NCBI RefSeq assembly: GCF_000721705.1
Contig: NZ_JOJL01000020.1
Location: 62,001-126,000, forward strand
Direction: 5' to 3'
Length of the DNA: 64,000 bases
From: Actinoplanes subtropicus
Lineage (GTDB): Bacteria > Actinomycetota > Actinomycetes > Mycobacteriales > Micromonosporaceae
Every line of letters begins with the position of its first letter. Within the stretch, counting starts at the first letter, position 1. This document shows positions 1-64,000 of the stretch, piece after piece. Made by a program: the position numbers and the translations under genes. The notes below the pieces were generated by a model. That model was not told the origin of the DNA, made no database searches, and saw only the letters and a list, made by a program, of their open reading frames with translations.

Positions 1-626
1 TGGGCGCGTGCCCGGGCGGCGAGCTCCCGCGTGGCGGCCGAGGTGACCCAGGCGGCCCGCTTCGCGAACACCCGGCGGGCCGCGTGCAGGCCGGCCATCT
101 GGCCCAGGCGGTAGCCGAGCTTCATCATCACGCCGGTCAGCGGCCGGTCGCACACCTCGGTGAACAGGCGGCTGGCCCGCTCGCGGCCGGCGGCGACGCC
201 GAGGGCCGTGCGGGCACTCTCGGCGCCCTTGTGCACGCGCTGCAGCACCAGCAGGTCGGCGGCGCGCTCGGGGGCGGCCGGGTCGAGACCGTACGCGGCG
301 GCGATGTGCAGCACCATCCGCGACTGGGTCCAGGCCAGCACGCCGACGTCGAGCACCGCGGCCGGCAGCCCGGTGGCGCCGGAGACACTCCCGGAGATGC
401 GGGCCAGCGTGGTGAAGCGGCGCACCGCCGCGGCGGCGAGGGCATCGCCGGTGATGCGCGGATTGTCCAGGCGGCAGCGCGCGGCCCAGGAGGCGGCTTC
501 CGGCCCGAGACGACGCACCGCGTCCAGGGCCAGGTGTTCGGGCGCATACTGCGGATCTGACTTCATGCGTGACCAGAGCGGCCCGAGGGGCGCGACGGTC
601 TCGGGGAGCGTGGCGGCTTCGCTCAT
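1..626 (-). CDS. EcsC family protein (partial, cut by window edge)
   Basis: Open frame from ATG at 626 leftwards to the window edge with no stop, so the C-terminus is missing; at least 208 residues are visible. The start is supported by a GGAGA ribosome site about 6 nt upstream. The translation (MSEAATLPETVAPLGPLW...) is alanine- and arginine-rich and resembles the EcsC family of actinobacteria, including the GxxGLPxxxLDV segment and a run of amphipathic helices. The molecular function of the family is not established; the name comes from the Bacillus ABC-transporter locus ecs. Divergent from the PAC2 gene. Family assignment is from pattern memory, not a search. Confidence 0.7.
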   Translation of the reverse strand, partial: MSEAATLPETVAPLGPLWSRMKSDPQYAPEHLALDAVRRLGPEAASWAARCRLDNPRITGDALAAAAVRRFTTLARISGSVSGATGLPAAVLDVGVLAWTQSRMVLHIAAAYGLDPAAPERAADLLVLQRVHKGAESARTALGVAAGRERASRLFTEVCDRPLTGVMMKLGYRLGQMAGLHAARRVFAKRAAWVTSAATRELAARARA

Positions 627-676
627 TCCGATCTCTCCGTTGGGGGGTGGGAAGGATCCGGAGACTCCATTGTGCC

Positions 677-694
677 GTGCACATGCACGTGCAC
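677..694. promoter_or_regulatory. RTGCAC triple hexamer with perfect palindrome
   Basis: Three tandem hexamers (GTGCAC, ATGCAC, GTGCAC) lie in the divergent gap between the EcsC-family gene and the PAC2 gene and contain the perfect 10-bp palindrome TGCACGTGCA at 684-693. It looks like a regulator site, but no candidate regulator is adjacent. Confidence 0.3.
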
Positions 695-818
695 GCGAGG
701 GGTGAAGATCGGTTGTATCCGGGCTGAGACCTAGATCGCATCCGCCGCCGCCGGAATGAAGCCCGGCTCTACGTTGTTACCAGCAGTTACCCGCCTTTCT
801 GCACAGGAGGTCCTCGAC

Positions 819-1724
819 GTGCTCGATCCGACGGAGCTCTACGAGCTGGCCGACGACCTGCCGGCCCTGGACGAGCCGGTGCTCGTGCAGGCGCTCACCG
901 GGTTCGTCGACGCGGGCAGCGCCATCCAGCTGTTCCGCGAAAACGTGCTGGACACCCTGGAGACCAGGGTCGTCGCGACCTTCGACCTCGACCAGCTGCT
1001 CGACTACCGCTCCCGCCGCCCTCCGATGATCTTCATGGAGGACCACTGGGAGTCCTACGAGGCGCCCAGCCTCGCCCTGCACCTCGTCCGCGACCAGCTC
1101 GGCAAGGAGTTCCTGATGCTCGCCGGCCCCGAGCCGGACCTGCAGTGGGAAAGGTTCATCGCCGCGGTCTCCGGGCTGATCGAGCGGTTCGGCGTGAAGC
1201 TGACGGTCGGGCTGAACGCGATCCCGATGGCCGTGCCGCACACCCGGCCGGTCAGCGTCACCGCGCACGCCACCGACCAGCGCCTGCTCGGCGACCGCGA
1301 GTCCTGGCTGCAGCGGGTGCAGGTGCCGGCGAGTGTCGGGAATCTGCTCGAGTTCCGCCTGGGCGAGCAGGGCAAGGACGCGATGGGGTACGCGGCGCAC
1401 GTCCCGCACTACCTGGCCCAGACCAACTACCCGGCGGCGGCCGAGCTGCTCACCGACTCGGTCTCGGGCAGCACCGGCCTGGCCCTGCCCACCGGGGCGC
1501 TGCGCAAGGCCGCGGAGCTGGTCCGCGCCGATGTGGACAAGCAGATCGCCGACGACGAGCAGGCCGCCCGCCTGGTGAGCTCGCTGGAGGCGCAGTACGA
1601 CGCGTTCCTGCGCGGCCGGGAGAACAACCTGCTGGCCGAGTCGGACACGCCGCTGCCTACCGCGGAGGAGCTGGGGGCCGAGCTGGAGCGCTTCCTGGCC
1701 GAGCAGAGCCGCGACGACTCCTGA
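819..1724 (+). CDS. PAC2 family protein
   Basis: 301 residues from GTG 819. I chose this start because AGGAGG lies 8 nt upstream and because PAC2 proteins of actinobacteria characteristically begin with a (M/V)LDPxELYEL segment, as here; an ATG at 756 would add 21 unconserved residues. The segment DxPVLVxALxGFVDAGSA and the acidic C-terminal tail fit the PAC2 (proteasome assembly chaperone-like) family, a cytoplasmic protein present next to or apart from the proteasome genes in actinobacteria. Its partner is unknown. The last 68 bases overlap the 3' end of the convergent esterase gene. Confidence 0.85.
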   Translation: MLDPTELYELADDLPALDEPVLVQALTGFVDAGSAIQLFRENVLDTLETRVVATFDLDQLLDYRSRRPPMIFMEDHWESYEAPSLALHLVRDQLGKEFLMLAGPEPDLQWERFIAAVSGLIERFGVKLTVGLNAIPMAVPHTRPVSVTAHATDQRLLGDRESWLQRVQVPASVGNLLEFRLGEQGKDAMGYAAHVPHYLAQTNYPAAAELLTDSVSGSTGLALPTGALRKAAELVRADVDKQIADDEQAARLVSSLEAQYDAFLRGRENNLLAESDTPLPTAEELGAELERFLAEQSRDDS

Positions 1725-2454
1725 GCAGGAAGTCGAGGACCACCTGGATCTCCCGATCCCAGTAGGGCCATTCGTGCCCGCCGGGGCCGAAGTCGGCGTC
1801 GAGCTCCACGCCGGCCGCGGCGCACGCGGCGACGAAGCGTTCGTTCTGCTTGACCAGGTGGTCCTCGGTGCCGCAGCGCAGCATCAGCCGCGGCAGGGTC
1901 GCCGGGTCCGCCTCCTTGACCAGGTGCATCAGGTCCTCGTCGCCGCCCGCGACCTTGCGGTCGGGGAAGACCCGGGCGACCAGGGCACGAATGTGCGGCC
2001 GCAGATCGAATTCCTGGATGTACGCGAGGTCCAGCGCCCCGGACATGGCGGCCGCCGCACCGAAGCGCCACGGTTCGCGCAGCGCCCACTTGAAGGCGCC
2101 GTAGCCGCCCATCGAGAGCCCGGCCACGAACGTGTCCTCCCGCCGGGTGGATACCTTGAAGAACCGGTCGACGGTCTCCGGCAGTTCCCCGGTCAGAAAA
2201 TCCCAGAACCTCATCCCGTACGCCTCGTTGGCGTAGAAACTCCGGTGCACCTGGGGCATGACCACGGCCAGGCCACGGGCCGTCGCGTAGCGCTCGATCG
2301 AGCTGAAGCGGGTCCAGGCCGTGTCGTCGTCGGTGAGCCCGTGCAGCAGGTAGACGACCGGCGGCGGCGCCTCCCCCTCCTGCGGGAGCACCACGGTCAT
2401 CGCGGTCTCCAGTTCGAGCGTCTCGGCGGCGAAGTCAACTCGGAGCAGGGCCAT
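1657..2454 (-). CDS. Alpha/beta-fold esterase (EstA / esterase D-like)
   Basis: 265 residues from ATG 2454 (MALLRVDFAAETLELETAM). The N-terminal beta segment followed by PVVYLLHGLTDD, the nucleophile elbow GLSMGG and a late GGHEW histidine match the putative-esterase family (tributyrin esterase EstA / S-formylglutathione hydrolase-like). The Ser-Asp-His triad appears complete, and no signal peptide is visible, so it is likely cytosolic. The C-terminal tail is Arg/Pro/Ala-rich, overlaps the PAC2 gene and is probably disordered. The next gene upstream on the same strand is a second hydrolase that ends 25 bp away, so the two may be co-transcribed. Confidence 0.85.
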   Translation of the reverse strand: MALLRVDFAAETLELETAMTVVLPQEGEAPPPVVYLLHGLTDDDTAWTRFSSIERYATARGLAVVMPQVHRSFYANEAYGMRFWDFLTGELPETVDRFFKVSTRREDTFVAGLSMGGYGAFKWALREPWRFGAAAAMSGALDLAYIQEFDLRPHIRALVARVFPDRKVAGGDEDLMHLVKEADPATLPRLMLRCGTEDHLVKQNERFVAACAAAGVELDADFGPGGHEWPYWDREIQVVLDFLLRSRRGSARPGSAPARPPAPPR

Positions 2455-2479
2455 GCCGACCAGTCTGCGCGTACCACGC

Positions 2480-3559
2480 CTAGATGAGCGCCATCGCCTC
2501 CCACATGGCCATCGCGAGCTCCAGACCTCGTACATCCGAAAGGGTGTCGGCCATCTTGTTCGGGGTGTAGGCGAACGTCGTGCGGGCGTCGAGGTCGACC
2601 AGCACGAGCGAGCCGCCCAGGCCACCCCAGTAGAGCGTGTTCGGGTTGGGCATCATCCCGTTGCCGACGGCGAAGCCGAGCCCGAAGCGCAGCGGCAGGC
2701 CCAGGATGAGATCGCGGCCGTCGACCTGCACCTCGAGCGCGCGGCGGGCGACGGCCTCCCGCTCCGTGACCAGCAGGGCGAGCGCCTGGGCCAGCGAGCG
2801 GGCGTTGCCGGTGCCGTTACCGGCCGGGATCTCGGCGGCCCGCCAGGCCCGGCTCCCGGTCACCGCCACGTCGATCACCGGGTTGGTCGAGGCGTTGACC
2901 TGCAGCGGGGTCGGCTCGGCGAACATCGTCACCGCGGTCGCCGGCGGGATCATCTCGGCGACCCGGGCATCCTCGGCGGCGGGCAGCCCGATGTGGAAGT
3001 CGGCGCCGAGCGGCCCGGCGATCTCCGACCGGAAAACCGCTCCGACCGTACGCCCGGTGACGCGCCGCACGACCTCACCGACCAGGTAGCCCTGGGTCAC
3101 GACGTGATAGCCGCTGGCCGTGCCGGGCACCCAGAACGGGGCCTGGGCGGCGAGCAGGGCGGTCGCCTTCTCCCAGTCGTACAGGTCCTCGACCGTGACC
3201 GGCTCGGCCCAGCCGGACAGGCCGGCCGAGTGGCTGAGCAGGTGGGCGACGGTGACCTCGCCCTTGCCGCCGGCGGCGAACTCCGGCCAGTACCGCCGGA
3301 CCGGCGCGGCGACGTCGAGCTCACCGCGGTCGGCCAGCAGCAGGGCGGTCAGCGCGGTCATCGTCTTGGTGCAGGAGTAGACGTTGAGGATCGTGTCGGC
3401 CTGCCACGGCCGGGCGCCCGCGGCGTCGGCCCACCCGCCCCAGAGGTCGACGACGGTCTCGCCGTCGACGGTCACGGACAGCGCGGCGCCGCCGTCGGCG
3501 ATGCTCTTCTCGAACACCGCGGCAACGGGCGCGAACCGGCCCTCAGCGAAGCCCTGCAC
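2480..3559 (-). CDS. Serine hydrolase, beta-lactamase / class C esterase family (EstB-like)
   Basis: 359 residues with GTG start at 3559 (VQGFAEGRFAPVAAVF); the open frame continues upstream without a better start. It carries the SxxK nucleophile motif in NVYSCTKTMTAL (about residue 70), a central SGYHVVTQGY segment holding the tyrosine, and a late YWGGLGGS that replaces the KTG triad of true beta-lactamases. This is the pattern of family VIII carboxylesterases and related peptidases. No signal peptide is seen. It is divergent from the sensor kinase gene with a 72-bp gap. Confidence 0.85.
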   Translation of the reverse strand: MQGFAEGRFAPVAAVFEKSIADGGAALSVTVDGETVVDLWGGWADAAGARPWQADTILNVYSCTKTMTALTALLLADRGELDVAAPVRRYWPEFAAGGKGEVTVAHLLSHSAGLSGWAEPVTVEDLYDWEKATALLAAQAPFWVPGTASGYHVVTQGYLVGEVVRRVTGRTVGAVFRSEIAGPLGADFHIGLPAAEDARVAEMIPPATAVTMFAEPTPLQVNASTNPVIDVAVTGSRAWRAAEIPAGNGTGNARSLAQALALLVTEREAVARRALEVQVDGRDLILGLPLRFGLGFAVGNGMMPNPNTLYWGGLGGSLVLVDLDARTTFAYTPNKMADTLSDVRGLELAMAMWEAMALI

Positions 3560-3602
3560 GGCACGCAGTCTCCGGGCACGGACCGGACGACGCCACCGGT
3601 TT

Positions 3603-3631
3603 TCCCAGCCAGCCGGTGTTAATCTATAGAT
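3603..3631 (+). promoter_or_regulatory. Leaderless-type promoter for the sensor kinase
   Basis: A TAATCT hexamer at 3620-3625 (consensus form TAnnnT) sits 6 nt before ATG 3632, and no ribosome-binding site is present. This spacing is typical of actinobacterial leaderless transcripts that start at the A of ATG. Confidence 0.45.
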
Positions 3632-5641
3632 ATGCCCGATTTTCAGGTGCTGTTCGAGTCGGCGCCCGGGCTTTATCTGGTGCTCGATCCCGAGCTGCGG
3701 ATCGTGGCGGCCACCGACACCTACCTGCGGGCCACCATGACCGAACGCGCCGAGATCCTGGGCCGGCACCTCTTCGACGTCTTCCCGGACAACCCCGAGG
3801 ACCCGGAGGCGACCGGGGTGGCGAACCTGCGCGCCTCGCTGGAGCGGGTCCTGAATCGCCGGGTGCCGGACACGATGGCGGTGCAGAAGTACGACGTGGC
3901 CCGGCCGGCCGCGGCCGGGGGCGGCTTCGAGGTGCGCTACTGGAGCCCCCGCAACACCCCGGTCCTCGGCCCCGGCGGGCGGCTCACCCAGATCATCCAC
4001 CAGGTCGAGGACGTCACCAAGCTGGTGCTGCTCCAGCAGCAGGACGACGAGGCACAGCAGCAGACCGCCCGGCTGCAGGCCGAGATCCTGCGCCGCTCGG
4101 ACGAGCTGCACCGGGCCAACCGGTTCCTGGCCGCGCTGCTCGACAACCTGGACGTGGGCGTCGCCGCCATGAACGCGCAGGGTGACTGGACGGTCTTCAA
4201 CCGGGCGATGCGCGAGCTCTACGGCGTACCCGAGGACTGGGCCCCGGAACTGGTCGGGCAACGGGTCGCCGACCTGACCTTCGGGCCGGACGGCAAGCCG
4301 ATGCCGCCGGAGCGGACCCCCTTACTCCGGGCGCTGGGTGGCGAGCACGTCCGCGCCGCCGACGTACTCGTCCAGGTCCCGGACCGGCGCGAGCGGATCT
4401 TCGTGGCCCGCGCCCAGCCGATCACCAGCAGCGACGGCCGGCGGCTCGGGGCGGTCACGGCGCTGCACGACGTCACCTCGGTGCGCCGCGCCGAACGCTT
4501 CCGCGCCTGCGAGCAACAGGTCCGGCGGATCCTCTCCACCTCGGCGACGATCGAGGAGGCGGCCCCGGACGTGCTGCACGCGGTGGCCGACGCGCTGGGC
4601 TGGCCGCACGCCGAGCTGTGGCTCATCGACCCGCTGACCGACACGCTGCACGACATCGCCGAGTGGAGCGCGCCCGGGCTGCGACTCGACGACCGGGTGG
4701 GCGGGAGCGCCGACATCATCGCCACCGTGTGGGCGAGCGGGCAGCCGCTGTGGGTGCCCGACCTCGCCGAGAGCACGCACCTGGCCGTCGCGCTGGCCGT
4801 GCCGGTCCGCGACGGCGACGTCATGTACGGCGTCCTGACCTGCTACGCCAACACCGCCGAGTACGACGAGGGCCTGCTCGCGGTGCTGCTGGGCGGGGTC
4901 GCCGCCCAGATCGGCCTGTTCCTGGCCGTCCGCCGGGCCGCCGACCTGCGGGTGCAGCTGAGCCGCAGCCGCGACGACTTCCTCACGCTGGTCGGCCACG
5001 AGCTGCGCACCCCGTTGACGACGATCTGCAGCTACGCTGCGATGCTCACCGACGACCCCTCGGCTGATGACACCCGGTCGATGATCCAGGCGATCGACCG
5101 CAACGCCCGTACGCTGCGGGCCCTGGTCGACGACCTCCTCGAGCTGGCCGGGCTGGAGTCGGGCCACCTGTCGCTCACCGTCACCGGGCTCGACCTGGCC
5201 GAGATCGCCCGGGCCGCGGTCGCCGCCGCCGAGCCGGCCGCGGCGGCCAACGCCGTACGGCTGGACCCCGACCTGCCCGAACACCTGCCGATGCGCGGCG
5301 ACGCCACCCGGCTCCGGCAGGTGGTGGACAACCTGATCTCCAACGCGATCAAGTACAGCCCGGCCGGCGGCGACGTCCAGATCCGGCTGCGGGACGAGGC
5401 GGGCGTGGCCGAGCTGCGGATCAGCGACCGCGGCATCGGCATCCCGCCGGCCGACCGGGACCGGCTCTTCGGCCGCTTCTACCGGGCCAGCAACGTCGCC
5501 CACCACGGCATCGCCGGCACCGGGCTGGGCCTCGCCGTGGTCCGCGCCATAGCCGAGCTGCACCACGGCACGATCACCCTGGACACGGCCCACCAGCCGG
5601 GCGCCAGCCTGCTGCTGCGCCTGCCCGGCCACACCGCCTGA
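3632..5641 (+). CDS. Sensor histidine kinase (PAS-PAS-GAF-HisKA-HATPase)
   Basis: 669 residues without transmembrane segments, so a cytosolic sensor. Order: PAS-like domain (about 1-130), a coiled linker, a second PAS (about 165-290), GAF (about 300-435), the dimerisation/phosphoacceptor helix with HELRTPLTT (His456), then the ATPase domain with N box DNLISNAIKYSP, G1 DRGIGIP and G2 GTGLGLAVV. All catalytic motifs are intact. No response regulator gene is adjacent, so it is an orphan kinase. It is clearly paralogous to the kinase at 26326-28452: both have the same ERFR(A/T)CE junction before the GAF domain and a WSAPG segment inside it. It ends one base before the convergent reductase gene. 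Confidence 0.9.
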   Translation: MPDFQVLFESAPGLYLVLDPELRIVAATDTYLRATMTERAEILGRHLFDVFPDNPEDPEATGVANLRASLERVLNRRVPDTMAVQKYDVARPAAAGGGFEVRYWSPRNTPVLGPGGRLTQIIHQVEDVTKLVLLQQQDDEAQQQTARLQAEILRRSDELHRANRFLAALLDNLDVGVAAMNAQGDWTVFNRAMRELYGVPEDWAPELVGQRVADLTFGPDGKPMPPERTPLLRALGGEHVRAADVLVQVPDRRERIFVARAQPITSSDGRRLGAVTALHDVTSVRRAERFRACEQQVRRILSTSATIEEAAPDVLHAVADALGWPHAELWLIDPLTDTLHDIAEWSAPGLRLDDRVGGSADIIATVWASGQPLWVPDLAESTHLAVALAVPVRDGDVMYGVLTCYANTAEYDEGLLAVLLGGVAAQIGLFLAVRRAADLRVQLSRSRDDFLTLVGHELRTPLTTICSYAAMLTDDPSADDTRSMIQAIDRNARTLRALVDDLLELAGLESGHLSLTVTGLDLAEIARAAVAAAEPAAAANAVRLDPDLPEHLPMRGDATRLRQVVDNLISNAIKYSPAGGDVQIRLRDEAGVAELRISDRGIGIPPADRDRLFGRFYRASNVAHHGIAGTGLGLAVVRAIAELHHGTITLDTAHQPGASLLLRLPGHTA

Positions 5642-5965
5642 TCAGTCGTCCAGCTCGACGGTGACGGTGACGCGACCCCGATCGTCGCGGCGGGAGGTCG
5701 CGTGACCGGTGCGCTGGACGCCGTCGAGGCCCAACGTGATCGGGCCGCCGCCGAGGAAGTTGCGCCACCAGTTCTTGGCATCGGGCATCAGCACGCTGAT
5801 GGTCACCGTGCTCCCGGCTCGCTGGTACGACACCGGCGTGCTGAAGGTCCGGCCGGAGCGGCGGCCGGTGTAGGTGATGATCGTGAAGTGGCGTCGCCAC
5901 CGCGGCGAGGACTCGAAGGACGCGAAACAGGCGTTGAACCGGTCGACCGCGGGCCGCAGCAGCAT
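5642..5965 (-). CDS. Nitroreductase/quinone reductase family protein (deazaflavin-dependent type)
   Basis: 107 residues. The YTGRRSGRTFSTPV strand, then the PDAKNWWRNFLGGGPITL segment, fit the split beta-barrel deazaflavin (F420)-dependent nitroreductase (DDN-like) family, in which the Arg/Ser/Gly-rich loop binds the F420 phosphate and polyglutamate tail. The protein is at the short end of the family (usual length about 110-150). It would reduce quinone-like or nitro substrates with F420H2; the substrate is unknown. The presence of fgd at 58088-59086 supports an F420 system in the cell. Convergent with the kinase and divergent from the next hydrolase. Confidence 0.65.
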   Translation of the reverse strand: MLLRPAVDRFNACFASFESSPRWRRHFTIITYTGRRSGRTFSTPVSYQRAGSTVTISVLMPDAKNWWRNFLGGGPITLGLDGVQRTGHATSRRDDRGRVTVTVELDD

Positions 5966-5985
5966 GCGTGGGATCGTAGCCCGTT

Positions 5986-6810
5986 GTGATCGAACAATTC
6001 GTCGAGGTTCCGGACGGGTACTTGTACAGCCGCACCCGCGGCGAAGGCCCGGACGTGGTGCTGCTCCACGCGGGCGCCGCCGACCTGCGCATGTGGGACT
6101 CGACGGTCGAGTGGCTCGCCACGTCCGCCCGGGTCACCGCGTTCGACTTCCGCGACATGGGCCTGTCGTCCCGGGCGACGAAGCCGTACCGCGAGGTCGA
6201 CGACATCGCGGCGGTGCTGGACGCGGCCGGTGTGCGGCGCGCGGTGCTGGTCGGCGTCTCGGACGGGGCGAGGCGGGCGCTGGCCTTCGCCCACGCCTTT
6301 CCGGATCGGGTGGCCCGGGTGGTGTCGGTGGCCGCCACGTTCGGCGAGTTCCCCGACCCCACGCCGGATGAGGCCGCCGCCCGCCGGGAGATGCAGGAGC
6401 ACATCACCCGGCTCGGACGACTCCTCGCCGGCCGGGGACTCGCCGCGTACGCCGAGGCGGACATCGGCAAGTGGGGTGCGGCCCTCGGCCCGGACGAGCG
6501 GCGCAAGATGGTCGGTCTGCAGCTGGCGAACGCGTACTGGATCGAACTGCCGGAGTCGCTCGGCGCCGAGCTCGACCCGCCCGTGAAGGCCCGCTTCGCC
6601 GAGCTCACCGTCCCGGTCGACGTGGTCGTCGGCGGGCGAGACTTCGCCAGCACACGGTGGTGGGCTCGCCGCCTCGCCGAGCAGGCGCCGGCGACGAGTC
6701 TCCTCGAGGTGCCCGGGGGCGACCACTTCCCGATGCTGTCGGCTCCCGCCGACTTCGAGCGCATCCTGCGCCGGGCGGCGGGGTTGGGGAATGTCGTACC
6801 CGTCGATTAG
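5986..6810 (+). CDS. Alpha/beta hydrolase
   Basis: 274 residues from GTG 5986. Hallmarks of the hydrolase fold: VVLLHAGAADLRMWD after the first strands (oxyanion region), nucleophile elbow VGVSDGA (Ser about 87), an acid in PVDVVVGGRDFAS and a terminal histidine in PGGDHFPM. The elbow is the minimal GxSxG form. The family includes lactone, ester and C-C bond hydrolases and haloperoxidase-like enzymes, and the sequence does not tell which. The start lies 20 bp from the divergent reductase start, so the promoters overlap. Confidence 0.85.
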   Translation: MIEQFVEVPDGYLYSRTRGEGPDVVLLHAGAADLRMWDSTVEWLATSARVTAFDFRDMGLSSRATKPYREVDDIAAVLDAAGVRRAVLVGVSDGARRALAFAHAFPDRVARVVSVAATFGEFPDPTPDEAAARREMQEHITRLGRLLAGRGLAAYAEADIGKWGAALGPDERRKMVGLQLANAYWIELPESLGAELDPPVKARFAELTVPVDVVVGGRDFASTRWWARRLAEQAPATSLLEVPGGDHFPMLSAPADFERILRRAAGLGNVVPVD

Positions 6811-6853
6811 AATGTGTGTACTAAAAGGGGCCGTGACCTGCGAGGAGATCAAC

Positions 6854-7513
6854 GTGAACGCTCCCGTTTTGTCCGATTCCGTGGCGGTGATCCCGCCCTA
6901 CGCGACCATGCTCGGCTTCACTCGTTACGTGACCCGCACCGGCCCCGCGAAGGCCACGTTCGTCGGCGGTCTGCGGCGCGCCCGCGAGCGCCGCAGCGGT
7001 TTCAACCCGCACGGTCAGTTGGTGAAGGCGCTGAAGGCCGACATCGCGTTCCGCACCGGCGGCAGCTATCTGAACGGCGTGACCGATCTCGTGAAAGACC
7101 GGTGGAAGCCGCTGTATGAGGCGGTCAGCACCGGCGCGCTCGCCTACCTGGCGTCGCTGGGCGATCCGGCGGGGGTCAGCCTCGCGCAGACCCGGGACGC
7201 GCTCGCCTCGGTCGGGCCGCTCGCCGTCAAAATCAACCCCCACTTCGGATTGCGGTACGAGGACGGGCGGCGCGAAGCCGTGCGACTGCATTTCGACGAG
7301 GCGCCACCGACGGCCGAGGCGGTCACCGCGACGCTGCACCTGATGGCGGGGCATATGGACCAGATCCTGCCCAACGCGGAGCCGGTCCTGGTCGATCTGC
7401 GGCGCGGAATGACGCATCGCATTGACCCGGCCATGAAGCCGGCCGACATCGAGAGCTGGCTGACTGGGGAGGCGGCCGCGTTCACGGCCATGTGGTCCAC
7501 CTCGGTCGCCTGA
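6854..7513 (+). CDS. Conserved hypothetical protein
   Basis: 219 residues from GTG 6854, chosen because GAGGAG lies 6 nt upstream; an in-frame ATG at 6791 would overlap the hydrolase gene. A TAGAAT hexamer at 6807-6812 may be the -10 box. I do not recognise the family. The protein is mixed alpha/beta, has no signal peptide or membrane segment, and has a central PLAVKINPHFGLRYEDGRREAVRLHF block (split here only for description) that looks like an extended beta sheet. A strong terminator hairpin follows, so it is probably the last gene of its unit. Confidence 0.6.
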   Translation: MNAPVLSDSVAVIPPYATMLGFTRYVTRTGPAKATFVGGLRRARERRSGFNPHGQLVKALKADIAFRTGGSYLNGVTDLVKDRWKPLYEAVSTGALAYLASLGDPAGVSLAQTRDALASVGPLAVKINPHFGLRYEDGRREAVRLHFDEAPPTAEAVTATLHLMAGHMDQILPNAEPVLVDLRRGMTHRIDPAMKPADIESWLTGEAAAFTAMWSTSVA

Positions 7514-7528
7514 GGTTCGCTCCGAGCT

Positions 7529-7563
7529 CCGCGGCCGCCCCAACCACCCCGGGGCGGCCGCGG
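7529..7563 (+). terminator. Intrinsic terminator-like hairpin
   Basis: A perfect 13-bp G+C inverted repeat (7529-7541 with 7551-7563, loop of 9 nt) starts 15 bp after the stop of the preceding gene. There is no U tract, as is common in actinobacteria. Confidence 0.6.
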
Positions 7564-7602
7564 CAATCCGAGCGGCTCCCGTTATCGCGCCGGCCGTTTG
7601 CA

Positions 7603-7738
7603 TCTCGGGGTCGCCCGCGTCTCGGGGTCGCCCGCGTCTCGGGGTCGCCCGCGTCTCGGGGTCGCCCGCGTCTCGGGGTCGCCCGCATCTCAGCGGCGCC
7701 CGCATCTCAGCGGCGCCCGCATCTCAGCGGCGCCCGCA
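7603..7738. repeat. 17-bp tandem repeat, 8 units of two types
   Basis: Five units of TCTCGGGGTCGCCCGCG (the fifth ends in A) are followed by three units of TCTCAGCGGCGCCCGCA. The second unit type recurs in the array at 22205-22289. The period is not a multiple of three and the array is intergenic. Confidence 0.95.
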
Positions 7739-8330
7739 TCTTAAGTTGGCGTGACGTGACGTACCGGCCTGCTAGCGGACGCTGAAAAATGGCTCTGTCG
7801 ACGATCTTGTGATCGTCGTGGTGTGCGTGTCACGCCTCCGTCCTATATGGACTGTGATAGTTGATCGCGGTGCGTTGCTGCTGGGCTTCAGGTGCTGTTT
7901 CCGCACCTGGGCGATGTCGTGGTGGCGGTCGGTCGGGCCGGACCGACGCCATGCGAAAGAGAAAGCGACATGAGCATGGTGATGCACCCCCGTGCGGGTC
8001 CGCCGAGCCCAGTTCGGCGGACCGCCGGGAGCATAGCGACGTCCTCGCGGCAGCGGTGACGGTCGATCGACCCACAAGGTAGGCCTCCACCAGCCGGATA
8101 CCTCATCACTGCGGCCTGCCGAACACACCAGCCCAATCACACAGACAAGCCGAAACACATCGATCTTTCAACCTCTGCAACACGACCTGCGGGTGGTCCA
8201 CTTGATCGATCGACACCTACAAATCTGGGCGCAGACGAGGCTGACGAAGCCGTCGTGGATGTCGAGGCGTCGTTGCGCCCGCTGATCGGTGACATCGGCA
8301 CCGTGGTCGCGGCCCTGGCCTCGGCGCTGC
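7739..8330. other. Gene-poor stretch with probable insertion-sequence scars
   Basis: 592 bp with no convincing intact gene. Two short pieces look transposase-derived. On the plus strand near 7885-7950, the frame GLQVLFPHLGDVVV resembles the start of an ISL3-type transposase. On the minus strand near 8175-8300, HDGFVSLVCAQICRC resembles the C-terminal end of an IS5/IS4-type transposase. Both break after 15-40 residues. The longer frames here on either strand are not supported by composition or homology. Confidence 0.35.
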
Positions 8331-9233
8331 TCAGCCCATGCGCCGGAACGCTCCCGGCGTCGTTCCGCGGTCACGCAGGAAGGCCCGGGTGAATGACGGG
8401 ACGGACTGGTAGCCGACCCCCGCCGCGACGGCCTCGACGGGATCACGGGTGTCGCGCAGCCGGACGGCGGCGAGGTCCATGCGCCACTGGGTGACGTAGC
8501 TGGCCGGGCTGCGGTTCATGGCGGCCTCGAATCGCCGGGCCAGGGTCGCCCGGGACACGTTCAGTGCCGCGGCCAGTGTCGTGGTCGTCCAGTTCCCGGC
8601 CGGGTCGGCGTGCACGCGTTCCACCGCCGCGCGCACGACGGGATCGCCGGTCCAGCCCAGCCAGGTGCCGCGCTGCTGCGTGCCGCGCCGCGCCAGCCAG
8701 GCCCGGACCAGCTGGACCAGAACCAGCTCGACCAGGCTCTCCAGCACGGCGGTGGTGGCGAGCTGCGGGTGCGCCAGCTCACGGCCGAGCAGGCGTACGA
8801 CATCGTCCAGGTACGCCGCGCCGGGCTCGCCGCCCTCGATGTGCAGGAAGTCGGGCAGCTCGTCGAGTACCTGGGTCCGGCTCACGTGATGGCAGTCGTA
8901 GTAGACGGTGAGGATCCGCGTGCGCGGCGCACCGGAGCCGAGGCGCACCACCTGACCGGCGGCGTCCCTGGGGAGCACCGATGCCGGTACGCCGTCGGTG
9001 GCGTCGCCCAGCCGGTGCGGCACGCCGATCGGCAGCATGACGACATCACCGGCCGCTAGCGGCACGTGCCGGCCGTCCTCGGTCAGCAGCAGGGCGGCGC
9101 CGCTCAGAACCGCATGGGTGGCTATTCCCGGGTAGTCCGACACCTCGGCGAGCCACCGGCTGCCCGCCTCGATGCGGGCGCCGACGGTTCCCTTCATCCC
9201 GGTCAGGCGCAGCACGTCGGTCACTGGATCCAT
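8331..9233 (-). CDS. AraC family transcriptional regulator, cupin sensor domain
   Basis: 300 residues from ATG 9233 (MDPVTDVLRLTGMKG); a longer in-frame start at 9302 would run into the divergent promoter. Residues 1-150 form a cupin-type sensor (PLAAGDVVMLPIGVPHRL). The C-terminal 100 residues form the double helix-turn-helix of AraC proteins (TTTTLAAALNVSRATLARRF ... GVGYQSVPSFTRAFLRDRGTTPGAFRR). It is divergent from an SDR gene 105 bp away, the usual layout for a regulator that controls its neighbour. The inducer is unknown. Confidence 0.92.
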   Translation of the reverse strand: MDPVTDVLRLTGMKGTVGARIEAGSRWLAEVSDYPGIATHAVLSGAALLLTEDGRHVPLAAGDVVMLPIGVPHRLGDATDGVPASVLPRDAAGQVVRLGSGAPRTRILTVYYDCHHVSRTQVLDELPDFLHIEGGEPGAAYLDDVVRLLGRELAHPQLATTAVLESLVELVLVQLVRAWLARRGTQQRGTWLGWTGDPVVRAAVERVHADPAGNWTTTTLAAALNVSRATLARRFEAAMNRSPASYVTQWRMDLAAVRLRDTRDPVEAVAAGVGYQSVPSFTRAFLRDRGTTPGAFRRMG

Positions 9234-9338
9234 GCCGCCTACCCTAGCGGCGTGCACCACCGAATGAGTCGATTGGATAAGCAAGATGCGTTTTTCGAGC
9301 ATCGACTACTGCGAGGGCCTGCCACTAGCGTGACCTTC

Positions 9339-10082
9339 ATGAAGCTATCAGGATCCACCGTGCTGGTCACCGGCGTCGGGGCCGGCAACCTCGGGCACCA
9401 CTTCGTCGAGCAGCTGATCGAGCGCGGCGCGAGCCGGGTCTACGCCACCGCGCGCCGCCCGGAGACCGTCGATGCCCCCGGCTCCGAGGTGCTGCAGCTC
9501 GATCTGACCGACCGGGACTCGATCGCCGCGGCTGCGGCCCGCGCCCGCGACGTCAACGTGCTGATCAACAACGCGTCGGTGTTCGCCGCCGGGCTGACCT
9601 TCACCGGCGGCGACCGGGACGTGATCCGCCGCTCGTTCGACACCAACGTCTACGGCACCCTCGACATGGTCCGGGCGTTCGCCCCGATCCTTGCCGCCAA
9701 CGGTGGCGGTGCCGTGCTCAACGTGCTCTCGTCGGCGGCCTGGGCGACCTCTGACGGTATCAACGTCTACGCCGCGTCCAAGGCCGCCCTGTGGAGCATG
9801 ACGAAGGGCCTGCGCAGCGAGCTGTCCACCCAGGGCACGCACGTCAGCAGCCTGGTCTTCGGGATGGCCTCGACGCCGGCGTTGAAGGCGTTCGCGGAAG
9901 CCGTCGCCGGGCCCGGGACACTGGACGCGATGATGACCGACCCGGCCGTCATCGTGCGCCGGGCGCTGGACGGGCTCGAGTCGGGGCACGCGGAGATCCT
10001 GGCCGACCGGCTCGCCGTCGACGCGAAGGCGGCGCTGTCGGGCGACGGGCCGTCGGTCTACGCGGCCCTCACCGGCGAATAA
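9339..10082 (+). CDS. Short-chain dehydrogenase/reductase (SDR)
   Basis: 247 residues from ATG 9339; a GTG three codons upstream is possible. It has the SDR dinucleotide motif VTGVGAGNLG (a TGxxxGxG variant), the NNAS motif (LINNAS), the catalytic Ser in LSSAA and the YxxxK motif YAASK. The Asp/Arg region after strand 2 (ATARRPE) suggests NADP(H). The reaction is oxidation or reduction of an unknown alcohol/ketone, probably under control of the divergent AraC protein. The stop codon abuts the truncated transposase fragment, so the insertion has cut close behind the gene but left it intact. Confidence 0.9.
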   Translation: MKLSGSTVLVTGVGAGNLGHHFVEQLIERGASRVYATARRPETVDAPGSEVLQLDLTDRDSIAAAAARARDVNVLINNASVFAAGLTFTGGDRDVIRRSFDTNVYGTLDMVRAFAPILAANGGGAVLNVLSSAAWATSDGINVYAASKAALWSMTKGLRSELSTQGTHVSSLVFGMASTPALKAFAEAVAGPGTLDAMMTDPAVIVRRALDGLESGHAEILADRLAVDAKAALSGDGPSVYAALTGE

Positions 10083-10083
10083 G

Positions 10084-10232
10084 TTACTCGGTGGGGCGGG
10101 CCGAGGCGGCTGGAACGCGCCCGGGCTGAAACGCTGTATCGACTACCTCACCGCGAAACAGCCCTACCTCATCTACCGCATCGCGCTGACCATGGGCTGG
10201 CCCATCGCCACCGGCGTCATCGAAGGCGCCTG
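10084..10232 (+). pseudogene. ISKra4-like transposase, 5' exon fragment
   Basis: The frame starting just behind the SDR stop reads WNAPGLKRCIDYLTAKQPY and then GWPIATGVIEGA, which resembles the C-terminal third of ISKra4-family transposases (GWPIATGVIEGACRHLVKDR). The N-terminal two thirds and the left inverted repeat are missing, so the element is truncated. The frame is broken after TG at 10231-10232 by the 5' end of the group II intron and resumes at 12233. Joining the two sides gives TGC (Cys) and an uninterrupted frame. Confidence 0.8.
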
Positions 10233-10575
10233 GTGCGCCACGAGGCGCATTGCTGTATCCCCAGCTCAGCTGGGAAGAACTCGAAGGGAGGTTCTTGGGT
10301 CCAATGGCTTACCCGCAGCCGAAAGGCCGACGCGGGGACCAGAGCATGCCAGGAAACCACGGGCCGGGTCCAGGCGTTGGGGACGGTGCCGTGGGAGGAC
10401 CCGCGTGATATGGCGAAAGCTGGATTGCCTGAAACCCAATCTCCAGTCGACGGAACTTCGCGTCCGCCGGAAAGACGTCTGGAACCGGCGCCGTGTCCTG
10501 CCTCGGCAATGGCAGCAGAACGGGGCACCCTTCGGGGCGCGGGACGATGCCCAGCGAGGGCATCCAAGGAGATGA

Positions 10576-12124
10576 GTGGGTCGCCTACGTCACGGGAAGA
10601 CTCGGCCGCTGGGCCTGCCGTCCTGGAGTGACAAGCTCGTCGGCGAGGTGATGCGCCTGCTGCTGGAGGCGTACTACGAACCGACGTTCTCCGAACGCTC
10701 TCACGGGTTCCGGCCCGGGAGGGGCTGCCATACCGCGTTGCGGGAGGTGGCCCAGACCTGGTCCGGACGGCCGGGTTCGTCGAGGGCGACATCTCCGACT
10801 GTTTCGGGTGGTTCGACCACGAGGTCATGGTCACGATCCTGGCGGAGAAGATCCACGACAACCGGTTCCTGCGGCTGGTGCGCAACATGCTCAATGCCGG
10901 GTACCTGGAGGACTGGACGTGGCACGCCACGCTGAGCGGGGTTCCGCAAGGCGGGGTGGCCTCACCAGTACTTTCCAACATATATCTACACAAACTGGAT
11001 GTCTTTGTCGAGAAGACCCTCCTGCCGGAGTACACCCGAGGCCGCACCAGGGCCCGCAACCCGCACTACAAGAAGGTGGAAGCGGCAATCGAGAAAGCCC
11101 GCCGGGTCAGGGACCGCGCGCAGACGCGTGCCCTGCGACGGCGGCTGCATAGCCTGCCCAGCGGGGATCCGGACGATCCCGGATACCGCAGGTTGCGCTA
11201 CTGCCGTTACGCCGATGACACCTTGTTAGGGTTCGCCGGCCCGAAGGCCGAAGCCGAACAGATCAAGCACCGCCTGGCCGGGTTCCTGCGTGACGAACTC
11301 AAACTGGAACTCTCGCCCGGCAAAACCTGATCACCCACGCCCGCAGCCAGCGGGCGCGGTTCCTCGGCTACGAGATCTCCGTGGCCAGCACCGACCGCCC
11401 GACGATGCGCCACACCCCGGGCAAGCGGCGGATCCGCCGTCGCACGCTCAACGGCGTCATCGCCTTGCACGTGCCCGCCACCGTGGTCAAAGCCAAGAGC
11501 GCCCCGTACTTGTCACGCGGCAAACCCGCATGCCGCAACCCGTTGATCAAGGAAAGCGATCACACCATCGTCAACCGATTCGGGACCGAGTACCGGGGCA
11601 TCGTCCAGTACTACCTGCTCGCTCATGACGTCCACCGGCTGCACCGTCTGCGGTGGGTCATGGAAACCTCGATGCTCAAGACCCTGGCCTGCAAGCACCG
11701 CTCGTCGGTGACGAGGATGGCGGCCCGTTTCAAGGCCAAGACCTCGACACCACACGGCCTGCGGACCTGCTTCGAGGCCCGGGTCGAGAGGAAGAACAGG
11801 AATCCGCTGGTCGCGCGGTTCGGAGGTATTCCACTCAAACGGCACAAGAGCGCGGTCCTGACCGACCGTGCTTCTCCCCGCCCGCTCTATCCGGAGAAAG
11901 AGCTGGTCAAAAGGCTCCGGGCGGGCCGGTGCGAATGGTGCCAGCAACCGGACACGGACCCGCAAGTCCACCACGTCCGGCAACTGGCCGACCTCGACCG
12001 GCACGGAGAGCCGTGGCCCGCATGGGCAAAGATCATGAAGGACAAGCGCCGCAAAGCCCTGGTGGTCTGCGGAACCTGCCACGACCTGATCCACGGCCGA
12101 GCTGCCGTGACACTCACGTCATAG
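10576..12124 (+). pseudogene. Group II intron reverse transcriptase/maturase with HNH domain (broken)
   Basis: Three overlapping pieces in different frames make one decayed protein. Piece 1 (from 10576): [19 protein letters not shown] and [16 protein letters not shown]. Piece 2 (about 10772-11330): [14 protein letters not shown] (motif A Asp), SGVPQGGVASPVLSNIYL, and CRYADDTLLGF (YADD active site). Piece 3 (about 11329-12124): maturase X domain and an HNH-type end with CEWC, HH and CGTC. A one-base shift lies near 10770 and a one-base loss near 11328 (stop after ELSPGKT). The usual N-terminal 70-80 residues are absent. Confidence 0.85.
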
Positions 12125-12132
12125 TCACCGGA

Positions 12133-12167
12133 GAGCCGGATGCCTGGAAAGCGGGCATGTCCGGTTC
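12133..12167 (+). ncRNA. Group II intron domain V
   Basis: A 35-nt hairpin beginning GAGCCGGATGCC and ending GGCATGTCCGGTTC pairs along both stem parts, carries a GAAA-containing loop and the AGC triad at 12134-12136. This is the catalytic domain of group II introns and the best-conserved part of this one. Confidence 0.85.
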
Positions 12168-12232
12168 GGAGGGAGGCCACACGGAAAAGGACCAGCCAAC
12201 CGGCTGACACCTCGCCGTGTGGTCGACCCTAC

Positions 12233-12425
12233 CCGCCACCTCGTCAAAGACCGGCTCGCGATCACCGGCGCCCGCTGGAGCCTACCCAGCGCAGAGGCCG
12301 TCCTCCTGTTACGAGCCGTAATCATCAACGGCGACTTCGAGGCGTACTGGAAGTTCCATCTCCGGCAGGATTACCAGCGCACCCACGACGGCCGCTACCA
12401 GCACCAATACGACCTGGCAGCCTGA
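12233..12425 (+). pseudogene. ISKra4-like transposase, 3' exon fragment
   Basis: It resumes the frame of 10084-10232: [17 protein letters not shown], then a region with [19 protein letters not shown], ending in LAA and TGA at 12423-12425. It matches the C-terminus of ISKra4-family transposases. The following 147 bp up to the GntR gene look like the 3' end of the IS; I could not identify a matching terminal repeat because the left end is lost. Confidence 0.8.
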
Positions 12426-12572
12426 CCAAGATCGAGAAAGTCACTCAGCGCAAAACGCACCCTTCTGGAGAAAGGCCCTGCCCTCTGCGGCTTTGTCCGA
12501 GGCGGCCCCACTCCTGAGGGCGCGCATGGTTTCCGACGCCGGGCGGGGGTTATGCGGGCATCCGCAGGTCGA

Positions 12573-13256
12573 TCAGATGGTGGTCAGACCTTGGAGCTTC
12601 TGCCGCAGTGATTCCTGGGAGTGCCGATCCATGATCTCGTAGGCCTGCTCGATGTCGAGGCGTCTCATGGCTGCCACGAGGTCCCGATGGTCCTTGATCT
12701 CGGCTTCCTCGGTGAGCCTGTTGCGGAGGCTGGGCACGAGGTAGTGCATCCGGCGGACCTCGTCGCCCAGGTTGACCATCATGCGTTCGGCGCGCCGGTT
12801 TCCGGAGAGTGCGGCGATGTCGACGTGGAAGGCCGTCGCCGCGTTCAGCGCGGCTTCCGTGTCGGTCGCCGTCTCTTGGCCGTCGATGTGACGTTCCAGG
12901 GCGTCGAGTTGCTCGGGAGTGCTGCGCTTGGCGGCCTCGACGACCAGCGTCGGCTCGATCATCTGGCGTAGGGCGAAGACTTCACGCACGTCCTCGAACC
13001 GAAGTGGACGCACCAGGTAGCCCTTGCGGGGCAGGACCATCACCCAGCCCTCGTGGGCGAGAAGCCGTAGTGCCTCCCGGATCGGTGTCTTGGAGACCCC
13101 GTACTCCTCGGCGAGCTCCTGCTCGATGAGGAGAGTCTCCGGGCGTCGGCGGCCCTTGAGGATGTCCTCCTTGAGGAGGGCATGTGTCCGCTCGGTCAAA
13201 GACAGGCGCATGTCGCGTGCCGAAGCCATGGAAGACCCGATGTCTTTGCTGCTCAC
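12573..13256 (-). CDS. GntR family regulator, FCD (FadR-like) subfamily
   Basis: 227 residues from GTG 13256. The N-terminal winged helix contains LIEQELAEEYGVSKTPIREALRLL (quoted in part: ELAEEYGVSKTPIREAL). The C-terminal all-helical FCD ligand domain carries the metal/ligand histidines and acids (FHVDIAAL ... EIKDHRDLVAAM). FCD regulators usually bind carboxylates such as lactate, citrate or malonate, which suits the neighbouring dicarboxylate-type enzymes. Divergent from the MFS-LeuCD-RraA-IOR operon, it is the probable repressor acting at the palindrome at 13357-13380. Confidence 0.92.
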   Translation of the reverse strand: MSSKDIGSSMASARDMRLSLTERTHALLKEDILKGRRRPETLLIEQELAEEYGVSKTPIREALRLLAHEGWVMVLPRKGYLVRPLRFEDVREVFALRQMIEPTLVVEAAKRSTPEQLDALERHIDGQETATDTEAALNAATAFHVDIAALSGNRRAERMMVNLGDEVRRMHYLVPSLRNRLTEEAEIKDHRDLVAAMRRLDIEQAYEIMDRHSQESLRQKLQGLTTI

Positions 13257-13321
13257 TGGAGTGTGCCTCGCCTCCCGCCTGAAGAGCCGACAGATCCTGC
13301 TGAGCTGAAAATACCACGTCC

Positions 13322-13350
13322 TTGACTGTGATCCCGCTCACCAGCATACT
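13322..13350 (+). promoter_or_regulatory. Sigma70-type promoter of the catabolic operon
   Basis: TTGACT at 13322-13327, a 17-bp spacer, and CATACT at 13345-13350 make a good vegetative promoter. The predicted transcription start is near 13357, at the left edge of the palindrome, leaving a leader of about 130 nt before the MFS start. Confidence 0.6.
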
Positions 13351-13356
13351 CAATGA

Positions 13357-13380
13357 ATATCTAGAGAGCATCTCAGATAT
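13357..13380. promoter_or_regulatory. Candidate GntR operator
   Basis: An inverted repeat with perfect 6-bp arms (ATATCT and AGATAT), a 12-bp centre with GC in the middle, placed at the predicted transcription start. It is strikingly A+T-rich for this genome. Position and symmetry fit a repressor site for the divergent FCD-GntR protein. Confidence 0.55.
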
Positions 13381-13486
13381 ATCAGGCTCTTCAGCTGGCC
13401 TTTCGGGTGCGAAGCAGTGGTCGCGCACTCAGCTACTCCGCAGCCGACGAGTCAAGCGCATCACTCTGCGGAAGGGACGCCGCACG

Positions 13487-14950
13487 ATGAATCCAACACC
13501 CGACCTGTCTTGTTCCGGGCCGCTCCAGATTGCCGCGAGGCTCGATCGCCTCCCGGTGTCCCGGTGGCACTGGAAGCTCGTTCTGCTGGTGGGCCTGGCG
13601 GCCTTCTTCGATTCCTACGAGATCTACATGAGCGGTGTACTCGGCAGTGTGCTGGCGGAGCCGTGGCAGCTGACCTCGTTCACCAAGCCCCTGCTCGTGG
13701 GGGCGCCGTTCTTCGGGATGGTCTTCGGTGCGATCTTCCTGGGGATGGCCAGCGACCGCTTCGGGCGGCGCCAGATGTTCACCTACAACCTCGCCGCGTA
13801 CTCGCTGCTCGCGCTCGTGTCGGCCTTCGCGGTCAACGTCGGGATGCTGGTGGCTCTGCGTGTCGTCTCCGGGGTGTTCCTCGCCGCGGAACTCATCCTT
13901 CTCGACACGTACCTGAGTGAGTTCCTGCCGAGAAAGGCCCGCGGGCGCCTGATCGCGGTCGCCTACGCGATCGGCTTCCTCGCCGCCCCGGTCGTCGCGG
14001 GCTTCGGCGGACTGCTCATCGTCAAGATCCATTTCCTGATGGACGGCTGGCGCTGGATGCTGGTCGGCGGTGGCCTGGGCGGACTGCTGGTGTTCTGGCT
14101 GCGCCGCAACCTCCCCGAGTCCCCCCGGTGGCTCGCCGAGCGCAACCGCCCCCAGGAAGCGGAGGCGATCGTCTCCGAGGTGGAGCAGACGGTGGAGTCG
14201 CAGACCGGCCGCAAGCTGCCCGAAGTCCAGGGCGGCGCCTACCGGCCGGTGAAGAAACTCCGGTTCAGCGCGATGTTCCGACCGCCGTACTGGAAGCGGA
14301 CCGCGATGATGTGGATCTTCCAGATCACCCAGACCGTGGGCCAGTACGGCTTCGCGTCGCTGGCGACCCTGATCCTGGTGAGCAAGGGATACGACATCCG
14401 GTCCTCACTGCTCTACACGGCACTGTCGTTCATCGGCGCACCGGTCGGTGCCCTGCTCGCGGTGCCGTTGGTCGAGCGCGTGGAGAGGAAGTTCCTGGTG
14501 ATCGGTGGGCTTTCGCTCATCGGTGTGGCCGGTATCGTCTTCGGCAACTCGACCAGCTCCGTGGTTATCGTCGTCGCCGGCGTGACGATCACCGTCTGCA
14601 ACAGCGTCGTCTCCAGCGCCTGGCACGTCTACCAGGCCGAACTGTTCCCCACGCAGGTGCGCAGCACCGCCGGCGGGGTGGCGTACTCGTTCTCGCGGCT
14701 CACGGCGGGACTGCTTCCGTTCGGTGCGCTGGCCATCCTGGACCACTTCGGGCCAGTCGAGGTCTTCGCGGCGGCCGCCGTGATCATCACGATCACGTGC
14801 CTCGATCTGGCGATTCTGGGTCCGCGAACGAACGGCCTGAGCTTGGAGGGCGTGACGGGGATCGGAGAGGGGACGTCGGCCGATCCCGCACCGCAGCTCG
14901 CGGCCGAGGTGGCCCGCGCGGGAATCGATGTGATTCCCGACCGGTCCTGA
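13487..14950 (+). CDS. MFS transporter (sugar/carboxylate porter type)
   Basis: 487 residues with ATG 13487 preceded by GGAAGGGA. About 12 hydrophobic segments; the loop 2-3 motif GMASDRFGRRQMF and the mid-loop PESPRWLAERNR motif place it with metabolite:H+ symporters and sugar porters, many of which carry aromatic acids or dicarboxylates. The N-terminal FFDSYEIYMSGV segment is typical of the aromatic acid/sugar porter branches (FDxYD). First gene of the catabolic operon and probably the importer of its substrate. The cytoplasmic C-tail is acidic. Confidence 0.9.
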   Translation: MNPTPDLSCSGPLQIAARLDRLPVSRWHWKLVLLVGLAAFFDSYEIYMSGVLGSVLAEPWQLTSFTKPLLVGAPFFGMVFGAIFLGMASDRFGRRQMFTYNLAAYSLLALVSAFAVNVGMLVALRVVSGVFLAAELILLDTYLSEFLPRKARGRLIAVAYAIGFLAAPVVAGFGGLLIVKIHFLMDGWRWMLVGGGLGGLLVFWLRRNLPESPRWLAERNRPQEAEAIVSEVEQTVESQTGRKLPEVQGGAYRPVKKLRFSAMFRPPYWKRTAMMWIFQITQTVGQYGFASLATLILVSKGYDIRSSLLYTALSFIGAPVGALLAVPLVERVERKFLVIGGLSLIGVAGIVFGNSTSSVVIVVAGVTITVCNSVVSSAWHVYQAELFPTQVRSTAGGVAYSFSRLTAGLLPFGALAILDHFGPVEVFAAAAVIITITCLDLAILGPRTNGLSLEGVTGIGEGTSADPAPQLAAEVARAGIDVIPDRS

Positions 14951-15013
14951 GGACACGGTCGTGGCATCCGGGTCACGTGACAGATCGGGCTCACCGGAAA
15001 GGACTGACGGCAG

Positions 15014-16420
15014 ATGGCCCAAACGGCGGCCGACAAGATCTGGAACACACACATCGTCCGGTCGGACGATGACGGACAGGATCTCGTCTACATCGATCTC
15101 CACCTCTTACACGAGGCCAACACGCCCCAGGCTTTCGCCGGTCTTCGAGAGCAGAACCGCAGGGTCCGCCGGCCTGAACTCACCCTAGGCACCGAGGACC
15201 ACGTCACACCCACGGTCGGCGGCACGGATATCTCCGGCGGTGTCGCCGAACGATACCTGACCCCTATGCGACGCAACTGCCATGATTTCGGCATCGAGTT
15301 GTTCAGTCTCGGTCACGAATCCCGGGGCATCGCGCATGTGATCGGACCGGAACTGGGACTTTCCCAGCCGGGGACGACGATCGTCTGCTGCGACTCGCAC
15401 ACCACGACGCACGGGGCCATGGGCGCGCTGGCCTTCGGGATCGGCACGAGTCAGGTGGAGCACGTACTGGCGACGCAGACGCTGCCGATGCGGCGGATGA
15501 AGAACATGCGGGTCACCGTCGACGGTGTATTGCCGCCCGGTGTGAGCGCCAAGGACCTCGTACTGGCCATGATCCGCCGGATCGGCACAGCTGGAGGCCA
15601 GGGGCACGTGATCGAGTACCAGGGACAGGCCATCCGGTCGATGTCAATGGAGGCCCGGATGACCCTGTGCAACATGAGTATTGAGGCCGGAGCACGGGCC
15701 GGGCTCGTGACAGCGGACGACGTGACCTTCGAGTACCTCCGCGGCCGGCCGCACGTTCCCCAGGGGGCCGCCTTCGACGAGGAGGTGGAGTACTGGAAGA
15801 CGTTCGTCAGCGACGAGGACGCGTCCTTCGACAAGGAGGTCCGTCTCGACGCTGCCGCGCTCTCGCCGCACGTGACCTGGGGTACGAACCCGTCCCAGAC
15901 GGTGGGTTTGACCGAGGTCGTTCCCTCGCCGTCGGAGTTCGCCGATCCGGTCGAGCGGCTCGCCGCGGAGCGGGCAGTCGCCTACATGGACCTGACGCCC
16001 GGGACACCGATGAAGACGGTGCTGATCGACGCGGTGTTCATCGGGTCGTGCACCAACGGCCGCATCGAAGACCTCAGGGAGGTCGCCGAGGTCTGGAAAG
16101 GCCGACGGGTCGCTGCGGACGTTCAGGTCTATCTGGTACCCGGCTCGGAGGGCGTGCGTCGCCAGGCGGTCGAGGAGGGACTCGACCGCACGTTCGAGGC
16201 CGCGGGCGTCCAGCTGCGCAGCCCGGGCTGCTCGATGTGTGTGTCCGTCAACGGTGAACGCCTCGCCGCCGGCCAGCGCACGGCATCGACGAACAACCGG
16301 AACTTCGAGGGACGTCAGGGGCCCGGTGTGCGCACGCACGTCGTCTCGCCCGCCGTGGCGGCGGCCACCGCCGTAGCGGGCCGCCTCGCCGAACCGAGCG
16401 ACTTGGAGGACCGGACATGA
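15014..16420 (+). CDS. 3-isopropylmalate dehydratase-type large subunit (LeuC family)
   Basis: 468 residues, normal for LeuC. [4Fe-4S] ligands are present in [13 protein letters not shown] and [32 protein letters not shown] and [11 protein letters not shown] are further family signatures. With the small subunit it would catalyse a dehydration/rehydration (isomerisation) of a 2- or 3-substituted malate. The setting (own GntR, MFS, RraA, IOR; no leuA or leuB) argues for a catabolic paralogue rather than leucine synthesis, though the primary leuC function cannot be excluded. Overlaps the small-subunit gene by 4 bp (ATGA), so the two are translationally coupled. Confidence 0.9.
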
Positions 16421-17028
16421 AGCCGCTGCGCACCCATGTCGGCACGGCTGTGCCTCTGCGCAGGTCCAACGTCGACACCGACCAGATCTACCCCGCGCAA
16501 CTCGCGCTCACCGGCAGCCTGACGAGGACCGGGCACGCCCCGAATCTCATGGGCGAGTGGCGCAAGGAGCCGGACTTCGTGCTCAACAGGCCCGAGTACG
16601 AGGGTGCCTCGATCCTCGTCGCCGGTCCAGAGTTCGGGACCGGCTCATCCCGTGAGTGGGCCGTATGGGCCTTGGTCGACTACGGCTTCCGCGTGATCCT
16701 GTCCCCGCGCTTCGGCGACATCTTCCGCGGGAACGCCGCCAACAACGGGCTGGTCGCAGCCGCCCTGCCCGAGCCCGCGATCGAAGCGTTGTGGGAGCAG
16801 GTCGAAGCAGCGCCGCAGCTCCCCCTGGCCGTCGACCTCGAAGGCCGGACCGTCTCCGTCAACGACCACCGGTTCGCGTTCGAGTACCCGGACGACTTCC
16901 GATGGCGTGTCATGAACGGAGTCGACGAGATCGAGCTGACGCTGCGGCACAGCGACGACATCACCGCGTACGAAGCCCGCCGCCGCCCTTCGCTGCCGAA
17001 GGCCCGCGGACCGGAGGCCGTGAAATGA
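16417..17028 (+). CDS. 3-isopropylmalate dehydratase-type small subunit (LeuD family)
   Basis: 203 residues. It has [11 protein letters not shown], the [14 protein letters not shown] active-site segment (family form FGxGSSREhA) and GNAANNGL. It supplies the swivelling domain that closes the active site of the large subunit. In the specificity loop it reads [15 protein letters not shown], and GxGSSRE has Thr rather than the Cys of E. coli LeuD, hints that the substrate side chain may differ. It overlaps its neighbours by 4 bp on both sides. Confidence 0.9.
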
Positions 17029-17798
17029 CCGCCGTTCCCGACATCGTTCGCCGCAGACTGACCGGGCGAGTGCCCGACGACCGGATCAGGACGGTGGACG
17101 TACCGCGACACGACACCGCCGAAGCCGCGAAGCTCCTGGCTCTCCCGGACCTAACCTCGGCCGTGGCCGACGCCCTCGACGAGCTCGGCGTCGGTACCGT
17201 GCTGACCACCGAGGCGCTTTCGCCGCTGACGCCGGACATGCGGGTCTGCGGTCCCGCCGTCACCTTGCGGTACATCCGGGCGAACGCCGATCCCGCGGTC
17301 GTCCGGTCCGCCGGGAGCCGACTGGTCGTCGGCGACCGTGACCTTTACGGAGTGGCCCGTCCCGGCGATGTGGCGGTCGTCGACTGCGGCGGCAACCGTG
17401 ACTGGGCGCTGCTGGGCGGGCTCTCGGCGGAATGGGCGCTTAAGGCAGGTCTGGCCGGCTGCCTCGTCGACGGAGCCGTCCGCGACACCGCGACGATCGT
17501 CGGCACCGGTCTGCCGGTCTGGAGCGCGAACCGGTCTCCACGGGCGGCCCGCCACCGCGTGGACGCCGTAGCGATCAACGACGTGGTGAGCGTGGCCGGT
17601 GCGTCCGTCCGGCCGGGCGACTACATCGTCGCGGACGCCGACGGAGTGTGCGTGGTGCCGTTCGAGCACCTGCCGGCCGTCGCCGATGCCTGCGTCACCG
17701 CTCAGGCCACGGACGACGCCCTGGTCGACGCCATCCGCTCCAGCGCCGGCCTCGAAGAACTCGTCCGGCGCACCAGCACCCGGCAAACCCCCGAATGA
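17025..17798 (+). CDS. RraA-like / 4-hydroxy-4-methyl-2-oxoglutarate aldolase family protein
   Basis: 257 residues with ATG 17025 overlapping the LeuD-type stop. The RraA signature is clear: LLGGLSAEWALKAGLAG, then CLVDGAVRDT, with the Arg-Asp pair that binds substrate and metal, and GDYIVADADGVCVVP. Enzymatic members are Mg2+-dependent retro-aldolases/decarboxylases that cleave hydroxy-oxo-dicarboxylates to pyruvate; others (true RraA) inhibit RNase E. The catabolic operon favours the enzyme role. It is longer than RraA of E. coli (161 residues) and in the range of HMG aldolases (about 210-240) plus an N-terminal arm. Confidence 0.88.
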   Translation: MTAVPDIVRRRLTGRVPDDRIRTVDVPRHDTAEAAKLLALPDLTSAVADALDELGVGTVLTTEALSPLTPDMRVCGPAVTLRYIRANADPAVVRSAGSRLVVGDRDLYGVARPGDVAVVDCGGNRDWALLGGLSAEWALKAGLAGCLVDGAVRDTATIVGTGLPVWSANRSPRAARHRVDAVAINDVVSVAGASVRPGDYIVADADGVCVVPFEHLPAVADACVTAQATDDALVDAIRSSAGLEELVRRTSTRQTPE

Positions 17799-17827
17799 CC
17801 CGCCCCCAGCCTCGAAGGTGATCCCGC

Positions 17828-20800
17828 ATGAACGTCTCCCTGGACGACCGGTACCGGCTCGACGAAGGAGCCATCTACCTCTCGGGCATCCAGGCACTGG
17901 TTCGGACGGTCCGTGACCGTGCGAGGCTCGATCGACGCGACGACCGGTCCACCGCGTCGTTCATCTCCGGATACGAGGGCTCCCGCTGGCCGGATTCGAC
18001 CTCGAACTGGCCCGGCGCAAGAAGATGCTGGACGAGTTCGCCGTGGTGCACCGGCCCGGCATCAACGAGGAACTCGCCGCCACTTCGGTGATGGGCTCGC
18101 AACTGGCGTCGCGGGTCGGCACGTTGACGTACGACGGGGTGACCGGCTACTGGTACGGGAAGTCACCCGGCCTCGACCGCGCCTCCGACGCGATCCGCCA
18201 TGCCAACCTGATCGGCACCGATCCCCGCGGCGGCGCCGTGGCGATCGTCGGTGACGACCCCGCGGGCAAGTCCTCGTCGCTGGCCTGCTCCTCCGAGATG
18301 GCCCTGGCCGACCTCTCGATCCCGACCCTGTACCCCGCAGACGCCCAGGAGGTCCTGGACTTCGGCCTCCACGCGCCGTATCTGTCCCGCTTCACCGGCC
18401 TGTGGTCGGGACTGAAGATCGTGACCGCGGTAGCCGACGGCTCGTGCACCGCGACCGTCCACCCCGAGCGCGTCCTGCCCACATACGGGGACCGGCCCGA
18501 GAGCACCTTCCGCCCCGACGCCAAGCTGGTCGGCGGGAACCTGCTGCGGCTGGAGCGGAGCATGATCTCGGAGCGCCTGCCGAGGGCGTTCGAGTACGCC
18601 CGGCTCAACCGGCTTGACCGTATCGTCACCCGGTCGTCCGGGGACCGTATCGGCATCGTGGCCGCCGGCAAGACGTACCTCGACCTCCGTGAGGCACTGG
18701 ACGCACTCGGGCTCGACGACGCCGCGCTGACCCAATTCGGCATCCGCCTGCTGAAGATCGGCATGATCTGGCCGCTCGACCCGCAGGTGATCAGGGAGTT
18801 CAGCGAGGGACTCGACGAGGTGATCGTCGTCGAGGAGAAACGCCCCTTCCTGGAGAACGCGATCAAGGAGATCCTGTACGGCGTCTCGCGATCACCGCTC
18901 GTGATCGGCAAGGCAGACCCCGACGGGCGGGAGCTCGTCAGCCCGGTGGGGGAGCTCGACGCCGACCAGATCGCCGGGGTCCTCGGCGGACGGCTGGGCG
19001 ACGCGCACGGGATCGAGTCGGCGCGGGCCTGGCAGCACCGCCCGGTCACCAACCGGACCGCACTGCCCCTGCTCACCAGGACGCCGTACTTCTGCTCCGG
19101 CTGCCCGCACAACTCCTCCACCAAGGTTCCCCAGGACACGCTCGTCGGCGCGGGCATCGGCTGCCACGGCATGGTGCTGATCATGGACGAGAAGCAGGCC
19201 GGTGAGGTCACAGGCCTGACCCAGATGGGCGGCGAAGGGGCGCAGTGGCTGGGCATGGCGCCCTTCCTGGCCGAGAACCACTTCATCCAGAACCTCGGCG
19301 ACGGCACGTTCACCCACTCCGGGAGCCTCGCGATCCGTGCCGCCGTCGCCTCCGGGGAGAACATCACCTTCAAGCTGCTCTACAACTCCACCGTCGCGAT
19401 GACCGGTGGGCAGGACCCGGCCGGAGCCCTGGCCCTGGACCAGGTGGCACGGCTGCTGCTCGCCGAGGGCGTGTCCAAGGTGGTCATCACGACCGAGGAC
19501 AAGGATCGCGTGCCGCGCCGTCGCCTGCCCGCCGCGGTGGCGGTCCACGAACGACGTGACATCGTCACCCTTCAGCAAGAGCTCGCGACGGTGCCCGGCG
19601 TGACGGTGCTCGTGCACGACCAGGAGTGCGCCGCCGAAAAGCGCCGCAAGCGCAAGCGCGGCCTCGTCCCGACACCGTCCACTCGGGTCGTGATCAACGA
19701 GCGCGTCTGCGAAGGCTGCGGCGACTGCGGCGAGAAGTCCAACTGCATGTCCGTGTACCCGGTCGAGACCGAGTTCGGCCGCAAGACCCGCATCCACCAG
19801 TCGTCGTGCAACCTCGACTACTCCTGTCTCGCGGGGGACTGCCCCTCGTTCGTGACGGTGACACCGGGCACGGTCAAGGCCGAGCGGAAGGCCCTCGCCG
19901 ACCTGGAACCGGACGCGATCCCCGCGGCCGCCGTCCAAGTCGACCCCGAAGACTTCACGATGCGCGTCACCGGGATCGGCGGGACCGGGGTGGTCACCGT
20001 CGCGCAGATCATCGCCACCGCCGCGTTCATCGACGGTCACGCGGTCCGCAGCCTCGACCAGACCGGCCTGGCCCAGAAGGGCGGCGCCGTGGTGTCCGAC
20101 CTCAAGTTCACCGCCACGCCCTCAGAAGCCTCTTCCAAGCTCCGCGCCGGCTCCTGCGACCTGTACCTGATCTGCGACACGCTCGTCGGGACCGACCCGG
20201 TCAACCTCAAGGCGGCGTCGGCCGACAAGACGGTGGCCGTGCTGTCGACCGCTCAGATCCCCACGGGCCACATGGTCGTCGACACCTCGATCCGCTTCGC
20301 GGAGCAGAGCGCCATCCGCAGCGCCGTAGACCACACGGTGGCCCGCACCGTGTCCCTAGACGCCGACCGCCTGGCCCAGGCGCTCTTCGGAAGCGAGCAG
20401 TTCGCCAACATGATTCTGGTCGGCGCGGCGTTCCAGCTCGGCCGGCTCCCCATCACCGCGGCGGCACTTGAGCACGCCATCACGCTCAACGGCGCCTCGG
20501 CGGCCACCAACATCCAGGCCTTCCGCCGGGGACGCCAGGCCCTGGCGGACCCAGAAACCCTCCAAGCCGCTCTCGCGCAGAACGACGCACCTCCCGCCGT
20601 CACACCGATACCGTCCGGCGACGTGGCACGCCTGGTGGACATGGTGCGGGCGACGGACAGCTCACGGCTCGCCGACCTCGTCGCGCGTCGCACAGCTGAA
20701 CTCGTCGCCTACCAGGATCTGGCGTACGGGCGGGAGTACGTCACCTTCGTGGAGAAGGTCCGCACCGCCGAAGAGGCCACCGTCCCGGGATCCACCGAAC

Positions 20801-21336
20801 TGGCCGAGGCGGTGGCTTCCTACCTGTACAAGCTGATGGCCTACAAGGACGAATACGAGGTCGCCCGGCTCATCCTCGACGAGACGTTCGACGCGTCCGT
20901 CCGGCACGAGTTCGGCCCCGACGCGTCGTATCAGGTCAAACTGCACCCACCGCTGCTACGCGCGATGGGGCTCAAGCGGAAAATCTCGTTCGGCGCGAAG
21001 GCCCGTCCGATGTTCCGCCTGCTGTACGCCGCGCGACGCCTCCGCGGCTCTCGACTGGACGTCTTCGGCTACCACCCGGTGCGCCGCATGGAGCGCCAAC
21101 TCATCGTGCAGTACCGGCGAGAGATCGAGGAACTGCTGCCCCGCCTCAGTCCGCTCACCCTCGCGTCCGCCGCCAAAATCGCCTCGCTCCCCGACATGAT
21201 CAGAGGCTACGAGCAGATCAAGGTCCAGAACGTACACCGCTACCGGGAAGAACTCACGCGGCTGCGCCACGAGTTCGGGGAGAGCCACCGACTCAACACG
21301 CTCGACACTAGGGCGAGCGGCTCGCCGGACCGGTGA
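17828..21336 (+). pseudogene. Indolepyruvate ferredoxin oxidoreductase, fused alpha-gamma form, one-base frameshift
   Basis: One gene in two frames. ATG 17828 opens the N-terminus (LDDRYRLDEGAIYLSG ... FISGYEGS); at about 17984 the frame must shift, after which PLAGFDLELARRKKMLDEF follows and stays open to 21336. A single C missing from the TCCCG run explains it. The joined protein has about 1169 residues, the usual size of the two-subunit fusion. Later features: TPP-binding CSGCPHNSST and GIGCHGM, a 4Fe-4S segment (CEGCGDCGEKSNC), and the gamma domain VTGIGGTGVVTVAQ. It converts 2-oxo acids to acyl-CoA with reduced ferredoxin. Marked as pseudogene because of the shift; a sequencing error would make it intact. 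Confidence 0.85.
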
Positions 21337-21360
21337 ACCGAGGGCCCACTGCTCACCAGG

Positions 21361-21640
21361 TCGTGGCCGCTGGGCAGACCACGGACCACCGACTACGGCA
21401 CCGGCTCCTGGACCGGCGGCGGTCCCGTCTGCCCGTACCCGGACACCACCGACCCCGACCGCCCTCCCGCATCAGTCAGTGCGCCGCGCTCCTGCCCCCG
21501 CTGCGGCGCCGCCTGGACCGACGAGCAGTACGGACTGGAAGCCACCGCGCTCGCCTACGCCCAGCACCTGAAGCAGGTCTTCACCCAGCTCTACCGCGTC
21601 CTGGCGCCCACCGGTACCGCATGGCTAAACCTCTGCGCCG
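21361..21640 (+). pseudogene. DNA methylase N-terminal fragment
   Basis: A single frame reads YGTGSWTGGGPVCPYP, CPRCGAAWTDEQYGLE, then TALAYAQHLKQVFTQLYRVL and APTGTAWLNL. This matches the region before and around the first motifs of phage/plasmid-type site-specific DNA methylases in actinobacteria (zinc-like CPRCG, then LAPTGTxWLNLGDSY). The frame stops resembling a methylase after WLNL, where a different gene fragment begins. It is a relic, not a gene. Confidence 0.6.
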
Positions 21641-21654
21641 CGGCCCGGCCAACG

Positions 21655-22049
21655 CCCGGGCGACCTGGACCTGCTCGGGCTTCACCGACCGCCTTTCCGA
21701 CAAGTACCCGATCTGTCCGGCCGGCAGCCAGGTCCAGCGCGTGCCGGACTTCCCCGGCTGCTGGGACGGCAAGAACATCGACAGCACCAACCACCGCGAC
21801 CACGTGGCCTTCGCCGACACCAACACCGGCGCCTGCAAGCACGGCTTCGTAGCGATCCCGCAGCTACGCATCACGCTCTCCTACGACATTCCCCGAGACG
21901 TGCAGACCAAGGGCCAGTTCGCGCTGGACTCCTTCCCCGAGGAGGACCACAACCCCTTCTCCGACCACAACGACTTCATCAACGTCAACTCCGCGCAGAC
22001 CATGCAGAAGATCGCCACCTGCATCAACAAGGGCAAGACCTGCCGCTGA
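21655..22049 (+). pseudogene. DUF1996 domain, C-terminal fragment
   Basis: About 130 residues ending at the TGA of 22047-22049: TWTCSGFTDRLSDKYPICP, FPGCWDGKNIDSTNHRDHVA, HGFVAIPQLRITLSYDIP, and DHNDFINVNS. These are conserved parts of DUF1996 proteins, which are normally secreted and 300-500 residues long. The N-terminal half and signal peptide are missing; upstream sequence in this frame is out-of-frame methylase relic. Confidence 0.65.
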
Positions 22050-22204
22050 CGGAAACCGTCGTACCGAAAGCCCTAACGGCATTTGAGGGTGGTTCACCTC
22101 GGCGGCTACTACCTTACGAGCGGTAACGGTCAGCTGCCGTCGACCACGGCTGGCACATTTCGGCTCACGACGCCATCGATCGCGGGTCCGGCGCACGGAT
22201 GAGC

Positions 22205-22289
22205 CCTCAGCGGCGCACGCATCTCAGCGGCGCACGCATCTCAGCGGCGCACGCATCTCAGCGGCGCCCGCATCTCAGCGGCGCCCGCA
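22205..22289. repeat. 17-bp tandem repeat, 5 units
   Basis: Units CTCAGCGGCGCACGCA/CCCGCA preceded by T or C, 5 copies; the last two are identical to the second unit type of the array at 7603-7738. The array runs directly into the dispersed palindromic element that starts at 22290. Confidence 0.95.
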
Positions 22290-22640
22290 TCTCGGGGTGA
22301 AGACCGTGGGGGCGCTGCCCCCACACCCCCGGCCGAGCGCTCGGAGATGGGGGCTGGCGTATTGGTTGCGCTGGGGCGTTGGTGGGTGATCTCCTCGCGA
22401 CGACTGCCGTAGGGAATCTCGGGGTGGGCGGGAGCGCAACCACACCCCGGTTGCGCTCCCGCCCACCCCGAGATGGCGCTTGGCTGCCGTCGCGAGGAGA
22501 TCACCCACCAACTGGTTACCGTTTTGGGGCGGCTTCGCCGCATTTGTGTGCCTTGGCTAGTGGGTGGTTCGCGGGAAGTCGCCAAGATCAGGGCTCGGGT
22601 CGCGACCTTGGTGGGTTTGTGCTTTGTGCGAGTGCTTCGG
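22290..22640. repeat. Dispersed palindromic element, copy 1 (complete)
   Basis: About 350 bp with a series of hairpins. First, an 8-bp stem GTGGGGGC-GCT-GCCCCCAC. Second, a CCGAGCGCTCGG palindrome. Third, outer arms of 25 bp (22378-22402 with 22488-22512). Inside these, a perfect 26-bp inverted repeat (22416-22441 with 22449-22474) has a 7-nt loop ACACCCC. A GCGGC-TTC-GCCGC hairpin follows. It shares order and sequence with the copies at 53192-53468 (inverted) and 63766-64000. It lies 3' of the DUF4188 gene. Frames within it on either strand are artefacts of palindrome composition. Confidence 0.9.
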
Positions 22641-22649
22641 CTTCAAGGT

Positions 22650-23174
22650 CTACGCGTGGGTGGCGTTCGTGGTGTGGGTGGCGTTCGTGGTGTGGGTGGC
22701 GTTGGTGGCTCGGCGGGCGGCTGCGGTGCGGGTGGAGCGGGAGACGGTGGCGGGGCGACCGGCGGCGGCTAGGCCGAAGGTGGGCATGTTGCCGTAGAGG
22801 GCTTCGAAGCCGCCGTTGGTGACCAGGTAGGTTTCGTGCCAGACGCCTACGTCGCCGCTGGTGCCTACGGCCTGGTTCCAGCGCTTCCAGGCCGGGCGGT
22901 GGGGCAGGCTCGCGTCTCGGGCGAAGGATTCCAGCTGCTCCACGCTGCGCCAATACTGCACCAGGATCGGGCCGCGCGGGCCCAGCCAGGTGGTGAAGTG
23001 CAGCAGGCCCAGCTCCTTGTGGCGCATCAGTTCGCGGAGCATCGGGCCCATCGCTCGGGCGACCGGGATCCACTTGTGCAGCTTCCAGGGCTTGTTGACG
23101 CGCATGCCGATCAGGAAGACCACGAAGTCGCCCTCCATCTCGGCGGTGGTGTAGCCCGGAACGACGGTTGCCAT
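22650..23174 (-). CDS. DUF4188 (monooxygenase-like) family protein
   Basis: 174 residues: MATVVPGYTTAEMEGDFVV, FLIGMRVNKPWKLHKWIPV, then PRGPILVQYWRSVEQLESFA and WNQAVGTSGDVGVWHETY. This is the DUF4188 dimeric alpha/beta-barrel family, related to antibiotic-biosynthesis monooxygenases; its reaction is not established. Unusual is the C-terminus: after residue about 150 it carries NATHTT repeated (encoded by 18-bp repeats at about 22660-22705), which runs up to the palindromic element and is probably an accidental tail. Divergent from the MerR gene and controlled by the shared operators. Confidence 0.8.
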   Translation of the reverse strand: MATVVPGYTTAEMEGDFVVFLIGMRVNKPWKLHKWIPVARAMGPMLRELMRHKELGLLHFTTWLGPRGPILVQYWRSVEQLESFARDASLPHRPAWKRWNQAVGTSGDVGVWHETYLVTNGGFEALYGNMPTFGLAAAGRPATVSRSTRTAAARRATNATHTTNATHTTNATHA

Positions 23175-23198
23175 GGTGGTCTCCCCCGGCTCGTTTTG

Positions 23199-23241
23199 GA
23201 TAGCGGTACTATCTGCTTCTAAATTAGATAGTTACACTATC
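23199..23241. promoter_or_regulatory. Twin MerR-type operators
   Basis: Two copies of GATAG-N5-CTATC (23199-23213 and 23227-23241) with centres 28 bp apart lie between the divergent DUF4188 and MerR genes. Both are perfect dyads and are A+T-rich against the background. They are the obvious site for the neighbouring MerR protein. Confidence 0.75.
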
Positions 23242-23300
23242 CATTCATGGGCGCAAGAGTGGGGCGGCGCACAACGGGTGACGGGGGCGATGATCGATAG

Positions 23301-23993
23301 ATGCGAGTGGGAGAGCTGAGCCGGCGTAGTGGGGTGCCCATCCCGACGATCAAGTTCTACTTGCGTGAGGGGCTGTTGCCGCCAGGGGTGGCTACCGCGG
23401 CCAACCAGGCGGACTACGACGAGGAGCATCTGCGGCGGCTCAAGTTGATTCGGGCGCTGATCGACGTGGGCGGGGTGACCGTTGCGGGGGCCCGTGAAGT
23501 AGTCGCGGCGTTGGGGGCGCACGCGAACGACCCGCTCGAGCTGCTCGGGGCGGCCCAGACGGCGGTCGAGCCCCGGCACCGGCCCGATCGGAGCACCGCG
23601 GCCTGGCAGGCGGCCCGTGATCGGGTGGTCGCGCTGATCGCCGAGCGCCGCTGGCTGATCCACCCGGGCTCGCCGGCGATCGACCTGGTGGCGGATGCGA
23701 TCGCGGCCTTCTACTCGCTCGGCGTGGACGAGTTGCTCGACCTGCTCGGGGTCTACGCGGAGACCGCCGATCGACTTGCCGCCGACGAGGTGCGGGCGGT
23801 GCTCGAGTTGCCCGATCCGGCGTCGCGGATGGAGCTGGTGGTGGTCGGGACGGTGCTCGGCGAGGCGCTTTTCAATGCGCTGCGGCTGCTCGCCCATCAG
23901 CACGAGAGCGCACGTCAACTCGGGGCTGTGCCGCCGCGGGCGCCCCGTCCTCCGGACGGCGCGGAAAAGCCGGGCCCCGCCGGGGGCGGGTGA
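23301..23993 (+). CDS. MerR family transcriptional regulator
   Basis: 230 residues. The N-terminal MerR winged helix is MRVGELSRRSGVPIPTIKFY, with LREGLLPPG and a recognition region; residues 75-220 form an all-helical effector domain without the cysteines of metal-sensing MerR proteins, so an organic ligand is likely. It should bind the two dyads upstream and control itself and the divergent DUF4188 gene. The C-tail is Pro/Gly-rich and is probably unstructured. Confidence 0.9.
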   Translation: MRVGELSRRSGVPIPTIKFYLREGLLPPGVATAANQADYDEEHLRRLKLIRALIDVGGVTVAGAREVVAALGAHANDPLELLGAAQTAVEPRHRPDRSTAAWQAARDRVVALIAERRWLIHPGSPAIDLVADAIAAFYSLGVDELLDLLGVYAETADRLAADEVRAVLELPDPASRMELVVVGTVLGEALFNALRLLAHQHESARQLGAVPPRAPRPPDGAEKPGPAGGG

Positions 23994-24070
23994 ATTCCGG
24001 GTTTCACTCAGGCGCGAAACAGTTGCGGACGATCTGCTCGGTGTATGTCACATCGAGGGGGCGCTCCGTT

Positions 24071-25078
24071 ATGCACGGCATGAAGACGATCACCGCAATC
24101 CTGACCGCGACGAGCGCCGCGGCCGGCGTAATGACGGGCGTGGTGGGGGGCGTGGTAACCGGCGTCGCGACCGGCGCGCTGACGGCCCGCCCCGCTTCCG
24201 CTCAAACCAGCAAAATGCCCGATATCGCGTACGTGCGCAGCGGCGACATCTACGTCAGCAACGGCTCGGCCGAGAAGCGGCTGACCGCCGGCGGCGGCCA
24301 CTCGCGGCCGCGCTGGTCGCCGGACGGGCGCCGGATCGCGTACCTGAGCGGCGCCCAGCTGTGGACCATGAACGCCGACGGGTCCGGGCCGAAGCGGCTG
24401 ACCACCCGGGCGGCGGCCGGGCCGTCCTGGTCGCCCGACGGCAAGTGGATCGCGTTCGCGTCGCTCTCCTGCAGCGGTGGGCCGGGCGTCTACCGGATCG
24501 CGGCGACCGGCGGCACGCCCGCGGTGCTGTTCCCGAGCGAGTGCCGCAGCGAGGCGCTTCCGCCGGAGCCGGCCGCGGTGGCGCCGCGGGCCGGCTCGCT
24601 CACCGACCGGCTGCGCGCCGACGACGCCGTGGCCTGGTCCCCGGACGGCGCGAAGATCGCCTTCCGGGGCGGCGAGTGCGAGTCGGTCTACGACGCCTGC
24701 CTGAGCATCGGCACCGTGGCGAGCGGCGGCGAGCGGGCCGTCGCGGCGTACGGCGGCGGCAGCCTGGAGACCCAGGGCTTCGCGGTGGTCCCGAGCTGGC
24801 GCACCGACGGCGCCCGGCTGGCCTGGACCGCCTACCAGGTGGGCGAGACGACCGCCGACAACCAGCCCGTCCACCTGGTCGAATACAACCCGGCCACCGG
24901 CACCCAGCGTACGGTCGGCGGCACGCTGGACCGGGAGCTCGCCTACCTCGACACCACGCACGCCGCGGTCACCGCGCAGTACCGGGGCGGCTCCTGGGTG
25001 ATGCTGGTCGGGCTCACCGACGGCGCCCGGCAGCCGTTCCACCAGGGCTCGCAGCCAAGCGTCCGACCGATCCGGTAA
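24071..25078 (+). CDS. Exported TolB-like PD40 beta-propeller protein
   Basis: 335 residues from ATG 24071 (GAGGGGG about 9 nt upstream). An N-terminal hydrophobic stretch with ARPASAQ forms a signal peptide. The mature part contains WD40-like PD40 repeats: GGHSRPRWSPDGRRIAYLSG, then AGPSWSPDGKWIAFAS, AVAWSPDGAKIAFRG and SWRTDGARLAW. It is a six-bladed propeller of the TolB C-terminal type. In actinobacteria such proteins are secreted, without the Tol complex; the ligand is unknown. Cysteine pairs (SCSGG, SECRS, ECESVYDAC) may form disulfides outside the cell. Confidence 0.85.
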   Translation: MHGMKTITAILTATSAAAGVMTGVVGGVVTGVATGALTARPASAQTSKMPDIAYVRSGDIYVSNGSAEKRLTAGGGHSRPRWSPDGRRIAYLSGAQLWTMNADGSGPKRLTTRAAAGPSWSPDGKWIAFASLSCSGGPGVYRIAATGGTPAVLFPSECRSEALPPEPAAVAPRAGSLTDRLRADDAVAWSPDGAKIAFRGGECESVYDACLSIGTVASGGERAVAAYGGGSLETQGFAVVPSWRTDGARLAWTAYQVGETTADNQPVHLVEYNPATGTQRTVGGTLDRELAYLDTTHAAVTAQYRGGSWVMLVGLTDGARQPFHQGSQPSVRPIR

Positions 25079-25170
25079 TGCCGCTAAGCGATCCCCCGTC
25101 GGTGCCGAACAGGTGGTGGACCGGTGGCAACCAGGTTGCCATCCCGCATGTAACTGATGGGGGACTCGCG

Positions 25171-25560
25171 ATGACTGTCTCCGGCCTGGGTTCCGCGCAC
25201 ACTCCGCGCACACCTGCCGCCCCGGCGCTTCGGGCGCAGCGCACGGAGAAGGCGCACCGCAACGACTTCGACCACCTCACCGGGGCCGACCGGGAGCTGA
25301 TCCACGAGGCGACCGGCCAGCGGCTGGCGCCCGGTTTCGACCCGGCCCGGGAGCCGACGACGACGTTCGCCGCGGCGCTGGCGGCGGAGCGCGCGGCCGG
25401 CCGCCTGGCGCCGGGCCAGCCGGTGACCGCGGTCTACCTCAAGGATCTCAACCGCCGCTTCGACCGCTCCGGGATGGCCAACCCGCTCGGGCCCTACCTG
25501 GGCAAGGCCCTCGACTACCTGGCCCGCAGCGGTGCCCGCCGGATCGACGTCTCGGCGTAG
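25171..25560 (+). CDS. Conserved hypothetical protein
   Basis: 129 residues from ATG 25171 with GGGGGA upstream. No recognised domain. The central part (DFDHLTGADRELIHEATG, then FAAALAAERAAGRL and AVYLKDLNRRFDRSG) looks like a compact helical domain of a conserved actinobacterial protein. There is no signal peptide or membrane segment. It lies 23 bp upstream of trmB, so it may be co-transcribed. Confidence 0.6.
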   Translation: MTVSGLGSAHTPRTPAAPALRAQRTEKAHRNDFDHLTGADRELIHEATGQRLAPGFDPAREPTTTFAAALAAERAAGRLAPGQPVTAVYLKDLNRRFDRSGMANPLGPYLGKALDYLARSGARRIDVSA

Positions 25561-25583
25561 GGCCTGCGTATTCTCGGGAGACC

Positions 25584-26255
25584 ATGACTGTCGAGCATCC
25601 GCCGATCCGCACATTCCATCCCCGCCGCGGCCGGATGAGCGCCCGGCACGCCGACGCGCACGCCGCCCTCTGGCCGAGCGTCGGTTTCACCGTCGACGAC
25701 GGCGACCGCGAGCCGCTCGACCTGCCGAAACTCTTCGGCCGGGCGGCTCCGGTGGTGCTCGAGATCGGGTTCGGCATGGGCGACACGACCGCCGCCATGG
25801 CGGCGGCGGATCCCGGCCGCGACTATCTCGGCGTCGAGGTGCACACCCCGGGCATCGGAAATCTGCTCGCGCTGGTGTCCGAGCAGAACCTTGCCAACGT
25901 ACGGGTGGCCCGCGCCGACGCCATGGAGCTGGTGCACAAGATCGCCCCCGGTGCGCTGGACGCGATCCACGTCTTCTTCCCGGACCCGTGGCCGAAGGCC
26001 CGGCACCACAAGCGCCGGCTGATCCGCCCGGACAACGTGGCCCTGCTGCGTGACCGGCTCCGCCCGGGCGGCCTGCTGCACTGCGCCACCGACTGGCCGC
26101 ACTACGCCGAGGCGATGGCCGAGACCCTGGCCGCCGACCCGGGCTTGACGAGGGCCGGGGACGATCGGGCGGGCCGGCCGGAGACCAAGTTCGAGCGGCG
26201 GGGGACGGCCGCGGGGCGCCCCATCACGGATTTGCGGTATCGGCGGCGACGCTGA
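25584..26255 (+). CDS. trmB: tRNA (guanine-N7-)-methyltransferase
   Basis: 223 residues. SAM-binding motif I is VVLEIGFGMGDTT; the TrmB signature HVFFPDPWPKARHHKRRLI is complete, and the C-terminal TKFERRG motif that contacts tRNA is present. The enzyme forms m7G46 in the variable loop of tRNAs. The length matches bacterial TrmB. It acts alone in bacteria. Confidence 0.95.
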   Translation: MTVEHPPIRTFHPRRGRMSARHADAHAALWPSVGFTVDDGDREPLDLPKLFGRAAPVVLEIGFGMGDTTAAMAAADPGRDYLGVEVHTPGIGNLLALVSEQNLANVRVARADAMELVHKIAPGALDAIHVFFPDPWPKARHHKRRLIRPDNVALLRDRLRPGGLLHCATDWPHYAEAMAETLAADPGLTRAGDDRAGRPETKFERRGTAAGRPITDLRYRRRR

Positions 26256-26325
26256 CGGCGTACACACCCTGGTTTGCCGGTTTTAGAGGTTTTGGACCTT
26301 TAGGCTGGGAAACCGGAGGTAGGCC

Positions 26326-28452
26326 ATGCGGCGAGAGGACCGCCGGGGTGCCGGCGATGCGTCGGGCGCCCGCGTGGCGACGCTCCCGAGCGGGGTCTGG
26401 CGACCCGGCGTGGTCGAGGAGGGGCTGCTCAGCGGCTCCGCCGAACCGCACCGGGGGGTGCTCACCAGCGGTGCCGCCGATCAGCTCGCCGCGCTGGTCG
26501 CCCGGGCCGCGCACGCTCCGGTCGGCCTGATCCACTTCGTGCAGGGCGGGCGGATGCGGCTGTACGGCGGGTGGGGGCTGGCCGGCTCCTGGGACGAGGT
26601 CGCCGACGTGCCGGTCGAGGACTCGCTGGCCGCTCTGGTCATGCGCACGGAGGCCCCGGTGCTGGTCGCCGACCTGTCCGCGGACGAGCGGATCCCGGCC
26701 GGCCAGCAGGGCGCCTACCTCGGGCACCCGATCCGCGACCAGCACGGTGCCATCCTCGGCATCTGCTGCGCCTGCGATCGCGGGCCGCGCCGGTGGACCG
26801 CCGACGAGGTGGCCGCGGTCGCCGAGGCCGCCCAGGTGTGCACCCTGCTGATCACCGAGCAGGTGGCCCGGCACGAGATCGACCAGCAGCGCCGCTTCCT
26901 CGACGCGGTGCTGGACAGCCTGCACGACGGGGTGACCGCCTGCGACGCCGACGGGCGGATCGTGTTCGTGAACGAGCGGATGCGGGCGATGTGGGGCGCG
27001 GCCGGCCTGCCCGAGAGCGAGCTGCCGGACGGGCTGACCGACGCCGACGGCCGGGTGCTGAGCCGCGACGACCTGGGCGTGTTCCGGGCGCTGCGCGGGG
27101 ACAACCTGCGCGACGAGGAGGTCATCCTGCACGGCGCGGACCGGCACACCCGGCACTACCTGGTCGACGCGCACCCGATCGCCGGGCCGGACGGGCGCAC
27201 GGTCGGCGCGGTGCAGGCGGTGCAGGACGTGACCCGCCGCCGCCGGGTGGAGCGGTTCCGCACCTGCGAGCTCGCGGTCACCAAGGCGCTCGCCGACGCC
27301 CCGAACATCGAGACGGCCGGACCGCGGGTGCTCGAGGCGGTCGTCGGCACGCTCGACTGGGTGCACGCCGAGCTGTGGCTGGTCGACGAGGCGGCCGCGG
27401 TGGTGCGCTCGGCGGCGAAGTGGAGCGCGCCGGGCTGGCGGGCGGACCTCGACGTGCCGGTGGACCTGCCGTACGGTACCGGGCTGGCCGGGCGGGCGTG
27501 GCAGGTCGGCAAGCCGCTGTGGATCCGCGATGTCGGGCAACCCCAGAGCCTGATCTCCGAGGAGACGGCGAAGAGCTCGCGACTGCATGCGGCGCTGGCC
27601 ATCCCCGTACGGGAAGGATTTGAGACTCTCGGTGTCCTGACCGTCTTCGCGGACACGGTCGAGGATCCCGAGGACGAGTTGCTGGCGCTGATGTCCGGGA
27701 TCGCGGCGCACATCGGGCAGTTCGTCGAGCGGAAAATGGTGGACGACCTGCAGCGGCAGCTCGACCGGTCGAAGCACGAATACCTGGCGCTGATCGGGCA
27801 CGAGCTGCGCACGCCGCTGACCTCGATCAGCGCGTACACCGAACTGCTGCGCGAGGCGGACGAGCACACGCTGGTCACCGAGGGGCCGCGGCTGCTCGAG
27901 GTGATCGAGCGGAACACCAACCAGCTGCGCTACATCATCAACGAGCTGATGGAACTGTCCGCGTTGGACGCCGGGCACGCCGACGTCCAGCTGGCCCCGA
28001 TGGACCTGGCCGAGCTGGTCCGCGACTCGCTGGCCAAGGCGCGGGCGGCGGTGCACGGCGCGCCGCTGGTGATCGAGGACGAGCTGCCCGAGCAGCTGGT
28101 GCTGCCCGGTGACCGCAAGCGGCTCAAGCAGGTGGTGGACAACCTGCTCGGCAACGCGGTGAAGTACAGCCCGGACGGCGGCCACATCGGCGTGACGCTG
28201 CGGACCACCGGCCGGGCCGCCGAGCTGGCCGTATCGGATGCCGGACAGGGCGTCTCGGCGGACGAGCGGGAGAAGCTGTTCACCGGCGTCTACCGGACCA
28301 GCCGCGCGCGGGACAAAGCCATTCCGGGTACGGGCCTGGGCCTGACGCTGAGCCGGGCGGTGGTGAGCCGGCACCACGGCAGCATCGAGCTGGTCGATCA
28401 CGAGGGCGACGGGACGACGGTTCTGGTCCGGCTGCCGATGGACGCCCGTTGA
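26326..28452 (+). CDS. Sensor histidine kinase (GAF-PAS-GAF-HisKA-HATPase)
   Basis: 708 residues, ATG 26326 preceded by GGAGGT. No membrane segments. Domains: GAF (about 40-180), PAS (about 190-310), a second GAF (about 318-465), HisKA with IGHELRTPLTSISAYTELL (His492), and HATPase with NLLGNAVKYSPDGG, DAGQGVS and GTGLGLTLSRAVV. All motifs are intact. It is a paralogue of the kinase at 3632-5641. No response regulator is next to it. A GAF domain near the N-terminus (CCACDRGP) suggests sensing of a small molecule or redox state, but no ligand residues can be named. Confidence 0.9.
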   Translation: MRREDRRGAGDASGARVATLPSGVWRPGVVEEGLLSGSAEPHRGVLTSGAADQLAALVARAAHAPVGLIHFVQGGRMRLYGGWGLAGSWDEVADVPVEDSLAALVMRTEAPVLVADLSADERIPAGQQGAYLGHPIRDQHGAILGICCACDRGPRRWTADEVAAVAEAAQVCTLLITEQVARHEIDQQRRFLDAVLDSLHDGVTACDADGRIVFVNERMRAMWGAAGLPESELPDGLTDADGRVLSRDDLGVFRALRGDNLRDEEVILHGADRHTRHYLVDAHPIAGPDGRTVGAVQAVQDVTRRRRVERFRTCELAVTKALADAPNIETAGPRVLEAVVGTLDWVHAELWLVDEAAAVVRSAAKWSAPGWRADLDVPVDLPYGTGLAGRAWQVGKPLWIRDVGQPQSLISEETAKSSRLHAALAIPVREGFETLGVLTVFADTVEDPEDELLALMSGIAAHIGQFVERKMVDDLQRQLDRSKHEYLALIGHELRTPLTSISAYTELLREADEHTLVTEGPRLLEVIERNTNQLRYIINELMELSALDAGHADVQLAPMDLAELVRDSLAKARAAVHGAPLVIEDELPEQLVLPGDRKRLKQVVDNLLGNAVKYSPDGGHIGVTLRTTGRAAELAVSDAGQGVSADEREKLFTGVYRTSRARDKAIPGTGLGLTLSRAVVSRHHGSIELVDHEGDGTTVLVRLPMDAR

Positions 28453-28512
28453 CAAGTCGTTGACATATGTAGCTCTGGTCCGCGGGCGGTCCGCCGGAGC
28501 AGGATGTTGGTC

Positions 28513-29907
28513 ATGACCCGGTGGACTCCTGACCCGACGTTCTATCCCTCGCCCAGCGCGGCCGCGGGTGCGCCCGCCGAGACGCTGGCCTACGTGGCGG
28601 CCTTCGACCGGTCGGCGGAGCAGCCGGACGCGATCGCGGTGGTGGACACCGATCCGGCGTCCGGCACGTACGGGAAGGTGGTGGGGTGGACCTCGCTGCC
28701 GAACACCGGCGACGAGTTGCACCACTTCGGCTGGAACGCGTGCAGCAGCGCGCTGTGCCCGACGGCGCCGCATCCGCACGTCGAGCGCCGCTACCTGATC
28801 GTGCCGGGGCTGCGGTCGTCGCGGATCTATGTGCTGGACACGAAGGACGATCCGCGGGCGCCGAAGCTGGTCAAGGAGATTCCGGCGGCGGAACTGGCGG
28901 AGAAGGCGAACTACTCCCGGCCGCACACGATCCACTGCGGGCCGGACGGCATCTATGTCTCCGCGCTGGGTGCGGGGTCGGGCGACGGCGGGCCGGGCGG
29001 CATCGCGGTGCTTGATCACACCACCTTCGACGTACGCGGTCAGTGGGAGGCCGATCGGGGCGATCAGTTCCTGGCGTACGACTTCTGGTGGCACCTCACC
29101 CGGGACATCCTGGTCACCTCGGAGTGGGGCACGCCGTCCATGATCGAGAATGGGATCGACCCGTCGCTCCTCTTGTCCCGGAAGTACGGGCACAGGGTGC
29201 ATTTCTGGGATCTGGCGAAGCGGTCGCTCGTGCAGACCGTCGACATCGGCGATCAGTATCAGATGACCCTGGAGCTGCGGCCGGCTCATGATCCGACGAA
29301 GGAGTACGGGTTCCTCGGGGTCGTGATCAGTGTTGAGGATTTGTCCGCTTCGGTGTGGGTGTGGCATCGGGAGTCGGGCGAGTTCAAAGTCTCGAAGATC
29401 ATCGATATCCCGGCGGAACCGGCGCCGGCCTCGGCCCTGCCGCCCGCGCTGCAGCCCTTCGAGGCGGTCCCGCCGCTGGTCACCGACATCGACCTGTCCG
29501 TCGACGACAAGTACCTATATGTCTCCTGCTGGGGTACAGGGGAGCTGAAAAGGTACGACGTCAGCGACCCCTTCCACCCGGTCGAGGCGGGCTCCGTGCA
29601 CCTCGGCGGCATCGTCCGGCGCACGCCGCACCCGTCCTATCCGGACGAACCGCTGGCCGGCGGCCCGCAGATGGTGGAGGTCTCCCGGGACGGCAAGCGC
29701 GTCTACGTGACCAACTCGCTCTACGGCTCCTGGGACGACCAGTTCTACCCGGACGGCGTCGGCGCCTGGCTCGCGAAGATCGACACCGACGAGTTCACCC
29801 TGGACCCGCGCTTCTTCCCGCACGGCGACGAGTTCCGTGGCCTGCGCGTGCACCAGACCCGATTGCAGGGCGGGGACGCCAGCTCCGACTCGTACTGCTT
29901 CCCGTGA
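28513..29907 (+). CDS. Selenium-binding protein 56 family / methanethiol oxidase
   Basis: 464 residues from ATG 28513 (ATG 28504 in frame is an alternative). Strong family match: WTPDPTFYPSP at the N-terminus, HFGWNACSSALCP, RSSRIYVLDTKDDPRAP, HTIHCGPDGIYVSALG and the late EPLAGGPQMVEVSRDGKRVYVTNSLY block. The histidines in HPH, HTIH and the C-terminal HQTR are the kind used for copper binding in methanethiol oxidases. The reaction in characterised members is methanethiol + O2 + H2O to formaldehyde, H2S and H2O2. Its stop overlaps the GTG of the next gene, so a membrane protein is co-translated. Confidence 0.9.
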   Translation: MTRWTPDPTFYPSPSAAAGAPAETLAYVAAFDRSAEQPDAIAVVDTDPASGTYGKVVGWTSLPNTGDELHHFGWNACSSALCPTAPHPHVERRYLIVPGLRSSRIYVLDTKDDPRAPKLVKEIPAAELAEKANYSRPHTIHCGPDGIYVSALGAGSGDGGPGGIAVLDHTTFDVRGQWEADRGDQFLAYDFWWHLTRDILVTSEWGTPSMIENGIDPSLLLSRKYGHRVHFWDLAKRSLVQTVDIGDQYQMTLELRPAHDPTKEYGFLGVVISVEDLSASVWVWHRESGEFKVSKIIDIPAEPAPASALPPALQPFEAVPPLVTDIDLSVDDKYLYVSCWGTGELKRYDVSDPFHPVEAGSVHLGGIVRRTPHPSYPDEPLAGGPQMVEVSRDGKRVYVTNSLYGSWDDQFYPDGVGAWLAKIDTDEFTLDPRFFPHGDEFRGLRVHQTRLQGGDASSDSYCFP

Positions 29908-30533
29908 CCTGGGCGGCGCTGATCGCGCTCGGCGCCTTCCACGGCCTGAACCCGGCGATGGGCTGGCTGTTCTCGGTCGCGCGGGCGATGCAGGAGAAGT
30001 CCCGCCGCGTCCTGCTGCTGTCCCTGCCGCCCATCGCCGGCGGCCACCTGGCCTCGGTCGCCATCGTGGCCGCGGTGGTGACGGCGACCTCCTCGATCGT
30101 CGCCGCGAACGTCGTCGGCGTGGTGGGCGGCGCGATCCTGGTCGTCTTCGGGCTGTGGCGGCTGCTCTCCGAGCGGCACTTCCGCTGGGCCGGCATGCGC
30201 CTGTCGCACCCGCAGCTGGCCGCCTGGTCGTTCCTGATGTCCTCGGCGCACGGGGCCGGTCTCATGCTGCTGCCGGTGCTGACCACCACGGCCGTCGCCA
30301 CCCACATGCACCACGGCGGCGGCGCGAACCAGCCGGGCGTCGCCGCGCTCGGCGGGCTGGTCGCCGCCGGGGTGCACACGCTGGCGATGTTCGCCGTGAT
30401 GGCCACCTGCGCCCTGCTGGTCTACGAGTTCGTCGGCGTCAACATCCTGCGCAAGGCGTGGTTCAACATGGACAAGATCTGGGCCGGGGTGATGGTCGGC
30501 GCGGGCGCGTTGACGATCGCGCTGACCGCCTGA
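29904..30533 (+). CDS. Polytopic membrane protein co-translated with SBP56
   Basis: 209 residues from GTG 29904 in a GTGA overlap with the upstream gene. Five to six hydrophobic segments. The N-terminal GAFHGLNPAMGWLFSVA motif resembles the HGLNPxHxW segment of NicO/urease-accessory-like transporters, and a cytosol/periplasm loop has HMHHGGG. A metal-transport or metal-handling role beside the copper-type methanethiol oxidase is possible but unproven. Confidence 0.65.
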   Translation: MTWAALIALGAFHGLNPAMGWLFSVARAMQEKSRRVLLLSLPPIAGGHLASVAIVAAVVTATSSIVAANVVGVVGGAILVVFGLWRLLSERHFRWAGMRLSHPQLAAWSFLMSSAHGAGLMLLPVLTTTAVATHMHHGGGANQPGVAALGGLVAAGVHTLAMFAVMATCALLVYEFVGVNILRKAWFNMDKIWAGVMVGAGALTIALTA

Positions 30534-30534
30534 G

Positions 30535-31749
30535 CTACGCCGCCTCCGGCAGTTCGCGCATGGTCCGCAGCGGCGAGAATACGATCCACAACACGCCGAG
30601 CAGCCCGCCGATCGCGGCCACCCACAAGGCCGGCCGGACGCCGATGAACGTCCCGAGCGCGCCGCCGAGAACCGCGCCGACCGGCCGGATGCCGTAGTTG
30701 ACCATCCGCTTGAAGCCGGACACCACCGAGAGCCGGTTGTGCGGCGTCGCCGCGGTCTGCAGCGAACCGGCGGCGATATCGAGCAGCATCACCCCCAGCG
30801 CCGACAGCAATTCCGCGACGAAGAGCGGGATCGGCCCGTGCGCCAGCGGAATCAGGATCAGCGGCGCCGGAAACGCCACCATCCCGAGAATCAGCGCCGG
30901 CCCGATCCCGACCCACCGCGCGACCCGGCCCGCGACCATCGCCCCGATCAGCCCGCCGACCGCTCCGCAACCGAGGATCAGCCCGAGCGTGCCCGGCGCG
31001 ATATGCAGTTGCTTGGTCGCGTACAGCACGAACAGCGCGTCGAAGATGTAGTTGAAGAGGTTCAGGGTGGTGCCGCCGAGCAGAATCGGCCGCAGCACCG
31101 GCGACCTCAGCACGAACCGCATCCCGTCCGCCATCCCGCCGCCCTTCCGGTCCCGCTCGACCGGCCTTTCCTCGACCGCCATCCGGGACAGGAAGGCGGC
31201 CGAGGCCACAAAGGTCAGCACGTCGGCGACCAGCGCGAACGGCGCCGTGAACACCTGCACCAGCAGCCCGCCGACGCTCGGCCCGGCCACGTTCGCCATC
31301 GCCCGGCTCCCGTTGACCAGGCTGTTGGCCCGCACATAGTCGGGCCGTTGCACCAGATCGGCGAACAGGCTGCTGTGCGCCACCTCGAACAGCACCGAGA
31401 GCGTCCCGGTGCCGAACGCCACCGCGTACAGGACCGGCAGCGACAACCCGCCGCCCCACCACAGCAACGGCACCGCCAGCAGCAGAACGGCCCGCCCCAG
31501 ATCGGCGAGAATCATCAGCCGGCGCTTGTGCGGATACCGATCGACCCACGCGCCGGCCGGCAGCGAGAAGAGCAGATTGGGCACCAGCGCGGCCGCCGTG
31601 AGGTAGCCCATCTCGGCCGGCCCCGCGCCGATCGCCAGCACCGCCAGCAACGGCATGGCGAGCAGCGTGACCTGGTCCCCGAACAGTGACACGGTCTGCG
31701 CCGACCAATACCGCCGGAACGTCACCTGCCGCAGCAGCGGCGGCATCAT
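30535..31749 (-). CDS. MFS transporter (drug/enterobactin exporter type)
   Basis: 404 residues from ATG 31749; a GTG at 31761 overlapping the ArsR stop is an alternative. Twelve hydrophobic segments; loop 2-3 GAWVDRYPHKRRLMI is the MFS signature of the EntS/macrolide-exporter branch. Second gene of an ArsR-MFS pair that overlaps or nearly overlaps, so the regulator likely controls export of a compound it senses. Confidence 0.85.
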   Translation of the reverse strand: MMPPLLRQVTFRRYWSAQTVSLFGDQVTLLAMPLLAVLAIGAGPAEMGYLTAAALVPNLLFSLPAGAWVDRYPHKRRLMILADLGRAVLLLAVPLLWWGGGLSLPVLYAVAFGTGTLSVLFEVAHSSLFADLVQRPDYVRANSLVNGSRAMANVAGPSVGGLLVQVFTAPFALVADVLTFVASAAFLSRMAVEERPVERDRKGGGMADGMRFVLRSPVLRPILLGGTTLNLFNYIFDALFVLYATKQLHIAPGTLGLILGCGAVGGLIGAMVAGRVARWVGIGPALILGMVAFPAPLILIPLAHGPIPLFVAELLSALGVMLLDIAAGSLQTAATPHNRLSVVSGFKRMVNYGIRPVGAVLGGALGTFIGVRPALWVAAIGGLLGVLWIVFSPLRTMRELPEAA

Positions 31750-31753
31750 CGCC

Positions 31754-32311
31754 TCAATCACGGGGCACCGCCATCCGCATGATCTGCACCGGGCGCGCAC
31801 CCTCGGGCCGCCGCGCCGGATCCTCGAGCCGGTCGTCGAACCGCGCCATCAACGCATCGATCTCCGCCATCAGCTGCACCAGCTCCGCCGCCGTGACATG
31901 CGTCAATACGTCCCCCAGCCCGGCCGCCCGCCGCCATTCCGCCGGCTCGTCCGCGCGCCGGGCGAGATACTCCCGCGTCCGCTGTGCGTACTCCCCCAAG
32001 ATCGCCGTCTCGAGCTGAACGGCCGCGGCCCGGACCGCCGGATCGTCCGAGTCGCTCTCCCACGCGGTGTACCGCGCGGTCGCCCGCCAGGGCCGCTCCC
32101 GCGCGTCTGCCCCCGGCGCCCGCTCGGCCAGGCCGTATTTGGCCAGCTGCCGCAGGTGGAACGAGCAGTTCGGCACGGTGTCGCCCAGCCGCGCCGCCGC
32201 CTGGGTGGCCGTCATCGCCCCCTCGGCCCGCAACAGCCCGATCAACCTCAGCCGCAACGGATGCGCATACGCCCGCAGCGCCGTCGCGTCGTCCAGCCGC
32301 ACCTCACGCAT
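31754..32311 (-). CDS. ArsR-like winged helix regulator
   Basis: 185 residues. The winged helix comprises YAHPLRLRLIGLLRAEG, MTATQAAARLGDTVPNCSFH and LRQLAKYGLAER, the helix-turn-helix_20 type within the ArsR group. The long C-terminal half (residues 95-185) is helical, without metal-binding cysteines, so the ligand is probably organic. The CTAAAG dyad directly upstream is its likely operator. Operon with the MFS exporter. Confidence 0.85.
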   Translation of the reverse strand: MREVRLDDATALRAYAHPLRLRLIGLLRAEGAMTATQAAARLGDTVPNCSFHLRQLAKYGLAERAPGADARERPWRATARYTAWESDSDDPAVRAAAVQLETAILGEYAQRTREYLARRADEPAEWRRAAGLGDVLTHVTAAELVQLMAEIDALMARFDDRLEDPARRPEGARPVQIMRMAVPRD

Positions 32312-32314
32312 ACC

Positions 32315-32330
32315 CTAAAGGATGCTTTAG
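32315..32330. promoter_or_regulatory. ArsR-type operator
   Basis: CTAAAG-GATG-CTTTAG: perfect 6-bp arms 4 bp apart, starting 4 bp upstream of the regulator's ATG (minus strand). A+T-rich. It would block transcription of the ArsR-MFS unit. Confidence 0.55.
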
Positions 32331-32364
32331 AAAGACTCCTCTAGCAAGTCGGGCCGGCGGTCGA

Positions 32365-32940
32365 TCAGCGGCCGACGGCGTCGAGGCGAGGGAGGGGAAT
32401 CTTCCAGAGCGGCGTGCGGGGGTCGGCCATCCACATGCGGGCCGACATGACGCGCATCATGTGCAGCGGGCCGCCGATCAGGAAAACGGCGACCGGCAAC
32501 TCGGCGACCAGGCTCGCCACCGACAGCCAGCGCCCGGGCCCGGCGGTGAGCATGACGTCGAACCAGCCGTCGCACAGGAGCAGGATGCCGGCGGCGAAGG
32601 CGGTCGGGATCATCAGCTGCCGGCGCCGCCAGCCGAGGACCGCGGTGAGGGCCAGCAGGAGGATCAGGATGATGTCGAAGCCCACCCACGCCGCCGCCCA
32701 CGAGTGGACCTCATAGTGCGCCGGCAGCGTCAGCGCGAGATACACCGTCCAGGGGACGAGCGCGACGGCGACGACGGTCAGGATGGTCAGCCGGAACGTC
32801 CTGATCCGGCGCAGGGCGCCGGGTGGCGGCAGCAGTTCGCCGGCCGGCCGGCTCAGTCGCCGGATCAGCTCGCGGCGCTGCGACTCCGACAGGCCGGCGA
32901 TCTGCTCGTCGGACAGGGTTTGTTCGCCCACTTGATCCAT
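32365..32940 (-). CDS. Membrane protein of unknown function, downstream of the copper ATPase
   Basis: 191 residues from ATG 32940. After a charged N-terminal region (LSDEQIAGLSESQRREL) come four hydrophobic helices at roughly 50-70, 85-105, 110-130 and 140-162, with a short cytosolic tail. I do not recognise a named family. It begins 26 bp after the stop of the copper-ATPase gene on the same strand, so it is probably in the same operon. Confidence 0.65.
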   Translation of the reverse strand: MDQVGEQTLSDEQIAGLSESQRRELIRRLSRPAGELLPPPGALRRIRTFRLTILTVVAVALVPWTVYLALTLPAHYEVHSWAAAWVGFDIILILLLALTAVLGWRRRQLMIPTAFAAGILLLCDGWFDVMLTAGPGRWLSVASLVAELPVAVFLIGGPLHMMRVMSARMWMADPRTPLWKIPLPRLDAVGR

Positions 32941-32966
32941 GCTAGGAGTGCCTTCGCGCCGGCGGA

Positions 32967-35039
32967 CTACGAAGTCAGGCGGATGCGCCGCAGCAGCTGG
33001 GCGTTCGCGGCGACCACGATCGTGGAGGCGGACATCAGGATCGCGCCGACGGCCGGGTTCAGCACGAAGCCGGTCCCGGCCAGCACGCCCGCGGCCAGGG
33101 GCAGGGCGATCAGGTTGTAGCCGGTCGCCCAGGCCAGGTTCTGGATCATCTTGCGGTACGAGGCCCGGGACAGCCGGATGATCCCGGTGACGCCGCGCGG
33201 GTCGGAGGAGGCCAGCACCACGCCGGCCGACTCGATCGCCACGTCGGTGCCGGCGCCGATCGCCACGCCGACGTCGGCCCGGGCCAGGGCGGGGGCGTCG
33301 TTCACGCCGTCGCCGACCATCGCCACCCGCAGCCCGCGTGCCTGCAGGTCGGCGACCGCCTGGTCCTTGTCGGCCGGGAGCACCTCGGCGAAGACCTCGT
33401 CCAGGCCGAGTTCGGCCGCGACCGCCTCGGCGACCGGCTTGGCGTCGCCGGTGATCATCAGGATCTGGCCGACGCCGGCGGCGCGCAGCTGGGCGATCGC
33501 CTCGCGGGCCTCCGGTCGCACCTCGTCCCGCAGCGCGAACGCGCCGATCACCGCCTTGTCCTCGGCGACCAGGTAGAGGAGCACGGCACCGGCCCACTCC
33601 GACGTGGACTCGGTGAGCGCCGGCGGGACCTCCACCTTCAGCTCGCGAAGCAGGGCCGGCCCGCCCACGGCGTACGCTCGGCCCTCGACAAGCGCACGCA
33701 CCCCCCGGCCGGTCAAAGACTGGAAGCCCGAGGCGGAAGCTCGCCGCGGAGCGGCGGCGACGATGGCCCGGGCCAGCGGATGCTCGCTGTCCGCCTCGAC
33801 GCCGGCGGCGAGGCGAAGCACCTCGTCGGTCGAGTAGCCGTCGGCCGCGGCGACACCGGTCAGCGTGTGCGCGCCGCGGGTCAGCGTGCCGGTCTTGTCG
33901 AAGAGGACGGCGTCGACGGTGCGCATCCGCTCCAGCGCGAGCCGGTCCTTGACGAGGATGCCGGACTTCGCGGCGACCGCCGTCGACAGCGCGATGACCA
34001 GCGGAATCGCCAGGCCGAGCGCGTGCGGGCAGGCGATCACGAGGACCGTCACCGTGCGTACCACCGCCTGGTTGAGGTCGCCGAGCGCCCACCAGACCAC
34101 GAAGGTGACCGCCGCGGCGGCCGTGGCCACATAGAACAGCAGCGCGGCGAACCGGTCGGCGAGCACCTGCGCGCGCCCGCGCGACGCCTGCGCCTGCGCG
34201 ACCAGCCGGCCGATCCCGGCCAGCGCGGTGTCGTCGCCGACCGCGGTGACCTCGACGCGCAGCGCCGAATCGGTCGCCACGGTGCCGGCCACCACCCGGT
34301 CGCCGACGCCGCGCGCCACCGGCCGCGACTCCCCGGTGATCATCGACTCGTCCAGCGAGGCCGCGCCCTCCACGATCCGCCCGTCGGCCGGCACCCGGCC
34401 GCCCGATCGCACCAGCACGGTGTCGCCGACCCGGAGGTCACCGATGGCTACCTGCTGCGGCTCGCCCTGCGTGTCGATCCGCTCGGCCTCGTCGGGCAGC
34501 AGCGCGGCCAGCGCGCTCAGGGCGCCCTGGGCCTGGCCGATCGCCTTCATCTCCTGCCAGTGGCCGAGCAGCATGATCGTGACGAGGGCGGCGAGCTCCC
34601 ACCAGAAGTCCAGGTCGAACCAGCCGAAGCTGGTCACCAGCGACGCCACGTAGGCGACCGTGATGGCCATCGAGATCAGCAGCATCATGCCGGGCGCGCG
34701 CCCGCGCAGTTCCTGCGCCCCGCCGGCGAGGAACGGCCACCCGCCGTAGCAGAACACGATCGTTCCGAGAACCGGCCCCACCCAGCCGATGCCGGGAAAG
34801 TCCAGGTGGTACCCGAACCAGTCCATCACCATCCCGCTGGTCACGACGATCGGGATGGTCAGCGCGAAGGTCAGCCAGAACTTCCGCCGAAACACCTCCG
34901 GATCGTGCCCGGCGTGCCCACCGTGCCCGGCGTGCCCACCGTGCCCGGCGTGCCCATCGTGCGCTGAGTGATCGCCGTGCTCTTCGTGGTCGTGGTGCTC
35001 GTGTGTCATGCCGGTCGCCGCGGTGCCGTGCTCCGTCAT
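32967..35039 (-). CDS. Heavy-metal P-type ATPase, CopB (P1B-3) type
   Basis: 690 residues; ATG 35039 is fixed by GGAGGT 7 nt upstream. The N-terminus is histidine-rich (HEHHDHEEHGDHSAHDGHAG and three HAGHGG repeats), a soft copper-binding tail. Core motifs: phosphorylation site DKTGTLTRG, TGES in MITGESRP, the transmembrane CPH motif in VIACPHALGLA, HP-locus SEHPLARAI, and GDGVNDAPALARADVGVAIG. CPH together with a His-rich tail defines the CopB class that exports Cu2+/Cu+ or Ag+. Upstream is a CsoR-like operator, so expression should rise with copper. Confidence 0.93.
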   Translation of the reverse strand: MTEHGTAATGMTHEHHDHEEHGDHSAHDGHAGHGGHAGHGGHAGHDPEVFRRKFWLTFALTIPIVVTSGMVMDWFGYHLDFPGIGWVGPVLGTIVFCYGGWPFLAGGAQELRGRAPGMMLLISMAITVAYVASLVTSFGWFDLDFWWELAALVTIMLLGHWQEMKAIGQAQGALSALAALLPDEAERIDTQGEPQQVAIGDLRVGDTVLVRSGGRVPADGRIVEGAASLDESMITGESRPVARGVGDRVVAGTVATDSALRVEVTAVGDDTALAGIGRLVAQAQASRGRAQVLADRFAALLFYVATAAAAVTFVVWWALGDLNQAVVRTVTVLVIACPHALGLAIPLVIALSTAVAAKSGILVKDRLALERMRTVDAVLFDKTGTLTRGAHTLTGVAAADGYSTDEVLRLAAGVEADSEHPLARAIVAAAPRRASASGFQSLTGRGVRALVEGRAYAVGGPALLRELKVEVPPALTESTSEWAGAVLLYLVAEDKAVIGAFALRDEVRPEAREAIAQLRAAGVGQILMITGDAKPVAEAVAAELGLDEVFAEVLPADKDQAVADLQARGLRVAMVGDGVNDAPALARADVGVAIGAGTDVAIESAGVVLASSDPRGVTGIIRLSRASYRKMIQNLAWATGYNLIALPLAAGVLAGTGFVLNPAVGAILMSASTIVVAANAQLLRRIRLTS

Positions 35040-35065
35040 CACATCCACCTCCATGCCCAAACGTA

Positions 35066-35080
35066 TACCCCCTAGGGGTA
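35066..35080. promoter_or_regulatory. CsoR-like copper operator
   Basis: TACCCC-CTA-GGGGTA, embedded in GTATACCCCCTAGGGGTAC, 27 bp upstream of the ATPase start. It closely resembles the GC-box dyads bound by CsoR copper sensors in actinobacteria. No csoR gene is visible in the window. Confidence 0.65.
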
Positions 35081-35120
35081 CTCGGCAAAGAGAATGTGTC
35101 CAACGACCCATCCGCTTCCG

Positions 35121-36131
35121 TCAGCGGACGTTCTCGGCCTGCCGGCCCAGCCGGACCAGCGCGCTCAGCCGTTCCCAGCGGTCGACGAGGACGGCCGCCA
35201 GGGCGAACACCGCCGGTGGAGTGGCCAGCAGGACGGCCCACTGGACCGGCTGCAGCAGGATCGGCGAGGGGAACCGCTGGCTGGAATACATGAATCCGGC
35301 GAACCCGTAGCTGACCATCGCGGCGATGCCGGCCACCGGGGCGGTCAGCGCCAGGATCCGCCGGCGGACCGGGCCGCCCTGCCGCCACCACGCCCACCCG
35401 GCGAGCGCGGCGGCGATCAGGTAGAACGGCACGCCGAGCCGGACCTGGGGCCGGCCCTCGACGATCAGCGCGAGGTGGCTGGAGTATCCATAGAGCCGGT
35501 CGTCGACGACCCGGCCGCCGAACGCGACCACCAGCGCCGCGGCGAACCACCACCGGCCGCGCGGCGCGGTGACCGGCGGGCCGCCGACCAGCCACGCCGA
35601 GGCCACCGCGACCAGCAGGGCCACCGTCACCAGCCAGCTCGATTGCAGAACCTGGCTCGGCGAATGGTCGTACCACCGGGCGACGTGGACCACCTCGACG
35701 ACCGCGCCGGCCATCGCGACGCCGGTGGCGACCCGGCGCAGGCCGGCGAGGGCCACGGCGACCACGATCGCCCACACGGCCGGCCGGGCGACGTCCAGCG
35801 CGTCCGCGCCGCCGGCGAGAAACGGGGCCAGGCGCAGGGGCAGCCGGTGGAGCCCGACGCCGAGCAGGAACAACGCCCCGGCAAGCTGCACCACGGATGC
35901 CGCCCGTCGCCACGCCTCGGCGCCGAGGACGCCGCCCCACCCACGAAGGCGCACGACCAGCGCGTTGACCAGCAGATCGGCGCCGTCCCGAAGATCCGGC
36001 CTGCGCTTGCCCGGCTCAGCCGCGGCCAGCAGCACGGCCACCATCTCCTCCTCGTACTCCCGCCGGTGCCGCCGCGGATAGGCGGTCATCAGGCGCCGAT
36101 AACGGCGCTCCAACTCGTCATGCGCAGTCAT
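35121..36131 (-). CDS. PadR-associated multispanning membrane protein
   Basis: 336 residues from ATG 36131 (an ATG at 36152 is in frame). The N-terminal ELERRYRRLMTAYPRRHRRE followed by YEEEMVAVLLAAA is a helical segment common to membrane proteins paired with PadR regulators in actinobacteria; it is followed by about eight hydrophobic helices. Function unknown. It starts close behind the PadR gene and should be transcribed with it. Confidence 0.75.
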   Translation of the reverse strand: MTAHDELERRYRRLMTAYPRRHRREYEEEMVAVLLAAAEPGKRRPDLRDGADLLVNALVVRLRGWGGVLGAEAWRRAASVVQLAGALFLLGVGLHRLPLRLAPFLAGGADALDVARPAVWAIVVAVALAGLRRVATGVAMAGAVVEVVHVARWYDHSPSQVLQSSWLVTVALLVAVASAWLVGGPPVTAPRGRWWFAAALVVAFGGRVVDDRLYGYSSHLALIVEGRPQVRLGVPFYLIAAALAGWAWWRQGGPVRRRILALTAPVAGIAAMVSYGFAGFMYSSQRFPSPILLQPVQWAVLLATPPAVFALAAVLVDRWERLSALVRLGRQAENVR

Positions 36132-36161
36132 CGACTGTGCGTCTCCCGTCATCTCGGTATC

Positions 36162-36509
36162 TCAGGCCGGCGCGTCGCCGAGCCGGGAACGCCGCTCCCG
36201 CAGCCGGCGGTCGGCGATGGTCGCCTGATGGCGCAGCCGGGCACTCTCGTCGGCCAGCCGCCGGTCACCGAGCGCGGTGAGCCGGTAATACCGCCGCAGC
36301 CGGGAGTTGACGACCTCTTCGCGGTCGACCTCGATGAGCCCGTCGTTCCGCAGCCGGTCGAGGACGGCGTAGAGCGTGCCCGCCCGCAGGGTGACGCGCC
36401 CGTCGGTGATGCGCCGGACATCCTCGATGACGGCGTAGCCGTGCTGCGGCTCGGCCGCGAGGGCGGTGAGCACCAGGAACGTGGGCTCCCGCATGGTCGC
36501 GTCAGTCAT
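36162..36509 (-). CDS. PadR family transcriptional regulator
   Basis: 115 residues from ATG 36509 (an ATG at 36518 adds three residues). Typical PadR winged helix: REPTFLVLTALAAEPQHGYA, LRAGTLYAVLDRLRNDGLIE and RRYYRLTALGDRRL. The short C-terminal dimerisation helix follows. A TATATACC dyad covers its start region. It likely represses itself and the following membrane-protein gene. Confidence 0.92.
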   Translation of the reverse strand: MTDATMREPTFLVLTALAAEPQHGYAVIEDVRRITDGRVTLRAGTLYAVLDRLRNDGLIEVDREEVVNSRLRRYYRLTALGDRRLADESARLRHQATIADRRLRERRSRLGDAPA

Positions 36510-36518
36510 GGCCGCCAC

Positions 36519-36541
36519 TATATACCGACGACGGGTATATA
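36519..36541. promoter_or_regulatory. PadR operator
   Basis: TATATACC and GGTATATA, perfect 8-bp arms with a 7-bp centre, 10 bp upstream of the PadR start. Such TATA-rich dyads are typical of self-repressing PadR proteins. Confidence 0.65.
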
Positions 36542-36564
36542 CGCTGACGCGACGCTAGGGGTAA

Positions 36565-36588
36565 ACAGCAGTGCTGTATTATCGGCGG
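36565..36588 (+). promoter_or_regulatory. MarR operator inside a leaderless promoter
   Basis: ACAGCA-G-TGCTGT (36565-36577) is a perfect 13-bp dyad. A TATTAT -10 box follows at 36577-36582, six bases before ATG 36589, with no ribosome site. The dyad would lie between the -35 and -10 regions of a leaderless transcript, a good place for autorepression. Confidence 0.55.
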
Positions 36589-37008
36589 ATGGGTACGGAG
36601 GACCTCGCCGAGGAGTTGCGGGCCGCGATCGGCCGGTTCGTGCGGGCGACCCGGGCCCACGCCGACGGCCTGCCGCCAGCCCGCGCCCAGGCGATGGGTC
36701 ACCTCAGCCGGGAGGGGCCGCAGACCATCGCCTGCCTGGCCGGCCGGCACGGGGTCCGGCACCAGAGCATGAGCCGGGTCGTCGGCGAGCTCGAGTCGCT
36801 CGGCTACGTGACCCGCGCCGCCAACCCGGACGACGCCCGCGGCTTCGTGATCGCCCTGACCCCGGCCGGCGAGGCGGCGCTCGAGGCCGACCGCGCCGCC
36901 CGCCGGGCCTGGGTGGCGACCGCCATCGAGACCCGGCTGACCCCGGCCGAGCGGGCGATCCTGCTGGCCGTCCCCGCCCTGCTGGACCGTCTGGCCGCCG
37001 ACGACTGA
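36589..37008 (+). CDS. MarR family transcriptional regulator
   Basis: 139 residues from ATG 36589 (MGTEDLAEELRAAIGRFVRA). Winged-helix parts: RAQAMGHLSREGPQTIACLA, HGVRHQSMSRVVGELESLGY, and the wing DDARGFVIALTPAGEAAL. The length is typical. Convergent with the MBL-fold gene, whose promoter carries a related ACAG-N5-CTGT dyad; the two may form a small regulon. Confidence 0.88.
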   Translation: MGTEDLAEELRAAIGRFVRATRAHADGLPPARAQAMGHLSREGPQTIACLAGRHGVRHQSMSRVVGELESLGYVTRAANPDDARGFVIALTPAGEAALEADRAARRAWVATAIETRLTPAERAILLAVPALLDRLAADD

Positions 37009-37009
37009 G

Positions 37010-37651
37010 TCAGAGGTCCAGCGTGGTGCCCGGGGCCGGCTGCTCGATCGGAAGACCGGTCAGGCCGTCCTTGCCGAGGATCCGGGCCACCGACGCCTGA
37101 CCGATCTCGCTCAGCATCACCTCGTGGATCTGCACCACCCGCGCCGGCCGCACCGCGCGCACGAAGTCGGCCGCCTCGCCGAACTTCGTCCACGGCCCGC
37201 TGGTCGGCAGCAGCAGCGTCTGGACCGGCACGTCCGGCACGAAATACGCGTCGCCGGGGTGGTAGAGCGCGCCGTCGATCACGAACCCGACGTTCTCCAC
37301 CTGCGGGATGTCCTGGTGGATCCGCGCGTGCGTGCCGCCGACCGCCAGGATCTCGAAACCCGCGATCTCGAGCCGCTCCCCGGGCGTCACCGCGGTCACC
37401 CGTCCGCCGCGGTCACCGAGCGTTTGCCGTACGCCCGGCGGCGCCCACACCCGCAACCCGGCCCGCTCCCGCAGGGCCGCCCCCAGCATCTCTTCGTCGA
37501 CGTGGTCGAAGTGCTCGTGCGTGATCAGCACGGCATCGGCCCCGGCCACCGCCTCGCGCGCGTCGGGCGTGAACACCCCGGGGTCGATCACGATCGTCCG
37601 GCCACCCTTGGCGAGCGCGACACAGGCATGCGCATACTTGGTAAGTTCCAC
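37010..37651 (-). CDS. MBL-fold metal-dependent hydrolase (UlaG-like)
   Basis: 213 residues from GTG 37651 (VELTKYAHACVALAKGG). Zinc-ligand motif THEHFDHVD (HxHxDH form), then GGTHARIH, and VIDGALYHPGDAYF with the bridging aspartate. The small size and single-domain form fit the UlaG/YcbL-type lactonase or phosphodiesterase-like branch. Substrate unknown. The promoter region holds ACAG-N5-CTGT at 37650-37662, immediately at the start codon. Confidence 0.85.
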   Translation of the reverse strand: MELTKYAHACVALAKGGRTIVIDPGVFTPDAREAVAGADAVLITHEHFDHVDEEMLGAALRERAGLRVWAPPGVRQTLGDRGGRVTAVTPGERLEIAGFEILAVGGTHARIHQDIPQVENVGFVIDGALYHPGDAYFVPDVPVQTLLLPTSGPWTKFGEAADFVRAVRPARVVQIHEVMLSEIGQASVARILGKDGLTGLPIEQPAPGTTLDL

Positions 37652-37662
37652 AGCACCACTGT
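37650..37662. promoter_or_regulatory. Second ACAG-N5-CTGT dyad
   Basis: ACAGCACCACTGT overlaps the start codon of the MBL-fold gene. It shares both arms and the spacing of the dyad in the MarR promoter at 36565-36577. On position it could regulate the MBL gene and the divergent DUF402 gene. Confidence 0.4.
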
Positions 37663-37694
37663 ACAACTTGCCCCCGACCGCTACGGTCCGCGGC

Positions 37695-38341
37695 ATGTCT
37701 TTCGTCCCGGTCAGGTGGTCCTGCAGCGGTACTTCCGGGGCGACCGGTGCACGTTCGTCCGGCCGATGCGGGTGGTCCGTGATGATCAGGACGGGCTGCT
37801 GCTCTGGCTCACGGCCGGCAGCGAGTTCGCGGCCCTGGTCGATGCGGACGGCAGGACCAGCCACGACCTCCCGCTCGACGAGTTGAACGAGCCGCGACTG
37901 ACCAGGCAGCGGTGGCGCGACTACGACGTGCTGGAGTGGATGCCGGCCGGTGCCGCGTACTCGATCTGGTGGATGTTCGCGGACGCCTTCGCCGGGTGGT
38001 ACGTGAATCTGGAGTCGCCCTACGAGCGGCACCCCGAGGGTGTGGACAGCGTCGATCTGGTGCTGGACATCCGGGTCGAGCCGGGCCGCGCCTGGAACTG
38101 GAAGGACGAGGACGAGTTCGCCGCCCGCACCGGCAGGCCGGGCTACTTCGACGCCGTCGAGGCCGAGGCGATCCGCGCCGAAGGAAACCGGCTGGCCAAG
38201 CTCGTCGAGGGCGGCGAGTTCCCGTTCGACGGCACCCACACCGACTTTCGGCCGGACCCCGGTTGGGGCCCGCTCACGCTGCCGACCGGCTGGGATCGGG
38301 AACATCGCGGACAGAGCGCGGGGCCCCGGCGCGGCGAGTAG
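37695..38341 (+). CDS. DUF402 domain protein (start region possibly frameshifted)
   Basis: The conserved part is in the frame ending at 38341: FRPGQVVLQRYFRG, WLTAGSEFAAL, AYSIWWMFADAFAGWYVNLE, DLVLDIRVEPGRAW and WKDEDEFAAR. This is the DUF402 (FomD-like/YgaC) fold, whose characterised members hydrolyse nucleoside diphosphates. No start codon lies in frame just before FRPG. ATG 37695, preceded at leaderless spacing by TACGGT (37682-37687), begins MSF in another frame, and one extra C after TTC would give MSFRPGQVV, the expected N-terminus. Alternatives are GTG 37715 (too short) or ATG 37629. Confidence 0.7.
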
Positions 38342-38382
38342 CCGGCCGAGGCCCCGCTGACGGTCAGTGGGTCGGATGAGGG

Positions 38383-40164
38383 TCAGTGGGTCGGGTGGAC
38401 GACGCCGGCCGCGCCGCCGCCGCGGCGGACCGGTTCGGCTGAGGCGATGAGGCCGCCGTGGGCGGTGAACTCCATGGCCGTGGCGGCACCCAGCTCGGCC
38501 ATGTCCGGGCCGAACGAGTGGCCCAGCGCGGTGAGCGCCGGCCCGTACTGCGTGTGGAACGCCGGCTCCGCCTGGATTCCGGCTGTGTTGCGCTGGGACG
38601 CTCGCGGGGCCGCCAGCGCGGCCGGCAGCGGCATGCCCAGCACCAGCCGGTTGACCAGGATCTGCAGAACCGTCGTGATGATCGACGCGCCGCCGGGCGA
38701 GCCGAGGGCCAGGAACGGCTTGCCGCCCTTGAGCACGATCGTCGGCGCCATCGAGCTGCGCGGCCGCTTGCCCGGGCCGGGCAGGTTCGGGTCCGGCGCC
38801 GTGCCCTGGGTGGGCGCGAAGTTGAAGTCGGTCAGCTCGTTGTTGAGCATGAAGCCGCGCCCCGGCACGACCATCCCGTTCCCGCCGAACTGCTCGAGCG
38901 TGAACGTCCACTCGACCACGTTCCCCCACCGGTCGCTCACCGTGATGTTGGTGGTGCTCAGCCCGTTGTCGGGGGTGAGCGTCGCGGCGGCCGGGGTGCA
39001 GCCGGACGCGTTGATGTCGCCGGGCGCGACCGGCTTCACCATCGCCGCGGCGGGGTTGATCTTGCAAGCCCGCTGGGCGCCCCAGCGGTCCGAAACCAAC
39101 TTCTGCAAAACCTCGGGCGGGGTGTACGCGCCGACATAGCGCCCGCGATCGGCGAACGCCAGCGCCGACGCCTCGAGGTAGGTATGCAGCACCTGCGTCA
39201 CGTCGGCGGGCGACGGGTTCGCCGTCTCGAGAATGTTGAGCGCCTCGCTGACCGCCGTGCCCCCGCTGGACGGCGTGGACATCCCGTACACCCGCAGACC
39301 ACGGAAGTCCGAGACGGTCGGGCTCGGTTGCCGCACCCGGTAGGCGGCCAGATCATCCATGGTCAGGACGCCGGGCCGGATCGGGTACGGCCAGGTGCCG
39401 ACCGGGTTCGACGAGACCGGCGGGTGCTGGACGGTCTTGATCAGGTCCGCGCCGATCGGGCCGTGGTAGAACGAGCCGATCCCCTGCGCGGCGATCTGCC
39501 GGTACGTGCGGGCCAGGTCCGGGTTGCGCTGGGTGGTGCCGATCGCGGGCGGCTGACCGCCGGGCAGATAGAGCGCCTTGGTCGAGTCGAACTGCCCGAA
39601 CGCGGCCGCGTTGTCGCTGACTTGCTGGCGGAACTGCGCGTCGACGGTGAAGCCGCGGTCGGCCACGGCCGCCGCCGGGCGCAGCAGGCTGGCGAGCGAG
39701 CGGGTGCCCCACTGCCGCAGCGCGGTGTCCCAGGTGGCGAGCGCCCCGGGCACGCCGGTGGAGAGGCCGCTGACCCGGGCCTCCTGGAAGTCGTAGGGCT
39801 GGCCGTCGACCGGGTCGATGAAGTAGGTCGGCGTCATCGTGGCCGGGCCGGCCTCGCGACCGTCGATGGTGGACACCCGGTGCCGCTTGGCGTCGTAGTA
39901 GACGAGGAAGCCGCCGCTGGCCGGGCCGGCCACGAACGGTTCGGTCACGCCGAGGGTGACCGCGGCGGCCACGGCGGCGTCGATCGCGTTGCCCCCGTGG
40001 CGCAGCACATCGAGCCCCGCCCCGGTGGCGGTCGCGTCGACGGTGGCGATCCCGCCGCCGTACCCGTAGGCGGTCGGGCCGAGGACCTGGGTGGAAGCGG
40101 ACGCAGGGGCCGCGATCAATGTCGAGGACAGGGTTGCTGCTGCAAGAACCGGCAAGATCCGCAT
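38383..40164 (-). CDS. ggt: Gamma-glutamyltransferase
   Basis: 593 residues; ATG 40164 after GGAGGA. A signal peptide (VLAAATLSSTLIAAPASA) directs export. Family blocks: DVLRHGGNAIDAAVAAAV, GPASGGFLVYYD, autocleavage site and nucleophile Thr in NGLSTTNITVSDRWG, GRGFMLNNELTDF, and KRPRSSMAPTIV, SPGGASIITTVLQ. The proenzyme should cleave itself into large and small subunits and act outside the cell on gamma-glutamyl compounds. In actinobacteria it may act on ergothioneine or glutathione from outside, as mycothiol lacks a gamma-glutamyl bond. It ends a minus-strand run of closely spaced genes. Confidence 0.93.
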   Translation of the reverse strand: MRILPVLAAATLSSTLIAAPASASTQVLGPTAYGYGGGIATVDATATGAGLDVLRHGGNAIDAAVAAAVTLGVTEPFVAGPASGGFLVYYDAKRHRVSTIDGREAGPATMTPTYFIDPVDGQPYDFQEARVSGLSTGVPGALATWDTALRQWGTRSLASLLRPAAAVADRGFTVDAQFRQQVSDNAAAFGQFDSTKALYLPGGQPPAIGTTQRNPDLARTYRQIAAQGIGSFYHGPIGADLIKTVQHPPVSSNPVGTWPYPIRPGVLTMDDLAAYRVRQPSPTVSDFRGLRVYGMSTPSSGGTAVSEALNILETANPSPADVTQVLHTYLEASALAFADRGRYVGAYTPPEVLQKLVSDRWGAQRACKINPAAAMVKPVAPGDINASGCTPAAATLTPDNGLSTTNITVSDRWGNVVEWTFTLEQFGGNGMVVPGRGFMLNNELTDFNFAPTQGTAPDPNLPGPGKRPRSSMAPTIVLKGGKPFLALGSPGGASIITTVLQILVNRLVLGMPLPAALAAPRASQRNTAGIQAEPAFHTQYGPALTALGHSFGPDMAELGAATAMEFTAHGGLIASAEPVRRGGGAAGVVHPTH

Positions 40165-40194
40165 CGATCCTCCGAAGTGGGCAGAGGTAGCTGT

Positions 40195-42126
40195 CTATTC
40201 CTGCCTACCAGAAGTCGCGGCCCACGTCTCGAACATGGCGGCATAACGACCCCCGGCCCGAACCAGGTCGGCGTGCGAGCCGGACTCGACGATGCCGTGG
40301 TCGTCGACCACGATGATCCGGTCGGCGCGCATCGCCGTGGAGAGCCGGTGCGCCACCAGGATCGCGGTCCGCCCCTCCAGCAGCGCGTCGAGCGCCGCCT
40401 CCACGCGCAGTTCGGAGCGCAGGTCGAGGCTCGAGGTCGCCTCGTCGAGCACAACGACCCGCGGCTCGGCCAGAAACGCCCGGGCCAGCGCCAGCAACTG
40501 CCGCTCGCCGGAGGAGACCGACTGGCCGCGCTCGTGCAGCGGGGTATCAAGTCCTTCCGGCGCCCGCTCGACCAGGTCCCGCAGCCCGACCGCGTCGACC
40601 GCCGCCCACACCTCCTCGTCGTTGGCCGATGGCCGGGCAAACGCGATGTTGTCCCGCAGCGTCCCGGCGAAGAGGAACGGCTCCTGCGGCACCACCCCGA
40701 TCTGGGTGCGCAGCGAGGCGAGCGTGACATCCCGCAGGTCATGCCCGTCGATCCGGATATGTCCGGAATCGGGATCGTAGAACCGGGTCACCAGCTTCGC
40801 CAGCGTCGACTTGCCAGCCCCCGTGGGCCCGACGCAGGCGACCGTCTCCCCGGGCGCGATCCGCAGGGATAGATGCGATAAAACCGGACGAGAAGGCAAA
40901 TATCCGAAAGTGACGTCGTCGAACTCGATCTCGCCCACCACCGGCGGCAACACCGAAGCCGAGGCCGACTGCACCACCGACGGCGACGTCCGCAGCAGGG
41001 ACCGGATCTTCCCGATCGCCGCCTTCGCCTGCTGATACTGGGTATAGAGCTGGACCAACTGCTGCACCGGCTGGAAGAACGCGTTGATGTAGAGCACGAA
41101 CGCCGTCAACTCGCCGATCGTCAGCGTCCCCCGCAGCACCATCCGCCCGCCGACCAGGAGCATGATCGCCATCGCGACCAGCCCGATCACCGACGTCCCC
41201 GGCCCGTAGATCGCGTTGATCCGCCCGGTCCAGTCGTTGGCGTCCCGGTACGCGCCGACCACCGACCGGTGCGCGACCACGTTCCGGTCCTGCCGGTTGT
41301 GCGCGGTGACCACCCGCACCCCGTTCAGGCTCTCGGCCAGATCCGCGAACATCGCCGCGATGGTGTCCCGCTGGCGGTTGTAGCCCCGGTCCGCCGCGTA
41401 CCGGAACCACAACGACGCGGCCGTGAGCGGCGGCACCACCAGCACCAGGGTCAGGATCGCCAGCAGCACGTCGTAGTGGAAGAGGATCGCGGTGACCACG
41501 ACCATGGTCAGCGCCTGGATCAGGAACTGGGCGAACCCGTCCTGCAGCAGGTTCTGCAACGACTCCACATCGGAGGTCATCCGGGTCATCGTGACCCCGG
41601 CCTTCTCCTTGGTGTAGTAGTCCAGGGACATCCGCTGCAGGTGCGCGAAGACGCGGATCCGCAGGTCCCGGGTGGCCGAGGCGGCCAGCACGCCGGTCTT
41701 GCGCATCCGGATCGCGGTGGCGACCCCGGTGAGCAGCACGGCGGCCACGAAGCAGATCGTGGCGATCACCAGCACCCGCAGGTCACGCTTGGCGATCCCC
41801 TGATCAATACCGACCTGCACCAGGTACGGGCCGGCCTGCAGCAACAGCGTCTCGACCAGGATGGCCAGCGACGCCGCGAGCAGCAGCCCGGGCCGCCCGA
41901 TCAGCAGCCGGCTCAGCGAGATCTTCGCGCCGGAGTCGGCCACCGGGTCGAACGGGACGCCCGGGTCGCCGTGGTCGGGCTCCCGGGACTCCAGCTTCGC
42001 CACGCCGGCGGCCAGGTCGGACGGGATGCCGGCGAACGGCAGCCCGCTGCCCTTCCGCCCGGCCGCGCCCACGGTCGGCCGCCCGCCCACGTTGAACCCG
42101 CCGAAGCCCCCGCCGAACATGCTCAT
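40195..42126 (-). CDS. ABC exporter, transmembrane-ATPase subunit B of a heterodimer
   Basis: 643 residues, ATG 42126 with AAGGTGGG upstream. Gly-rich N-terminal tail, six transmembrane helices (about 85-370), then the ATPase: Walker A GPTGAGKST, Walker B VVVLDEATSSLD with the catalytic Glu. The signature is degenerate (VSSGERQ instead of LSGGQ). It pairs with the upstream gene, which has the opposite defects. Such TM287/288-like exporters have one consensus and one degenerate ATP site. The substrate is likely a drug, lipid or peptide. It is 85 bp behind the partner gene and 30 bp before ggt. Confidence 0.92.
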   Translation of the reverse strand: MSMFGGGFGGFNVGGRPTVGAAGRKGSGLPFAGIPSDLAAGVAKLESREPDHGDPGVPFDPVADSGAKISLSRLLIGRPGLLLAASLAILVETLLLQAGPYLVQVGIDQGIAKRDLRVLVIATICFVAAVLLTGVATAIRMRKTGVLAASATRDLRIRVFAHLQRMSLDYYTKEKAGVTMTRMTSDVESLQNLLQDGFAQFLIQALTMVVVTAILFHYDVLLAILTLVLVVPPLTAASLWFRYAADRGYNRQRDTIAAMFADLAESLNGVRVVTAHNRQDRNVVAHRSVVGAYRDANDWTGRINAIYGPGTSVIGLVAMAIMLLVGGRMVLRGTLTIGELTAFVLYINAFFQPVQQLVQLYTQYQQAKAAIGKIRSLLRTSPSVVQSASASVLPPVVGEIEFDDVTFGYLPSRPVLSHLSLRIAPGETVACVGPTGAGKSTLAKLVTRFYDPDSGHIRIDGHDLRDVTLASLRTQIGVVPQEPFLFAGTLRDNIAFARPSANDEEVWAAVDAVGLRDLVERAPEGLDTPLHERGQSVSSGERQLLALARAFLAEPRVVVLDEATSSLDLRSELRVEAALDALLEGRTAILVAHRLSTAMRADRIIVVDDHGIVESGSHADLVRAGGRYAAMFETWAATSGRQE

Positions 42127-42211
42127 GCTGTGCCCACCTTTGGCATGCCCTTCTGGCCCTCGCCTTCGACGCCGTCCGCACGTCCCGCCGGCTGCCGCTC
42201 GGTGCAGGCGG

Positions 42212-43972
42212 TCACGCCGAGACCTCCTGAGCCGCGAGCACTTCCGCGTAGCGCGGCTCGTTGGCCAGCAGCGACTCGTGCGTGCCGTCGGCGATCACCC
42301 GGCCGTTTTCCATCAACACGACCCGGTCGGCGAGGCTGATCGTGGACAGGCGATGCGCCACGATCAGCGTGGTCCGCCCGCGCATGCGCTCCTTGAGCGA
42401 GCCGTGGATCCGCTGCTCGACCCCGACGTCGATGGCGCTGGTCGCGTCGTCGAGCACGAGCACCGGCGGGTCGACCAGCAGCGCGCGGGCGATCGCGATC
42501 CGCTGTCGCTGCCCGCCGGAGAGCGTGTAGCCGCGCTCCCCCACCACCGTCTCGTAGCCCTCCGGCAGTTCCCGGATGAACTCGTCGGCGCCCGCCGCCA
42601 CGGCCGCCTCGATCACCTCGCGGCGGGTGGCGTCCGGCCGCCCGTACGCGATGTTGTCGTGGATCGAGAGCGAGAACAGGAACGGCTCGTCCGGCACGAT
42701 GCCGACCTGCTCGCGCAGCGCGGTCAGCTTGATCCGGCGGACGTCGACGCCGTCGATCGTGACGCTCCCCGAGGTCACGTCGTAGAACCGGGCGGCGAGC
42801 CGGCCGAGCGTGGACTTGCCCGATCCGGTGCCGCCGACCACCGCCACCGTCTCGCCGGCCCGCAGGGTCACACTCAACTGATCAAGAGCCAAGGTCCCAT
42901 TGGGGTACGCGAAGGTGACGTCGACAAACGCGAGATCCCCGCGCAGCGGGCGCTCGACCGGCTCCGGGTCGTCGAGGATCTCGCTGGGCGTGTCCAGGAT
43001 CTCGTAGATCCGCCGGGCCGACGCGGAGGCCCGCTGACCCATCATGATCATCATGCCGAGCAGCCGGAACGGCGGCTGGAGCATCAGCACGTACGAGTTG
43101 AAGGCGACGATCGTGCCCACTGTGGTGTGCCCGTTGATCACCATCAACCCGCCGATGAGCAGCACGAGCGCGAGCCCGAGCCGGGGCAGGTTGTCCAGCA
43201 GCGGGTTCCACCGGCTGCGGATCCTCGCGTCCTGCCGGTAGGCCCAGCGGATCCGGTCGGCGCTCTCGGCCAGCGAGCGCAGCTGCCGCCCCTCCGCCGC
43301 GAAGGCCTTCACGATGCGTACACCCTGAATGTTTTCGTCCACGACGGTGGCCAGCTGGGCCAGCCTCGCCTGGATCATCCAGGAGACCGGAAAGATCGCC
43401 TTGCGCATGCTGACGCCGAGCACCCCGATGATCGGCATGGTCACCATGGCGACGATCGCGAGCGGCACGTTGATCGAGAGCATCAGCACGAAGGCGACCA
43501 CCGCGATCAGGCACTGCACCAGGATCGACGGGCCGAAGGACAGGTACATCTGCACCGCCCGGATGTCCGAGCCGGAGCGGGACATCAGCTCGCCGCTCTG
43601 CACCCGGTCGTAGAACCCGAACGGCATGCGGACGAGGTGCGCGTACACGATGTTGCGCAGGTCGTACTCCATCTCGTACGCCGTGCGCAGCAGATAGAGC
43701 CGGGCCAGATAGTTGATCAGACCCTGCAGCAGCGCGAGCCCGACGATCGCCAGCACGTAGGTGGAGAGCCGGCCGGTGCGGGCGACGATCGCGTCGTCGA
43801 TCCCGATGCGGACCAGGTTGGGGATCTGGACCTGCACCACCAGGCCGATGAAGGACAGCAGCAACGAGGTGATCAGCAGCCCGCGATGGGCCTTGACGAG
43901 CGGCAGCGCGCGACGCAACCAACTCTTACGGACATCGGGATCGATGGACGCCTTGGGCGCGCGTCGGATCAA
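42212..43972 (-). CDS. ABC exporter, transmembrane-ATPase subunit A of a heterodimer
   Basis: 586 residues; TTG start at 43972 with GGGAGG 7 nt upstream. Six transmembrane helices then ATPase: Walker A GGTGSGKST, canonical signature TLSGGQRQRIAIA, and Walker B VLVLDDATSAID in which Asp replaces the catalytic Glu. With subunit B, the consensus ATP site is built from this LSGGQ and the other subunit's Walker motifs; the second site is degenerate. The gene start overlaps the tail of the frameshifted MFS gene by 47 bp. Confidence 0.92.
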   Translation of the reverse strand: MIRRAPKASIDPDVRKSWLRRALPLVKAHRGLLITSLLLSFIGLVVQVQIPNLVRIGIDDAIVARTGRLSTYVLAIVGLALLQGLINYLARLYLLRTAYEMEYDLRNIVYAHLVRMPFGFYDRVQSGELMSRSGSDIRAVQMYLSFGPSILVQCLIAVVAFVLMLSINVPLAIVAMVTMPIIGVLGVSMRKAIFPVSWMIQARLAQLATVVDENIQGVRIVKAFAAEGRQLRSLAESADRIRWAYRQDARIRSRWNPLLDNLPRLGLALVLLIGGLMVINGHTTVGTIVAFNSYVLMLQPPFRLLGMMIMMGQRASASARRIYEILDTPSEILDDPEPVERPLRGDLAFVDVTFAYPNGTLALDQLSVTLRAGETVAVVGGTGSGKSTLGRLAARFYDVTSGSVTIDGVDVRRIKLTALREQVGIVPDEPFLFSLSIHDNIAYGRPDATRREVIEAAVAAGADEFIRELPEGYETVVGERGYTLSGGQRQRIAIARALLVDPPVLVLDDATSAIDVGVEQRIHGSLKERMRGRTTLIVAHRLSTISLADRVVLMENGRVIADGTHESLLANEPRYAEVLAAQEVSA

Positions 43973-45178
43973 GCAGCGCCTCCCGGGAGGTGTTGTTAGC
44001 TTGGCTAACGATACTCCCCGTCGTCCGGCCTCGGAAGGTGACGCGAGCCACCACCGCCGTGACGATCAGCCCCAGCAGCTGGCAGCCGGCGATGCCGAGC
44101 AGCAGCACCACGGGGCCGGCCGACGCGGCGAGCCCGGCCACGGCCGCCGCCACCGCGGCCCCGGTGACCTTGAGACCGGCGCCGAGGGTGAACACCTGGG
44201 TCCGGGCCTCGGGCGGCGCGGCCCGGTCGCGGACCGCGAAGACCGCGACCACCAGGAGCGAACCGAGCGCGCCCGCGATCGCCAGCAGGACGAGCGCCGG
44301 CCATCCGTCCGGCGCCATCGCCACCAGGACGAAGACGGCCGTCGTTCCGGCAGGCAGAAGCGCGTGACCGCAAGCGGCGGACGACGCACCGGGAACACCG
44401 TCGTGAGCAGCGATCCGGCCAGCCCGCCGGCCGCCGTCACCGACAACACCAGGCCGGTGTACGCGGTGTCGTGCTGCCGGGCCGCCAGCAGCACCGCCAC
44501 CACCGGCAGCGCGCCGACCCCGGTGTCCTTGAGCACCGACCCGGCGGTCACCGCGCCCAGCTCCCGATCGCGCACGATCACCGACAGTGCCCCGGCCGAC
44601 TCGGCCCAGCGCCACCGCCGGCCCGAACCCGCCCGCAGCGGCAGCGACCCGGCCAGCACCGCCGCCGTCCCGGCCAGGCCGGCCAGCGCGAGCATCGACC
44701 AGAGCCCACCGGCGCTCGCGGCGATCACGGCGGCCAGGGCCGGACCGGCGATGCCCGCGACGGCGTACGTCGTCACGTCCAGCCCGAACGCCCGATCCAG
44801 CCGGTCACCGGCGAGTTCGCCGAGCAGGCTGGTGAGGCCGCCGATCAACAGCGGAGCGCAGCAACCCGCGGCGAGCAGCAGGCCGGCCGCCGCGACCGGG
44901 CACGGCCCGATCAGCGGTGCGGCGCCGGCCAGCGACGTCGCGTAGCCGAGAAACACGCCGGCGTAGAGTGCGCGCCGTCGCCGGGCGGCGTCGGCGAACG
45001 CGCCCACCACCGGAGCGGCCAGCACGTGCGGCACCATGAGCGCCGCGACCAGCAGGCCGCCCACCCCCGCCCGGCCGGTGCGCTCGATCGCGAGCAGGAG
45101 AACGGCGACCCTAGCGCCCTCGTCGGCGAGGCGCGCGCAGGCCGCCGTGCACACGTAGCGGCTCAGCACAAAGGACAT
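43926..45178 (-). pseudogene. MFS transporter with one-base frameshift
   Basis: The frame from ATG 45178 (MSFVLSRYVCTAACARLADE) encodes eight or so MFS helices to about 44350, where it leaves the family pattern. The rest (AGTTAVFVLVAMAPDGW, then LLAIAGALGSLLVVAVFAV and further helices) continues in another frame to the stop at 43926. One base lost in a C/G run near 44346-44352 accounts for this. The joined product of about 417 residues is a normal MFS length. It could be functional if the shift is a sequencing error. It starts 31 bp behind the hydrolase gene. Confidence 0.75.
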
Positions 45179-45209
45179 CGACCATGCCTTACCCGGATCG
45201 GGCCGAGGG

Positions 45210-46787
45210 TCACCCCACGCCGAACGGTTTAGGCTCCACCGCCGGGCAGCTCGCGCCGGCCGGCGGTCGGACCAGCTTGATCAGGTACGCGTCGGCGGTG
45301 GCCGCGACGCAGGGGCTGTCCTTGTAGACGACGTGCCCCCAGCCCTGGTAGGTGAGCAGGCTGCCGGCCGGGCCGGCCTGCCGCGCGACCCGCTGCGCCC
45401 AGACGTAGGCGGTGGCCGGGTCGTGCCGGCTGCCGATCAGCAGCACCGGGGCCAGGCCGGTCGGCGGGGTGAACGGGCGCTGCGGGTTCGGCGGCGCGAC
45501 CGGCCAGCCCAGGCAGTCCACGGTGGCGGAGAGCGCGAGCGGCGAGGCGATCATCTGCGGCGCGCGGGCGGCCAGGACCGACAGCCGCCGGTGCAGGTCG
45601 GCGAACCCGGTGATCGGCAGGTACCAGTCCGAGCAGATCACCGCGGCGAAGCTGTGCTCGCCCACGTCCATCGCGGACGCCGGCGCCGCGGGCACGGGCC
45701 GGGGCGGCGCGGCCCTGCGGGCTCCGCCGACTGATAGTCCAGGCTTGGGTAGGGACGCTCCGCCGACTGACAGTCCAGGCTTGGGTAGGGACGCTCCGCC
45801 GACTGATAGTCCAGGCTTGGGTAGGGACGCTCCGCCGACTGATAGTCCAGGCTTGGGTAGGGACGCTCCGCCGACTGACAGTCCAGGCTTGGGTAGGGAC
45901 GCTCCGCCCCGGTCGTAGGGGTTCTCCAGGGTGCCGGCCCGCGCCCGGGCGAGCAGCTTCGCCCACAGCGCCGGGATGTCCTGGCCGCGCAGCACGCACT
46001 GGGCATCGCGGGCGCACCACGAGACGAACTCGCGGAACGAGTCCTGGGCGGCGTCGGTCTCCTGCACCAGGAACGTGCCGATGCCGGCGCTGTGGTCCAT
46101 CACGCCGTCCAGCACCAGGGCGCGCAGCCGCTGCGGATAGCGCTCGGCGTACTGCTCGCCGATCAGCGACCCGTACGAGGCGCCGTAGAAGCTGATCTTC
46201 TGCTCGCTGAGGGCCGCGCGCAGCGCGTCGACGTCCCGCACCACGCTGAGGGTGTCGACGTGGTTGAAGACCGGGCCGGTGTGCGCGGCGCAGTCGGCGG
46301 CGAGCCGGCGGTTGTAGGCGATGGTCGACACGTACGCCGGCTCGGAGGTGATCAGCGGGTTCGGCCGCGCGTCGAGCAGGTCCTGCGTGCAGAGCACCGG
46401 GGTACTGCGGCCGACCCCGCGCGGGTCCAGGCCGACGATGTCGAAGTGTTTGCGCAGCTCCTCGGTGAAGAAGGTGGGCGCGTCGAAGGTGAAGTCCACC
46501 GCGGACCCGCCGGGCCCGCCCGGGTTGACGAACAGCGTGCCGATCCGTTGCGCCGGGTCGGTGGCCGGCCGGCGCGCCACGGTCAGCAGCACCGTCGGAC
46601 CCTGCGGATCGGCCCAGTCGGCCGGCACTCGGAACGTCCCGCACTGCACCTTCGCGTTCTCCGGGCACGCCTTCCAGGCGATGACCGGAGGCGCCACATC
46701 TTGCGCTTGGGCCGGGCTTTCCGCGTACGGGAACAGGGTTAGCAGCAGGACCACCGCGGCCCGCAAGGGTCGCGCCAAAGCTCGCAC
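45210..46787 (-). CDS. Exported alpha/beta hydrolase, tripeptidyl aminopeptidase-like, with internal 12-residue repeats
   Basis: 525 residues from GTG 46787 (GGAGAG upstream); an Arg-rich start and hydrophobic AAVVLLLTLFPYAESPAQA form the signal peptide. Core: LFVNPGGPGGSAVDF (oxyanion region), DIVGLDPRGVGRS, nucleophile GASYGSLIG, and a C-terminal TAP-like domain (PVLLIGSRHDPATAY ... WGHVVYKDSPC; the aspartate and histidine of the triad). The family removes N-terminal tripeptides outside the cell. Between the catalytic half and the TAP-like half sits an insert of five perfect 12-residue units (GGASLPKPGLSV) that homologues lack, followed by an Ala/Pro-rich linker. Confidence 0.88.
   Translation of the reverse strand: MRALARPLRAAVVLLLTLFPYAESPAQAQDVAPPVIAWKACPENAKVQCGTFRVPADWADPQGPTVLLTVARRPATDPAQRIGTLFVNPGGPGGSAVDFTFDAPTFFTEELRKHFDIVGLDPRGVGRSTPVLCTQDLLDARPNPLITSEPAYVSTIAYNRRLAADCAAHTGPVFNHVDTLSVVRDVDALRAALSEQKISFYGASYGSLIGEQYAERYPQRLRALVLDGVMDHSAGIGTFLVQETDAAQDSFREFVSWCARDAQCVLRGQDIPALWAKLLARARAGTLENPYDRGGASLPKPGLSVGGASLPKPGLSVGGASLPKPGLSVGGASLPKPGLSVGGASLPKPGLSVGGARRAAPPRPVPAAPASAMDVGEHSFAAVICSDWYLPITGFADLHRRLSVLAARAPQMIASPLALSATVDCLGWPVAPPNPQRPFTPPTGLAPVLLIGSRHDPATAYVWAQRVARQAGPAGSLLTYQGWGHVVYKDSPCVAATADAYLIKLVRPPAGASCPAVEPKPFGVG
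45721..45900. repeat. 36-bp tandem repeat inside a coding sequence, 5 units
   Basis: Five nearly identical 36-bp units; the only variation is T/C at one position (TGATAG or TGACAG). Read on the minus strand they encode GGASLPKPGLSV in phase. A sixth partial unit (GCTCCGCC) follows. Confidence 0.97.
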
Positions 46788-46903
46788 CGCGCTGTCTCTC
46801 CGCCCTGCACGGCAGCGGCACCGCGCCGGCCCATCGTCGGACGAATCATGATCGCCGGACCGGGAAACGGGTGAATTTCGCCAGGCCGTGGCAGGGTATC
46901 CCG

Positions 46904-48034
46904 ATGACCACCGCACCCCTCTCGCGTCTGGTCGCGATCGCGGCCGGCGCGGCATTTCTTTCCGCCTGCACCAACGGCTCGTCACCGCAGGTGGAGGCCC
47001 CTTCGGCCGCGGCGCCCGCGGCTTCCACCAGCCCCACGCTGCCGCAGACCGACGGGTCGTTCACCCCCCAGCGCGGCACCCCCGACCTGAGCAAGCCACA
47101 GACCGTGATGACCGGCCTCGAGGTCCCGTGGGGCCTCGCCTTCCTGCCCGACGGCGGCGCGCTGGTCAGCGAGCGGGACAAGGGCGACATCATCTACATC
47201 CCGGCGCGGGGCGGCAAGCCGTCGCGGGTCTACAAGATCGAGGAGTCGCAGGGCGGCGGCGAGGGCGGCCTGCTGGGTCTCGCGATCGACCCCGAATACC
47301 CCAAGAACGGTTTCGTGTACGCCTATTACACCGCCGCGACCGAGAACAGGATCGCCCGGTTCCGGCTGAACGACACCCGGCCCACCGTGATCTTCTCGGG
47401 CATCACCCGGGGTCCGCGGCACAACGGCGGCCGGATCGCGTTCGGGCCGGACGGGATGCTCTACGTCGGCACCGGCGACTCCAGCGACGGCGCGCAGTCG
47501 CAGGACCCGGCCGACGTGAACGGCAAGATCCTGCGGCTCACCCGGGACGGCAAGCCGGCGCCGGGCAACCCGACCCCGGGTTCGCCGGTCTGGTCGATGG
47601 GTCATCGCAACGTGCAGGGCCTGGCCTGGGGCCCGGACAAGAAGATGTACGCGATCGAGTTCGGCCAGGACACCTGGGACGAGGTGAACGTCATCGAGCC
47701 CGGCAGGAACTACGGCTGGCCCGAGGCGGAGGGCAAGGCCGGCAACCCGAAGTACGTCGACCCGATCGTGCAGTGGAGCACTGACGAGGCCTCGCCGTCC
47801 GGGGCGGCGATCTCCGGGAACACGCTGTACGTCGCGGCGCTCAAGGGCGAGCGGCTGTGGCTCGTACCGCTGAAGGGTGGCGCCCCGCGGTCCGAGTTCA
47901 CCGGGAGGTACGGGCGGCTGCGCACGGTGGCGATCGCGCCGGACGGCGCGCTGTGGCTGATGACGTCGAATCGGGACGGTCGCGGCGACCCGAAGGACGG
48001 CGACGACCGGATCCTGCGGTTCCCGCTCGGTTGA
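46904..48034 (+). CDS. PQQ-dependent sugar dehydrogenase-like lipoprotein (soluble GDH family)
   Basis: 376 residues from ATG 46904 (MTTAPLSRLVAIAAG). The lipobox LSAC (FLSACTNG) predicts a membrane-anchored, exported lipoprotein with a Ser/Ala/Pro-rich linker. The propeller has GLEVPWGLAFLPDGGALVSE, GGEGGLLGLAIDP, HNGGRIAFGPDGMLYVGTGD, SMGHRNVQGLAW and WDEVNVIEPGRNYGWP, the signatures of soluble quinoprotein glucose/aldose dehydrogenases. The motif HxxN/HNGG contacts PQQ. No PQQ genes are seen here, and some family members use other roles. Divergent from the peptidase-like hydrolase. Confidence 0.88.
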   Translation: MTTAPLSRLVAIAAGAAFLSACTNGSSPQVEAPSAAAPAASTSPTLPQTDGSFTPQRGTPDLSKPQTVMTGLEVPWGLAFLPDGGALVSERDKGDIIYIPARGGKPSRVYKIEESQGGGEGGLLGLAIDPEYPKNGFVYAYYTAATENRIARFRLNDTRPTVIFSGITRGPRHNGGRIAFGPDGMLYVGTGDSSDGAQSQDPADVNGKILRLTRDGKPAPGNPTPGSPVWSMGHRNVQGLAWGPDKKMYAIEFGQDTWDEVNVIEPGRNYGWPEAEGKAGNPKYVDPIVQWSTDEASPSGAAISGNTLYVAALKGERLWLVPLKGGAPRSEFTGRYGRLRTVAIAPDGALWLMTSNRDGRGDPKDGDDRILRFPLG

Positions 48035-48040
48035 CAGCGG

Positions 48041-48077
48041 CGGGCCCGGTCCGTTGACGGCTCACGGACCGGGCCCG
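48041..48077. terminator. Bidirectional terminator hairpin
   Basis: A perfect 14-bp inverted repeat (48041-48054 with 48064-48077) and a 9-nt loop lie exactly between the convergent sugar-dehydrogenase gene and the small gene at 48082-48339. Confidence 0.75.
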
Positions 48078-48081
48078 GCGC

Positions 48082-48339
48082 TCATCTCTTGGTGGCGTTC
48101 GGGGGTAGTTGGGGAAGGGCCGAGATCGCGTTGGCGTACTGCGCGATCTGACGGCCGTTGGGCACGACTCCGACGGCGCGGAGCTGGTCGTGGATCGCCT
48201 GCGCAACATCACCTTCGGACTGACCGCGGTGTGTCTGCGCGACCTTGTTGATGACGTAGTCGATCCGCACCTGTGCCTGCCAGCCGGCGGGTCGGCTGCC
48301 GCCGGATGAGGCGAGGCTGACTTTGGCTAGTGGTTCCAT
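48082..48339 (-). CDS. Small conserved hypothetical protein
   Basis: 85 residues from ATG 48339. The central segment VRIDYVINKVAQTHRGQSEG, then DVAQAIHDQLRAVGVVPNGR, looks like a small helical domain; no named family. It is bounded by a terminator at its 3' end and a separate gene upstream. A monocistronic small cytosolic protein is likely. Confidence 0.55.
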   Translation of the reverse strand: MEPLAKVSLASSGGSRPAGWQAQVRIDYVINKVAQTHRGQSEGDVAQAIHDQLRAVGVVPNGRQIAQYANAISALPQLPPNATKR

Positions 48340-48428
48340 GCCCTGTCTATCGGAAGGTCAGACCCCGGACTCGAAGATATGGGTACCCGGTGCAACCGAA
48401 TCGCACCGAGGGCACACCCCCTCGGCGA

Positions 48429-48719
48429 TCAGTCCGGCTCGTCGCTCGGTTTCGTGTCCGTTTCGTCCGCCGGTTCGGGCAGCGCGTCGGGCGGGCTCAG
48501 CCGCAGCCAGAGCAGCACGAGCAGGCCGAAGACGAGCATGGCGAGGCCCATCCAGAGGTTGATGTGCACGCCCTGCGCCTTCTTCACCTCGGCGGTGGAG
48601 TCGAACAGGCCGATCACCGTGACGATGATCCCGTAGACCACGAAGAGGCCGCCGATCACCAGCCGGACGTCGAACAGCCGGGCGGCGCGCCGGCGGCCGG
48701 CCTCGGTCTCGTTTGCCAT
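48429..48719 (-). CDS. Small two-helix membrane protein paired with the solute symporter
   Basis: 96 residues: two hydrophobic helices (VIGGLFVVYGIIVTVIGLF and LWMGLAMLVFGLLVLLWL) joined by a short polar loop, with an acidic tail (DETDTKPSDEPD). It starts 13 bp after the symporter stop on the same strand, and similar small proteins accompany SSS transporters in actinobacteria, suggesting an accessory role. Confidence 0.75.
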   Translation of the reverse strand: MANETEAGRRRAARLFDVRLVIGGLFVVYGIIVTVIGLFDSTAEVKKAQGVHINLWMGLAMLVFGLLVLLWLRLSPPDALPEPADETDTKPSDEPD

Positions 48720-48732
48720 GACGGTTCTCCCC

Positions 48733-50403
48733 TCACCAGACCGGGATGTACAGGAGGACGGCGAGCACGAGCGCGATCACCCCGAGCAGCACCGGGTTGC
48801 GCCACCACACCCGGTCGCCGGCCATGATCACCTCGCCCGAGGTGGTGGTGCCGCCCAGCCCGTACACCAGGCCCCGCAGTTCGTTCTCGGGTTTCGGCGG
48901 GGTGAACTGGGTGACGATGATCGCGACGATGACGGCCACGACGAACGCGGCGCCCGCGCCCCAGAAGCTCTCGTCCAGGTCGGAGTGGAACTTGAGCACC
49001 TTGCTCAGGTGCAGGATGTACAGCGTCAGCGACGCCAGGAAGCCGAGCACCAGCGACCAGAAGCCGGCCCAGGCGGACATCCGCTTCCAGAACATGCCGA
49101 CGATGAAGGTGGCGAACAGCGGCGCGTTGAACAGCGAGAACAGCGCCTGGATGTAGTTCATGATGTTGTTGAACCCGGCCGCGATGAACGCCGTGCCGAT
49201 GCCGATCAGGATGCCGCCGATCGTGGCGATCCGTCCGACCCGCAGGTAGTACGCGTCGTCGCGATCCTTGCGGATGTAGGACTGCCAGATGTCGTACGTG
49301 AAGACGGTGTTGAACCCGGAGACGTTGGCCGCCATGCCCGCCATGAAGGAGGCCATCAGGCCGGTCACCGCCACCCCGAGCACGCCGTTGGGCAGCAGGT
49401 CGCGCATGAGCTGCGGGATCGCGTAGTTGTACTGCAGGTCGCCGGTCTCGGCGCCCAGCCCCTTGACGGTGACCAGCGCGATCAGGCCGGGGATCACGGT
49501 CACCGCCGGGATCACCAGCTTCGGGAAGGCGCCGATGATCGGAGTACGCCGGGCGGCGCTCATGTTCTTGGCCGAGAGCGCCCGCTGCACCTCGGCGAAG
49601 TTGGTCGTCCAGTACCCGAAGGAGAGCACGAAGCCGAGGCCGAAGATGATGCCGATCCAGTTCGCGCCCAGCGGGTTGTCGGTGCTCGCCGTGTTGGACC
49701 AGGTGTGCAGGCCGGCCTCGCCGAGCGGGGTTTGCCGCACCTTCTCGAACAGGCCGCCGATGCCGCCGACCTTGACCAGGCCGATGATCGTGATCGGGAT
49801 CAGGCCGGCCAGGATCACGAAGAACTGCAGCACCTCGTTGTAGATCGCCGAGGAAAGGCCGCCGAGGGTGATGTAGACCAGCACGATGGCGGCGCCGAGA
49901 ATGATCGACAGCCAGAGCGGCCAGCCGAGCAGCGCCTCGAGGATCAGCGCGAGGGCGAACAGGTTGACGCCGGCAATGAGCACCTGGGCGACCGCGAAGC
50001 TGATCCCGTTGAACAGGTGGGTGCCGTTGTTGAAACGCCGCCGCAGGAACTCGGGGACGCTGCGCACCTTGGAGCCGTAGTAGAACGGCATCATCACGAT
50101 GCCGAGGAAGACCATCGCCGGCACCGCGCCGACCCAGTAGTAGTGCAGGGTCATCAGGCCGTACTGGGCGCCGTTGGCGGCCATGCCGAGGATCTCGATG
50201 GCACCGAGGTTCGCCGAGATGAAGGCGAGGCCGGTCACCCAGGCCGGCATCGACCGGCCGGAAAGGAAGAAGTCGGCACTGGTGTGGATCGCCGCGCGGG
50301 CCGCGAAACCGATGCCCAGCACGGTGAGGAAATACAGCGCGAGGATCAGGTAGTCGAAGACGTTCAGGTCGAGCCGGAGTCCGCTCGCGGCGAGCTCATG
50401 CAC
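48733..50403 (-). CDS. Sodium:solute symporter (SSS family, vSGLT-like)
   Basis: 556 residues from GTG 50403 with GGAGGTGG 6 nt upstream. Around 13-14 hydrophobic helices. Family motifs: DFFLSGRSMPAWVTGLAFIS and NLGAIEILGMAANGAQYG near the N-terminus, then RSVPEFLRRRFNN and a TLGGLSSAIYNEVLQFF block. The last matches the sugar-transporting SGLT branch (GGLxAVxxTDxxQ family) rather than proline or pantothenate carriers. It probably imports a sugar with Na+. Operon with the small membrane protein. Confidence 0.9.
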   Translation of the reverse strand: MHELAASGLRLDLNVFDYLILALYFLTVLGIGFAARAAIHTSADFFLSGRSMPAWVTGLAFISANLGAIEILGMAANGAQYGLMTLHYYWVGAVPAMVFLGIVMMPFYYGSKVRSVPEFLRRRFNNGTHLFNGISFAVAQVLIAGVNLFALALILEALLGWPLWLSIILGAAIVLVYITLGGLSSAIYNEVLQFFVILAGLIPITIIGLVKVGGIGGLFEKVRQTPLGEAGLHTWSNTASTDNPLGANWIGIIFGLGFVLSFGYWTTNFAEVQRALSAKNMSAARRTPIIGAFPKLVIPAVTVIPGLIALVTVKGLGAETGDLQYNYAIPQLMRDLLPNGVLGVAVTGLMASFMAGMAANVSGFNTVFTYDIWQSYIRKDRDDAYYLRVGRIATIGGILIGIGTAFIAAGFNNIMNYIQALFSLFNAPLFATFIVGMFWKRMSAWAGFWSLVLGFLASLTLYILHLSKVLKFHSDLDESFWGAGAAFVVAVIVAIIVTQFTPPKPENELRGLVYGLGGTTTSGEVIMAGDRVWWRNPVLLGVIALVLAVLLYIPVW

Positions 50404-50452
50404 GGGCCACCTCCAAGGCAAGTCGCCACCGTCTACCCGGCATGAAGATGTT

Positions 50453-51115
50453 TCACACGCGTTGCGCCACAAGCACCCCCAAACCGTCCAGGATGCGCCC
50501 GAGTCCGAAGTCGAACGCGTCGTCGGCGCCGCCGTGCGCGGCCACGTCGGCCAGGGCGGCGACGACCGCCGGGTAGCGCTCGGCATGGTCGCGCACGACC
50601 ATGCCCATCGCGGCGGCCAGATCGCTCTCCGCCCCGCCGGCCTGCCCGGCGATCATCCGGACGTGCCCGGCCAGGGTGGCCACCGCATCCAGCCGCTCGG
50701 CGCCGGTCAGGCCGGGCGGCAGCACGACCAGCGCCCGCTCCATCCAGGCCACCTCGTTCGGCCCGATCGGGCGGCGGCCGGTGCTCGCCTCGAGCGCCCA
50801 GGCATGCCCGCCATACGCCCGCAGCAACGCCGTCGCCCAGTCGGTCAGCGCCCGCCGCCACTCCCCCACGATCGGCGGCGGCGGGTCGAGCGCGCGCTCG
50901 AGCATCGCCGCGACCAGCTCGACCTTGCCCGGCAGGTATCGATACAGGGACATCTTCGTATAGCCGAGGTCGGCGGCGACCCGCTGCATGGAGACGGCCG
51001 CCAGCCCCTCGGCGTCGGCGATCGCGATGGCGGCATCGGCGATCTGCTCGAGGGTGAGCGCCGGCTTGGGCCCACGGGTCGGCCGCGGGCGCGGCGCCCA
51101 GAAGAAGTCAGCCAT
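50453..51115 (-). CDS. TetR family regulator (TetR_C-type)
   Basis: 220 residues from ATG 51115 (GGGAAGG upstream). The DNA-binding domain: LTLEQIADAAIAIADAEGLA, AVSMQRVAADLGYTKMSLYR, YLPGKVELVAAM. The ligand domain has GEWRRALTDWATALLRAYGG, resembling TetR-class drug-sensing repressors. Divergent from an FAD monooxygenase of the TetX/aromatic hydroxylase group, which it most likely represses. Confidence 0.9.
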   Translation of the reverse strand: MADFFWAPRPRPTRGPKPALTLEQIADAAIAIADAEGLAAVSMQRVAADLGYTKMSLYRYLPGKVELVAAMLERALDPPPPIVGEWRRALTDWATALLRAYGGHAWALEASTGRRPIGPNEVAWMERALVVLPPGLTGAERLDAVATLAGHVRMIAGQAGGAESDLAAAMGMVVRDHAERYPAVVAALADVAAHGGADDAFDFGLGRILDGLGVLVAQRV

Positions 51116-51214
51116 CTTGCCTTCCCTTCGAACAGCGTCTACCGTACACAGAAATAACCGAGTCCGATGGACACAGTTTTCGGTTTTCAGTCGACACAGC
51201 TTGAGGAGACGAAG

Positions 51215-52402
51215 ATGGACGTCCTGATCTCGGGCGCGAGCATCGCCGGCCCGGCGCTGGCCTACTGGCTCGCCCGCTACGGCTTCGGCGTGACCGTCGT
51301 CGAGGCGGCGCCCGCGCTGCGCACCGGCGGCCGGGCGGTCGACTTCCGCGGCGACCTGCACCTGGGCGTGCTCGACAAGATGGGCGTGCTTCCGGCGCTG
51401 CGCTCGGTGCAGACCCACGGCACCGCCATGCGCGTCGTCGACGCCCAGGGCCGGCGCCTGATGGAGTGGCCGGCCGGCCTGGCCGGCGGCGATCTGGAGG
51501 TCCGCCGCGGCGACCTGTCCCGCATCCTGTGCGACGCCTCCCCCACCACGGAGTATCTGTTCGGCGACCGCATCACCGCGATGACCGAGACACCCGAGGG
51601 CGTCACGGTCACCTTCGCGAGCGGCCTGCGCCGCCCGTTCGCCCTGGTGATCGGCGCCGACGGCGTGCACTCCGGCGTCCGCCGCCTGGCCTTCGGCCCC
51701 GAGGACCGTTTCGTGAAACACCTGGGCTACTACGTGGCCGGCTGGGACGTCCCCAACACGTGGTCCCTGACCAACGACCTCCTGCTGCACAACGAGCCCG
51801 GCCGCATGATCAGCGCCGGCGCCGACCACCGCCACCCCGACCGGGCGTCGGCGTTCGTAGCCTTCGCTTCCCCCCTCTTGCAATACGACCGCCACGACCG
51901 CGACGCCCAGAAGCGCCTGCTACGCGACCGCTACGCCGGCATGGGCTGGCTGGCCCCGCAACTGCTGGACGCCCTGGACTCGGCCCCCGACTTCTGGCTC
52001 GACCAGATCTGCCGAGTCGACAATCCCCACTGGACCAAGGGCAGAGTCGCCCTGGTAGGCGACGCGGCTTGCGGCGCCACCATCGGCGGCCAGGGCAACG
52101 GCACCGCCATAGTCTCGGCCTACGTCCTGGCCGGCGAGCTGGCCGCAGCCAACGGCGACCACAAAGTCGCGTTCCCCGCCTACGAGCGCCGCATCGGCAG
52201 CTTCGCCCGCCGCACCCAAAAGGGCGGCGACACCACCGGCAAGTTCCTGGCCCCCAAAACCGCCACCGGCATCCGAGCCCGCAACTACTTGAACAACAAG
52301 CAGTGGTTCCTCGACCTGACCTTCAAAATCGCGGCCGACCGCAGCACCAACCTGACCCTCCCCGACTACCCGTCCCTGGCCCTCACCCGCCCACCCCGCT
52401 GA
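51215..52402 (+). CDS. FAD-dependent monooxygenase (aromatic hydroxylase / TetX-like)
   Basis: 395 residues from ATG 51215 after GAGGAG. N-terminal FAD dinucleotide motif VLISGASIAGPALAYWLARY (GxSIAGxxxA), the mid-protein GADGVHSGVRRL (DG motif that binds FAD and NADPH), and WTKGRVALVGDAACGATIGG (GD motif). Single-component class A flavoprotein hydroxylase, cytosolic, oxidising an aromatic or polyketide-like compound. Divergent from TetR with a 99-bp gap; the gap holds two imperfect direct repeats containing ACACAG that may be operator half-sites. Confidence 0.92.
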   Translation: MDVLISGASIAGPALAYWLARYGFGVTVVEAAPALRTGGRAVDFRGDLHLGVLDKMGVLPALRSVQTHGTAMRVVDAQGRRLMEWPAGLAGGDLEVRRGDLSRILCDASPTTEYLFGDRITAMTETPEGVTVTFASGLRRPFALVIGADGVHSGVRRLAFGPEDRFVKHLGYYVAGWDVPNTWSLTNDLLLHNEPGRMISAGADHRHPDRASAFVAFASPLLQYDRHDRDAQKRLLRDRYAGMGWLAPQLLDALDSAPDFWLDQICRVDNPHWTKGRVALVGDAACGATIGGQGNGTAIVSAYVLAGELAAANGDHKVAFPAYERRIGSFARRTQKGGDTTGKFLAPKTATGIRARNYLNNKQWFLDLTFKIAADRSTNLTLPDYPSLALTRPPR

Positions 52403-52415
52403 TTCCGCTGCTTTC

Positions 52416-53188
52416 AAGATCGGCACCGGCACTGCGGTGCTGGACCGAAGACGACCGAACCCGCGTCTACCTGACCGACGGCTACGTGGCGCCGCCGCAC
52501 CGGCGGCACGGCCTGGGCGGGCGGCTGCTGCGCAGGGCGGAGGTTGCCGCAGCCCGGCTTGCCGCCGGCGGCGTCGCGGACGGCGGGGTCATGCTGGGGC
52601 GGCAACGCCTCGACAGCCCAACCCGACCGGGCGGCGTTACTGCAGCGCAGCGGGTACCGGCAGGTGTTCACCATGGTCGAGATGGAACACGACGGGTCCC
52701 CGGCGCCACCTCGGCGGTTACCCGATGGCGTCACCATTCGTGCCGCCACGGTCGAGGATGCGCGACCGCTGCTGGCCCTCACCGCTCGCGCCTGGGCAAG
52801 GCGACCGTACTTCACCCTGCCGGCCGAGGATCGGTTCCGCGCCTGGCTGGGCCGGTCGCAGCTGTCGTTTCAGGTCGCGACCACCGGTGACCGCATCGTA
52901 GGGTTCGTCGCCGCAAGCCGTACTCCAGCCCGTGTCGAGATCGAGGACGTTCAGGTCGATCCCGACTTCCAGCGCCGCGGCCTGGCGACCGCGATGCCGA
53001 CCCGGACACTCACCGCACCGGCCCTGCACGACGCCCGCCCGATCCGCCTTCATACCGAGGGGCACGACCCCGCCGGAGCGCGGTCGCTGTACGAGCGGCT
53101 CGGCTTCCGCGTCATCCGTGAGCACCACCGATACCGCAAAGCACTCAGCCCACAGCGCAACATCACACCCGCAGACCTTGAAACCTAA
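52416..53188 (+). pseudogene. Tandem GNAT acetyltransferase, 5'-truncated and frameshifted
   Basis: The first GNAT half survives only from strand 4 on: TRVYLTDGYVAPPHRRHGLG (acetyl-CoA loop) and GRLLRRAEVAAARLAAGG. At about 52595, in a G run after VML, the frame shifts and continues as GGNASTAQPDRAALLQRSGY, then the second GNAT half (RAATVEDARPLLALTARAWA, VDPDFQRRGLATAM, LYERLGFRVIREH). The expected N-terminal 70 residues are lost at the junction with the monooxygenase gene. The intact frame 52544-53188 might still express the second half. Confidence 0.7.
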
Positions 53189-53191
53189 GTG

Positions 53192-53468
53192 CGAACACAG
53201 AACACAAACACAACAGCCTCACGCGTCAGGCCCCGGATCTTGACGACTTCCTGCGAGACAACCGCTCCCCAAATGCGGCAAAGCCGCCCAAAGCCCACCC
53301 CCGGTTGGTGGGTGATCTCCTCGCGACGGCAGCCAAAGCGCCATCTCGGCAGTCGTCGCGAGGAGATCACCCACCAAACAGCCAGCGCAACCGCCACGGG
53401 ATGCATCCCCGAGCGCTCGGCCGGGGGTGTGGGGGGCAGCGCCCCCACGGTCTTAACCCCCCAACGCC
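53192..53468. repeat. Dispersed palindromic element, copy 2 (inverted, inner hairpin deleted)
   Basis: On the minus strand it repeats copy 1 in order: GTGGGGGC hairpin, CCGAGCGCTCGG, the 25-bp outer arms around 53315-53375, the GGCGGC-TTT-GCCGC hairpin and the GGAAGTCG-CAAGATC tail. The 26-bp inner hairpin of copy 1 is missing, leaving only AGATGGCGC. The element supplies the TAA stop of the neighbouring hydrolase gene and also lies 3' of the GNAT relic. No other gene lies in this interval. Confidence 0.9.
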
Positions 53469-54247
53469 GCCTCAATAGCCCGCCGAGTCTTCTCCGGCTC
53501 GGTAACCCACGGATAGTGCCCGGCATCCGGCAACCAAATAATCTGCGCATTGGGCAGCCAATCAGCCAACACATGCGGCGCCGCCAACCCGGTAACGATG
53601 TCCCGATCCCCCGCGATAACCGTAACCGGCACCCCCACCGCCGCCAGATCCCCCGGATCAAGCGTGTCCGCCCAGAAGTCCGCGTAATCCGCCGTCCTCT
53701 CCGCAAGACGAGAGTGCTCCCGCACCGCGGGCGTATCCGCCCCGTACACCAACGGCATGAACCCCAGGTCACCATCGACATCGGCATCCCACGACGCCTT
53801 AGCCGCCGGATACCACGGCTCGGCGGCAAACCACCGCTTGACCAGCACCTCCTGATGGGGCTCATCAGCCCCAAGAGGGATCGGAATCCGCGACGGCGTC
53901 AGCAACACCAGCCGGGAAACCCGCGACGGATGCCGAGCCGCATAGGCGAGCACCGTCCACGCCCCCGCCGAATGCCCCAACAGATCGAGCCGCTCCACCC
54001 CGAGGTCGATCCGAAGCCGTTCCAGGTCCTCCGCCAGATCGGTAAAGACATACGACGGCGCCGGTTCGGACAACCCCGTACCGCGCTGGTCGAGCAACAA
54101 CAACGTACGCCCGCGGGAAACCCCACCGAGATCCCCCAGATACCCGGCGGGCCGCCCCGGCCCACCAGGCTGGCAGACCAGAAGCGGCCCATCCCCGCGC
54201 AGCTCGTAATGCAATTCGGTACCCGCGGCCGACCGAAAAACCCCCAT
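53453..54247 (-). CDS. Alpha/beta hydrolase (proline iminopeptidase-like)
   Basis: 264 residues. VCQPGGPGRPAGYLGDLGG (HGGPG-like oxyanion loop, with QPGGPG), LLLLDQRGTGLSEPA (DQRGxGxS motif of the S33 peptidases), nucleophile LLGHSAGAW, acid in VTVIAGDRDIVT and histidine in PDAGHYPW. It is cytosolic and may cleave N-terminal proline or a related amide or ester. It touches the HAD gene (1-bp overlap), and the tandem order LLM oxidoreductase, HAD phosphatase, hydrolase forms an operon. Confidence 0.88.
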   Translation of the reverse strand: MGVFRSAAGTELHYELRGDGPLLVCQPGGPGRPAGYLGDLGGVSRGRTLLLLDQRGTGLSEPAPSYVFTDLAEDLERLRIDLGVERLDLLGHSAGAWTVLAYAARHPSRVSRLVLLTPSRIPIPLGADEPHQEVLVKRWFAAEPWYPAAKASWDADVDGDLGFMPLVYGADTPAVREHSRLAERTADYADFWADTLDPGDLAAVGVPVTVIAGDRDIVTGLAAPHVLADWLPNAQIIWLPDAGHYPWVTEPEKTRRAIEAALGG

Positions 54248-54906
54248 CAGCGAAGCCTATCGATCGCTTCCACCGTCAGCCCGCCGAGATCCGACACGAT
54301 CAGGCTCGCACCCGCGAGCGCATCCGGGGCAGGCGGGTAAACGCCGTGCGGCACCGCCACCACCGCCATCCCGGCGGCCGCGGCCGACCGAAGCCCATTG
54401 CTCGAATCCTCCACCGCCGCACAAACCGCCGGCGCCAGCCCCAGCTTCTCCGCCGCCGCGAGATAGACATCCGGATACGGCTTCCCCCGCGGCACCTCCT
54501 CGGTGGAGAGCGTCACCTGAAACGCATCGCTCAGCCCCGCCGTGGCCAGCACCTGGTCGATCAGAATTCGCGCCGACGAACTGGCCAGCCCCAGCGTGAA
54601 CCGCGCCCCGATCCGCCGCACCGCTTCCACCGACCCCGGGATGAGCGGCAGTTCGGACCGGTACCGCTCAGCCATCCGCCCCAGCACGTCCGCCGCCACC
54701 TGCTCGGGCGTACGCGGCACACCGACCTCCGAGGCCAGGTGCCGCGACCACTCGCCGGTGCTCATCCCCATCATCCGGTCCTGGCTGTCCGGCAGAAACG
54801 AGCGCCCGTACTCGGCGACGTACCCCCGCCGGACCTCCTCCCAGACCTCCTCGGAGTCGATGATGACGCCGTCGAGGTCGAAGACGACCGCCCGGACCGT
54901 GCTCAC
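54247..54906 (-). CDS. HAD family phosphatase (beta-phosphoglucomutase-like)
   Basis: 219 residues from GTG 54906 in a GTGA overlap with the upstream stop. Motif I VVFDLDGVIIDSE, motif II LGLASSS, motif III Lys in PRGKPYPD, motif IV VEDSSNGLRSA. The C1 cap (residues 20-85) is the helical type of the PGM/phosphatase group. Substrates of this group are sugar phosphates, phosphoglycolate and similar. Translational coupling to both neighbours suggests a shared pathway, but none can be named. Confidence 0.9.
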   Translation of the reverse strand: MSTVRAVVFDLDGVIIDSEEVWEEVRRGYVAEYGRSFLPDSQDRMMGMSTGEWSRHLASEVGVPRTPEQVAADVLGRMAERYRSELPLIPGSVEAVRRIGARFTLGLASSSARILIDQVLATAGLSDAFQVTLSTEEVPRGKPYPDVYLAAAEKLGLAPAVCAAVEDSSNGLRSAAAAGMAVVAVPHGVYPPAPDALAGASLIVSDLGGLTVEAIDRLR

Positions 54907-55769
54907 AGCTCCGCTGCCGCTGGGATGATCTCGTTCCGGAAAACCTCGAACTGCTTGGTGTCGTACGCGTTGACCAGGCTGCCATGCGCCTGCTGGAAGC
55001 CCATCGCAGCGAGGCCACGCAGGCCGTCGAGGATCTCGCCCGGGCTCCTGGTGGTCAGGTCGTAGTGGAACATGCAGGTCTTCTCGATCTCGTCGTAGTC
55101 CCGGCCGACGGTCTCGCAGTGCTGCTTGAGCACGTCGAGCTTGTGCCCTACCTCCGGGCTCGGGAAGAGGTTGCAGGCGTCGGCGTACTTGGCCACGAGC
55201 AGCAGCGTCTTCTTCTCCCCGCCGCCGCCGATGAGGATCCGCGGGCTCGGCTTGCTCAGCGGCAGCGGCGAGTTGAGCAGCCGGCCCAGCTGGTAGTGCT
55301 TGCCGTGGTACGGGGTCTCGTCGCCGGCGAACATCTGCTTGCAGATCTGCAGCGCCTCCTCGAGACGCTCGAACCGCTCCTTCGTCGAGGGGAAGAACAG
55401 CCCGAGGCCGCGCGACTCCTCCTCGTTCCAGGCCGCGCCGATGCCGAGCAGCGCCCGGCCGCCGGAGAGCACGTCGAGCGTGGTCACCGCCTTGGCCAGC
55501 AGCCCCGGGTCGCGATAGGTCACGCCGGTGACCATGGTGAAGAGCTTGGCGGTCTTGGTGTGGGCCGCGAGGTACCCGAGCGCCGTGTAGGCCTCGAGCA
55601 TGTCGTTCTCGGCCGGTCCGACCACGGGGATCTGCCAGACGTGGTCCATCACGCTGATCCGGTCGAATCCCGCCTCGTCGGCCGCCGTGGCCACGTCGGC
55701 GAGCACCGCGCCGAGCCGCGGCGCCCCCTCGGGCCAGGTGAAGCTGGAGATGTGCAGGCCAAGTTTCAC
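54903..55769 (-). CDS. LLM class (probably F420-dependent) oxidoreductase
   Basis: 288 residues from GTG 55769 preceded by GGAAGGAAAAAGG; an ATG at 55793 adds eight unconserved residues. VKLGLHISSFTWPEG, DEAGFDRISVMDHVWQIP, LLAKAVTTLDVLSGGRALLGIGAAWNEEE (in part: LDVLSGGRALLGIGAAWN) and ILIGGGGEKKTLLLVAKYAD mark the luciferase-like barrel of F420-dependent reductases. First gene of a coupled three-gene unit on the minus strand. The substrate is unknown. Confidence 0.9.
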   Translation of the reverse strand: MKLGLHISSFTWPEGAPRLGAVLADVATAADEAGFDRISVMDHVWQIPVVGPAENDMLEAYTALGYLAAHTKTAKLFTMVTGVTYRDPGLLAKAVTTLDVLSGGRALLGIGAAWNEEESRGLGLFFPSTKERFERLEEALQICKQMFAGDETPYHGKHYQLGRLLNSPLPLSKPSPRILIGGGGEKKTLLLVAKYADACNLFPSPEVGHKLDVLKQHCETVGRDYDEIEKTCMFHYDLTTRSPGEILDGLRGLAAMGFQQAHGSLVNAYDTKQFEVFRNEIIPAAAEL

Positions 55770-56012
55770 TGCCTTTTTCCTTCCGAGAACCATTCACCCG
55801 TGTCTGATCCGCAATCAACCAAACCCTACCCCCAAAAACCTTTCTTATGTACGCACAGTAGCGGTGCACGAGACGCATACGTTCCGTCACCGCCGTTCGC
55901 CGGGGTGGAGTCCGACCGCGCAGCAGCCCGGTCTCCACCGTTCCGACGAGTTGCCGTTCGATTGCCGGCCGGTAGCTTCAAAGATCAGCAAGTCACCGTG
56001 AGGAGCACCGCC

Positions 56013-57599
56013 ATGCCTCCCTCGCCGCTCAACCCAGCGACGACCCGTCACCGCCGACCATCACCCTCCGTGAGCGTCGTCATCCCGGTCCGCGATCCGG
56101 GCGGGCTGCCGCTGATGCTGCGCGGCCTGCCCCCGGTGGACGAGGTCATCGTGGTCGGCGAGGGCCCGACCACCGAGACCGCCGCCGTGGTCCGAGCCGC
56201 CCGCCCGGACGCCCGGGTGCTGCGTCCCGGCCGCCCCGGCGCCGGAAACGCCCTGGCCACCGGCCTGGCGGCGAGCCACTGCGACGTGGTGATCACGCTG
56301 AACGGCGACGGCTCGACCGACCCCGGCGAGATCCCGGCGTACGTGGCGGCGCTGACCGCCGGCGCCGACGTGGCGCTCGGCTCCCGCTATCGCGAGGGCG
56401 GCCGCGACCTGACCGGCGGCCGGTTCCGCCGCTGGGCCAACCTCGCGCTCGTCTGGCTCCTCAACACAGTGTTCGGCACCAAGCGCACCGACCCCGGCTT
56501 CGGCTACGCGGCGTTCTGGCGGGACGCCCTCGACCGGCTCGACCTGCCCGACCCGTCCGCCCGCTCGGCGGCCACCTGGACGGACGGCCCCGAGCTCGGC
56601 CCGCTGCTGGCCCTGCGCCCGTGGCTGCGCGGCCTGCGGGTGACCGAGATCGGCAGCGTCGCCTACCCGCGGATGAGTCGCCCGGCCCGCGCCGAGAGGC
56701 CCACGCTGGGTCAATGGCTCCGCATCGTCATCTCGGAACTCCGCGCCCGCCGGGCCCGCCACTCCCTGGAGGTCCCGGCCGGCCCGCCCGGCACCGGCTG
56801 GACGCGCGCCGCCGCAGCGGCGCTGCAGGGCCGCGCCGGCTCGACCCGGGGCGACGGGCCCCGGGCGCGATCGAGCACGCATGCCGGGAGCTCCGCGATG
56901 AAGGGGCTCACGTCCGCCGACGGCCGCGGTTTCGCCAGCGGCCCGGGTTTCGCCAGCGGCCCGAGTTCCGCCAACGGCCCGAGTTCCGCCAACGGCCCGA
57001 GTTCCGCCAACGGCCCGAGTTCCGCCAACGGCCCGGGTTCCGCCAACGGCCCGGGTTCCGCCAACGGCCCGGGTTCCGCCAACGGCCCGGGTTCAACCGG
57101 CGGCCCGGGTTCAACCGGCGGCCCGGGTTCCACCGACCGCCCGGGCGACGGGCCGACGGACCCCGCGGTCTCGGCCGAGTGGTATCGCTCGGACCGGCGG
57201 TCGGAAGGCGAACCGGTCTGGGGGCCGGGCCGCCGCCGGCCTTCGCTCGCCCGGGACCTGTGGCAGGCCGGCGAGCACCCGGAGCCGCACACGACGCCGC
57301 GCTCGATCGCCAACGTGACCCCGCACGCCTGGAGCCCCGGGCACCTCGGCGTGGCCGACGCGCCGGAGCCGCAGCCGAGCGCCGAGGGCGAGAAGCCCTG
57401 GCGCTACCCGCTGCCGGACGCCGACGAGCCCCGCGCCACGATCCCACCGCGGCGTGAGGTGGGCGGCAAGCGCCGCCGGATCGAGGGCCACGGCCGGCGC
57501 CCCGACCTGCGAGTCATCAAGGGCGAGGGCGACGGCACCGGGAGCCGCACCAAGAGCGGCCGCCTGCGCCCGGTCCCCAAGGAGAACCTGGGCAACTGA
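56013..57599 (+). CDS. Family 2 glycosyltransferase with long repetitive C-terminal tail
   Basis: 528 residues from ATG 56013 after GAGGAG. GT2 domain (about 15-250): SVSVVIPVRDPGGLPLML, nucleotide-binding LNGDGSTDPGEIPAYV (DxD-like), GSRYREGGRDLTGG, and FGTKRTDPGFGYAAF. It resembles polyprenyl-phosphate sugar transferases (DPM1/GtrB-like) but lacks C-terminal membrane helices. After residue about 300 comes a low-complexity stretch with twelve 6-residue units (GFASGP, SSANGP, GSANGP, GSTGGP), then a basic tail. The tail is probably disordered and may be a polymorphic spacer. Confidence 0.82.
   Translation: MPPSPLNPATTRHRRPSPSVSVVIPVRDPGGLPLMLRGLPPVDEVIVVGEGPTTETAAVVRAARPDARVLRPGRPGAGNALATGLAASHCDVVITLNGDGSTDPGEIPAYVAALTAGADVALGSRYREGGRDLTGGRFRRWANLALVWLLNTVFGTKRTDPGFGYAAFWRDALDRLDLPDPSARSAATWTDGPELGPLLALRPWLRGLRVTEIGSVAYPRMSRPARAERPTLGQWLRIVISELRARRARHSLEVPAGPPGTGWTRAAAAALQGRAGSTRGDGPRARSSTHAGSSAMKGLTSADGRGFASGPGFASGPSSANGPSSANGPSSANGPSSANGPGSANGPGSANGPGSANGPGSTGGPGSTGGPGSTDRPGDGPTDPAVSAEWYRSDRRSEGEPVWGPGRRRPSLARDLWQAGEHPEPHTTPRSIANVTPHAWSPGHLGVADAPEPQPSAEGEKPWRYPLPDADEPRATIPPRREVGGKRRRIEGHGRRPDLRVIKGEGDGTGSRTKSGRLRPVPKENLGN
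56928..57143. repeat. 18-bp tandem repeat inside a coding sequence, 12 units
   Basis: Twelve in-phase 18-bp units of the form RGTTCCGCCAACGGCCCG and variants, encoding 2 GFASGP, 4 SSANGP, 3 GSANGP, 2 GSTGGP and 1 GSTDRP. Recent duplications are visible from identical neighbours. Confidence 0.95.
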
Positions 57600-57701
57600 C
57601 ACCGCCCGGGCCGCCCTGTGGAGAACGCCCCGGAATTGTCACACCCACCCCGTTAAATGGTCCCCGCCCTACTGGGGTGGGGGCGGCCCGGGGTGGGGCC
57701 G

Positions 57702-57957
57702 CCCGCAGCGCGGTTGCGGGCGGGCGCGGCAAGCCCGCGGCGCGGTTGCGGGCGGGCGCGGCAAGCCCGCGGCGCGGTTGCGGGCGGGCGCGGCAAGCCC
57801 GCAGCGCGGCTGCCGACCGGCACGGCACGCCCGCAGCGCGGTTGCGGGCGGACACGGCAAGCCCGCAGCGCGGCTGCCGACCGGCACGGCACGCCCGCAG
57901 CGCGGTTGCGGGCGGGCGCGGCAAGCCCGCGGCGCGGCTGTCGCCGGGCGCGACACG
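57702..57957. repeat. 32-bp minisatellite, 8 units plus a degenerate ninth
   Basis: Two unit types share the start CCCGCRGCGCGG: type A (TTGCGGGCGGGCGCGGCAAG) and type B (CTGCCGACCGGCACGGCACG). Order: A A A B A B A, then a diverged copy and a broken ninth. Each unit contains a small inverted repeat (GCGGGC/GCCCGC in A, TGCCG-AC-CGGCA in B). It lies between the convergent glycosyltransferase and fgd genes. Apart from this array the 57600-58087 gap holds nothing recognisable. Confidence 0.95.
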
Positions 57958-58087
57958 CCTCCGGCGCGACTGCGGCCGGCGGCCTCGGGCAGGACCGTGC
58001 GGTCGGCGTGCCCGATCAACCGAGCCCGGCCGCGGGTCGGGGACAAACCACGCCGGCCGCTGCCGGAGCGCCTCGTCGGGAGCGCGG

Positions 58088-59086
58088 TCAGGCGCGGTCG
58101 CGCAGACGCGGGAGGATCTGGTCCGCGTACAGGCGTAGGAAGCGCTCCTGGTCGGGCCCCGGCGCGTGGAAGACCAGGTGTTTGAAGCCCATGTCGAGGT
58201 ACTCCTGCACCCGGCTGCCGTGCTCCTCCGGGTCCGAGGAGCAGATCCAGCGGGTCACCGTGCGCTCGACCGGCAGGGCGTCGGCGCGGCGCTGCATCTC
58301 CAGTGGGTCCTCCACGCCCGTCTTCTCCTCCGGGGAGAGGGCCAGCGCGCCCCAGTAGTGGGTGTCGCTGCGGGCCCGCTCGAGGTCGTCGTCGAAGGAG
58401 ACCTTGACCTCGATCATCAGGTCCAGGTCGTCGAGCTTGCGGTTCGCCTTTTCGGCGCCCTCGCGTACGGCCGGGAGCAGCGTGTCCGTGTAGAGAGCGT
58501 GGCCCTTGCCGCTGGTGGTGATGAAGCCGTCGGCGATCCGGCCGGCCAGCCGGGTCGCGGCCGGGCCCGAGGCGCCGATGTAGATCGGCACCGGCGTCGA
58601 CGGCTTGTCGTAGATCGTGGCGTTCTCGGTGCGGTAGAACTGGCCCTCGAAGGTCACCCGGTCCTCGCGCCAGAGCTGCTGGATCAGCTGCACCGACTCC
58701 TTGAGCCGGGCGAAGCGCTCCTTGCCGTCCGGCCACTCGAGGCCCAGCGGCACCTCGTTGAGCGACTCGCCCGAGCCGACGCCGAGCACCACCCGGCCCG
58801 GCGCCAGGCAGCCGAGCGTCGCGAACGCCTGCGCCACCACGGCCGGGTGGTAGCGGAACGTCGGGGTGAGCACGCTGGTGCCGATCAGCACCCGCTCGGT
58901 GGTCGCGGCCAGCGCACCGAGCCACGGCAGCGCGGCCGGCGCGTGGCCGCCGTCGTGCCGCCAGGGCTGCAGGTGGTCGGAGATGAAGACCGAGTCGAAG
59001 CCGAGCTCTTCCGCGAGCCGGCTGTAACCGAGAAGCTCCGCCGGCGCGAACTGCTCGGCCGACGCCTTGTACCCGAACCGAATCAT
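58088..59086 (-). CDS. fgd: F420-dependent glucose-6-phosphate dehydrogenase
   Basis: 332 residues, the FGD length. It follows Mycobacterium FGD1 closely: IRFGYKASAEQFAPAELLGY, FDSVFISDHLQPWRHDGGHAP, GTSVLTPTFRYHPAVVAQAF, LGCLAPGRVVLGVGSGESLN and GRIADGFITTSGKGHALYTD. His40-equivalent (DHLQPW) and Glu109-equivalent (GESLNE) are present. The enzyme oxidises glucose-6-phosphate to 6-phosphogluconolactone and reduces F420, feeding F420H2 to the reductases in this genome. It is 9 bp from the end of the ECF-hydrolase gene on the same strand, which lies upstream. Confidence 0.93.
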   Translation of the reverse strand: MIRFGYKASAEQFAPAELLGYSRLAEELGFDSVFISDHLQPWRHDGGHAPAALPWLGALAATTERVLIGTSVLTPTFRYHPAVVAQAFATLGCLAPGRVVLGVGSGESLNEVPLGLEWPDGKERFARLKESVQLIQQLWREDRVTFEGQFYRTENATIYDKPSTPVPIYIGASGPAATRLAGRIADGFITTSGKGHALYTDTLLPAVREGAEKANRKLDDLDLMIEVKVSFDDDLERARSDTHYWGALALSPEEKTGVEDPLEMQRRADALPVERTVTRWICSSDPEEHGSRVQEYLDMGFKHLVFHAPGPDQERFLRLYADQILPRLRDRA

Positions 59087-59095
59087 GACTCGACC

Positions 59096-60892
59096 CTAAC
59101 CCGCGGCCTTGTAGGCCTCCCCGGCGGCAGTGGGCGAATCTCCGTCCCGATACAGGCCGAAGGCGGCGCTGTCGCCGACGGCGGGCAGGCCGAACCAGGC
59201 ATACCTTTCGACGTACGACCGGCTCTGCATGCCTTTGGTGGTGCCCCTGATGAAGGTGACCAGTTGCGCGGCGGTGGGGTACTTCGGCGAGCCGGAGAAG
59301 TTCATCAGGCCGAACTCGGTGACCCAGATGGGCTTGTGGTAGCGCTGGTGCACGGCGTCGACGTATCCGAGGAACTGGTCGACGGCGGCGGCGCTGAAGT
59401 CCGAGCCGTACCAGTGCAGGGTGATGAAGTCGACCCGGTAACCGTTCCGCTGCGCCCCGGTCATGAAGCGGTCGAGCCATCCGCCGGCCTTGTCCCCGCC
59501 GTACGCCACGGACGGTGAACCCAAGCGCAAGCCGGTCGCCTGCAGCTTGGGCCACGCGGCCAGGGCGTCCTCGACGCTCATGTCGGCCTGGCCGGCCATG
59601 TCCGGCTCGTTGAAGCCGAGCAGCTCGCCGCCGCTCTCCCGCTTCGCCTTCGCGACGGTGGCATCGGTGGCGTCGCCCTTGGCCCGGATCATCGGAACGA
59701 ATTCCACGCCGCCCGGGCCCGGCATGCTGTCGTTGGTCGACGCCCAGTTGTAGTACCAGCCGGCGCCGACGTCGGCGAGCGCCGCCTTGAGGCCGGTGAA
59801 CTGCCAGACGCCGACGCCCTTCTTCTTGCTCGCCTTCGCGGTGATCACGACGACCGGCCGCTTGCTGGTCTTCGACGGCGAGGAAGCGGGCGTGGGCGAC
59901 GGCGAGGGTTGGGTCGCCGACGGCCGCGGAGCCGGAGCCGAGGTGGCGAGCACGGCCGCGGCCGGGGTTCGCGAGGGCTGGTCGTGCTGGTAGACGACGA
60001 CGGCGGTGGCGGTGGCGGCCACTGCCGTGGTGGCCAGCGCGGCGGTGAGCACCTTCTGCGAGACGCCGAAGCCGATCTTCGCGGCGGCCTGGGCCGAGCC
60101 GCCCGCCGCGGTCTTGCCGAGCAGCAGCTTGCCGCCCACGGCGACCGGGACCGGGACGAGCGACATGCGGGCCAGCAGCCGCTCGGCGGCGACCAGGTTC
60201 TGCCAGAACGGCGCGCACTGCCGGCAGTCGCGGGTGTGCCGGGCGATGCGCTTGCGCCAGAGCGGGCTCGGCGTGCCGTCCCAGTGCACGGTCACCAGGC
60301 GCAGGTCGGGGCAGGCCGGCTGGGCGGCGAGCGCGCGTACCACCACCCGGGCGGTCTCGAGCTGGCCCTTCATCCGCTGGATGCGGACCGCCGCGTGCTG
60401 CCGGCTGAGGTCGGTGGCCTCGACGATCTCGTCCCGGGTGAGCTCGCCGGAGGCCTCCAGCCACCACAGCGAGAGCAGCTCACGGCTCTCCTCGTCGAGC
60501 CAGCGGGTGGCCTCGGCGGTCTCCCGGCGCTGCCCGGACAGCTCGAGGCGGGTGATGGCCAGATCGGTGAAGTCGGCGCCCGGGTCGCGTACGTCCTGAT
60601 CCACCAGGGTCTGCGGCGCGAAGCGCCGGGTGCGGAACCGCTCCCGCACCTGTCGGACGGTGATCGCCACCAGCCAGGACCGGAACGACTCGGGCTCGCG
60701 CAGGTCACCGAGATTTCGCAGGACGCGCAGCAGCACGTCCTGCACCACGTCGTCGACGTCCGCGTGCCCCTCCAGGGCGCGGCCGACGATCGTGTAGACC
60801 AGCGGCAGGTACCCCGCGACGAGCCGGTCGACGGCGGCCGGGTCACCGGCGCGGGCCGCGATGACCGTCGCGATATCGGGTTGGTCCGCCAT
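59096..60892 (-). CDS. ECF sigma factor fused to a membrane anchor and a glycoside hydrolase-like domain
   Basis: 598 residues from ATG 60892. In order: sigma-70 region 2 (about 10-85; YLPLVYTIVGRALEGHADVD, DVVQDVLLRVLRNL), region 4 (about 120-190; LTRDEIVEATDLSRQHAAVR), a zinc-finger-like HTRDCRQC (H-x3-C-x2-C) as in anti-sigma ZAS domains, one transmembrane helix (about 270-295; VLTAALATTAVAATATAVVV), a Ser/Thr/Pro linker, and a C-terminal Asl1/GH128-type glycosyl hydrolase catalytic core (GWYYNWASTND, ELLGFNEPDMAG, ITLHWYGSDF, IWVTEFGL). The two glutamates of the hydrolase (NEP and TEFG) are conserved. The protein appears able to sense a polysaccharide outside and act on transcription inside. 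Confidence 0.9.
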   Translation of the reverse strand: MADQPDIATVIAARAGDPAAVDRLVAGYLPLVYTIVGRALEGHADVDDVVQDVLLRVLRNLGDLREPESFRSWLVAITVRQVRERFRTRRFAPQTLVDQDVRDPGADFTDLAITRLELSGQRRETAEATRWLDEESRELLSLWWLEASGELTRDEIVEATDLSRQHAAVRIQRMKGQLETARVVVRALAAQPACPDLRLVTVHWDGTPSPLWRKRIARHTRDCRQCAPFWQNLVAAERLLARMSLVPVPVAVGGKLLLGKTAAGGSAQAAAKIGFGVSQKVLTAALATTAVAATATAVVVYQHDQPSRTPAAAVLATSAPAPRPSATQPSPSPTPASSPSKTSKRPVVVITAKASKKKGVGVWQFTGLKAALADVGAGWYYNWASTNDSMPGPGGVEFVPMIRAKGDATDATVAKAKRESGGELLGFNEPDMAGQADMSVEDALAAWPKLQATGLRLGSPSVAYGGDKAGGWLDRFMTGAQRNGYRVDFITLHWYGSDFSAAAVDQFLGYVDAVHQRYHKPIWVTEFGLMNFSGSPKYPTAAQLVTFIRGTTKGMQSRSYVERYAWFGLPAVGDSAAFGLYRDGDSPTAAGEAYKAAG

Positions 60893-61105
60893 GAGCCTGC
60901 CTCTCGTCGTGCGTCGCCGGCCGCGGTTGTGCCGGGCCACCTAGGGGAGACGCGCGCGCGTTCCATGGATAACACGTTTTCCGCAAGCCCCCGGACGGGC
61001 GAGCGCGGGATTAGACGGCCCGGGGTCCGGGCAACACCCAAGCAGGAGACAAGCCCTATCATGCTTGCACTCCGGCAATTATTGCCGACCTGGAAGGGAG
61101 ATCGA

Positions 61106-62248
61106 GTGTTCGACGGACCGGCATCGACCGGCGCGCTGCTCCGCGCCACGCCACCCGATCGCCTCCCCGAGGTCACCGCCGAGCACCTGCGTGCGAAGTA
61201 CGCCGCCGACGGGATCGAGGTGCTGCTCGGCGACCTGAGCCTGACCGCCCTCGTACCGGTGCTCGACCCCGACGGCCCGATCGGTGGCGCCCTGGAACAG
61301 CGCTGTTTCGGCAGCCAGCTGCCGGTGGTCGACGCCCGGCCCGACGGCCCCGCGCGAGTGGTTCTGCCGCTCACCGTCTGGGGCGACCGGCTCGGCGTCC
61401 TCACCCTGGCGATCGATCGGCCGGCCACCCCCGAGCTGACCGACGAGCTCGCCGATCTCGCGGGCGAACTCGCCATGGCGCTGCGCACCGCCGACTGCGA
61501 CACCGACCGCTACCACCAGGTACGCCGCCGGCAGCGCCTGACGATGGCCGCCGAGCTGCAGTGGGACCTGCTGCCCGGGCGCTCGCTGAACGGCCCGCGG
61601 TTCCGGCTGGCCGGGGCGCTGGAGCCGGCGTACGCGGTCTACGGCGACCACTACGACTGGTCGGTCACCGGCGACCGGCTCACCCTCACCGTGCTCAACG
61701 GGCACGGCGACGGCATCGAGGCGACGCTGCTGACCGCGGTCGCGGTCAACGCCATGCGCAACGCCCGCCGGTCCGGGGCCGGCATCGTCGAGCAGGCCGA
61801 ACTGGCCTCCGACGCGGTCTACTCACGGCACGGCGGAAACACTCACGTGGCCACCCTGCTGCTGGAGATCGGCCTGAGCGACGGCGCGGTCGAGGCGGTC
61901 GACGCCGGCTCGCCGAAGGCGATGATCGCGCACGACGGCGACATCCGGCCGATCACCCTGGAGCAGCAGCTGCCGCTCGGCATGTTCGGCGACAACCGGT
62001 ACGAGACGCAGAAATTCCAGCTCGAACCGGGCGACCGGCTGCTGGTGGCGAGCGACGGCGTACACGCCGCGGCCCCCGGCGGTCGGGTCGAGTTCGGCAC
62101 CACCGCGCTGCTCACCGCCCTGCGCCGAACCCGGCTGCAACCGCCCTCCGAGGCGGTCGGCACCGTCATCCGATCGTTGCGTGATTACCACGCGGGGCTG
62201 GACCCGGAGGACGATGCCGTGATTGTCTGCTTGGATTGGCTCCGATAG
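61106..62248 (+). CDS. PP2C/SpoIIE-type serine phosphatase
   Basis: 380 residues from GTG 61106 with AAGGGAG 5 nt upstream; ATG 61061 (MLALRQLL) is an in-frame alternative. The N-terminal half is GAF-like (LLGDLSLTALVPVLDPDGPI, VVLPLTVWGDRLGVL). The C-terminal half is the SpoIIE/RsbU phosphatase: RQRLTMAAELQWDLLPGRSL, DHYDWSVTGDRLTLTVLNGH with GDGIEATLL (metal Asp/Gly), HVATLLLEI, and RLLVASDGVHAAAP. The first Asp motif is weaker (GDHYDW for GGDWYD). Role: likely dephosphorylates an anti-anti-sigma factor. No STAS or kinase gene is adjacent. Confidence 0.85.
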   Translation: MFDGPASTGALLRATPPDRLPEVTAEHLRAKYAADGIEVLLGDLSLTALVPVLDPDGPIGGALEQRCFGSQLPVVDARPDGPARVVLPLTVWGDRLGVLTLAIDRPATPELTDELADLAGELAMALRTADCDTDRYHQVRRRQRLTMAAELQWDLLPGRSLNGPRFRLAGALEPAYAVYGDHYDWSVTGDRLTLTVLNGHGDGIEATLLTAVAVNAMRNARRSGAGIVEQAELASDAVYSRHGGNTHVATLLLEIGLSDGAVEAVDAGSPKAMIAHDGDIRPITLEQQLPLGMFGDNRYETQKFQLEPGDRLLVASDGVHAAAPGGRVEFGTTALLTALRRTRLQPPSEAVGTVIRSLRDYHAGLDPEDDAVIVCLDWLR

Positions 62249-62328
62249 GCAGGCATGATTCGCGGCCTGGCGGGGTAGACACCTCCCGCATCGCGCAGTT
62301 GGCGTCTGCAGACAGGGACCTATCCGAC

Positions 62329-62805
62329 ATGGACGACCACGTCACCGATGTCGCCGCGGCCGTCGAGTCGGCGGTCGAGTCTCTCCTGTCCGTGCTGGAC
62401 TCGGCGCGGGCCGCGCAGACCCCGACCGTGCCGCCGGCCCAGCTGCGGGTGCTCTCGATCATCTCGGGCAACCGGCAAACCAACATGAGCCGGCTGGCCG
62501 AGACGCTGGACGTGGTGCCCTCCTCGGCGAGCCGGCTCTGCGACCGGCTCGAGGCGGCCGGCCTGCTGCGCCGGGTGCCCGACCCGCGCGACCGCCGCGA
62601 GGTGCGGCTGATGCTCACCCCGACCGCCCGTCGCCTGCTCGACCAGATCCGCGAGCGGCGCCGGGCGGCACTGGCCGAGGTGCTCGAACGGATGCCGCCG
62701 GGCTCCCGGCAGGAGCTGCTGCGCGCGCTCGAGTCGTTCGCCGCGGCCGCCGATCCCGCCGTTCCGGCCGAGAACAACAACACCGAAGGATTGCGTACGG
62801 CGTGA
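62329..62805 (+). CDS. MarR family transcriptional regulator
   Basis: 158 residues from ATG 62329 (AGGGA upstream). PAQLRVLSIISGNRQTNMSR, LAETLDVVPSSASRLCDRLE, and the wing DPRDRREVRLMLTPTARRLL. The C-terminal helix is followed by a short acidic/polar tail (ENNNTEGLRTA). It starts an apparent unit with the following LLM gene (15-bp gap). The ligand is unknown. Confidence 0.9.
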   Translation: MDDHVTDVAAAVESAVESLLSVLDSARAAQTPTVPPAQLRVLSIISGNRQTNMSRLAETLDVVPSSASRLCDRLEAAGLLRRVPDPRDRREVRLMLTPTARRLLDQIRERRRAALAEVLERMPPGSRQELLRALESFAAAADPAVPAENNNTEGLRTA

Positions 62806-62820
62806 GGTAAGTTCCTTTTC

Positions 62821-63699
62821 GTGCGCATCGGCATCGCGATCCTCCCCGACCAGCGCTGGTCGGTCTCCGCCGACCGGTGGCGCCGCGCCGAGGAGTACGG
62901 CTTCGACCACGCCTGGACGTACGACCACCTGGGCTGGCGCGACCTGATCGACGGCCCGTGGTTCGACGCGGTGCCCACCCTGACCGCCGCCGCCACGGTG
63001 ACCACCCGCATCCGGCTGGGCACCTACGTCGCGTCCCCGAACTTCCGCCACCCGGTGCATTTCGCCCGCGAGGTGACGGCCCTCGACGACATCTCCGCCG
63101 GCCGCCTCCTGCTGGGCCTGGGCGCCGGCGGCACCGGCTTCGACTCGGCGGTCCTCGGCGAGCCCGAGTTGACCCCGCGCCGCCGGGTCGACCGCTTCGC
63201 CGAATTCCTGGATCTGCTGGCCACGATCCTGGCCAACCCCGCCACGACGTGGAAGGGCGAGTGGTACCAGGCGGTCGACGCGCGCAGCATCCCGGGCCCG
63301 CTGCAGCAGCCCCGGCCGCCTTTTATCGTGGCGGCGAACGGGCCGCGGACGCTGCGGCTGGCGGCCCGGCACGGCGACGGCTGGGTGACGACCGGCCCGC
63401 AGGCCGACGATGCCGAGTCCTGGTGGCGCGCGATCGCCGAGCTCGTCGGCCGCTTCGAGGAAACCATGGCCGGGGCGGGGCGGTCACCGGAGGCGATGCC
63501 CCGCTATCTGAATCTCGACTCGTCTCCGGTGTATTCAATGAGCAGCGTGGACGCCTTCACCGACGCGATCGGGCGAGCCGCGGCGCTGGGCTTCACCGAC
63601 GCCATCACGCATTGGCCCCGCAAGAGCAGTTGGTACGCGGGCGACGAGAAGGTTTTGGAAGCCGTGGCGACCGTCCTGCCTACCCTGCGCGCCAACTGA
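62821..63699 (+). CDS. LLM class F420-dependent oxidoreductase
   Basis: 292 residues from GTG 62821 with GAGGTAAG upstream. RIGIAILPDQRWSVSADRW, GFDHAWTYDHLGWRDLIDGP, TRIRLGTYVASPNFRHPVHF, LDDISAGRLLLGLGAGGTGF, and PFIVAANGPRTLRLAARHGD. This is the luciferase-like fold of F420-dependent reductases. It follows the MarR gene at 15 bp, so it may be the target of that regulator. Substrate unknown. Confidence 0.9.
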   Translation: MRIGIAILPDQRWSVSADRWRRAEEYGFDHAWTYDHLGWRDLIDGPWFDAVPTLTAAATVTTRIRLGTYVASPNFRHPVHFAREVTALDDISAGRLLLGLGAGGTGFDSAVLGEPELTPRRRVDRFAEFLDLLATILANPATTWKGEWYQAVDARSIPGPLQQPRPPFIVAANGPRTLRLAARHGDGWVTTGPQADDAESWWRAIAELVGRFEETMAGAGRSPEAMPRYLNLDSSPVYSMSSVDAFTDAIGRAAALGFTDAITHWPRKSSWYAGDEKVLEAVATVLPTLRAN

Positions 63700-63765
63700 C
63701 ACCAGGCCGGCATTGGGGGCGCGGCACGGTAGCCGTTCCGCGGGCGGCGTGCACGAGTCTGTGGG

Positions 63766-64000
63766 GTGTTCGGGGGGTAGACCCTGGGGCGCTGCCCCAG
63801 ACCCCGGCCATCGCTGCGAAGATCAGGGGCTTGGCGTGTTGGTTGCGGTGGGGCGGTGGGTGATCTCCTTGCACGACAACCGTAGGGGATCTGCTGGTGG
63901 GAGGCGGCGCAAGCAAACCCCGCTTGCGCCGCCTCCCACCAGCAGATGGCGTTCGGCTGCCGTCGCAAGGAGATCACCCACCTATAGGTCGGGGTGTGCG
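63766..64000. repeat. Dispersed palindromic element, copy 3 (runs off the window)
   Basis: Same order as copy 1: CTGGGGC-GCT-GCCCCAG hairpin, outer arms (left near 63856-63880, right 63961-63982, one imperfect spot), and a perfect 26-bp inner inverted repeat (63889-63914 with 63922-63947) with loop AAACCCC. Seven inner stem pairs differ from copy 1 and all are compensated. It lies 3' of the LLM gene. The remaining 3' part is beyond the window. Bases 63700-63765 hold nothing recognisable. Confidence 0.9.

Follow-up and report, generated by a model that had tools for sequence, protein, structure and literature searches.

A dispersed, covarying hairpin element of Actinoplanes subtropicus as a candidate chromosomal relative of plasmid sso modules

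A 64,000-nt stretch of the Actinoplanes subtropicus genome (contig NZ_JOJL01000020.1, positions 62,001 to 126,000, forward strand; hereafter the window) holds three copies of a strongly folded intergenic repeat. What is this repeat, what keeps its arms matched while their sequence changes, and how did it come to be scattered over the chromosome? The reading that we favor, and hold to be probable though far from secure, is that we see here solitary copies, dispersed over chromosomes, of a relative of the single-strand origin (sso; called sti in pIJ101) that actinobacterial rolling-circle and integrative plasmids carry. This link to plasmids is not foreseen in the original prediction, which was made from the letters of the window.

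Layout of the element in the window

Read on the strand in which P1 comes first (P1-first), the element begins with the small P1 hairpin (starting AGACC) and continues through a spacer, in which the P2 word GGAGAT(C) lies, to P3. In P3 an outer stem of about 22 to 24 bp leads through an asymmetric internal loop to an inner stem of 26 bp, closed by a loop of 7 nt. The whole element measures about 205 bp. Two covariance models were used for searching, R1 (built from 25 elements, Actinoplanes only) and R2 (built from 28 chromosomal elements). The features of the window are as follows.

22301..22511, + strand: copy 1, whole element (P1, P2, P3) in P1-first orientation (R1 covariance-model match, 181 bits)
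22301..22330, + strand: copy 1, P1, small hairpin with arms GTGGGGG and CCCCCAC (sequence, fold)
22343..22348, + strand: copy 1, P2 word GGAGAT, the family-wide covariation partner of the outer arms (sequence, word search, covariation test)
22379..22402, + strand: copy 1, P3 outer 5' arm (sequence, fold)
22416..22441, + strand: copy 1, inner stem 5' arm, 26 nt (sequence, fold)
22442..22448, + strand: copy 1, terminal loop ACACCCC (sequence)
22449..22474, + strand: copy 1, inner stem 3' arm, 26 nt, perfect complement (sequence, fold)
22488..22511, + strand: copy 1, P3 outer 3' arm (sequence, fold)
22512..22640, + strand: copy 1, 3' tail, a looser repeat common to other copies of this genome, outside the family-wide element
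53305..53453, - strand: copy 2, retaining P1, P2, and the outer stem, with the inner stem lost (R1 match, 85.5 bits; sequence)
63779..63984, + strand: copy 3, whole element (R1 match, 212.8 bits)
63889..63914, + strand: copy 3, inner stem 5' arm, 26 nt (sequence, fold)
63915..63921, + strand: copy 3, terminal loop AAACCCC (sequence)
63922..63947, + strand: copy 3, inner stem 3' arm, 26 nt (sequence, fold)

The original prediction had described copies of up to 350 bp with one hairpin order. The element of about 205 bp stands, and the 3' remainder turned out to be the looser repeat of this genome's copies; the common order holds for P1, P2, and the outer stem and fails for the inner stem, which copy 2 lacks. 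The inner stems of copies 1 and 3 are as described, 26 bp and perfect, with seven differences per arm that are all matched in the opposite arm (counted by eye), and the two loops can be read in the sequence as reported. All three copies fold beyond dinucleotide shuffles (z = -11.3, -4.0, and -9.2 for copies 1, 2, and 3, respectively). Rfam gave no match to the element at gathering score at the window copies and, at six related elements, miRNA-type matches only, all below gathering, in keeping with the earlier statement that no named family has this layout.

A short tandem repeat (CAGCGGCGCACGCATCT-like, by eye) immediately precedes copy 1 (window ~22211 to 22290). A second repeat of about 200 bp, with a GGCGGCTGCGCCGCC-like hairpin, follows P3 in copies of this genome such as L002, L006, L010, and L013. 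The window also holds a degenerate group II intron (10594 to 12232) with broken RVT_1 pieces and maturase and HNH domains, within which Rfam matches Intron_gpII at 12131 to 12232.

Distribution and genomic surroundings

The predicted dispersed, structured family with many intergenic copies was found, as were the further copies proposed for this genome and for other Micromonosporaceae. Besides the three copies in the window, this genome brings the count to 13 aligned copies (BLAST and R1) and two fragments (BLAST). Counting R1 matches at E values of 0.001 or better, the element occurs in 17 of 67 Actinoplanes genomes and in 112 of 354 genomes of Micromonosporaceae (11 of 44 genera). A class-level sample gave matches in 14 of 394 genomes, two of which are members of the family; nine of the matches have the layout by eye, three of these only partly, and two others (L219 and L220) look like chance and were set aside. 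In a phylum-level sample, R2 matched 3 of 296 genomes, this one among them. A search for the exact hairpin pattern returned 50 stretches in named genomes, of which 33 are from Actinoplanes or Paractinoplanes and one is from a Micromonosporaceae MAG; the 16 outside Micromonosporaceae had no covariance-model match. P1 and the outer arms are recognizable across genera, and inner stems and tips are very divergent. In one genome (G034, L164/L166), foreign sequence, perhaps an insertion sequence, seems to split the outer 5' arm of one element at a contig break (by eye).

All window copies had been placed 3' of genes, and this was borne out: copies 1 and 2 lie between convergent genes, and copy 3 follows a plus-strand gene, its other neighbor being beyond the window. 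Flank orientations were assigned with a home-made gene caller, which left 44 of 74 elements in the genus unclassifiable; the 30 with both flanks called were 19 convergent, 9 tandem, and 2 divergent, and the convergent share (19/30) exceeds that of control gaps, some of which carry elements themselves (22/168; p 2e-8). The family set has no 3' bias (5' flank, 14 plus and 14 minus; 3' flank, 7 minus and 5 plus).

At one filled site (G002), compared with 11 element-free relatives, the element runs from the stop codon of the left gene and stops short of a terminator-like hairpin, and no target duplication was seen by eye at this site. That single comparison raised the idea of insertion beside intrinsic terminators, which was rejected as not general, since an A-rich foot with a hairpin was counted at 1 of 72 right flanks versus 2 of 266 controls.

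Paired change, strand, and the P2 word

For the covariation test, 67 full-length Actinoplanes elements (seven short or cut ones of the 74 distinct elements were dropped) were aligned with MAFFT, blind to structure. Column pairs were scored by a G-test with APC against a null of 60 alignments in which the parsimony changes on each branch were dealt to random columns. Statistically significant covariation, as anticipated, was present: 17 of 19,306 column pairs reached an E value of at most 0.05. Every one of these 17 is a nested pair of P3, the long stem, and none of the P1 pairs was significant in this phylogeny-aware test of 67 elements. RNAalifold (25 sequences) showed both-sided changes at 29 of 52 pairs.

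The kind of change is informative. Pair switches of transition and transversion type numbered 57:57 in the inner stem and 30:45 in the outer stem, against 367:419 for changes outside the stem. Transversion-type switches are as frequent in the stem as among changes elsewhere, so the covariation taken alone is no argument for selection on an RNA fold, and because the arm switches have no transition excess, the arms look copied from each other and not mended via G-U. The compensated change noted earlier is real as covariation; of the three causes proposed for it (selection on an RNA fold, selection on a cruciform, and copying within the palindrome), the last fits best. Truncated or hairpin-deleted copies are common, and in two Micromonospora-type genomes the inner hairpin is flipped relative to the remaining element (L184 and L196); these inversions and the frequent hairpin deletions point to a hairpin that acts as DNA.

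P1-first is the strand on which the original prediction read the element, but the opposite strand folds better. With DNA parameters, and without shuffle control, the reverse complement is favored in 53 of 70 genus elements, 44 of 50 family elements, and 9 of 9 hairpins from plasmids (described below). Mismatches in the stem are also uneven between strands. On the P1-first strand, A.C outnumbers G.U 31 to 3 in the inner stem (68 elements) and is about even with it in the outer stem of Actinoplanes (46:40); in the family and class set the ratios are 12:0 (inner) and 32:6 (outer). Single changes in the inner stem give A.C on this strand, so that G.U would form on the opposite one. Counted as events on the tree, A.C to G.U was 22:5 (inner), 36:18 (outer), and 58:23 (together). 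Outside the P3 pairs, however, G->A exceeds C->T 1.55-fold (p 0.002), and against this background the strand asymmetry of the stem is borderline (p 0.03 inner, 0.41 outer, 0.053 all), so it was dropped as proof of an RNA.

The P2 word behaves as a third partner of the outer stem. Its sequence is like that of the outer 3' arm and can pair with the outer 5' arm, and this 7-base word, which precedes the stem, covaries with each of the two. In register, 94% of cells pair, versus 60% or less at 12 other registers. At columns 43 and 78 the combinations are TA (45), GC (11), CG (4), and other (7), with a single-pair p of 5.5e-5, and both columns change on five branches (TA->CG three times, TA->GC once, and AT->GC once). 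By word search, P2 and both arms share 6 or more bases in 50 of 82 elements, the inner stem having been mistaken for an arm in some of the remainder. Other lineages carry GGAGGTG or CGGGGAA at both places, and L180 and L203 have GGGACCC and GGGGATC as their words (by eye). Genome G056 has GGAGATC and GGAGAGC types side by side, which speaks against a simple protein site. Exceptions to the match of P2 and arm are L140, L154, and this genome's copies with GAAGATC, and the 5' arm is mismatched in many Micromonospora copies.

Relatives on plasmids and competing explanations

The tip of a Micromonospora hairpin matches two 9.9-kb plasmids of Streptomyces longwoodensis, at 36 of 38 bases (E 6e-7), and on the plasmid that was read, the matching stretch is a full P3-like hairpin. 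The same plasmid has a Rep_1 match under the curated cut-off, an annotated SpdB, and a weakly FtsK-like protein. Searches with this stretch matched 21 plasmid records, and those with two other plasmid stretches matched 20 and 32. Among these are 7-kb plasmids, of which one carries an annotated rep, and the Micromonospora rosaria plasmid pMR2, which has a replication initiator and an integrase. R1 matched among nine plasmid loci (69 kb) at E values of 6e-6, 1e-5, and 2e-5 (twice), with a large bias correction and with P1 aligned in two records. With R2, run on 10 plasmid and 17 control loci, the top five were plasmid loci (E 1e-4 to 0.056; best control, 0.24); two of these (L351 and L347) span the long hairpin, and three cover P1-P2 only. 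No match was found by BLAST of one Actinoplanes element against plasmids and phages, by a phage search with two elements, or by a plasmid search with L211 and L088.

Beside the plasmid hairpin lies a small open reading frame. In all five plasmids tested (of 13 fetched), it is a homologue of pIJ101 SpdA2 (located in pIJ101 through its SRDE motif), with E values of 2.8e-5 to 2.7e-40, and in a sixth, pSGL1, the neighboring frame resembles the pIJ101 frame after spdA2 (by eye). Relative to the SpdA2-like frame, the end of the hairpin falls anywhere from 4 nt inside to 113 nt away. The stretch before P1 in Micromonospora copies also matches pIJ101 at 7285 to 7330 (93.6% over 47 bp, E 9e-13; best control, 1.5e-6), inside a region with no listed gene (7209 to 7673), one small frame from spdA2. 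R1 itself had no convincing match on pIJ101, whose sso is the type case (best, 15.6 bits over a 33-base piece). In every rolling-circle plasmid spdA is situated between rep and sso, and pIJ702, which has no functional sso, accumulates single strands (PMC4170104). By its position beside spdA, the plasmid hairpin is a putative sso. An spdA gene is also present on pSG2, a probable theta plasmid (PMC4170104), so this position is not proof. Similar hairpins occur as well on plasmids of 30 kb to more than 1 Mb, some of them linear, that are not known to use rolling-circle replication. Two linear Streptomyces plasmids (L358 and L359) have a related hairpin at about 1.3 and 2.8 kb, respectively, from one end.

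On this evidence the chromosomal copies would share their origin with plasmid sso modules and would have passed through a single-stranded stage. Like an sso or sti of the pIJ101 type, the element is non-coding and strongly folded, with one strand folding better, and its P1 and P3 layout recurs on plasmids adjoining spdA; unlike one, the Actinoplanes chromosomal copies are solitary and many, without rep, spdA, or tra. A displaced strand usually has the sense of rep, and rep runs opposite to P1-first in all four records with rep in the stretch read (called from one weak Rep_1 match and otherwise from annotation), so the exposed strand would be the better-folding one. On plasmids, rolling-circle replication would displace a strand and expose the element as single-stranded DNA; the reverse complement of P1-first would then form P3, flanked by P1, and this fold would be where host enzymes begin second-strand synthesis. 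During such a stage one arm could template the other, giving paired changes of any type, and deamination of cytosines on the exposed strand would leave the G->A excess on the P1-first strand. Weighing against this origin are the absence of plasmid genes next to any of 84 Actinoplanes loci, the lack of BLAST similarity between the Actinoplanes element tried and plasmids, the similar hairpins on large or linear plasmids, and, in Actinoplanes, both the rarity of a pMR2-type rep in element-bearing genomes and the regions around such reps, which have no recognizable element; the pMR2-type integrase or rep near some family loci (below) counts in its favor. Most chromosomal copies are probably passive now. 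In Actinoplanes, either the module spreads alone or plasmid parts have been lost. An sso on a chromosome is reported for Bacillus ICEBs1, where it lies inside an integrative element (PMC4595007) and belongs to an intact element, unlike the Actinoplanes module, which stands alone. No paper on chromosomal sso-like repeats turned up in searches of the open-access literature.

If this origin is correct, a replication-origin module regarded as a plasmid part exists as a family scattered over the chromosomes of Micromonosporaceae and of some other actinobacteria, its mutations carry a trace of single-stranded DNA life, and it offers many natural variants for testing what the poorly known actinobacterial sso needs. 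It would also caution that strong covariation can arise without selection on an RNA fold. The resemblance also hints at overlooked traffic between plasmids and chromosomes.

Alternatively, the copies may be derelict footprints, that is, immobile and functionless remnants of integrated rolling-circle plasmids, kept paired by passive correction of the palindrome. The many truncated and hairpin-deleted copies and the two inverted inner hairpins would suit this, as would the pMR2-type integrase or rep genes that 8 of 53 family loci have no more than about 1.2 kb away (in three of the eight only 25 to 35% identical). Yet single genomes hold up to 13 copies with genome-specific outer arms, two places in G056 carry the same element sequence (L130 and L131, perhaps an assembly repeat), and none of 84 Actinoplanes loci has a plasmid gene beside it. 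Together, the copy numbers, the identical pair, and the lack of adjacent plasmid genes suggest spread of the module alone, and we regard mere footprints as unlikely, if still a serious contender.

We rate a little lower, as unlikely, a transcribed RNA, by which a mobile, MITE-like intergenic repeat would yield from its reverse strand a long hairpin of RNase III type at the 3' ends of genes, and P2 would be an alternative partner of one arm. The convergent 3' location in the genus favors such an RNA, as do the covariation of P3 and of P2 with the arms and the better folding of the reverse strand with RNA parameters too (53 of 70 and 32 of 50). Against it stand the lack of excess transition-type switches, the plasmids with the same layout beside spdA, and the family set without 3' bias. 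MITE-like intergenic repeats such as ERIC, RU, and bcr1 are likewise dispersed, imperfect palindromes of 100 to 350 bp that are intergenic and have no open reading frame; the present element differs in having P1 and P2 outside the inverted repeat formed by the P3 arms, an inner stem that is hypervariable yet paired, and plasmid relatives beside spdA.

The name sti stands for strong incompatibility, and the chromosomal sso-like copies might conceivably serve as immunity or decoys against rolling-circle and integrative plasmids, with the P2 word switching arms to set the state of the origin, an idea we consider doubtful. Exclusion of rolling-circle replicons is proposed because a pMR2-type rep is rarer in element-bearing Actinoplanes genomes than in the others (2 of 17 versus 22 of 50; p 0.02, phylogeny ignored). 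The regions around these Actinoplanes reps hold no recognizable element.

Two candidate mobilizers fare worse. It is very improbable that the element is of reverse-transcriptase type, retron-like or mobilized by a group II intron: a retron-type reverse transcriptase is found in 14 of 17 element-bearing versus 13 of 50 other Actinoplanes genomes (p 9e-5, phylogeny ignored), but outside the genus the association disappears (13 of 95 versus 20 of 192, p 0.44), and the conserved stretch upstream of the enzyme is unlike the element (by eye). Slimmer still is the chance of a REP- or BIME-type element moved by a RAYT (Y1) transposase, since the suggested check for a TnpA-REP gene found none in this genome, where zero matches to PF01797 beside 13 copies exclude RAYT as a needed partner, and Y1 is also absent from G056 with its 8 distinct aligned elements, although Y1 domains occur in 21 of 67 Actinoplanes genomes. 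REP and REPIN sequences share with the element their extragenic, many-copy palindromes, and the element is much longer, in a genome without RAYT, with no constant GTAG tag at its left end.

The retron-type reverse transcriptase (about 460 aa; PADLOC RT_other, E 3e-170) is present in 27 of 67 Actinoplanes genomes (L262 to L280), and most of the aligned loci share a conserved stretch of about 110 bp upstream.
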